32,550 nucleotides of DNA from Parcubacteria group bacterium GW2011_GWD2_42_14 (GTDB taxonomy: Bacteria > Patescibacteriota > Minisyncoccia > Phycocordibacterales > UBA12088), in the NCBI GenBank assembly GCA_000998045.1, contig LCCS01000008.1, positions 1 through 32,550 on the forward strand. The letters run 5' to 3'. Both the position numbers and the translations under genes were made by a program. Each line of letters opens with the position of its first letter. The stretch's first letter is position 1. Under the pieces are notes generated by a model that did not search any database, was not told where the DNA came from, and saw nothing but the letters and a program-made list of their open reading frames with translations. Positions 1 through 32,550 of this stretch are shown here, piece after piece.

Positions 1-257
1 CCATTGCAGCTGCATCACGACGGACGCGAGGCATGTGGGGATTTTTTGTGTATGCCATATGACGCTAGTATAGTGCGTCCAAGCTATTGAACCATTACGA
101 AAAGATTGACGAGATTATTTTTCTGTGCTAAGATTAAAAAATACATTAGATAGCAGTCCCGAATCATTGTCTAGACTGACTTAACCCATTTGAAAACGTT
201 GTTTTCAAAAGAACCTCGATATTTTTAGTAGAAGGCGCACAGATAACCTGTAGTTTT

Positions 258-1013
258 ATGAATACAAAAACAAAAAAAATAGTTGCACTTGTTCCGTGTC
301 ACAACGAAGCTGAAGGTGTGGAAAAAGTTGTACAGGGTTTCTTTGACGAAGTGAAGAAAAATACAGGCTACTCTCTAGAAGTAATTGTTATTGATAATAA
401 CTCCAATGACGCAACAGCGCAGGTGGCACGAGACGCTGGGGCAATAGTTATCCATGAAGCAAAAGTTGGAAAGGGTAACGCTATCAGAAAAGGTTTTGAG
501 TCTGTGCCACACGACGCTGACTACGTGGTCATGATTGACGGTGATAACACCTATCAGTCACACGAACTATTCCGACTTATTGAGCCTCTGAGCTCACGCT
601 TTTGTAACGTTGTGATAGGGTCACGACTAACGGGAAAAATATCCGAGGGCGCGATGTCCTCCTTTAACAGGTTTGGAAACTGGATGTTTTCTTTTCTTGT
701 ACGATTTTTTTATAATGCCAATGTGACCGATGTACTCACGGGGTATTTTGCATGGAATTACCAAGCTCTAATGCGTTTGCACCCACATCTCGTTGCTCGG
801 GACTTTGGGATAGAAATGGACATGGTGACCAAGATGGCTGTTTTGGGTGAAAGTATCTCTTGTGTACCCATTACTTATACGTACAGGAGCGGTGTATCAA
901 ACTTGCATCCTGTAAGAGATGGAATACGTATCTTGATGGTTTTTGTACGAAATCTATTTTGGAAATCAGATATGTCGTACGTGGTATTTACACCAAAACT
1001 ATTTAAGTCATAA
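258..1013 (+). CDS. GT2-family glycosyltransferase (dolichol-phosphate mannosyltransferase-like)
   Basis: N-term 'IVALVPCHNEAEGVEKVV', 'VIVIDNNSNDAT', 'DYVVMIDGDNTY' (GT-A DXD-like), typical of GT2/DPM1-like enzymes. Confidence 0.9.
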   Translation: MNTKTKKIVALVPCHNEAEGVEKVVQGFFDEVKKNTGYSLEVIVIDNNSNDATAQVARDAGAIVIHEAKVGKGNAIRKGFESVPHDADYVVMIDGDNTYQSHELFRLIEPLSSRFCNVVIGSRLTGKISEGAMSSFNRFGNWMFSFLVRFFYNANVTDVLTGYFAWNYQALMRLHPHLVARDFGIEMDMVTKMAVLGESISCVPITYTYRSGVSNLHPVRDGIRILMVFVRNLFWKSDMSYVVFTPKLFKS

Positions 1014-1026
1014 CGTAGCGTGTTGT

Positions 1027-2871
1027 ATGAAGATTACCTACGTCGCCATGAATTATCCACCTCATACTGGAGGTCTTGAACTTGTTGCACAAAAACAAGC
1101 GCAGAGTGCGCATGACGCAGGGCACGAGGTCACGGTGGTGACGTTTGCACATCAGCGAGAACAGTTAGGGGCAAATAATGAAAACGGCATAGTCGTAAAA
1201 CGGGTATTTGGTTTACATTTTTTTGAAACATATTTTGGGGTCCCATTTAGTATAGGAGGTGTAGGGATGATACGGACCCTTCGCAGAGAAGTGCGACGTG
1301 CGGATATCGTGCACCTGCATGACGTATTTTATATGACGTCGTGGTTTGCCTACCTGTTTGCACGTCTCTACCATAAGCCCATCCTGCTTACACAGCATGT
1401 TGCCTTAGTGGATCATCCAAGTCGCATTGTACGTAGTGTACAAAAACTGGTGTACCGTATATTTGGTACGCTCATTTTTAAGGCAAGCGAAGTCGTTATT
1501 GTGTATAATCCCATCGTCAAAAATTACTTGCTCCATGCCGGTGTGCCGGAGCAGAAACTACTTGAGGTGCGTAATGGTATAGATGTACATGCGTATGGTC
1601 GCGTGGGTAATGAAGAAAAAAACAAGCTCCGAGAAAAACTGGGTCTTCCACTCCACAAAACACTCATCCTTTTTGTGGGAAGATTTGTTCCCAAGAAAGG
1701 GTATAGGGAGTTGTACGAAGCTCGTGACAATGCGTTGTATGAAATTGTCTTCGTAGGCACGGGGATATTACCACACGCATGGTATCACGAGCCTGGGGTG
1801 CATATTCTTGGGGAACGTTCTCAACAAGAAATGAGTGATATATATACAGCGGCTGATATCTACGTAGCACCAACGAAGGGAGAGCTCTTTACCCTTGCAA
1901 TGCAAGAAGCTCTTGCAAGTGGTTTGCCAGTAATCACTACCTACGAAAAGGAGTATGATTCAGAAGATTTAGATACAAGCAAGATTGTACTCTGTAACCC
2001 AACCCCCAAGGAATTGAAGGACGAAATAATAAAATGCATTGCGGATACTGCACACATGGAGGACATGAGCGCATATTCACGTAGTCTTGCTGAGAATCGG
2101 TTTTCTTGGGATAAAAACATAGAAAGTGTACTTGCACTATATCGTACGCTGGAACAACGAAGTAAAATAGTGAAGGTTACGACGAGCTGGGATGATGGAC
2201 ATGTTCTTGATGTTCGTGTTGCAGAACTTCTTAAAACGTACGGCATACAAGGAACATTTTATATTGCTCCCCGTAACCATGAGTTGAAGGAAGAAGATCG
2301 GTTGAGTGATGAACAGATCAAAATGCTTGCTCAAGAATTTGAAATTGGAGCGCATACTATGTCACATCGATCGCTTGTACATCTCGAAGACAAAGATGCA
2401 TTTTTTGAAATTCGTGATTCACGCCAATACCTTGAAGCTTTGGTATCTAAAAAAATAACAAGCTTTTGTTACCCGCGAGGTGCCTATCAAAAGAAACACA
2501 TTACTATGGTCAAAGATGCTGGATTTTCACTTGCGCGTACGGTACAGCGTTTTTCTACTCGACCAGACCGAACTTCTGCGCTTGAAACGCACACATCTGT
2601 GCACACGTATGACCATTGGTCTGACGTATGGGGTGTCCTCGTGCTTGCTCGAGGTAATCTTCGAACGTTTTTTTCATTGTATCGAAAATGGGATAAAATT
2701 GCAGTTGCGATTTTTGAACGAGTACGAGAACAAGGGGGCGTGTTTCATTTGTGGGGGCACAGCGGGGAGCTGCGAGATCATAATGACTGGAATCGTTTAG
2801 AGAATGTTCTTCGGCATATTGGAGGACGAGAAGGCGTACAGTATGTAGATAACAAAGAAATCTATGGATAG
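1027..2871 (+). CDS. Fusion: GT4 glycosyltransferase (N-term) + polysaccharide deacetylase/CE4-like domain (C-term)
   Basis: Likely start is ATG 1027 (MKITYVAMNYPPHTGGLE) rather than 943. GT4 motifs 'FVGRFVPKKGYREL', 'PTKGELFTLAMQEALASGLPVI'; then 'VTTSWDDGHVLDVRVAELLKTYGIQGTFYIAP' and 'EIGAHTMSHRSL' (NodB-like). Confidence 0.88.
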   Translation: MKITYVAMNYPPHTGGLELVAQKQAQSAHDAGHEVTVVTFAHQREQLGANNENGIVVKRVFGLHFFETYFGVPFSIGGVGMIRTLRREVRRADIVHLHDVFYMTSWFAYLFARLYHKPILLTQHVALVDHPSRIVRSVQKLVYRIFGTLIFKASEVVIVYNPIVKNYLLHAGVPEQKLLEVRNGIDVHAYGRVGNEEKNKLREKLGLPLHKTLILFVGRFVPKKGYRELYEARDNALYEIVFVGTGILPHAWYHEPGVHILGERSQQEMSDIYTAADIYVAPTKGELFTLAMQEALASGLPVITTYEKEYDSEDLDTSKIVLCNPTPKELKDEIIKCIADTAHMEDMSAYSRSLAENRFSWDKNIESVLALYRTLEQRSKIVKVTTSWDDGHVLDVRVAELLKTYGIQGTFYIAPRNHELKEEDRLSDEQIKMLAQEFEIGAHTMSHRSLVHLEDKDAFFEIRDSRQYLEALVSKKITSFCYPRGAYQKKHITMVKDAGFSLARTVQRFSTRPDRTSALETHTSVHTYDHWSDVWGVLVLARGNLRTFFSLYRKWDKIAVAIFERVREQGGVFHLWGHSGELRDHNDWNRLENVLRHIGGREGVQYVDNKEIYG

Positions 2872-5092
2872 TAAAAAAACAGTCTTGTTTGTTGCTCCGT
2901 ACTTTCCTCCACACAGTGGAGGGGTGGAACGCTATGTTTCAGAGATAGTAAAAAATATAGATAAAGATACATGGAATCCTGTCGTACTTACGACAAGTGA
3001 CGGGGGGCAGGATACTCGTGAGGAGTTTGCGGGGTGTATGGTGCATCGTCTTCAATACGACTTTCAAGTATCAAACACACCTTTTTCATTTCAGTGGTTC
3101 TTGAAGGTGCGGTATCTTCTCCGGGATGTAGCACCAGATGTGGTGAATGTGCATATGCCAGTTCCAGGGTTAGGTGATGTGACGGCACTCGTTCTGCCTC
3201 GCGCAATTCCGCTTGTGGTGACGTATCACGGAGAAAGTATGAAAAAGGGTTCACTTGTTGCTGATGTGCTGGTATGGCTGTACGAACATGTACTGCTTCG
3301 TTATGTGCTCCACAGAGCACGACACATCATTTGTTCTTCAGATTCTATACGTCTCCATTTCCTCAAATCGTACATGCATAAAAGTACCACCATACTCCCG
3401 GGAGTTGATACGGAAGTATTTGTTCCCAATGAAAAAATAAAGAACAGCAAGCCAACGGTGTTGTTTGTCGCGGGACTTGGTAAAGGTGACGACCATAAGG
3501 GGTTGAAAATTCTGCTACGAGCTATAAAAAAAGTGCGAGCTGTCATACCTGATGTACAGCTTGTTGTGGTGGGGGATGGTACGAGAAGATCGTACTTTGA
3601 AAAAAAAGTTATTGAACGTGGACTGGAAGAGGTGGTGCAATTTAAGGGGAGACTTCATGGTCGAGCACTGGTGGAAGAATACCAAAAAGCGCATCTTTTT
3701 GTATTGCCGACAAAGAACGAAAGTTTCGGTATGGTTATTGCTGAGGCGATGGCAACAGGGTTACCTGTAGTCAGTACCCAGGTTGGTGGTGTTCCGCTTT
3801 TGGTTGACACGGGGGTCACCGGCACGTTAGTGGAGGTGGATGATACGAGTGCACTCACTGCGGAAATTATTTCGTTCCTTAGAGACCCTGAAAAAAGCAC
3901 TGCATTTGGTATTGCGGGAAGAAAAAAAGTCGAAGAAGGATTTAGTTGGGTACAGCGCGCAAAGGCATATGCAACTGTGTTTACTGAAGCAGAGACGCGA
4001 CACCAGACCATTGCACATATCGTTGGGTATTACCCACCTCACCTCGGTGGTATGGAAGTGGTCGCCAGTGAGGTTGCAAAAGAGCTTGCGCGCAAAGGGT
4101 ATGATGTTCGTGTTTTTACCAGTACCTTGGGGGGGAAAATAGTAGAAACCGTCGAACGGCATAAGAATTACATTCTACGCAGACTACAGAGTAGCGAGTT
4201 TGCACATACGCCGATTTTGTGGAGCTTACCTTTTCATCTTTTGGTATTGCCACAAGGCACCATACTCCACGTGCACCTTGCGCAAGCAGGCATTCCTGAG
4301 ATTGCATTACTTGTTGCAAAGATACGAGGCTTCCGTACAGTGATACATTTTCATCTTGATGTTGAACCTTCTGGGAAACTTGGTCCGCTGTTTCTTCAGT
4401 ATAAAAAACACGTACTCGGTATTGTGTTGCGCAGAGCTGACCGTGTTCTTACCTTCTCAGAGGAACAGAAGGAGTTTATACATACCACGTATGCGGTTCA
4501 GAGGGATGTCATCCACACCATCCCGAATGGAATAGGGTCTGTATATTTTAAGATTATGCATACAAAAAAAAGTGACGTGGTACGCCTTTTGAGTGTGGGA
4601 CGTCTCACTGTACAAAAACGAATTGATAGAATAATAGCAATGTTCCCGCTCCTTACGTTTGACGCAAAGCTTACTATTGTGGGAGAAGGTGAAGACAGAG
4701 AAGCATTAGAAATACTTGCTGCAAAAACAGCTCCTAAAAAAGTAATTTTTACAGGTAAAAAATCACCAAAGCAGGTACGTAATCACTATCGTAATGCGGA
4801 CATCTTCCTCATCCCTTCAGATAAGGAGGGCATGCCTATGGTAGTGCTTGAGGCTATGGCTGCAGGTGTTCCTGTTGTTGCTTCAAATGTGTTCGGGCTC
4901 CGTGAGGTGGTTGGAGGTGTAGGTGAGTTGGTAGATAACCCTAGCCCAGAGTCGTTTGCAAATACACTCAATGTCTTAGTACGAGATGAAGAGAAACGTA
5001 ATGCAATGCGAGAACGAGGGAGAGCTTTTACGCGTGAACTCTCTTGGCCGGTAGTCGTATCTAAAATCGAAGTGGTGTACACAAATATATGA
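2864..5092 (+). CDS. Tandem double GT4 (two complete GT-B glycosyltransferase modules in one polypeptide)
   Basis: Two starts of the fold: 'VLFVAPYFPPHSGGVERYV' and 'IAHIVGYYPPHLGGMEVVA'; two donor-site motifs: 'ESFGMVIAEAMATGLPVVSTQVGG' and 'EGMPMVVLEAMAAGVPVVASNVFG'. Confidence 0.88.
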   Translation: MDSKKTVLFVAPYFPPHSGGVERYVSEIVKNIDKDTWNPVVLTTSDGGQDTREEFAGCMVHRLQYDFQVSNTPFSFQWFLKVRYLLRDVAPDVVNVHMPVPGLGDVTALVLPRAIPLVVTYHGESMKKGSLVADVLVWLYEHVLLRYVLHRARHIICSSDSIRLHFLKSYMHKSTTILPGVDTEVFVPNEKIKNSKPTVLFVAGLGKGDDHKGLKILLRAIKKVRAVIPDVQLVVVGDGTRRSYFEKKVIERGLEEVVQFKGRLHGRALVEEYQKAHLFVLPTKNESFGMVIAEAMATGLPVVSTQVGGVPLLVDTGVTGTLVEVDDTSALTAEIISFLRDPEKSTAFGIAGRKKVEEGFSWVQRAKAYATVFTEAETRHQTIAHIVGYYPPHLGGMEVVASEVAKELARKGYDVRVFTSTLGGKIVETVERHKNYILRRLQSSEFAHTPILWSLPFHLLVLPQGTILHVHLAQAGIPEIALLVAKIRGFRTVIHFHLDVEPSGKLGPLFLQYKKHVLGIVLRRADRVLTFSEEQKEFIHTTYAVQRDVIHTIPNGIGSVYFKIMHTKKSDVVRLLSVGRLTVQKRIDRIIAMFPLLTFDAKLTIVGEGEDREALEILAAKTAPKKVIFTGKKSPKQVRNHYRNADIFLIPSDKEGMPMVVLEAMAAGVPVVASNVFGLREVVGGVGELVDNPSPESFANTLNVLVRDEEKRNAMRERGRAFTRELSWPVVVSKIEVVYTNI

Positions 5093-7485
5093 GCATACGA
5101 GAATTACGTGTTACAAAAAAAACATTTCTTCACGTAAGTGTTGCGTGGATGGTTTTGTTTGTGTTGCTTGCAAGTACCTCGCTTAATCCATTCGGAATTC
5201 TATACCTTGTCGGTATTCCACTCATGGTATTTTTTCCTGGGTACCTCACGGTTTTGATGCTACCTCTCGACAAACTCAATAGTGCCTCGCGCACAGTTTT
5301 TTCTGTAGGGTTGAGTATCCTATGGCTTCTTACGATAGGTTTGTTTGGAAACTGGGTTTTGCCGTATCTCTCAGTAGATCGCCCACTAGATACAGCATCT
5401 ATTCTTTTTGAGATGGTGGTGCTCATAGGCACGCTTGTATATATGGTATATCAGAGATTTACTCCTCGGTTCATAACCGTACCTCGCTATGTAGTAGGAC
5501 ACACACGTTTTGATGTGGTCGTAGTGTGCATAGCAGGCGCTTTTTTTGTTCTCAGTATTGTAGGACCACTTCGTCTCAACAATGGAGGAGGGAATGAGTA
5601 TGTTATGGCACTTCTCTTTGGACTATCCCTTTTCAGTGTATACCTGTTTCGAAATGCAGAGAGAGTAAGTACCAACGTGCTACCCTTCCTCATCTATCTC
5701 GTCTCCCTTGCGTTACTTCTCATGACTTCGCTTCGAGGGTGGTTTATTTCAGGTCATGATATTCAGCGTGAGTTTTTTGTGTTTCAACTTGCCAAAAACG
5801 CGGGACTCTGGAGCCATTCCATGTATGTCGATGCATACAATGCATGTCTCTCTATTACGATACTACCTACCATGCTTGCTAATGCTTTGCATGTACCCGA
5901 TGTGTATGTGTATAAGGTTGTTTTTCAGATGATTTTTGCACTCGTAGCGGTTATCGTTTTTCTCCTTAGTCGAAAATGGTTAGAACAAAAAACAGCGGTG
6001 CTTGCAACTCTCTTCTTTGTCATATTCCCAACCTTCTTTCAAGATATGCCTTTTCTTGTGCGCCAAGAGATAGCATTCCTCTTTTTTGGGCTCATGCTTC
6101 TCGTGCTCTTTGAGGAAGCAATAGTGCTCTGGCTTCGGCAGGCAATCTTTATGTGTATGGGAATAGGAGTTATTTTGTCCCACTACTCTACGACATACAC
6201 GGTACTGTTTATCTTTGGGTTGGTAAGTATCTCTATGGTGTTTTTAGCTAAGACGGGGGTAGGTGCTGCACGTACCTTGGCACGTATCTCACCTGCAAAT
6301 GTGCAATTCTTCTCACAGAAAAAAATAACCGTAACCATGGTGACCGTTCTCTTTCTGCTCAGTGTGCTTTGGACTAGTGTCATCACTGACACTGACGGAC
6401 ACGTCAAAGAGGTCGCAGGTAATATTTGGTACGCGATTCAAGGAGGTTTTGATGGGAGCGCACATTCTCCTGATGTGTTTGTCTTCTTTACATTTTCTCG
6501 AGGCACCACGCACAAAACCCTTCCAGAGTATGTGAGTACTGTAGTCAACGAGATGCGCGAAGAAAATCCTGATAGGTACTATGCTTCAAGTACATATGAA
6601 ATGTATCGGTTCTCTCCGAGAGTAGAGCAAGAAGTCCCTCCTACCGCACTTGGTGCGGTAGCTTTTGGTAGCATACCCCTTGGTGAGCTTGTCATTAGCT
6701 TTGGAAAAGTATTGGCGAAGGTGATGCAGGTGACTGTGCCTATAGGATTGCTCTTCGTGCTCTTTCGTAAAAAATGGATACGAAATGTGGACGGGGAGAT
6801 GTATTTACTGGCTGTGTATAGTATCGTGTTTATCGTGCTCTGTATCGTGGTACCTCTGCTTTCACGAGAGTACGGCGTGTTCCGCGCTATGCAACAATCC
6901 ATGTTTGTTTTAGCTCCTTTTATGGTGGTTGGTACGCTTGTAGTCGCAAAAGGTTTTGCATGGATAGCAGAATGGTGGTTCGCATTGTTTAAACTCACTC
7001 CTCGACAGATAGATACTGAGTACGTGTTTCGCTTCTCGGGACTTCTGATGATTCTTTTCTTTCTGTATGCGACAGGTTTCTTGACCCAGCTGGTGGGAGG
7101 CAATATCCCTGCAGTACATCTCAACAACCTGGGAAATGATTTTGACCACTATGTCGTTACTCCTGATGAAGCAGTTGCTATTGAGTGGCTGGAAAGCAGG
7201 GTGGAAGAAGACCGAAAACGTACTGGCATGGTGCCTCTCATACATGCTGATAGGTTTGGTAAAAAGAAGCTGGAAGCGGTAGTTGAGACGCCAATTTCAG
7301 GAGATATTTTTCCCGGAAGTATTCAGAAAGATGCATATGTTTTTGTCGGACCCGCAGTGCTCAAGGGAAGAGTCGCAGTCCTTATGTATGATGGAGATTT
7401 GTTGCGGTATGAGTATCCTGTAGAGTTTCTGGAAAAAAACAAAGAAGTGGTGTTTAGAAACGCTACGGTTCGTATATATAAGTAG
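5089..7485 (+). CDS. Large multi-pass membrane protein, possibly DUF2206/GT39-like
   Basis: About a dozen hydrophobic segments and a soluble C-terminus; overlaps the upstream stop by 4 nt and lies in a GT cluster. Family assignment is tentative. Confidence 0.65.
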   Translation: MSIRELRVTKKTFLHVSVAWMVLFVLLASTSLNPFGILYLVGIPLMVFFPGYLTVLMLPLDKLNSASRTVFSVGLSILWLLTIGLFGNWVLPYLSVDRPLDTASILFEMVVLIGTLVYMVYQRFTPRFITVPRYVVGHTRFDVVVVCIAGAFFVLSIVGPLRLNNGGGNEYVMALLFGLSLFSVYLFRNAERVSTNVLPFLIYLVSLALLLMTSLRGWFISGHDIQREFFVFQLAKNAGLWSHSMYVDAYNACLSITILPTMLANALHVPDVYVYKVVFQMIFALVAVIVFLLSRKWLEQKTAVLATLFFVIFPTFFQDMPFLVRQEIAFLFFGLMLLVLFEEAIVLWLRQAIFMCMGIGVILSHYSTTYTVLFIFGLVSISMVFLAKTGVGAARTLARISPANVQFFSQKKITVTMVTVLFLLSVLWTSVITDTDGHVKEVAGNIWYAIQGGFDGSAHSPDVFVFFTFSRGTTHKTLPEYVSTVVNEMREENPDRYYASSTYEMYRFSPRVEQEVPPTALGAVAFGSIPLGELVISFGKVLAKVMQVTVPIGLLFVLFRKKWIRNVDGEMYLLAVYSIVFIVLCIVVPLLSREYGVFRAMQQSMFVLAPFMVVGTLVVAKGFAWIAEWWFALFKLTPRQIDTEYVFRFSGLLMILFFLYATGFLTQLVGGNIPAVHLNNLGNDFDHYVVTPDEAVAIEWLESRVEEDRKRTGMVPLIHADRFGKKKLEAVVETPISGDIFPGSIQKDAYVFVGPAVLKGRVAVLMYDGDLLRYEYPVEFLEKNKEVVFRNATVRIYK

Positions 7486-7494
7486 ACTGCTTAC

Positions 7495-7617
7495 TAATTT
7501 GAAATTTTTAATTTACAATTTGTAATGAATTTTTCAATGATTAAATTTGAAAAAATACGTTTTACTTAAAAAATTAAAGCATTAATGCGTTCAATAAAAA
7601 TTAAAAATTTCAAATTA
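7495..7617. repeat. AT-rich element bounded by a 20-bp perfect inverted repeat
   Basis: 7495-7514 TAATTTGAAATTTTTAATTT and 7598-7617 AAATTAAAAATTTCAAATTA are exact reverse complements. Confidence 0.8.
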
Positions 7618-7670
7618 AAAATTACTGTTATGACCCACGAGAAGTGTAGAATTGAAAAAAGTTAAATGGT

Positions 7671-8858
7671 ATGAAAATATTACGCATTACGAGTCTGGGA
7701 TATGAGAGTGGTGGAGCTGAAAACAGTATGGTTTTGCTTAACCCTTTACTCACCACAATGGGGCATACCGTTAAAATTTTATCGAGTGATGCGGGAAAGG
7801 AAATGACGCACTTCAGTGACTTCGAGTTTCTTGCACTTGAGCCCCAGCCATTTTTATTGCGCATATTCTATAGAGCATGGTACCCGCATTCCTACCGCGC
7901 ACTCAAAAAGGTACTACGTACCTATAAACCAGATATTGTGCAGTTGCACACTATGTACTCGGTTTCGCCGTCTGTCTTGTTCTTGCTTAAAGACTACCCT
8001 ACGATAATGACCGTCCATGGTGCGGAGGAGTATACATCAAACTTACTCTTGTGGGCATACCCGAGAAATTTCTTTAAAAAAGGTACCGAGGTGTTTGAGA
8101 AGCAATATCTGAATATCCGAGGATGGGTACATTTTCTGTATAACAAGTTTGTTGTACGACCTGTTTACAAGTATGCATGTAAGAATGTAGATACGTTTTT
8201 GGTAATGAGTAGCTACATGCAAGACAAGTTGCGCGAAGAGGGGATAGAAAGTGTGTGTATACAGAATGCGACAGAACTATTTGCATACAAAGAAATTGAG
8301 AAGAGCCATAAAAATATCTTGTACGCAGGCAGGCTTGAAAAGATTAAAGGTGTGGAGTATCTCTTGCAGGCTATGTCGTGTGTCGTAAAGGCAGAACCGG
8401 AAGTGACGCTCACCATAGCAGGAGAAGGTGAGTATCGAGGTGTCTTGGAAGATGTGGCGCGAGAGCTTGGTGTAGAAAAGAGTGTCACCTTTGTAGGTCA
8501 TAAAACAAGAGACGAACTCCGAGAGTTGTACGAGTACGCAACAGTAGTTGTTGTTCCGTCTGTATGGCCTGAGCCTTTTGGGAAAGTGGGAATTGAAGCG
8601 ATGAGTGTCGGTAGACCTGTTATCGGAAGTGATGTCGGGGGTGTTTCTGAATGGCTCAAAGATGGAGCAACGGGTTTCTTGGTACCGCCTCGCTCTGCTG
8701 AGGCACTTGCTGAAAAGTGTCTGCTTCTTTTTCGAGACACAGAACTTCTTACAAGATTATCAAAACAGGCAGTACAAAACGCTCAAGCATTTTCGATTGA
8801 GGTGTATGCCTCACGTGTCGTAGAGCTGTACGAGTCTATACGACAAAAGTATCAGTAA
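7671..8858 (+). CDS. GT4-family glycosyltransferase
   Basis: 'ILRITSLGYESGGAENSMVLL', 'YAGRLEKIKGVEYLLQAM', 'EPFGKVGIEAMSVGRPVIGSDVGG'. Confidence 0.9.
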   Translation: MKILRITSLGYESGGAENSMVLLNPLLTTMGHTVKILSSDAGKEMTHFSDFEFLALEPQPFLLRIFYRAWYPHSYRALKKVLRTYKPDIVQLHTMYSVSPSVLFLLKDYPTIMTVHGAEEYTSNLLLWAYPRNFFKKGTEVFEKQYLNIRGWVHFLYNKFVVRPVYKYACKNVDTFLVMSSYMQDKLREEGIESVCIQNATELFAYKEIEKSHKNILYAGRLEKIKGVEYLLQAMSCVVKAEPEVTLTIAGEGEYRGVLEDVARELGVEKSVTFVGHKTRDELRELYEYATVVVVPSVWPEPFGKVGIEAMSVGRPVIGSDVGGVSEWLKDGATGFLVPPRSAEALAEKCLLLFRDTELLTRLSKQAVQNAQAFSIEVYASRVVELYESIRQKYQ

Positions 8859-8862
8859 GAAG

Positions 8863-11016
8863 CTATCGTGGTGAAAGGAGGAACTCTCGTTTGGTCGCTT
8901 CCGCTAACTCTAAGAACCATCGCTTGATACCAAGATTGTTTGCGTAAAGTGGTCCAATAGGCCCCGAAGGAGTGTTGTTCACGTCCACTATGTAGAGCAA
9001 CCCGTCGTCTTTTGATCGTAAGGCGTCGAGTTCACCATACTCAAGCCCCATTTTTTTGCAAAAAAGTACCACTTTTTCCTGCTCATCCTTGGTGAGTGCT
9101 TCATCGGTTTCTAAAAAAGTTGCGCCAACGGTAAAATTAAAAATGTCATCAATCTCTTTATATCGTTCCAGAACCACAGGTATGGTGTCATTAAAAATAT
9201 GTATACGTAAGTCAGTTGCTCTATTGTTTTTGTTGACTGTATCAATAAGTTTTTGATAGACATACCCTTCTTCTGGCTCACGTGGGCATGGTAGAACTAC
9301 CCCATCATGGACAGCGTTGACGTTTGATTTGCGGACGCACACACCAGTATGTGTTCGTGGATCAAGTGACATCTTGTGCCCAAAGACCTCTTCAAATACT
9401 TCATCTACGTGTTTTTTGCTAATGTCTGTGCAATGTAAGTTTATGACACGCTGTGTTTTGCTGCGCTCCAAGAGTACGGGGTACTCTTTTCTGTATGTTG
9501 CATCCTCAAAAAAGATACAGATGTCGCTCTGTTTTTTTGGATTGGTAATTATTTTCCATCCTAGGTAGTGGCAAATTTTATAAAGCGTATGAAATGTTTT
9601 TGGCGCTTCAGGATAAAAAAGAATAGTCTTGGGTTCATGTCCGGGTCGTCGTCGAGCACGATAGTATGCTTTTTTCCCCGCAAGGAACGCTTTGAACGGC
9701 CAAATGAAGTAATCGTTAAGTCGTGCTCGTATTCGAGACGGTAGGTTTTTGAATGTGAAAAACGTGTTCCTGTTGTCGTGAGGTGCGAGACCTATATACG
9801 CGACGTGACTCACAATAATAGCGAATACGTTTCCCCCAATAAGCGCTAATCCCGCTCCTTCAAGCCCACGAGGAAGTAGGAAGTATGCCAAAAGTAGCGT
9901 ACTTCCTGCATAGGTGACGCTACGGATGATGAGTGCGCGGATAGCGTTTGAGAGTCGAAAGAGTGAACCATAGAGTACGGAGATGGTCACAAGGATACTG
10001 TTGAGTACTGCAATGTTTAGAAACGTAGTCCCGGAGAGGGTATAGCTTGAGCCAAAGAGTGCAAGAATGTATTTGTTGATAAGCAGGAGCAGAAGTACCA
10101 GAGGCGTCAGCAATAGTGTGGTAGTGGTGAGTGACTGTTGAATATTTTTAGGAATGCTTTTTTCATCGTGCGAACCCTCGGCAAAAAGGGAACGCATTGT
10201 ACTTGCAGGAATCACGTACAGAAATCCGGCAATCATAACTACCACGTAGTAGTACGCTGCTTGTTCAGCACCAAGTATATTGGTAACAAGGATGGGGAGT
10301 AGGGCAAGGGGTAGGAAATTAAAGATATCAGCTACGTAGTTGCCTGCGCTGTATTTCCAAAAACGTTTTATGACGGACGTATCGAACACGAAAGAGGGAC
10401 GGTAAAAAAAATGTTGCATAAGAAGCATCACGCTCAGCACTAACCCTACCACTTGAGACAAGGAAGCTGCACTAAATATTCCGATTGCACCAAATTCTAC
10501 AAAGGCAAACGGAAGAAGTACCTTTACCATACTGAACACAATGGTCACTATAAAGGTGTATACCGTGTGTCTGTATGCAAGAAAAACCGCCTCGGTGTAT
10601 ACATTGAGAGCGGTCATGGTGGTAAAGAATATGAAGAGAAACGCTATAAGTGTATTCTCTTGTATAAAGGCAAGCGAAGGAGATATATATTTTACAGAAA
10701 GCACAAACGTACCAGAGAGAACTACTGAAAATAGTGCAATAATTCCAAAACCTGTAGAGATGGCAGCATTTTTGTTTTTTTCGTGAGAAAGAAATCGTAC
10801 CGTGGAAGAGTCATATCCAATGAGAGAGAAGACTCCTAGCATACCTACGGTAGAGATAAGTGTTGCAGCAATCCCCACAGATTCGACTGCATATAATCGC
10901 GCCGTGAATATCCAAAATAAAAATCCAAAAAGAGATGCTATTGCAGTTGCAAGCATTGGATAGAGTGAGTTTCGTAGGAGTATGTTTGCGTAATACCTAA
11001 GAAATACTTCTTTCAT
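8863..11016 (-). CDS. Polysaccharide flippase (Wzx/MATE-like) fused to a C-terminal ATP-grasp-like domain
   Basis: N-term ~430 aa multi-TM with 'LFGFLFWIFTARLYAVESVGIAATLIS' (oligosaccharide flippase style). C-term 'YVYQKLID...TDLRIHIFNDTIPVVLERYKEI...MGLEYGELDALRSKDDGLLYIVDVNNTPSGP' resembles the RimK/ATP-grasp metal-binding end. Confidence 0.82.
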   Translation of the reverse strand: MKEVFLRYYANILLRNSLYPMLATAIASLFGFLFWIFTARLYAVESVGIAATLISTVGMLGVFSLIGYDSSTVRFLSHEKNKNAAISTGFGIIALFSVVLSGTFVLSVKYISPSLAFIQENTLIAFLFIFFTTMTALNVYTEAVFLAYRHTVYTFIVTIVFSMVKVLLPFAFVEFGAIGIFSAASLSQVVGLVLSVMLLMQHFFYRPSFVFDTSVIKRFWKYSAGNYVADIFNFLPLALLPILVTNILGAEQAAYYYVVVMIAGFLYVIPASTMRSLFAEGSHDEKSIPKNIQQSLTTTTLLLTPLVLLLLLINKYILALFGSSYTLSGTTFLNIAVLNSILVTISVLYGSLFRLSNAIRALIIRSVTYAGSTLLLAYFLLPRGLEGAGLALIGGNVFAIIVSHVAYIGLAPHDNRNTFFTFKNLPSRIRARLNDYFIWPFKAFLAGKKAYYRARRRPGHEPKTILFYPEAPKTFHTLYKICHYLGWKIITNPKKQSDICIFFEDATYRKEYPVLLERSKTQRVINLHCTDISKKHVDEVFEEVFGHKMSLDPRTHTGVCVRKSNVNAVHDGVVLPCPREPEEGYVYQKLIDTVNKNNRATDLRIHIFNDTIPVVLERYKEIDDIFNFTVGATFLETDEALTKDEQEKVVLFCKKMGLEYGELDALRSKDDGLLYIVDVNNTPSGPIGPLYANNLGIKRWFLELAEATKREFLLSPR

Positions 11017-11025
11017 AATACATTT

Positions 11026-11031
11026 ATTATA
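11026..11031 (-). promoter_or_regulatory. -10 box (TATAAT) of the flippase gene, giving a near-leaderless transcript
   Basis: Minus strand TATAAT followed by 9 nt and then ATG (11016). Confidence 0.55.
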
Positions 11032-11087
11032 ACACGAGATATGGAAAAACGCAAACAGATACTGGTGTGCGAGTCCTTAGGTAAGAA

Positions 11088-11116
11088 CGTGTTATTACGA
11101 TATCGTACGGTATACT
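11088..11116 (+). promoter_or_regulatory. Promoter of the GH gene; -10 TATACT 7 nt before the ATG
   Basis: TATACT 11111-11116, ATG at 11124; 12-bp palindrome TACGATATCGTA at 11096-11107 in the spacer. Confidence 0.5.
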
Positions 11117-11123
11117 GGAAAGC

Positions 11124-12413
11124 ATGGGGATTCAAAAGGAACACAACGCGTTAGAACGAAAGAGGAAGAGACAACTCAACCTCATACTTATAATTACAGG
11201 TATACTTGCTTGTGTAGGATTGGTGTATCTATACTACGATGTTGATTTTAGAAGGATTCCATATATAGAAGAGTTGGAACGTAAGGAACTTGACCTTGAG
11301 ATAGATATCGAGGTACCTCCTATACCAGATGAACTACAAGACCAGAAACCGGTAACCACTCCAGAATATGTGGTTCCAGAACGAAGAGCGAAGAAGCTCA
11401 ACTACACGTTTGGAATCGCGTTAGGAGAGAGAATGTCTGTAGTAAGTGAAAAAGAATTAGAGAAAGTACTTGATGATATCAAATCACTTGGAGTGGGATG
11501 GATACGTGTCGACATGGCATGGAATAGTATTCAGCCGACATCCAAGGACGTCTTTGTGTGGGAACCGTTTGATAGAATTGTGCGCGAAGCTCGTGACCGG
11601 GGAATAGCAGTGCTACCTATTATTACGTATACGCCAGAGTGGGCCAGAGATGCATCTTGTGGTACGAGCAAGTGCCCACCTGCAAACTCGGAAGAATTTG
11701 CAGAGTTCGCTCGAACTGCTGTACTACGGTACGCCCCACAAGGTGTGCATGTGTGGGAAATCTGGAATGAGCCCAATATAAGAAAGTTCTGGGCAAGCGG
11801 AGCGGACTATGCTCGGTATACAGATTTACTGAAACATACATACATAGCCATTCATGAGGTAGATGGAGAGGCAATGGTATTGAGTGGTGGACTCGCTCCT
11901 ACTGATACCAAAGGAGGTAATATCACTGCTCGTGAATTTTTGGAAGGAATGTATGAGCATGGAGCAGGGGGATATTTTGATGCGTTAGCATTTCATCCGT
12001 ACTCGTTCCCGCTTGGTCCCAATGATTTGGATAAGACCAATGCTTGGTCGCAGATGGCAGAAACAGAATGGAATCTGCGAGCAAGTATGCGCGAGCATGG
12101 TGATGCGCATAAAAAGATTTGGCTCACCGAGTATGGTGCACCGACTGGAGGCCCAGGGAGTATCGCTTCAAATAGTACGCATGTACCGTGGTCAATACCC
12201 GATCATGTAACAGAGGAGTATCAAGCCAAGTTGCTTGAACTTGCGATACAAGCACAGAGAGACCACGCATGGACAGGTCCGCTTTTCTGGTACAGCTATC
12301 AGGACTTAGGGACCAGTGAATCTACAGTAGAAAACTTTTTCGGTATTATTCGTTTTGATGGTTCACATAAATCTGCGTACTATAGGCTGAGAGACCTCCT
12401 TATTGTACAGTAA
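11124..12413 (+). CDS. Membrane-anchored glycoside hydrolase, GH39/PslG-like (TIM barrel)
   Basis: N-terminal TM helix; 'VGWIRVDMAWNSIQP', 'VHVWEIWNEPNIRKFW' (acid/base Glu), 'KKIWLTEYGAPTGG' (candidate nucleophile). Confidence 0.8.
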   Translation: MGIQKEHNALERKRKRQLNLILIITGILACVGLVYLYYDVDFRRIPYIEELERKELDLEIDIEVPPIPDELQDQKPVTTPEYVVPERRAKKLNYTFGIALGERMSVVSEKELEKVLDDIKSLGVGWIRVDMAWNSIQPTSKDVFVWEPFDRIVREARDRGIAVLPIITYTPEWARDASCGTSKCPPANSEEFAEFARTAVLRYAPQGVHVWEIWNEPNIRKFWASGADYARYTDLLKHTYIAIHEVDGEAMVLSGGLAPTDTKGGNITAREFLEGMYEHGAGGYFDALAFHPYSFPLGPNDLDKTNAWSQMAETEWNLRASMREHGDAHKKIWLTEYGAPTGGPGSIASNSTHVPWSIPDHVTEEYQAKLLELAIQAQRDHAWTGPLFWYSYQDLGTSESTVENFFGIIRFDGSHKSAYYRLRDLLIVQ

Positions 12414-12592
12414 ATAAGACCTACGCAAGCAGCGCACCACAAGAGTACTTCATTTTTGTAACGCCTGCGGCGAACAAAAAATGGTCGCATTTCATCGTTG
12501 CGCTACACAAAATGCTACTTACCGTACGATTTGTACGCCTCGCAGTATTTTGCTTGCGCGTCTTGAACAGCATCTGCTTGCGTAGGTCTTAT
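12414..12592. repeat. 179-nt palindromic, MITE-like or hairpin element with 19-bp perfect terminal inverted repeats
   Basis: 12414-12432 ATAAGACCTACGCAAGCAG / 12574-12592 CTGCTTGCGTAGGTCTTAT; interior partly self-complementary. It fills the intergenic gap and supplies the TATACT at 12590-12595. Confidence 0.75.
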
Positions 12593-12597
12593 ACTAT

Positions 12598-13320
12598 ATG
12601 AAAAAATTACTGCAGCTATTTACTGGAATCGTATTGCTCGGCACACTTGGTTTCTTCATGTTGCGAGAGACACTTCCTCCGTGTAGTGACGAAATAATCA
12701 GTACTACCTATATAGCTGTAGTTACAGCGATTGCTCTTGAATCAGAACCCTTCAAGGATTTGCTAGAAGGTAATGAGACATGCACGAGTGGAGGAATAGC
12801 GTATACCGTAGGAAATCTTGAAGGGAAGAATATTCTTATGTTTTTAAGTGGTGTGGGGCCTGATGAGGTAGAAAAAGTGATTCGCCAAACACTGACTACG
12901 TTTACAATCGATAGGGTAGTATTTTCTGGCGTAGCTGGTGGTGTTGATACAGCACTTCAGCTTGGTGATACTGTTGTTGCACGGGAATGGTTGGATGTAA
13001 GAACAGGGGAGCGAGTTACAACAGATGCAGATCTGATAAAAAAAATGGAACAATTTGAAGGTGTACGTGTGGTTCCTCTAGGAGCAACGGTGGACTCGTT
13101 TGTATCAGACCGAACGACACTTCCAAATGGAGTAAGTGTCGTAGATATGGAAACCGCAACCATAGCACTACTTGCGAAAGAGTTTGGTGTACCATTTCTA
13201 GCATTTCGAAGTGCCAGTGATTTTGCTGATGATGGAGGAACTGATGCAACATTTCGCATTGCCGCAGAGGCAAGTGCGAGTGCTACTGTTCGATTTATTC
13301 TTGAAAGTGAGTTAAATTGA
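12598..13320 (+). CDS. Secreted or membrane-anchored MTA/SAH nucleosidase-like (PNP/UDP phosphorylase superfamily)
   Basis: N-term hydrophobic signal/anchor; 'FSGVAGGVDTALQLGDTVVA', 'VVDMETATIALLAKEFGVPFLAFRSASDFADDGG' (vDME..A and SD.AD motifs). Confidence 0.82.
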   Translation: MKKLLQLFTGIVLLGTLGFFMLRETLPPCSDEIISTTYIAVVTAIALESEPFKDLLEGNETCTSGGIAYTVGNLEGKNILMFLSGVGPDEVEKVIRQTLTTFTIDRVVFSGVAGGVDTALQLGDTVVAREWLDVRTGERVTTDADLIKKMEQFEGVRVVPLGATVDSFVSDRTTLPNGVSVVDMETATIALLAKEFGVPFLAFRSASDFADDGGTDATFRIAAEASASATVRFILESELN

Positions 13321-13335
13321 GTAGGTTGTGTTTTG

Positions 13336-13367
13336 TCACTTTAGCACACGGTCGTGTGTTAAAGTGA
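13336..13367. promoter_or_regulatory. Palindrome copy 1: TCACTTTAGCACACG-GT-CGTGTGTTAAAGTGA
   Basis: 15-bp arms with one mismatch, 2-nt centre; 3' of the PaaX-like gene. Confidence 0.75.
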
Positions 13368-13379
13368 TGTTTATGCAAA

Positions 13380-13973
13380 TCACTGTACTTTGTGTATTTT
13401 AAATTTTTTTCTTAGTACTGATTCATCGTCAATATATGTTACCTCCATACATCGAATGTATTTTCGAGCTTCATACGCCTCAATAACAAACTCTAATTCT
13501 CTCCTACAATCATGCGGATATACGAAAACTGAGTGTTGTAATTCAACAAATCCCATTGTTTTCAATCTGTTAAATAAAATTTCTCTTAGTGCACGTTTCT
13601 TTTCTGGAATGTCGTACATAACTACATACCATTTGCCATCCCACTTCTTTTTTTTACTCAATGTAATGTTCTCAAGTTTGTAGTGAAGTGTTGTTCGTCG
13701 CCCTTCATGAGTAAGTATCATAGTTGTTGTGCCGTCCTTGTTTTTCTTTTTTTCTACCAAATGAGACTGATACAGTGACTCTACGGCACGATGTAATGTT
13801 GCTCTATGTATTTCTTTCCATTCTTTAGACAGTGTGCGTATTATTTGCCATTGCTTATCCGGTCTACGCGTAAGCCCGAGTCCAATACCTGCATACAGCA
13901 GCAGTAACACCTTCTTCTTTATGGCACCCATGCGTTGGTGAGTGGTGCTGTCAAAACGTACCTTTTTGATCAT
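13380..13973 (-). CDS. PaaX-like transcriptional regulator with a Cas2-like C-terminal ferredoxin fold (not a CRISPR Cas2)
   Basis: N-term winged-helix style 'LSKEWKEIHRATLHRAVESLYQSHLVEKKKNKDGTTTMILTHEGRR'; C-term 'WDGKWYVVMYDIPEKKRALREILFNRLKTMGFVELQHSVFVYPHDC'. A -10-like TACTAT on the minus strand (13980-13985) lies 6 nt upstream of the ATG. Confidence 0.8.
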   Translation of the reverse strand: MIKKVRFDSTTHQRMGAIKKKVLLLLYAGIGLGLTRRPDKQWQIIRTLSKEWKEIHRATLHRAVESLYQSHLVEKKKNKDGTTTMILTHEGRRTTLHYKLENITLSKKKKWDGKWYVVMYDIPEKKRALREILFNRLKTMGFVELQHSVFVYPHDCRRELEFVIEAYEARKYIRCMEVTYIDDESVLRKKFKIHKVQ

Positions 13974-14000
13974 GCGCTAATAGTACCATAAGTCAAAGTT

Positions 14001-14030
14001 TACTTTAGTACACGGTCGTGTACTAAAGTA
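14001..14030. promoter_or_regulatory. Palindrome copy 2: TACTTTAGTACACG-GT-CGTGTACTAAAGTA, putative operator between divergent genes
   Basis: 14-bp perfect arms; overlaps the predicted -35 region of the PaaX-like gene and sits upstream of TATAAT 14058-14063 for the divergent gene. Confidence 0.8.
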
Positions 14031-14114
14031 TGATTTTGGGTAATGTCTATGTGGTTATATAATTTCTTTTACAATGGTTTCAGCATTGGAATTATTTTTG
14101 TGTAATAAATCATT

Positions 14115-16070
14115 ATGAATAAGAGAAATGTTTTCAAAAAACTACCTATTGTTCTTGGAGTGTTTTTTATTTTTTCTTGGGGAATGTGGGTCTCTGCAGA
14201 AGAGGTACCTGGTTCGCTATCTGGAGTCATATTTAAAGATGTAAATGGAAACACTGTACAAGATTCGGGTGATGGGGGACAAGTGTGGAATGTATTCCTC
14301 ACGGGGACTGTGAGTATATCGACCACAACAAGCTCAAATGGTTCGTATTCCTTTACTGAATTACCGGCTGGCACGTACCAAGTGTGTGAAGCGTACGATT
14401 CCAAATGGATGCAAACACTGCCGAACGATACGTACGACTGTGGCAACGGGTACTTTGGGTATGAGATTGTGATGTCAGGTGAGCCTATTACGGGACTGGA
14501 CTTCGGGAATTTTCAAGGTGGACGCATTCATGGAAAAGTATATGACGATGCGAATCAGAACGGTGAGGATGACGAAGAAGAAATAGTTTTGGAAAATTGG
14601 CTTGTGTACCTTGATGCAAATAACAGTGGAGGATTCGATGAAGACGGGGAGATATCTGCTGTAACAGGTGTGGACGGAAGGTACTTATTTTCTAATCTCG
14701 GACCTGGGACGTACACCATTCGAGAGTTGGTAAAAAAAGGGTGGGTGCGTACAGACCCAACCGCAGGAGATACAGGAACCGGAGGAATGGAGGATGGTAG
14801 CTATGATGTGGCAATGACGAGTAACGGAAATAAAAGTGAACGCAACTTTGGTAACTATGAGTCGGAAGTGAAAAACACCTCTCCCTATAGTACGGATATC
14901 TCTGTGACAACACAGATCGACACATCTATTGAGGTGTTACTGGGTGAACTCACTGATAGTGACGGTGACACGCTTACCTATTCTATTACGACACCTCCGG
15001 TTCACGGAACACAGAGTGCGATTGCGGGGAACAAGGTTGTATATACACCTACGACTGGTTTTGTAGGGAATGACTCTTTTCAGTTTACTGCGTTTGATGG
15101 AGCTGTATACGGTAATGTCGCTACGACTACCGTGATTATTCTTGAAGAAGAAGTGACTGATGTATGCTCAAATATTGAAGGTGTGCAGAGCGTTATCCCT
15201 CCTGGGTATGTGAGCTTGCGGGGTGAATGTACGAAAGAAATATCAGATACACAAGGATCTGGTGGGGGACGGTGCCTGAACTGTGATACTGAGCGTGAAC
15301 CAGAAAGTAGTACCGATACTGCACCGAGAGCACCTGAGATAGAAGTAACGACACAAGATTCGAAAGAACCATCTGTGGTGCGGCGTGTAGAAACAGATCT
15401 CCAACTTGCGGACCTACAAGCTAAAAAAGTAGATACTCCGGCGGGAATGGCAGAAATAGTATGGAACACGAATCTTCCTGCACAGGGTCTCGTTGTGTGT
15501 AGTCTGACCTCAAAAGAACTTGATCGTGATGCTCCGCACTTTGGATATGAATGGAGTACCAAAGTAGTGATTAGTAGTACTAGAGAGCATCGTGTTCCGC
15601 TTACGCATTTAGTACCCGGTCCGCACTATTGTCGTGTTGCCAGTCGAGTATCAAACGATGATATGTGGGTACTTTCAGATGAACTGCTCTTTTATTCAAA
15701 AGGACAACCACTACAGACTGAAAAAGTTTCAGATGAGAAAGAAGTTGCAGAAGAAGTAATTGAAGAAGAAGGGGATCAACCTCAGGAAGAAGACAGTGTC
15801 ATGCAACTGGCAAACGTATTTACTGCTCTTGGAGATGTCGTATCTCTTAAGGCATGTGGTACGGTCTGGTGGGTATGGATGTTCGTTGGTTTCGCACTTC
15901 TTTTTGTAACCGTGTCTTTTCCGTTGACGCGGACGATGCAGGCCATGCTTGGCGCACTCATACTCGCACTTCTCCTCACACTTACCGTTGGTTGGTCATG
16001 TTCAAGTATTCCCCTAGGTGTACTTAGTATCGGGTTACTCATACGATACGCCCTTTTGAAGGGGAGGTAA
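14115..16070 (+). CDS. Surface protein: signal peptide, two SdrD_B-like domains, cadherin/Ig-like domain, C-terminal TM helices
   Basis: 'GVIFKDVNGNTVQDSGDGG...GSYSFTELPAGTYQVCE', 'GKVYDDANQNGEDDEEEIVLENWLVYLD...GRYLFSNLGPGTYTIRE', 'DSDGDTLTYSITTPPVHGTQ...NKVVYTPTTGFVGNDSFQFTAFDG'. Confidence 0.82.
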   Translation: MNKRNVFKKLPIVLGVFFIFSWGMWVSAEEVPGSLSGVIFKDVNGNTVQDSGDGGQVWNVFLTGTVSISTTTSSNGSYSFTELPAGTYQVCEAYDSKWMQTLPNDTYDCGNGYFGYEIVMSGEPITGLDFGNFQGGRIHGKVYDDANQNGEDDEEEIVLENWLVYLDANNSGGFDEDGEISAVTGVDGRYLFSNLGPGTYTIRELVKKGWVRTDPTAGDTGTGGMEDGSYDVAMTSNGNKSERNFGNYESEVKNTSPYSTDISVTTQIDTSIEVLLGELTDSDGDTLTYSITTPPVHGTQSAIAGNKVVYTPTTGFVGNDSFQFTAFDGAVYGNVATTTVIILEEEVTDVCSNIEGVQSVIPPGYVSLRGECTKEISDTQGSGGGRCLNCDTEREPESSTDTAPRAPEIEVTTQDSKEPSVVRRVETDLQLADLQAKKVDTPAGMAEIVWNTNLPAQGLVVCSLTSKELDRDAPHFGYEWSTKVVISSTREHRVPLTHLVPGPHYCRVASRVSNDDMWVLSDELLFYSKGQPLQTEKVSDEKEVAEEVIEEEGDQPQEEDSVMQLANVFTALGDVVSLKACGTVWWVWMFVGFALLFVTVSFPLTRTMQAMLGALILALLLTLTVGWSCSSIPLGVLSIGLLIRYALLKGR

Positions 16071-16127
16071 GCTGTTTATAAGCTGTGGGCACCTTGTGTA
16101 TAAGTTTCTGAAAACTAGAGGATAAAG

Positions 16128-16162
16128 AATTACAGTATTAATCTAGTATTAATACTGTAATT
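16128..16162. terminator. Bidirectional terminator hairpin between convergent genes
   Basis: AATTACAGTATTAAT-ctagt-ATTAATACTGTAATT, 15-bp perfect stem followed by a T-rich stretch. Confidence 0.75.
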
Positions 16163-16187
16163 TATTTTCTTAGAAATTGTGTAAAGC

Positions 16188-19106
16188 TTAGAACGGTAGC
16201 CAGGAGAATGAAGAGGTGATTCGGTTACGTACAGTACTCCAGAGACCTCGTGTCGATGGTGAAGCGAATGACTCACTTACCGCAGCCACCTGTGTTGGTT
16301 TCGGTGTAGGAGGTGTTACGTCCTCATCGCGTATAGGTTCTGACTCTACAGCCACGGCGATGTGTGTCGAAGGTTCGGTCTCAGTAGGGGCTACACCAAA
16401 CCGTTCAAATTCTTCCTCGGGAATGTCGATTCTTCTTTCTATGAAGTTTCGCGTACGAGTTTTAAATTCTTCTATTTCGTTTTTCTGTTCATCAGTAAGA
16501 GAGAAGTCTAAGTCACTGCACCATATCTCATTGATTTTTTTCTGTGTTGTGAAGTATACGTATCCTGATGGAGTCGTCATGCCCCATGGTGCGAGTACTG
16601 TATCTGCATAGCGCACTTGGAAGTCGCGGACAGCATTGTAGGTATCCTCGTCATACGTGTTGTTTATGGTGAGGTTCTTAAATCCCTCAATGGTTCGCAA
16701 GAAGAATTGCAACTTTCCAACTTCTTGAGGATTGTTATTCTCATCGAGGTACTTAATGTATGTCGTAAGGAGAGGTGAGCACACTTTTGGTGTTACCTCT
16801 TCTTCATTAGCACTTACACGCACTGCTACCGAAGCGACAGGGGAGTCTACGGCATTTCCAAGACTGTGCTCGTAGTCGGGATGTCTGTCAGTGCCCGAGA
16901 TAAATGCTTTGTTGGTGTACACTCCAGGGGTGGTAGACCCATTAAAGAACGCGTCGTAGGAAACTACGATAGTTTCGTGACTTTTAATGACATCAAGCCC
17001 CCATCTCTGCTCATGCACCGGTTTGCCCGCCTCATCATAAATGGTATCAATCAACAGTGCATTGTAGACGGGGTCGCCCTTGTTGGTAATAGTTATTTCA
17101 TACGTGACGGAGCTAGACGCGAGTACGGTCTCTTGATCGGCGGTTTTTGTAATAGTGAGTTTTGCTGGTCCAAGTCGCAGTGCTCCACCACCTACATAGC
17201 CGAGTGTGGTGACACCGATAACCTCACGGTTGTTTGCTTCATCTGCGTCTTCTTCCTCACTATCTACTTCAAATTCTGTGGTAACGGTAGTTTGTGGAGA
17301 TACCGAACCGGAGAGACAGACAGGAAGAATAACTACAGAAGTATCTCCCGCATCAAGGTCGCCAACGTTATACCGTAGCTGACTACCTGTGCTCGTGCCG
17401 TTACCTGCAGATATTTCAATTGTTTGTTGATTTTTGTTGTAGACACCGCTCAATATAACATCGCTCGCATCACCGTCACCTAGGTTGTTGATGGTTACCT
17501 CATACGAGAAGCATGAACCACCTTGAAGCGCCCCTGAGTCAAGCGCACGCGTACCTACCCAGAGGTCTGGCTGTCCAAAGGTGATGTTGCCACTCCAGTC
17601 TCCAAAGATGTTAAAAATAGCAAGTACCCAGTTGCGACCGAGGACGTTTGTGTTTACCACGTTCACTATGTTTGCGGCAGCGGTTGCATCGCCTGTTTTT
17701 ATCGTGGCGTCACCATCAGCTGCTACTTCGTTATCGCCAGTGAGCGCAAATACTGACACGTTATTGTTAATTTCCGCAGTATTGTTGTTGGTAACAGTAA
17801 GGTTGTCGGTACTTCCCGCTGGGGTGGTAGCGAATCCTGACTCATCAAAGAAAATCTCGACTCCATCGGCTGTTTCTCGCCAGCTCATACCTTGAGGGAG
17901 GCCAAAGATTTCACCTGCCCAGTCACCATGAATGCGGAAGAGAAGGGAAAGGGAATTGCCAAAGATATTTTGATTCACCTTGTTTACTACGGTTGCGTTT
18001 GAAACAGCGTTACCTGTTTCAATAGAAGCTTGTGATCCTGAAGCGGTATTTCCTCCAGTGTCGGCCCCCACCGTGGTAGAGGAAGTAATGTTTGAAGTAT
18101 TGTTGTTGGTTACGGTCGTCTGACTACCCACTGCAGGGTTGCTCCCTTGTGCGAGCAGTTCGTTAAACCAGTCAGCGCCAGGGAAGATAATGTTACCTGT
18201 ACCAGCGTCGAAGTTGTTGACAGTCATGAGGAGATAGTTGCTGTCGGTGATATTGGTATTCACGAGGTTAAGTACGTTTGCCGATGCATAAGCATCTCCG
18301 GTGTGGACTGATGCGTCTCCGGCACTTGCGCTCGCACCGTTGTCTCCCGTGTTTGCAGTCACCGTGACATCATTGTTCACCACGGCATTATTCGTGTTGG
18401 TGATGGTCACGGTTGTCTCACTGTCTGGACATTCCTCGCCTAGGACACAACCTCCTTCTACAGGCGTGTCTCCCGTGAGTACTGAGAACCAGTTGCGCAT
18501 ATCAAGTGAGATGTTTCCGAGGAGCATATTCAAAAAGTAGAACAGTCCTGTTGAGTTAAAAATATTTGTGTTGATGACATTGACCACATTAGTACTACTG
18601 ACCGCATCGCCAGTATGTATCGTGGCAGAACCACTACTTGTGGTTGCGGTATTAGAACCAGTTTCAGCCGTTACCTCTCCTCCAAAATCCACTTCTGCAT
18701 CGTTGTTGTTGGTGACGGTCGTTTCAGAGGTGCCTGTTGCTGTGCCTGTTGCAACTGTAGCATCTGTTTCGTTGGTGTTTTGTGTCGTTGTACTTGTGAG
18801 TTCAGATGTTGCGTTTCCTGTGTCGACAAGTACATCTCCTTCTGCTTCAGGTAGTTCACCGTCTTCACCACCAGTGACTGCATCTTCTGTATTTGCGGTG
18901 GCTTCACCTTGATCACCGTCCTGTGTGGTAGACGCTGTTTCTTCTGGTTGCTCAACCGTTTCTAGAGTTTGTTCCTCGGAGTTTTGTGCATGAACATAAA
19001 ACTGTGTAGTCCCACTGAGTGCAAGGAGTCCGAACAAAAGGACTACAAAGCCCATGCGTAGACGTACCGCAATTCGTTTTTTATGAAAATAGTCTAGATA
19101 GTACAT
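16188..19106 (-). CDS. Large secreted repeat protein: four NTGDN/TGDA repeats, DUF11-like domain, C-terminal peptidoglycan-binding-like region
   Basis: Signal peptide if started at MYYLDYFHKKRIAVRLRMGFVVLLFG (ORF opens at 19190; start uncertain). Repeats such as 'TNNNTAEINNNVSVFALTGDNEVAADGDATIKTGDATAAANIVNVVNTN'; DUF11-like 'LTITKTADQETVLASSSVTYEITITNKGDPVYNALLIDTI'; C-term 'VGKLQFFLRTIEGFKNLTINNTYDEDTYNAVRDFQVRY'. Confidence 0.82.
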   Translation of the reverse strand: MYYLDYFHKKRIAVRLRMGFVVLLFGLLALSGTTQFYVHAQNSEEQTLETVEQPEETASTTQDGDQGEATANTEDAVTGGEDGELPEAEGDVLVDTGNATSELTSTTTQNTNETDATVATGTATGTSETTVTNNNDAEVDFGGEVTAETGSNTATTSSGSATIHTGDAVSSTNVVNVINTNIFNSTGLFYFLNMLLGNISLDMRNWFSVLTGDTPVEGGCVLGEECPDSETTVTITNTNNAVVNNDVTVTANTGDNGASASAGDASVHTGDAYASANVLNLVNTNITDSNYLLMTVNNFDAGTGNIIFPGADWFNELLAQGSNPAVGSQTTVTNNNTSNITSSTTVGADTGGNTASGSQASIETGNAVSNATVVNKVNQNIFGNSLSLLFRIHGDWAGEIFGLPQGMSWRETADGVEIFFDESGFATTPAGSTDNLTVTNNNTAEINNNVSVFALTGDNEVAADGDATIKTGDATAAANIVNVVNTNVLGRNWVLAIFNIFGDWSGNITFGQPDLWVGTRALDSGALQGGSCFSYEVTINNLGDGDASDVILSGVYNKNQQTIEISAGNGTSTGSQLRYNVGDLDAGDTSVVILPVCLSGSVSPQTTVTTEFEVDSEEEDADEANNREVIGVTTLGYVGGGALRLGPAKLTITKTADQETVLASSSVTYEITITNKGDPVYNALLIDTIYDEAGKPVHEQRWGLDVIKSHETIVVSYDAFFNGSTTPGVYTNKAFISGTDRHPDYEHSLGNAVDSPVASVAVRVSANEEEVTPKVCSPLLTTYIKYLDENNNPQEVGKLQFFLRTIEGFKNLTINNTYDEDTYNAVRDFQVRYADTVLAPWGMTTPSGYVYFTTQKKINEIWCSDLDFSLTDEQKNEIEEFKTRTRNFIERRIDIPEEEFERFGVAPTETEPSTHIAVAVESEPIRDEDVTPPTPKPTQVAAVSESFASPSTRGLWSTVRNRITSSFSWLPF

Positions 19107-19602
19107 ACGTAAATGTGGTAGAGATTCTTGTGAATAGGCGAGCAAAGAAGGAAGTGTGTTCGGTACTTTCAAACTCTGTCGAACTTTCATTGGATGTCTC
19201 TGTTAAGGTGATAATGGTTGATGGTGATGTCGTGTAGACAACAGGTTCATCGGTAAATGTGTTTGTACCACTCGCGTTTTGTGTAGTACGTGCCTCTACT
19301 GTGGTTGTTGCAAATGATTTCTGGTTGTTGCTTATGACCGTACTTTCAATGCGCAGGTATCCGTCGGTAGATGTTTCGTGAATTTCTTCAACGACTTCAC
19401 CGTCTACTGTGGTTTTGATATCGACAGAAGATTTTGTTTCTCCTGTTACAATCTCACCATCCTCTGCCGTATTGCCACCGCTCCCTGCTCGAACCGTGAA
19501 GTTGTTCTGTACACTTCCTGCCTCTGCAGGTGAATAAACACAGAGAGCAGTGAGCACTAGTAGAGCTATTGTCGCTGCTGTGAATATATAATGTCCTTGC
19601 AT
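19081..19602 (-). CDS. Small secreted protein carrying a minimal copy of the same repeat, C-terminal hydrophobic/basic tail
   Basis: Signal peptide 'FTAATIALLVLTALCVYSPAEAGS'; 'NNFTVRAGSGGNTAEDGEIVTGETKSSVDI' parallels 'NTFSVRANTGDNTANGG...TGDA' of the neighbour. Confidence 0.7.
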   Translation of the reverse strand: MQGHYIFTAATIALLVLTALCVYSPAEAGSVQNNFTVRAGSGGNTAEDGEIVTGETKSSVDIKTTVDGEVVEEIHETSTDGYLRIESTVISNNQKSFATTTVEARTTQNASGTNTFTDEPVVYTTSPSTIITLTETSNESSTEFESTEHTSFFARLFTRISTTFTYVLSRLFS

Positions 19603-19628
19603 GGTACTTGTGTTCGAATTACCCTCCG

Positions 19629-19664
19629 TAAGGTCTCAACGTAAACTAAAGTGTGGAGACCTTA
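19629..19664. other. Intergenic hairpin TAAGGTCTC...GAGACCTTA (9-bp perfect arms)
   Basis: Between the two minus-strand surface genes; no T-tract, so possibly a processing or attenuation element. Confidence 0.5.
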
Positions 19665-19671
19665 GTGGAAG

Positions 19672-19696
19672 GGGAAAAATAATAGATATTTTTCCC
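19672..19696. terminator. Hairpin GGGAAAAATA-atagA-TATTTTTCCC after the Gly-rich gene
   Basis: 10-bp perfect arms just downstream of the stop of 19713-20816. Confidence 0.5.
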
Positions 19697-19712
19697 TCCC
19701 CAGCTCGAAACA

Positions 19713-20816
19713 TTACCGAGTAATTCGTGTTACGTTTCGGTTCGCTACTCGCACAACACTTGCATATGAGTCAGCAAGTCCTGTAACGATTACGCCACCT
19801 TCAGCTCCGTGACCAGCATCGCCAGCATCACCAGTTGAACCAGTGTCGCCACCTTCAGCTCCGTCACCTCCTGCACCACCGTCATGTGCAGTAGCCATTG
19901 CGTCACCCCATCCGTCAGCGTCAGCGTCACCCCCTTCTCCACCTTCGCCTCCGTCTCCACCGTCACCTGCGTCTTCACCACTGGTTCCACTCTCTCCACC
20001 TTCTTCGCCGTCACCGCCGTTTGTAGTGTTGTTTCCAGTTTCAGCTTCGACTTCACCAGAGTTGTATTCCTCATCTGAGTTGTCATTGTTTACATCTACG
20101 TTTGTCTCAACAGGTACGTATGTTTTGGTGTACATCTCCCAGTGATTGTCGTCTATTAGGTCATCACTGCTAGATTCTTCTTCGAAGCTACTTCCACTTG
20201 TGTCAGTGAGTAGTCCATCCGTAGCCCATTCATCAGACTCTTGTGACCATTCTGCAAGATGTCGCTCGTAGTAGTTGTCTGCAGACTCGAAAGCCTCATC
20301 GTACATATCGCTCTCAGGAGTTATAGTTACTTCTGTAAGGTTGTCGTTTATGTCACTGTCAATGAGTACTGTTGCAAATGCATCTCCTGTGGTAATAGAA
20401 CCACCCATACCTCCGTTACCTCCGTTACCTCCGTTACCCGTATCACCTGTGTTGCCTCCCATACCTCCGTTACCGCCTTGTGCTCCGTAGCCACTTTCAG
20501 CAAGGGCTGCAGCACCGTCTCCAGCTGTAGCGTCACCTCCGTCACCTCCGTCACCAGCTTCACCTCCGTCACCAGCGTTGCTTCCACTGTTGCCACTCCT
20601 GCCACCCATTCTTCCCATTCCTCCGTTTGCAGTGTTATCTCCGGTGTTTGCTCGGACAGAAAATGTGTTTTCTACGTACGAGTCATTTGTGTTGTCTACG
20701 TCGACGTTTGTTGTAAAAGCGCCAAATGCCATTGCAGGTGCGGTAAAGATACCGAGTGCAAGAGCAGGAATAAGTGCAGTTGCTGCTACTTTATTCAAAC
20801 TTTTTTTTGTAGTCAT
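19713..20816 (-). CDS. Secreted acidic Gly-rich surface protein with two Gly-rich blocks inserted in NTGDN/TGDA repeats
   Basis: Signal peptide 'MTTKKSLNKVAATALIPALALGIFTAPAMAFG'; blocks 'GDGGEAGDGGDGGDATAGDG', 'GGNGGNGGMGG', 'GDGGDGGEGGEGGDADADG'. Confidence 0.82.
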   Translation of the reverse strand: MTTKKSLNKVAATALIPALALGIFTAPAMAFGAFTTNVDVDNTNDSYVENTFSVRANTGDNTANGGMGRMGGRSGNSGSNAGDGGEAGDGGDGGDATAGDGAAALAESGYGAQGGNGGMGGNTGDTGNGGNGGNGGMGGSITTGDAFATVLIDSDINDNLTEVTITPESDMYDEAFESADNYYERHLAEWSQESDEWATDGLLTDTSGSSFEEESSSDDLIDDNHWEMYTKTYVPVETNVDVNNDNSDEEYNSGEVEAETGNNTTNGGDGEEGGESGTSGEDAGDGGDGGEGGEGGDADADGWGDAMATAHDGGAGGDGAEGGDTGSTGDAGDAGHGAEGGVIVTGLADSYASVVRVANRNVTRITR

Positions 20817-20853
20817 GTTAGTTATGTTAATTTTTTTTGTAATGATTTTTGAC

Positions 20854-20887
20854 TTTTTCTATCTATACCGTAGTAGTGATAGAAAAA
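20854..20887. promoter_or_regulatory. Inverted repeat TTTTTCTATC...GATAGAAAAA in the 5' region of the Gly-rich gene
   Basis: 10-bp perfect arms, 14-nt loop, 38-71 nt upstream of the start codon; contains -10-like TATAGA on the minus strand. Confidence 0.5.
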
Positions 20888-21081
20888 GGTTTTTAATAGG
20901 TACCGCTTGGTAAAGCGGAGTATCGACCAAATAGCAGGCTGTAATCACTCAGCGTGGTGTTACCTACAGCCCACACGAAATAATGTTTCCAGGATTGTCT
21001 CGTGTACTCTGCAGTGATGAGTGATGAAATATGTGGGAACAATACCAAGAAGGCATGAAGCTGAAATGAAGATAAAAAAAG

Positions 21082-21107
21082 TCCGAACTATTTTTGTTCG
21101 GATTTTT
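21082..21107. terminator. Intrinsic terminator TCCGAAC-tattttt-GTTCGGATTTTT (bidirectional features)
   Basis: 7-bp stem, T5 on the + strand and A7 upstream. Confidence 0.7.
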
Positions 21108-21212
21108 GTGGTGCAGTTATAGGTGTGTATTTGATATGCCTATGTTCATGAAATGTTGTGAATTGATACATGAAAAGAATAATTTTTTTAAAGCAGAAAT
21201 ATATACACGAAT

Positions 21213-21292
21213 TGTGAGAAGGGCAGGCTACCCTTGGAAATGGAAACCAGCCTCTTGAAGAAGACTGCCGAGTTGCCCGCACCCTTCTCACA
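21213..21292. ncRNA. Candidate structured RNA of unknown class (strand unresolved; + favoured)
   Basis: Closed by 11-bp perfect stem TGTGAGAAGGG/CCCTTCTCACA with inner AGGCT/AGCCT and TCTT-gaag-AAGA hairpins; -10-like TATATA at 21200-21205 just upstream on the + strand. Confidence 0.45.
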
Positions 21293-21501
21293 CGCCATGT
21301 ACTTGTAGGATTTACACATACGGCACACTTCATCGTTGTCCGTCACAAAATATCTCTCGTAGTATTATTCATACAACTCGTTCTATTTTGTTCGGACGCC
21401 CTGAACTGTCTCTTCTGTGTAATTCTACTGATATTTGTGCCATACACGAGACGATTGAGTCAACATAAAAATCATGCTCTTTGCAAAATCTCTACAGTAA
21501 T

Positions 21502-21604
21502 TTTAAAAAAAGTTGAAAGTTTATAAAGTTCATAATGTTATAAAGTCGAAAGTGCGGTAACTCGTTACTCGTTACTCGTTACTCGGTAACTCGTAACTCG
21601 CTAC
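21502..21604. repeat. Intergenic simple repeat tract (AAAGTTNATAAAGTT module + TAACTCGTTACTCG module)
   Basis: 'aaaaagttgaaagtttataaagttcataatgttataaagtcgaaagt' then 'ggtaactcgttactcgttactcgttactcggtaactcgtaactcgctac'. Confidence 0.8.
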
Positions 21605-22093
21605 TTTATCCATCGTTACGATGGAAAACCGAATCCCTTCAAATTCACCATCCTCACGAGCTATTTCTCTAAACTGACTTGCATCGTAGGCAGGAAAGTA
21701 TACATCTCCGTCGATCTCATCGTCCACGAGCGTGAGGTAAATACGCGTGGCGTAGGGAAGCGCAAGGGCAAATATTTCACCTCCACCGATGATAGTGATT
21801 TCTTCGGTATCAAGTTCCTTTGCTTTCTCCAACGCCTCCTCAAGCGAATGACACACCAGTACTCCATCGTGTGTCCACTCTTTGTTTCGTGTAATGACAA
21901 TCGAGGTTCTGTTGGGAAGTGCTCTACCTATCGAGTCAAATGTTGCACGTCCCATAATCATAGGGTGCCCCCATGTTACCTCCTTGAAGTGTTTCAAATC
22001 ACGTGGGATTTTCCAAAGTAGGTCATTATTTTTTCCTATAGCCCGCGTCTGCTTGCTCATGGCTACGACTAGGCTAATGATAGGTGTTTTCAT
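21572..22093 (-). CDS. folA: Dihydrofolate reductase
   Basis: 'ISLVVAMSKQTRAIGKNNDLLWKIPRDLKHFKEVTWGHPMIMGRATFDSIGRALPNRTSIVITR', 'ITIIGGGEIFALALPYATRIYLT'. Start at M11 supported by minus-strand TATAAA 6 nt upstream of the ATG. Confidence 0.93.
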   Translation of the reverse strand: MKTPIISLVVAMSKQTRAIGKNNDLLWKIPRDLKHFKEVTWGHPMIMGRATFDSIGRALPNRTSIVITRNKEWTHDGVLVCHSLEEALEKAKELDTEEITIIGGGEIFALALPYATRIYLTLVDDEIDGDVYFPAYDASQFREIAREDGEFEGIRFSIVTMDKVASYELPSNE

Positions 22094-22182
22094 AGTTGTT
22101 TTATACCACTTTATACGGTGCATGTCTTTGTTGGAGGTAGTAAAAAGTGGCGATATACTCTACCTATAAAGTTACGGAAATC

Positions 22183-22818
22183 ATGCGAACGAGTACAAAA
22201 ATCAAAAAAGGGCACTCGGTAAATATAGAAAAAATTCTGAGTCGGTATTCCCACACACAGGATAGGTATATTGGCGATTATGATGAGCTTGAGTTAGTCG
22301 TTGAGGATCTCAAACAACAAGGCCTGCGTGTGGTGCTCACACAAGGTGTCTACGACCTTCTGCATGTTGGTCATGCAAAATATCTGGAGAAAGCCCTGAC
22401 CTATGGGGATGTGCTTATCGTTGGCGTAGACACTGACGAGTTTACTCGGGTACGGAAAGGTCCCAATCGTCCTGTCGTACCGTTTCAGGAAAGAATCAAC
22501 ATGCTCGCACATTTGCGCCATGTAACGATTCTGACTCAGCGAGATGTAGGGGTAGAGATAGGCGAGTTGATACGTGTCGTACGTCCCCATGTCTTGGTAA
22601 CCTCACTTTCGACAAAGGACTTTCCGAAGAAAGATGTACTTGCCTACAAAAAGTACTGCGAAGAAATAGTCACCTTGCCACAACAGGCTCCGACGAGTAC
22701 AACTGCGCGTATCAGATTCTTCACTATTGAGGGTGCCGATGAACTTGCTCGCGAGCTTACGCAGAAAATTCCCGAGGTGGTTTTGCATACGCTTAATAAT
22801 TTTAGAAAACCAGAATGA
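22183..22818 (+). CDS. Cytidylyltransferase-family nucleotidyltransferase (RfaE/TagD-like)
   Basis: 'VVLTQGVYDLLHVGHAKYLEKALTYGDVLIVGVDTDEFTRVRKGPNRPVVPFQERINML' (HxGH). Start at 22183 favoured because TATACT (22154-22159) lies downstream of the ORF-track ATG 22147. Confidence 0.85.
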   Translation: MRTSTKIKKGHSVNIEKILSRYSHTQDRYIGDYDELELVVEDLKQQGLRVVLTQGVYDLLHVGHAKYLEKALTYGDVLIVGVDTDEFTRVRKGPNRPVVPFQERINMLAHLRHVTILTQRDVGVEIGELIRVVRPHVLVTSLSTKDFPKKDVLAYKKYCEEIVTLPQQAPTSTTARIRFFTIEGADELARELTQKIPEVVLHTLNNFRKPE

Positions 22819-23648
22819 ACCACCTTGTTGCATACGTTCCCGTCCTCCATGAAGGGTACGCGAAACTTTTCAAAAAGCATGGGGGAACGATATACCTTGT
22901 GGGGCCTGAGTTTGTCTCCGAAGAATTTCCACGATTGATACGGGACCTCCGGCAATTGTCAGTCTCGGATATGGTCCGTGCGGTACAAGGGCTTGAGATT
23001 TTCGAACATGTAGAAGTGTTGACGAAAGAGGTAATGGAAAAACTACAAAAGGAAAAGGCAACTATTATCATGCCCGATGAAGAGATAAGTCATGAACTTG
23101 CGTCCAAGTATTTTTCAGATTGCCCTGTAACGTACGAGAACGTATTTTTGCGCTGGGACAAACCTATTACGTTGCGGGAAACTGTTGTTGCACCAGATTG
23201 TGTTATTTCAACAAAAGAGCTAGATAAAAAGTTCATGCAGATTGCAAAGAACGAGGCGCAGAAGAGTGCTGATTGGTGGCGTCAGATAGGTTCGGTGGCG
23301 GTAAGTGAAGGAAAGGTACTCTACACAGGACACATTAAATATCTTCCCACAGACTACAATCTCTTTGCGGCAGGTAATCCACGAGATAACTTTGACGCAG
23401 GAGAACATTCAGAGATTTATACATCGCTACACAGTGAAGCGAGTATCGTGGCACAGGCTGCCAGAGATGGAGTAAGTCTTAAGGGTGCGGAAGTGTATGC
23501 AACCACATTTCCATGTGCAAACTGCGCCCGCCTCCTTGCGGAAGCGGGTGTAGTAAAAGTGTACTACAAAGATGGGTACTCCATGCTTGATGCTGAGGAT
23601 ATTTTCAAAGCGTACAAGATAGAAGTGGTGCTGGTACAAGAAAGTTGA
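22815..23648 (+). CDS. dCMP/cytidine-deaminase family protein with an extra ~130-aa N-terminal domain
   Basis: Zn motifs 'LHSEASIVAQAA' (HxE) and 'FPCANCARLLAEAGVVKVYY' (PCxxC); 4-nt overlap with the upstream gene. Confidence 0.85.
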   Translation: MNHLVAYVPVLHEGYAKLFKKHGGTIYLVGPEFVSEEFPRLIRDLRQLSVSDMVRAVQGLEIFEHVEVLTKEVMEKLQKEKATIIMPDEEISHELASKYFSDCPVTYENVFLRWDKPITLRETVVAPDCVISTKELDKKFMQIAKNEAQKSADWWRQIGSVAVSEGKVLYTGHIKYLPTDYNLFAAGNPRDNFDAGEHSEIYTSLHSEASIVAQAARDGVSLKGAEVYATTFPCANCARLLAEAGVVKVYYKDGYSMLDAEDIFKAYKIEVVLVQES

Positions 23649-23683
23649 AAGTTTAATGTTGAAAGTTAAAAGTGCAAAGTTTC

Positions 23684-23753
23684 AAGTTCATAAAAGTAAC
23701 AAGTAAACCCCGTTGTTACGGGGTTTACTTGTTACTTTCTACTTTATGAACTT
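23684..23753. terminator. Long bidirectional terminator hairpin between convergent genes
   Basis: 21-bp perfect stem AAAGTAACAAGTAAACCCCGT-tgtt-ACGGGGTTTACTTGTTACTTT (23693-23738), extended by AAGTTCATA/TATGAACTT. Confidence 0.85.
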
Positions 23754-24220
23754 TATAACTTTTTACTTTTATACCCAAGTGCAGTAAGTATCTTTTCACC
23801 TCCTTCTTCTCGAGAGGCTCCAAAAATGAGCTGAGCATGGAGGTGGGTAACGGTGGCACCATTGTACCCTGTGTCACCCCAACGCATGACTATCGTGCCA
23901 CCCGCCATAGCATCATCTATTCGCACGTGGTTAAACATTTCAAACAAATTAACTTGTGCTTCAGGTGATAATTCCCAGAAACCAGTGCAATGCTTTTTAG
24001 AAATAAGGAGGTAGTGTTTTTTCACGCCATCATACGGAGCAAGGTTTTCTGTCAAAATCCAGTGTTCACTTTCTTTGAGTATCGGGTTTGTGTGGTACTG
24101 CATTAAATTTTCCACACAGAAGGGACATTTATTATCTGCGACAATTTTTTTCATTACCGCTATTTGGTGCGCCTGTCGCGCGTGGTCGAGATTTACATGT
24201 TTTTTGTCTTCCTTCGTCAT
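23753..24220 (-). CDS. HIT-family hydrolase
   Basis: 'CPFCVENLMQYHTNPILKESEHWILTENLAPY...HYLLISKKH', 'GATVTHLHAQLIFG' (HIT-like H.H.Q). Confidence 0.85.
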   Translation of the reverse strand: MTKEDKKHVNLDHARQAHQIAVMKKIVADNKCPFCVENLMQYHTNPILKESEHWILTENLAPYDGVKKHYLLISKKHCTGFWELSPEAQVNLFEMFNHVRIDDAMAGGTIVMRWGDTGYNGATVTHLHAQLIFGASREEGGEKILTALGYKSKKL

Positions 24221-24224
24221 ACTC

Positions 24225-25124
24225 TTAAATTGGAGTTGGGATAATCATATGCGGATGCGGATTATAGTCTGTGAGCGTAAAGTGTTCTCGTCGAGCGTCT
24301 AAAACAGTAGTGATTTTTTCATCCAGCGTAACAGTAGGGAAAGGACGAGGTTCTCGTTTCAAAAGCTCTTCAACAAAAGGAATCTGACTTTCATAGAGGT
24401 GTGCATCGGAAATAGTGTGTACATACTCTACAAAGGTGTATCCGATTTCACGAGCGATAAGCATACCAAGAGCCGCGTACTCAATCATGTTGAGGACTAC
24501 GCCGACAGGGACGTCACCGCTTCGTTGAAAATGATGCAGTGATAGTTCCTTTGTTTCAGGAAAAGCGAGGACATGTACCCAGCCGTGGCAGGGAGCGACT
24601 ACTACTTTGCGTTTTAATTCACTGTGTTGAAGAGCGTAGAACGGAATCCAAGGTGAAAGGAAGTGGGTGCGGAGATAGGGACGTTCCATAATTTGCTTGA
24701 TAAGGTGCTCAACTTGATTAAAGGGTGTTCCGTCGGCTTGGGGAAAGCTTGTCCATGCTGCGCCGTACGAACCGTCACCGAGGTCATGTTCAGGAAGGTC
24801 AAAGACCTCACATTTTTCTTTCGTAACCCATTTCTCCCAAAAGACTGCAGGGCAACCGTACTCCTTGAGCGACTCAAGTGTCCGAGCACCATGTAAAAAA
24901 CCGATAAGTTCTCCTAGTGCTCCGGGAAATGATTTGGTGTTGTCGCGAATGGGTTGCAATGGAAATCCATTACGCATATCGAAACGGAGTTGTGCTCCCA
25001 AAACCATAAGTGCGTCTTCTCCATGTATAGGGTGAATTCTTCTTCCTGTAGTAAGGATGCGTCGAAGTAAGTCTTGGTACTGTGTATCCGGTGTTCTCTC
25101 GTGTAGTGGTTTGTAGGTAATCAT
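24225..25124 (-). CDS. thyA: Thymidylate synthase (divergent)
   Basis: 'LQPIRDNTKSFPGALGELIGFLHG', 'VVAPCHGWVHVLAF' (catalytic Cys), 'HHFQRSGDVPVGVVLNMIEYAALGMLIA', 'LTDYNPHPHMIIP'. Confidence 0.88.
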   Translation of the reverse strand: MITYKPLHERTPDTQYQDLLRRILTTGRRIHPIHGEDALMVLGAQLRFDMRNGFPLQPIRDNTKSFPGALGELIGFLHGARTLESLKEYGCPAVFWEKWVTKEKCEVFDLPEHDLGDGSYGAAWTSFPQADGTPFNQVEHLIKQIMERPYLRTHFLSPWIPFYALQHSELKRKVVVAPCHGWVHVLAFPETKELSLHHFQRSGDVPVGVVLNMIEYAALGMLIAREIGYTFVEYVHTISDAHLYESQIPFVEELLKREPRPFPTVTLDEKITTVLDARREHFTLTDYNPHPHMIIPTPI

Positions 25125-25184
25125 AGGTAGGTATGTTGTTTCTGTACTAAGCTGGTAAGGTCGTCAATAGTGAGACTCGTTATG

Positions 25185-25190
25185 TATAAT
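25185..25190 (+). promoter_or_regulatory. -10 box TATAAT of dut (short leader)
   Basis: Perfect TATAAT ending 16 nt before ATG 25207. Confidence 0.55.
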
Positions 25191-25206
25191 AGTATCATAT
25201 ACTCAC

Positions 25207-25635
25207 ATGACATTACCCTTGAAAGTACTCAGGATTGATTCCACAGTAAAACTTCCCACATATGGACATGCGGGGGATGCGGCATGCGACTTGTTTGCCG
25301 CGCACGAAGTCACGATAGCCCCCGGAGAACGGGTGCAGGTGGGCACAGGTGTCGCGTTTGAAATACCAGAGGGTTATGCCATGTTCATATGGGATAAGAG
25401 TGGGCTGTCTCACAAGCATGGGTTAAAAACGCTTGGTGGTGTTATTGATGCAGGGTATCGAGGTGAGGTGCAGGTGGGGGTTGTTAATCTGAGTGACGTT
25501 CCGTATACCATAGAAAAGAACCATAAAGTAGCACAAATGGTACTGCAAAAAATAGAAACCGTGGAGCTTGTGGAGGTTGAAGAACTCTCGGTATCTTCCC
25601 GTGGTGCGGGCGCTTTTGGGAGTACGGGTAAATAG
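25207..25635 (+). CDS. dut: dUTP diphosphatase
   Basis: 'HAGDAACDLFA', 'WDKSGLSHKHGLKTLGGVIDAGYRGEVQV', 'KVAQMVLQKI', 'SSRGAGAFGSTGK': all five dUTPase motifs. Confidence 0.95.
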   Translation: MTLPLKVLRIDSTVKLPTYGHAGDAACDLFAAHEVTIAPGERVQVGTGVAFEIPEGYAMFIWDKSGLSHKHGLKTLGGVIDAGYRGEVQVGVVNLSDVPYTIEKNHKVAQMVLQKIETVELVEVEELSVSSRGAGAFGSTGK

Positions 25636-25643
25636 GCGTACTA

Positions 25644-25700
25644 TATAATATGGTAGAACTTACGGAAACGGCGCGAACTGCATCCGTTACGTAAGTTCTA
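25644..25700 (+). promoter_or_regulatory. glyA promoter (TATAAT 25644-25649) and 5'-terminal leader hairpin (25654-25700)
   Basis: TAGAACTTACG...CGTAAGTTCTA (11-bp perfect) with inner AACGG/CCGTT; hairpin starts about where the TSS should fall. Confidence 0.6.
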
Positions 25701-25743
25701 TAAATACTTTTCAAATTTTTTATACGATTTAATACAGAAATAC

Positions 25744-27009
25744 ATGGAGTATCCTTTTTTAGCAAAGCAAGACAAAATGATACATGACGCACTCTTGGGA
25801 GAGGAGCGACGAGAGGCAGAAGGGTTGGAACTGATTCCAAGTGAGAACTATGTGTCGCGTCCGGTACTCGAAGCTCTCGGTTCAGTGTTTACCAACAAAT
25901 ACTCAGAAGGGTATCCGGGGAAGCGCTACTACGGTGGGCAAACATACACCGACGTCGTAGAGACACTTGCGATAGAGCGGGCAAAGGAGCTTTTTAGATG
26001 TTCGTATGTAAATGTACAGCCACTCTCGGGCGCACCAGCAAACATTGGAACATACTTCGCACTCCTTGAGCCGGGGGACACTGTTCTTGGAATGGATCTT
26101 ACTCATGGTGGACACCTTACGCACGGCCACCCTGTAACAGCGATAACCAAAATATTCAACTTTGTACGGTACAAGATGAAGGAAGTGGAGACAGGGGAAA
26201 TAGATTATGATGAGATGCTCAAGGTCGCAAAAAAGGAAAAACCAAAGCTTATCCTGGCTGGCTTTAGTGCATACTCCCGTGAACTCGATTATGAGAAGTT
26301 TGTTGCTATTGGTCGCGAAGTAGGGGCGCTCGTTATGGCAGACATTGCACACATCGCAGGACTCATAGCAGGAGGTGTGGCAAAGAACCCTTTTGAAGCT
26401 GGGTTTGACCTTATGACGACGACGACCCACAAAACACTCCGTGGTCCCCGTGGAGGTATGATTATGGTACGAGAAGATGAGGAGATTGCAAAGAAAATAG
26501 ACAAGACTATTTTCCCAGGGCTACAGGGTGGTCCACATATGAACAACATCGCTGCAAAGGCTGTAGCATTTGGTGAAGCACTTCAACCATCATTCAAGGT
26601 GTATGCGGAGCAGATTTTGAAAAACGCAAAGGCAATGGAACGTGTATTGGAAGAGCGAGGCGTGCGCATGATAGGAGGAGGGACGAGCAATCACCTCATT
26701 CTCGCGGACGTTTTTGGCTCGCTGAATATCGGGGGAGCGGAAGCGGAAGCGGTACTTGATGAGGTGGGTATCACCGTCAACAAGAACGTGATAGCTGACG
26801 ATATCCGTAAGCCGATGAATCCTTCTGGTATTCGCTTTGGTACACCCGCTATGACAACACGTGGTTTTACCGAAGAGGACTCAGCTCGTGTAGCACACCT
26901 CATGATTGACGCTATGGAGCACAAAGATGACGCTATTAAGAAAAAAGAAATTCACACTGAAATACAAACCCTTGCAAAACACCACCCGATACCGGAGACG
27001 TTTGTGTAA
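25744..27009 (+). CDS. glyA: Serine hydroxymethyltransferase
   Basis: 'LELIPSENYVSRPVLEALGSVFTNKYSEGYPGKRYYGGQ', PLP-Lys region 'MTTTTHKTLRGPRGGMI', 'FPGLQGGPHMNNIAAKA'. Confidence 0.97.
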   Translation: MEYPFLAKQDKMIHDALLGEERREAEGLELIPSENYVSRPVLEALGSVFTNKYSEGYPGKRYYGGQTYTDVVETLAIERAKELFRCSYVNVQPLSGAPANIGTYFALLEPGDTVLGMDLTHGGHLTHGHPVTAITKIFNFVRYKMKEVETGEIDYDEMLKVAKKEKPKLILAGFSAYSRELDYEKFVAIGREVGALVMADIAHIAGLIAGGVAKNPFEAGFDLMTTTTHKTLRGPRGGMIMVREDEEIAKKIDKTIFPGLQGGPHMNNIAAKAVAFGEALQPSFKVYAEQILKNAKAMERVLEERGVRMIGGGTSNHLILADVFGSLNIGGAEAEAVLDEVGITVNKNVIADDIRKPMNPSGIRFGTPAMTTRGFTEEDSARVAHLMIDAMEHKDDAIKKKEIHTEIQTLAKHHPIPETFV

Positions 27010-27010
27010 A

Positions 27011-27100
27011 CGAGGAACGAGTTTGTGAGTTCTGAGTAACGAGTTAGCGAATTGCGAGTTAAAAAGTTAAAAGTTCATAAAGTCGAAAGTTCGTAAAGCA
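27011..27100. repeat. Intergenic repeat tract, left flank of the accessory island
   Basis: Contains GAGTTCTGAGTAACGAG (27027-27043) and GAGTTAAAAAGTT (27056-27068), both repeated at 32016-32032 and 32038-32050. Confidence 0.8.
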
Positions 27101-27270
27101 TGCCCCGAAGCTCTGCTCTGGTACTGGGGTGTAATGTTATAAGCCTGCCCTAAATGTCCCAACCTGCATCTATTAAATAAATTATACCCGTCTCTATACA
27201 CTAGTTCTTTGAATATTTATATAAATATCTGTTACTATGTTTTTGTGAACTTAAGTTTAAAATTTTAAGC

Positions 27271-29082
27271 ATGTACAAATATAAAAACATGAACCCAGAA
27301 GTGGTTGAGAGAATAGTGTGGGGGATTCTGCTTGGAATAATTGCCGTACTGTCTTTCATGTATATGAATAGACCTAATCAGCGTATTCGCGTTATTGAAG
27401 ATTTAAACAATCCTGCTGAAATAACTCCTCTCGATTCGTCCTTGCTTGAAACACAATACTACCCATCTCCAAATGGTAGTCTTTCCTTTAATGCGCATTG
27501 GATTCAAGATAAAAATGTATGCCTATACGACGTTACTGATACTGATGGAAAATTAATTGATGTCACATCTATTTTGGGATTCAAGACTATATATTGCAGT
27601 TTTGAATCTGGTAAAAATAGTTCTTTTGAAAAATGGGTGGATGAAAATTCATTTTTAATAAGCGAAAATTATCGCACGATGTACTTAGTTGATCTGGTTA
27701 GTATGAGTGCTAAAGCATATGAAACTGGAAATCCGAACTATATATTTCGTGCTGTGAATGAATCATTTGATTATTGGGTTTTTCAAGACGGACCCACAGG
27801 TCCTTATGTGCTTCTAGATTCCAGTGCCAAAGTGATAAAAGTTATTGAAAATAAAACTTATAGGAGTGGTGATGGAGTATTAAACGATAAAGCAAATCAA
27901 GGATTTCTTTTTATTAGCAAAGTGAATAGTGCTGAAGGACTTTCTATATACTTTGATTTTCTACCTCTAGATTCAAAAATTCTTAAAAGAATACTGAAAA
28001 CAGAACCTGTTGAGGTTCCTGCAAGAGGGTGTAACTCGAATGGAAAATTTGAATCTGTTCCTGGTGAAATCATTTTTGTGCCTGGAGATTGTAGTAAGGT
28101 GGCAGATAAATACTTATCTACTGACGGCCGAGTTCATATCATAATTACTGATGATACAATGGCATACTGGAACACGTATGGGAGTCAGAAAAATGGCTTT
28201 ATAGTTACTAATCATCCATCGGACTGGTATAATCGACCTACCACAAATGGCTTATTAATGTCTAGTGACTCAGGTTTTATAGCAAATGGAATCCTCGCGC
28301 CAGGTGCCTATCCTGATGAATTTATTAGTATTGAATCTTACCCTACATCAAAAGATGTGGATGAATATTTTTCTGATGATGTTAACAACAAACAAATAGT
28401 AGAAAAAAAGTATATATCAATCGGAGCACACAACGCACTTTCTACCAAATCAACATATATAGATAAAAATTCTGGAACAAGAAAATTGTATTACGCCGCA
28501 TATATACAACAAGAAGGAAGAATATTATTAATTACTTCAATAAGGGAAGAAACAGCATCGACAACAAAATTTGAAAAAATATTTGATACTGTTGTTGGAA
28601 GTATAAAAATTATTGATGACAACAGTATTGGTGAAAAAGAAACTCTACCTGCAACAACAAGTCAAGCAGTTAAACCAATAGTGGTAACAAATATTCCTGC
28701 AGGTTGGACAACCTACACAAACGAAGAAAAACGATTTGGCTTTGCGTATCCAGTAAGTTGGGACATCTTTAAAAAGAATGACAATGATACTGACAAGTTT
28801 GGGTATGTGAATGTGTTTGGTGATGAGTATGAGTTTACGGCGACATATATAGAACATGGAATTGAACAAGATGGTGTAACCCTTAAACCGATTTCAGATG
28901 TCTATGTATCAGGAAAAAAAGCAAAAGCGTATGAAGCTAGTGTTGATGCTAACGTTGAGGGTGGACTGGAATTAATTGTAGGTGTTGCTAGTTGCAATTA
29001 CATAACATTTTTTGCATCCAATAAAACTTCGAATTCAAAAGACATGCTTTATAAATTAATCTCAACAGCGGTTTGCGAATAG
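27271..29082 (+). CDS. Hypothetical membrane-anchored protein, PsbP-like C-terminal segment
   Basis: N-terminal TM helix 'IVWGILLGIIAVLSFMYM'; C-term 'GWTTYTNEEKRFGFAYPVSWDIFKK...' resembles PsbP-like domains. Start could be 27289. Confidence 0.7.
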   Translation: MYKYKNMNPEVVERIVWGILLGIIAVLSFMYMNRPNQRIRVIEDLNNPAEITPLDSSLLETQYYPSPNGSLSFNAHWIQDKNVCLYDVTDTDGKLIDVTSILGFKTIYCSFESGKNSSFEKWVDENSFLISENYRTMYLVDLVSMSAKAYETGNPNYIFRAVNESFDYWVFQDGPTGPYVLLDSSAKVIKVIENKTYRSGDGVLNDKANQGFLFISKVNSAEGLSIYFDFLPLDSKILKRILKTEPVEVPARGCNSNGKFESVPGEIIFVPGDCSKVADKYLSTDGRVHIIITDDTMAYWNTYGSQKNGFIVTNHPSDWYNRPTTNGLLMSSDSGFIANGILAPGAYPDEFISIESYPTSKDVDEYFSDDVNNKQIVEKKYISIGAHNALSTKSTYIDKNSGTRKLYYAAYIQQEGRILLITSIREETASTTKFEKIFDTVVGSIKIIDDNSIGEKETLPATTSQAVKPIVVTNIPAGWTTYTNEEKRFGFAYPVSWDIFKKNDNDTDKFGYVNVFGDEYEFTATYIEHGIEQDGVTLKPISDVYVSGKKAKAYEASVDANVEGGLELIVGVASCNYITFFASNKTSNSKDMLYKLISTAVCE

Positions 29083-29175
29083 ATTTATATTTTGTTGGTT
29101 TGATGACATTTAGGAAGGGTTTATTGACCACCACGGTAGTAAATGAAAGAATTGAATTGGAAAGAGCGACAAAAA

Positions 29176-29309
29176 CTAACGGTGCGAAAGTCGGGGAACA
29201 AGCCCGCAAACTAAATCTACTCTAGTACTGCAAAGCAGTACGTGCCGTAGGCACAAGAGTAGACTTGGTGTGCGGGTAAACTGGTTGTTGAGGATTGGCC
29301 CCGTTAGAG
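29176..29309 (+). ncRNA. Candidate structured RNA or folded-DNA element with branched tip
   Basis: CCCGCA/TGCGGG, ACTAA/TTGGT and TCTACTCT/AGAGTAGA stack into a long helix (29203-29276) capped by GTACTGC-aaa-GCAGTAC and GTGCC-gta-GGCAC; outer AACAA/TTGTT, CGGGG/CCCCG and CTAA/TTAG. Confidence 0.55.
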
Positions 29310-29367
29310 ACCTAAAACAAAGATGACGTTCTATTTTTACGTCGCTTTTGCTTTGCACAGTAGATAA

Positions 29368-29480
29368 TATTAATGAGGTCGGACCTCATTAATACTCTAA
29401 CGGGATCGGGAGGAGAATTTAGGAGGTCGGACCTCCTAAACATAAGGAGGAGAAATAGTTTGGAAAGGGTGGCTGACCCT
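29368..29480. repeat. Palindromic block A
   Basis: TATTAATGAGGTC-g-GACCTCATTAATA then CTCTAACGGGATCGGG then TTTAGGAGGTC-g-GACCTCCTAAA then AAGGAGGAGAAATAGTTTGGAAAGGGTG. Confidence 0.75.
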
Positions 29481-29534
29481 TCGGCACCTGGGTTCGATTT
29501 ACAAATTATATATTTCTGATAGATTCTGTGACAG

Positions 29535-29798
29535 ATGTGGTTTTGGAAACTTTTCAATGAGAAAAAAATGACCTTAGAAACTTTTCTGAAGCGTGTCACG
29601 TATGCGTGTTTAGCTATGTGTTTGTTTTCAAGTCTATTTCTAATTTTGTTAACGGTATATTATCTGTCTTCTGTTGCAGCTAACGGTGCTGCCACTCGAG
29701 AAATAGGTGCCTGGTTTTTTCCCCGGGCAATTGGAGGATTGTTGTTGCTTATTGCCTCGTACATACCTGGTAAACTATGCAACCTTATCAAACGTTAA
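29535..29798 (+). CDS. Small two-TM hypothetical protein
   Basis: 87 aa with two hydrophobic helices; a start at 29568 (MTLETFLKRV) is plausible; followed by a terminator. Confidence 0.45.
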   Translation: MWFWKLFNEKKMTLETFLKRVTYACLAMCLFSSLFLILLTVYYLSSVAANGAATREIGAWFFPRAIGGLLLLIASYIPGKLCNLIKR

Positions 29799-29815
29799 CA
29801 AAAGTTCTTCAGTAC

Positions 29816-29843
29816 AAAGACCTGCACAATCGTTCAGGTCTTT
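29816..29843 (+). terminator. Intrinsic terminator-like hairpin
   Basis: AAAGACCTG-cacaatcgtt-CAGGTCTTT followed by T-rich sequence. Confidence 0.65.
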
Positions 29844-29870
29844 AGTCTTTATAGGTTTTTTTCAAATCAT

Positions 29871-29900
29871 CACATTAACACACGGTCGTGTACTAAAGTA
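29871..29900. promoter_or_regulatory. Palindrome copy 3 (degenerate left arm): CACATTAACACACGGTCGTGTACTAAAGTA
   Basis: Identical 12-nt core ACACGGTCGTGT and a right arm identical to copy 2. Confidence 0.65.
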
Positions 29901-29970
29901 CTGTTTTTAAAATTATACAAATCTACTTGAAAGGAGGGGAATACTTGGCTTACCCTATTTCTATTCAAAG

Positions 29971-30080
29971 ATTATTAAGGAGGTCGGACCTCATTAATAC
30001 TCTAACGGGATTGGGCTAAAACAAAATAGCTATTTTGTTCGTCCGATAATAATTAGAAGGGGAAGTAGTTTGGAAAGGGT
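29971..30080. repeat. Palindromic block B, diverged direct repeat of block A
   Basis: GGAGGTCGGACCTCATTAATACTCTAACGGGATTGGG, a different central palindrome ACAAAATAGCTATTTTGT, then GAAGGGGAAGTAGTTTGGAAAGGGTG. Confidence 0.75.
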
Positions 30081-30243
30081 GTTAGATTTCGTTTCTCAAA
30101 TACTAGAGCATGAAAAGTAGGAAATTATTGTACCCGTCCCCAATAACTTTGTTAATATACCAGCTTATCATTTACAAATATTATAGTCTTTATTTACAAC
30201 ATGCATTGTGTACTGTGAAAGTAATTAAATTAACAAAAGGTAT

Positions 30244-30281
30244 TTGACATATATAAACAATGGAATATTATGTTTATATAT
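30244..30281 (+). promoter_or_regulatory. Promoter TTGACA-N16-TATTAT overlapped by an 11-bp perfect inverted repeat (putative operator)
   Basis: TTGACA 30244-30249, TATTAT 30266-30271; ATATATAAACA (30249-30259) / TGTTTATATAT (30271-30281). Confidence 0.7.
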
Positions 30282-30307
30282 TAATATGATTAATTATCAA
30301 TACATAC

Positions 30308-30529
30308 ATGGACACAAATAAACTTTTAGAATCTATTTCAAAAAAACTCGGCGTAATAATTGCATTAAATTTAGTATCAATGAATAGTAAAGCAACGGCG
30401 ACCGAAAACATTGAAATGTTGGATCGATTTGGTTTGTCACCTATAGAAATAGCAGAAATATTAAATACCTCAACAAATACAGTAAATGTAACAAAGAGTC
30501 GTATTAAAAGTAATAAAAATAAAAAATAA
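30308..30529 (+). CDS. Small HTH protein (sigma-70 r4-like), operon gene 1
   Basis: 'MLDRFGLSPIEIAEILNTSTNTVNVTKSRIKSNKN'. Confidence 0.65.
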   Translation: MDTNKLLESISKKLGVIIALNLVSMNSKATATENIEMLDRFGLSPIEIAEILNTSTNTVNVTKSRIKSNKNKK

Positions 30530-30531
30530 TT

Positions 30532-30741
30532 ATGGAAAACAAACAACAATATTCACTGCAAGCTCTTGAATTAAAACTTCAGAAAGTTGCAAACCTTATA
30601 GAACATTTGATTGCAGTGGAGATGTATAAAGGTGGGGCAACACAACCTGATGTAGCTGTAAGTCTAAGTATGTCGGTAGGAAAAGTTAACAAACTAGTAA
30701 AAGGGGTTAAGTCTTTAAAAGAGAACAATGGCAAAAAATAA
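30532..30741 (+). CDS. Small HTH-like protein, operon gene 2
   Basis: 'ALELKLQKVANLIEHLIAVEMYKGGATQPDVAVSLSMSVGKVNKLVKGVK'; begins 2 nt after gene 1. Confidence 0.65.
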   Translation: MENKQQYSLQALELKLQKVANLIEHLIAVEMYKGGATQPDVAVSLSMSVGKVNKLVKGVKSLKENNGKK

Positions 30742-30937
30742 AAAACGAGTAGTTCTTACTCTTGAAGAAAAGTTATGCAAAGCAGTTCAAGTATTGTTTG
30801 TATTACACGCCCGTCAGATTGATATGAGTAACAAAGAAATACGAGAATTACTTGGTGGTGATCAAGCAGAAATTGATGCAGTGGCAAAAGTTATTAATAA
30901 GGCCATAAAACGATATGGGAAAAAGGTTGGAAAGTGA
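30728..30937 (+). CDS. Small HTH-like protein, operon gene 3
   Basis: 'TLEEKLCKAVQVLFVLHARQIDMSNKEIRELLGGDQAEIDAVAKVINKAIK'; overlaps gene 2 by 14 nt. Confidence 0.65.
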   Translation: MAKNKKRVVLTLEEKLCKAVQVLFVLHARQIDMSNKEIRELLGGDQAEIDAVAKVINKAIKRYGKKVGK

Positions 30938-31625
30938 GATCCGTGAACATCTTATTGAGGTTCTCGGTTTAACTAAAGGTTCATTGGCCGCACGTATTTC
31001 TGAAATAAAACTTGAACATCCTCAACTTACACCTGCGGCCGCAGCTCAGATGTTTGCTAGACGGAAGAATAAATCAATAATGCGTTTTTTAAACGATGAA
31101 GATAAAAGGACTTTAGCTACGGTTATAAATACTGTTACTTCATCAACAGTAACTTCACGAGTATATAGTGTGCAAAATAAAAAAGTTAAATCGGAACCGA
31201 TCTTGAATTTTCATTCCGAAGATTGCTTTGTTAAAAGACACATACAAGAAATAAATGACACATATCATGCTGCTTGTTACACAGCTACGTTTATTCTCTG
31301 TAGGAAAGTGATGGAAAACCTAATAGTTCAGATACTTAAAAATAAGTTTCCGGAAAACAAGAGTCTTTTTGAAGATACCAAGAGTCGAAGGAACTTGGAT
31401 TTCAGTGTTGTTTTGGATAATCTATATAAAAAACGTACGGAGTTCTCTATTTCTGGCGGAAAGGTGATTGAGCGCATAAAACAAAAAACTACACCATTTA
31501 AAAGTGACGCTAATAACAAAGCTCATTCACTTTTTCATATAGCTTCTCGAAAGGAAATTGAGGAAGCTAACATTCAAGAAATTTTCGACTTGATTATAGT
31601 TGTAATGAAAGAAGTTGGTCTATAG
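30915..31625 (+). CDS. Hypothetical protein, N-terminal 'AAAQMFARR' helical domain + possible HEPN/DUF4145-like C-terminal domain, operon gene 4
   Basis: 'SLAARISEIKLEHPQLTPAAAAQMFARRKNKSIMRFLNDEDKRTL' and 'INDTYHAACYTATFILCRKVMENLIVQILKNKF...NNKAHSLFHIASRKEIEEANIQEIFDLIIVVM'; overlaps gene 3 by 23 nt. Family call tentative. Confidence 0.6.
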   Translation: MGKRLESEIREHLIEVLGLTKGSLAARISEIKLEHPQLTPAAAAQMFARRKNKSIMRFLNDEDKRTLATVINTVTSSTVTSRVYSVQNKKVKSEPILNFHSEDCFVKRHIQEINDTYHAACYTATFILCRKVMENLIVQILKNKFPENKSLFEDTKSRRNLDFSVVLDNLYKKRTEFSISGGKVIERIKQKTTPFKSDANNKAHSLFHIASRKEIEEANIQEIFDLIIVVMKEVGL

Positions 31626-31841
31626 TTTTTCTTCAATATATTTCTGTGCATGAGAAGTGCCAAAACGTAAAGCTTCTTCATCTGAAATTTCTTTATCAAT
31701 ATTTTCAATAAACTTAACAACACCATCCCACCCATTATTGGTTTTTTGCATTACTTCCCACGCGACTGAGCAATGATTCTCCAGTCGATTGTGTATGTCT
31801 ACACAGATTTTATAGCCTTTATACATTGTTTCTTTTTCCAT
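31620..31841 (-). CDS. Small hypothetical protein, convergent with the HTH operon
   Basis: 73 aa, 'MYKGYKICVDIHNRLENHCSVAWEVMQKTNNGWDGVVKF'; stop overlaps the stop of the preceding gene. Confidence 0.55.
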   Translation of the reverse strand: MEKETMYKGYKICVDIHNRLENHCSVAWEVMQKTNNGWDGVVKFIENIDKEISDEEALRFGTSHAQKYIEEKL

Positions 31842-31921
31842 ATTGGCTTTCTTGTTTATATAAATTTAGTATAGCATATACAAAACACATCATTTCTAAT
31901 GCGTCTCGTGCTAGCTCTAAC

Positions 31922-31944
31922 TGGCGGGGTATGTAGGACTCGAA
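31922..31944 (-). other. tRNA 3'-end fragment (T-loop, T-stem 3' strand, acceptor 3' strand, CCA)
   Basis: Minus strand TTCGAGT-CCTAC-ATACCCCG-CCA; the adjacent sequence cannot form a tRNA (no T-stem 5' strand, no acceptor partner). Confidence 0.55.
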
Positions 31945-31962
31945 CTGATTTTTATGGAAACC

Positions 31963-31985
31963 TGGTATGTTCAGTGAACATACCA
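31963..31985. other. Perfect palindrome TGGTATGTTCA-g-TGAACATACCA
   Basis: 11-bp arms, 1-nt centre. Confidence 0.65.
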
Positions 31986-32002
31986 TGGTCCTGTTCGGCT
32001 TC

Positions 32003-32100
32003 GAGGCGAGTTACCGAGTTCTGAGTAACGAGAAAACGAGTTAAAAAGTTGAAAGTTTGTAAAGTTATAAATTTTGTAAAGTAGAAAGAAAGACGAGTTA
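32003..32100. repeat. Intergenic repeat tract, right flank of the accessory island
   Basis: Shares GAGTTCTGAGTAACGAG and GAGTTAAAAAGTT in the same order and orientation with 27011-27100. Confidence 0.8.
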
Positions 32101-32111
32101 GAAAATAAAAA

Positions 32112-32134
32112 CCGACTCAGGGGTGCTGAGTCGG
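32112..32134 (-). terminator. Intrinsic terminator of the minus-strand gene at the window end
   Basis: CCGACTCAG-gggtg-CTGAGTCGG; on the minus strand followed by TTTTTATTTT. Confidence 0.75.
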
Positions 32135-32162
32135 GGAGAGCGTGTGTGCTCTCAGGCGTGTA

Positions 32163-32550
32163 TCAGGAGGCAGATACGGTTTGGGTAACTTCTTTTACTC
32201 TATAACGAAGTGAAAGCAGTGGTGAAAACTCAAGTCGTTTCCAATCAACCTTACCACGAGGAACACGGTAGCCGTCTTTCCAAGTAATACCTTGTATCCA
32301 TGACGCCACAAAGTCGTCACTACAGCCGTACTTGAAGTATGCAACTTCATCAGCACGTACCACAAACTGCACGAGTGGTTTCAAGGTATAGGTAAGATGC
32401 TTTTGATGTCGATATGCTTTGAGCAGTCCAGCGTCGCTGTTTTCTACCTGCGCATACTCGCCAATAAAGTCAGCGCCATCAAGAGCAGTTTCCATAACCT
32501 GTACTTGTACCTTTTTGGTAGCTCCTTCAGAAATTGGTGGTACGTACGAC
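32163..32550 (-). CDS. Hypothetical protein, 5' truncated by the window edge
   Basis: The frame stays open upstream of ATG 32495 to the edge ('SYVPPISEGATKKVQVQV-METALDGADFIGEYAQ...'). Confidence 0.6.
   Translation of the reverse strand, partial: SYVPPISEGATKKVQVQVMETALDGADFIGEYAQVENSDAGLLKAYRHQKHLTYTLKPLVQFVVRADEVAYFKYGCSDDFVASWIQGITWKDGYRVPRGKVDWKRLEFSPLLSLRYRVKEVTQTVSAS

Follow-up and report, generated by a model that had tools for sequence, protein, structure and literature searches.

Near the end of the window, by which we mean the whole analysed stretch of 32,550 nucleotides, three small helix-turn-helix (HTH) genes run directly into a 236-aa ORF, which raises the question of what such a compact operon does. 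The window is the complete contig C8 of a 1.08-Mb genome in 44 contigs. The four ORFs described in the initial annotation were all reproduced in the sequence (Table 1), and its spacing claims proved exact when the ORFs were checked, with a 2-nt gap, a 14-nt overlap and a 23-nt overlap in succession. The promoter that it described is also present, with TTGACA at 30244-30249, a 16-nt spacer and TATTAT at 30266-30271, and a pattern scan of the whole genome returned this site as the only exact match to TTGACA-N16-TATTAT. Neither a tRNA nor an Rfam RNA was detected in the array region. The ORFs are coding: close orthologues differ mostly at third codon positions, with dN/dS of ~0.08-0.13 where dS could be estimated (several dS values were saturated), the opposite of the non-coding pattern that had been raised as grounds for discarding the operon.

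Table 1. Features of the HTH-effector operon, in window coordinates
Feature	Position	Strand	Description
Promoter	30244..30271	+	sigma70-type, TTGACA-N16-TATTAT, read from sequence
Inverted repeat	30249..30281	.	perfect, 11 bp, 11-nt spacer over the -10 element; possible operator
HTH1	30308..30529	+	73 aa, "long" type, sigma-70 region 4-like HTH
HTH2	30532..30741	+	69 aa, "short" type
HTH3	30728..30937	+	69 aa, "short" type
Effector ORF	30915..31625	+	236 aa, last gene of the tight operon
Effector N-domain	30915..31139	+	residues 1-75, basic helical; fold like archaeal Rpa1 AROD
Effector C-domain	31206..31625	+	residues 98-236, HEPN-like

None of the four ORFs scored above the curated cut-offs of Pfam or NCBIfam; PADLOC gave no match, and matches in PHROGs were weak. 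The 236-aa protein has no housekeeping match, an outcome that the initial annotation had said would count against its proposal, and a housekeeping reading of the operon was rejected. GFP matches of the effector in a PDB phmmer search cover one short stretch and were attributed to chance.

Four further array loci, in genomes of different families (G013, G219, G731 and G380), were identified. Searching the order with the 236-aa protein returned a full-length relative in G013 (39% identity), preceded by five small HTH ORFs, and an N-terminal relative in G219, preceded by six. A profile of the N-domain extended the set within the class by one full-length relative, in G731, behind three small HTH ORFs, and gave no further clear relative in the phylum sample. 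With an HTH profile run over 397 genomes of the order, several strong neighbouring matches occurred in only four genomes (the window's own, G013, G219 and G380), and in G380 four HTH genes are followed 7 nt on by a different effector. Gene order is conserved at all five loci, with three to six HTH genes directly upstream of one terminal effector and gaps of -23 to +9 nt; the set comprises only these five loci, the HTH profile having covered one order plus a few relatives. Three of the other arrays have a comparable -35/-10 pair immediately upstream, which was not seen in G731.

The first HTH protein is predicted to comprise a long N-terminal helix and a three-helix HTH (AlphaFold pLDDT 84, from a shallow alignment, as for our structure models in general), with a fold resembling sigma region 4/LuxR-type domains. 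It matches Pfam Sigma70_r4_2 below the cut-off; a sigma-factor identity, which takes region 2 plus region 4, was rejected. An all-vs-all phmmer comparison joined all 17 HTHs of the window, G013, G219 and G731 arrays, 14 of which have their best match in another array. HTH1 pairs with G219_2 (1.8e-25; 59% identical over 71 aa), HTH2 with G013_3 (4.8e-10) and HTH3 with G013_5 (2.1e-6); HTH3 and G013_5 also group in the tree (support 83/72). In a maximum-likelihood tree of 21 HTHs, long and short types separate at a single branch with support 92/98, and many inner branches are less well supported; HTH1 falls in the long clade and HTH2 in the short one. Every array holds both types, and the first gene is long in all five. 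Since best matches lie mostly between arrays, the paralogues are most likely older than the spread of the arrays, rather than products of recent local duplication. The duplicated HTH subunits proposed earlier are therefore supported, and they are also differentiated.

The effectors vary more. Three loci encode the N-domain with a HEPN-like C-domain, one (G219) the N-domain with a C-domain matching the PADLOC candidate PDC-M14B (1.1e-9), and one (G380) an AlbA_2 (Schlafen) protein (SLFN_AlbA_2, 2.3e-19) in which the window-type N-domain was not detected. The G219 match is to the C-terminal part of PDC-M14B and, unlike PDC-M14B, is joined to the HTH-array N-domain. These C-domains differ, yet all suggest conflict biology.

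Signs of exchange come from G013 and G380, whose HTH1-4 are orthologous in order at 58-82% amino acid identity. Their DNA is 74% similar (L008 5420-6304 against L065 1671-2559), beginning some 55 nt ahead of the first ATG and stopping where HTH4 ends. Beyond HTH4, G013 continues with a fifth HTH and a HEPN effector and G380 with the AlbA_2 effector. Upstream, both carry type II restriction-modification (R-M) genes, which differ in type between the two, an N6_N4 MTase plus a MutH-type nuclease in G013 and an MTase plus TdeIII in G380. Because the similarity covers only the region from promoter to HTH4 end, this looks as if cassettes with the R-M genes and the effector had been exchanged to either side of an array that stayed conserved. 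No R-M genes occur in the stretch read at the other three arrays; the window contig ends about 0.9 kb downstream. A regulator-plus-effector module, as first proposed, is supported, with effector swapping and R-M neighbours as features that had been missed. In addition, a tRNA-Thr gene (L065 3570-3644) lies right behind the G380 effector and a tRNA-Glu gene (L025 6640-6715) about 1 kb behind the G731 effector.

The N-terminal 75 residues, a conserved domain overlooked in the initial annotation, are common to the effectors of the window, G013, G731 and G219. Foldseek matched them to 8aaj, 8c5z and 8aa9 (prob 0.99-1.0), and the top match of a PDB profile search was again the archaeal Rpa1 AROD protein (E 0.007). 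The AROD of this replication protein A is acidic, binds an OB fold, cannot itself bind DNA and stands before an OB fold (PMC10122647). The window N-domain shares with it a three-helix fold and a weak sequence match, but is basic (pI 10.5 for residues 1-60; about 10 across the effector N-domains), comes without an OB fold and precedes an effector. The likeness is therefore limited to the fold, and an AROD-like mode of action was dropped on account of the opposite charge. Weak N-domain matches in G554 and G727, whose loci hold no array, and in G315, G617, G677, G951, G961 and G1067, set aside by score alone, were short, with E > 5e-4, and were not accepted.

The earlier suggestion of a possible HEPN-like protein is borne out for the C-domain of the window, G013 and G731 effectors. 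A model built on three sequences adopts the HEPN four-helix fold, with Foldseek matches to 2q00 (prob 0.94, TMt 0.70) and 1wol (prob 0.80), all at E-values above 0.1; the list also holds Csm6, 2hsb, 4nqf, 1ufb and HepT. Relatives of the domain match DUF5677 (3.9e-5) and DUF4145 (0.021), the latter a HEPN family (PMC3710099). Across six divergent relatives, one of them a haloarchaeal plasmid protein, the invariant residues include N114, Y117, R130, E134 and H204. The canonical Rx4-6H motif is incomplete, which had been overlooked: H204 is invariant, whereas A199 occupies the arginine position in the window protein. Some HEPN families keep the histidine without the arginine and may use other basic residues (PMC3710099), so a putative RNase activity is plausible, with catalysis uncertain because A199 replaces the canonical arginine.

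We compared this arrangement with known systems. By TM-score, the best HEPN fold match of the window C-domain is HEPN-T PaREP1/8 (2q00); both keep the histidine without the motif arginine (PMC3710099), but PaREP1/8 is an archaeal stand-alone domain with no detected sequence similarity. HEPN abortive-infection proteins (AbiJ, DUF4145-like) likewise combine a helical N-terminal domain with a C-terminal HEPN-like domain and have relatives near R-M genes (PMC3710099); the window protein differs in the missing Rx4-6H arginine and in the preceding HTH array, which we encountered in no described HEPN system. The AbiJ N-terminal domains (NTD1-5) have no match in the window protein, and among its relatives the archaeal plasmid protein alone matches NTD5, below threshold. 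The HEPN-domain relative on an archaeal plasmid stands beside a DUF1156 protein. An MNT-HEPN (HepT/MntA) pair was not found, since the neighbours in the window are HTH genes and other ORFs, none of which matches a nucleotidyltransferase. The layout is that of a type II toxin-antitoxin system, with genes for small DNA-binding proteins upstream of a putative toxin in one operon. In paaR2-paaA2-parE2 (PMC8630535), a DNA-binding regulator gene also comes first and the toxin last in a compact operon, but with one regulator against three to six HTH paralogues, and with a toxin unrelated to the window effector in any search. Separately, an R-M-like cluster in G250 (L009 240-5437) uses the HEPN-like domain of the window effector: a 590-aa GHKL ATPase fused to a HEPN-domain relative lies between two C5-MTases, with a Vsr-like ORF at 5030-5437 (MTases and Vsr-like ORF named by eye).

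A co-directional operon, a differentiated HTH array, an exchangeable effector and defence-type neighbours at two of the five loci can be read directly from the sequence. On this basis we regard the operon as fairly likely to be a conflict module, spread horizontally and of the toxin-antitoxin or abortive-infection kind. We hypothesize that HTH proteins of the two types, long and short, assemble into a hetero-oligomer, which would bind and repress the promoter of its own operon and would also keep the effector inactive; in the window this restraint would probably act through the basic three-helix N-domain. Such physical neutralisation is less certain than the rest of the toxin-antitoxin reading. 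A trigger such as phage takeover, loss of a labile HTH subunit or breakdown of an R-M barrier nearby would disturb the complex and release the effector. The HEPN version would then most likely cut host or phage RNA and stop growth, while the Schlafen AlbA_2 and PDC-M14B-like versions may be alternative outputs of the same regulatory platform. More tentatively, the loci may represent an undescribed defence architecture, in which a hetero-oligomeric platform of three to six differentiated mini-HTHs, acting as a general sensor and regulator, has unrelated effectors exchanged at a fixed boundary, sometimes adding a second layer behind R-M genes.

The array might instead be a multi-subunit sensor or targeting scaffold and not an antitoxin, its long and short subunits sitting side by side on a DNA site that is long or specific to an invader, and recruiting an effector that acts only there or once the complex assembles on foreign DNA. 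Differentiated orthologous subunits maintained across families, an array that stays while its effector changes, basic effector N-domains and R-M neighbours would all suit such a scaffold. Array sizes from three to six with differing orthologue content would be odd for a fixed scaffold, however, and RNA is the expected target of HEPN and Schlafen proteins; we consider this reading unlikely.

A further alternative is that the HTH proteins are transcriptional regulators only, comparable to R-M controller (C) proteins or prophage repressors, and that the effector stands alone without direct neutralisation. The strong promoter directly upstream, the sigma-r4/LuxR type of the HTHs and the regulator-first order known from paaR2-paaA2-parE2 (PMC8630535) fit this view. 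R-M genes stand upstream at two of five loci, and none was recognised near the window array on the whole contig. One or two regulators would suffice for this role, and up to six differentiated ones per operon are hard to explain by it. Nor is the inverted repeat conserved. The palindrome reported to cover the promoter is present, with arms at 30249-30259 and 30271-30281 matching perfectly over 11 bp; its reading as an autorepression operator carries small weight, because 2.35% of order-1 Markov simulations of the AT-rich upstream region also produce a perfect repeat of this length (gap up to 30), the window holds nine inverted repeats of such length, and none as long is found upstream of the other four arrays. 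Copies of GGTAAT / ATTACCTT in opposite orientation lie upstream of the L008 and L065 arrays, kept between G013 and G380, with the second copy between -35 and -10; this pair is the better candidate operator. Overall, a purely transcriptional role appears distinctly improbable.

The distribution of the module is patchy. The N-domain is clearly present in 3 of 397 order genomes, nine searched relatives from the window's own genus or family lack its effector, and no arrays occur in the relatives of G219 and of G380. The genes at 27271-32495 could not be located behind glyA in three genus relatives. GC, at about 46% before, lies at about 28-36% for most of 27.1-31.9 kb (~5 kb) and then rises again. 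Patchy distribution and low GC together fit horizontal transfer. An effector-only pattern scan of 85,462 genomes gave no match, nor did the effector or HTH1 match any of 50,697 phage records. Where GC rises again, a 24-mer resembling a tRNA 3' end (GTTCGAGTCCTACATACCCCGCCA; 31922-31945, minus strand; single genomic copy, no tRNA called) is possibly an integration-site remnant. While the low-GC stretch, the patchiness, the genes missing downstream of glyA and this 24-mer would also suit an operon serving the regulation or maintenance of an integrated plasmid or prophage rather than defence, that role is very doubtful given that the proteins scanned near the array included no recognisable integrase, replication protein or phage structural protein, that the phage records gave no match, and that the G219 copy lies directly behind a sigma factor gene.

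Other features of the window were recorded alongside. Two copies of a ~100-nt element are present (29368-29471 and 29973-30081), with palindrome GAGGTCGGACCTC and TAGTTTGGAAAGGGTG and no Rfam match. A 73-aa ORF at 31620-31841 (minus strand) has a sub-threshold match to Pfam Gp54, "phage antiviral trigger protein" (E 0.0055). Two ORFs of 1000 and 367 aa at 16188-20816 (minus strand), rich in Gly/Asn/Asp/Thr repeats, possibly encode surface proteins.

If the proposed conflict module is real, small-genome bacteria thought to be poor in defence possess a compact, modular system for immunity or addiction, one that is not named in the libraries searched here. It raises the question of why several differentiated mini-HTH subunits stay together while the effector changes. 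The HTH array may also serve as a handle on new effectors, which would be whatever gene comes next.
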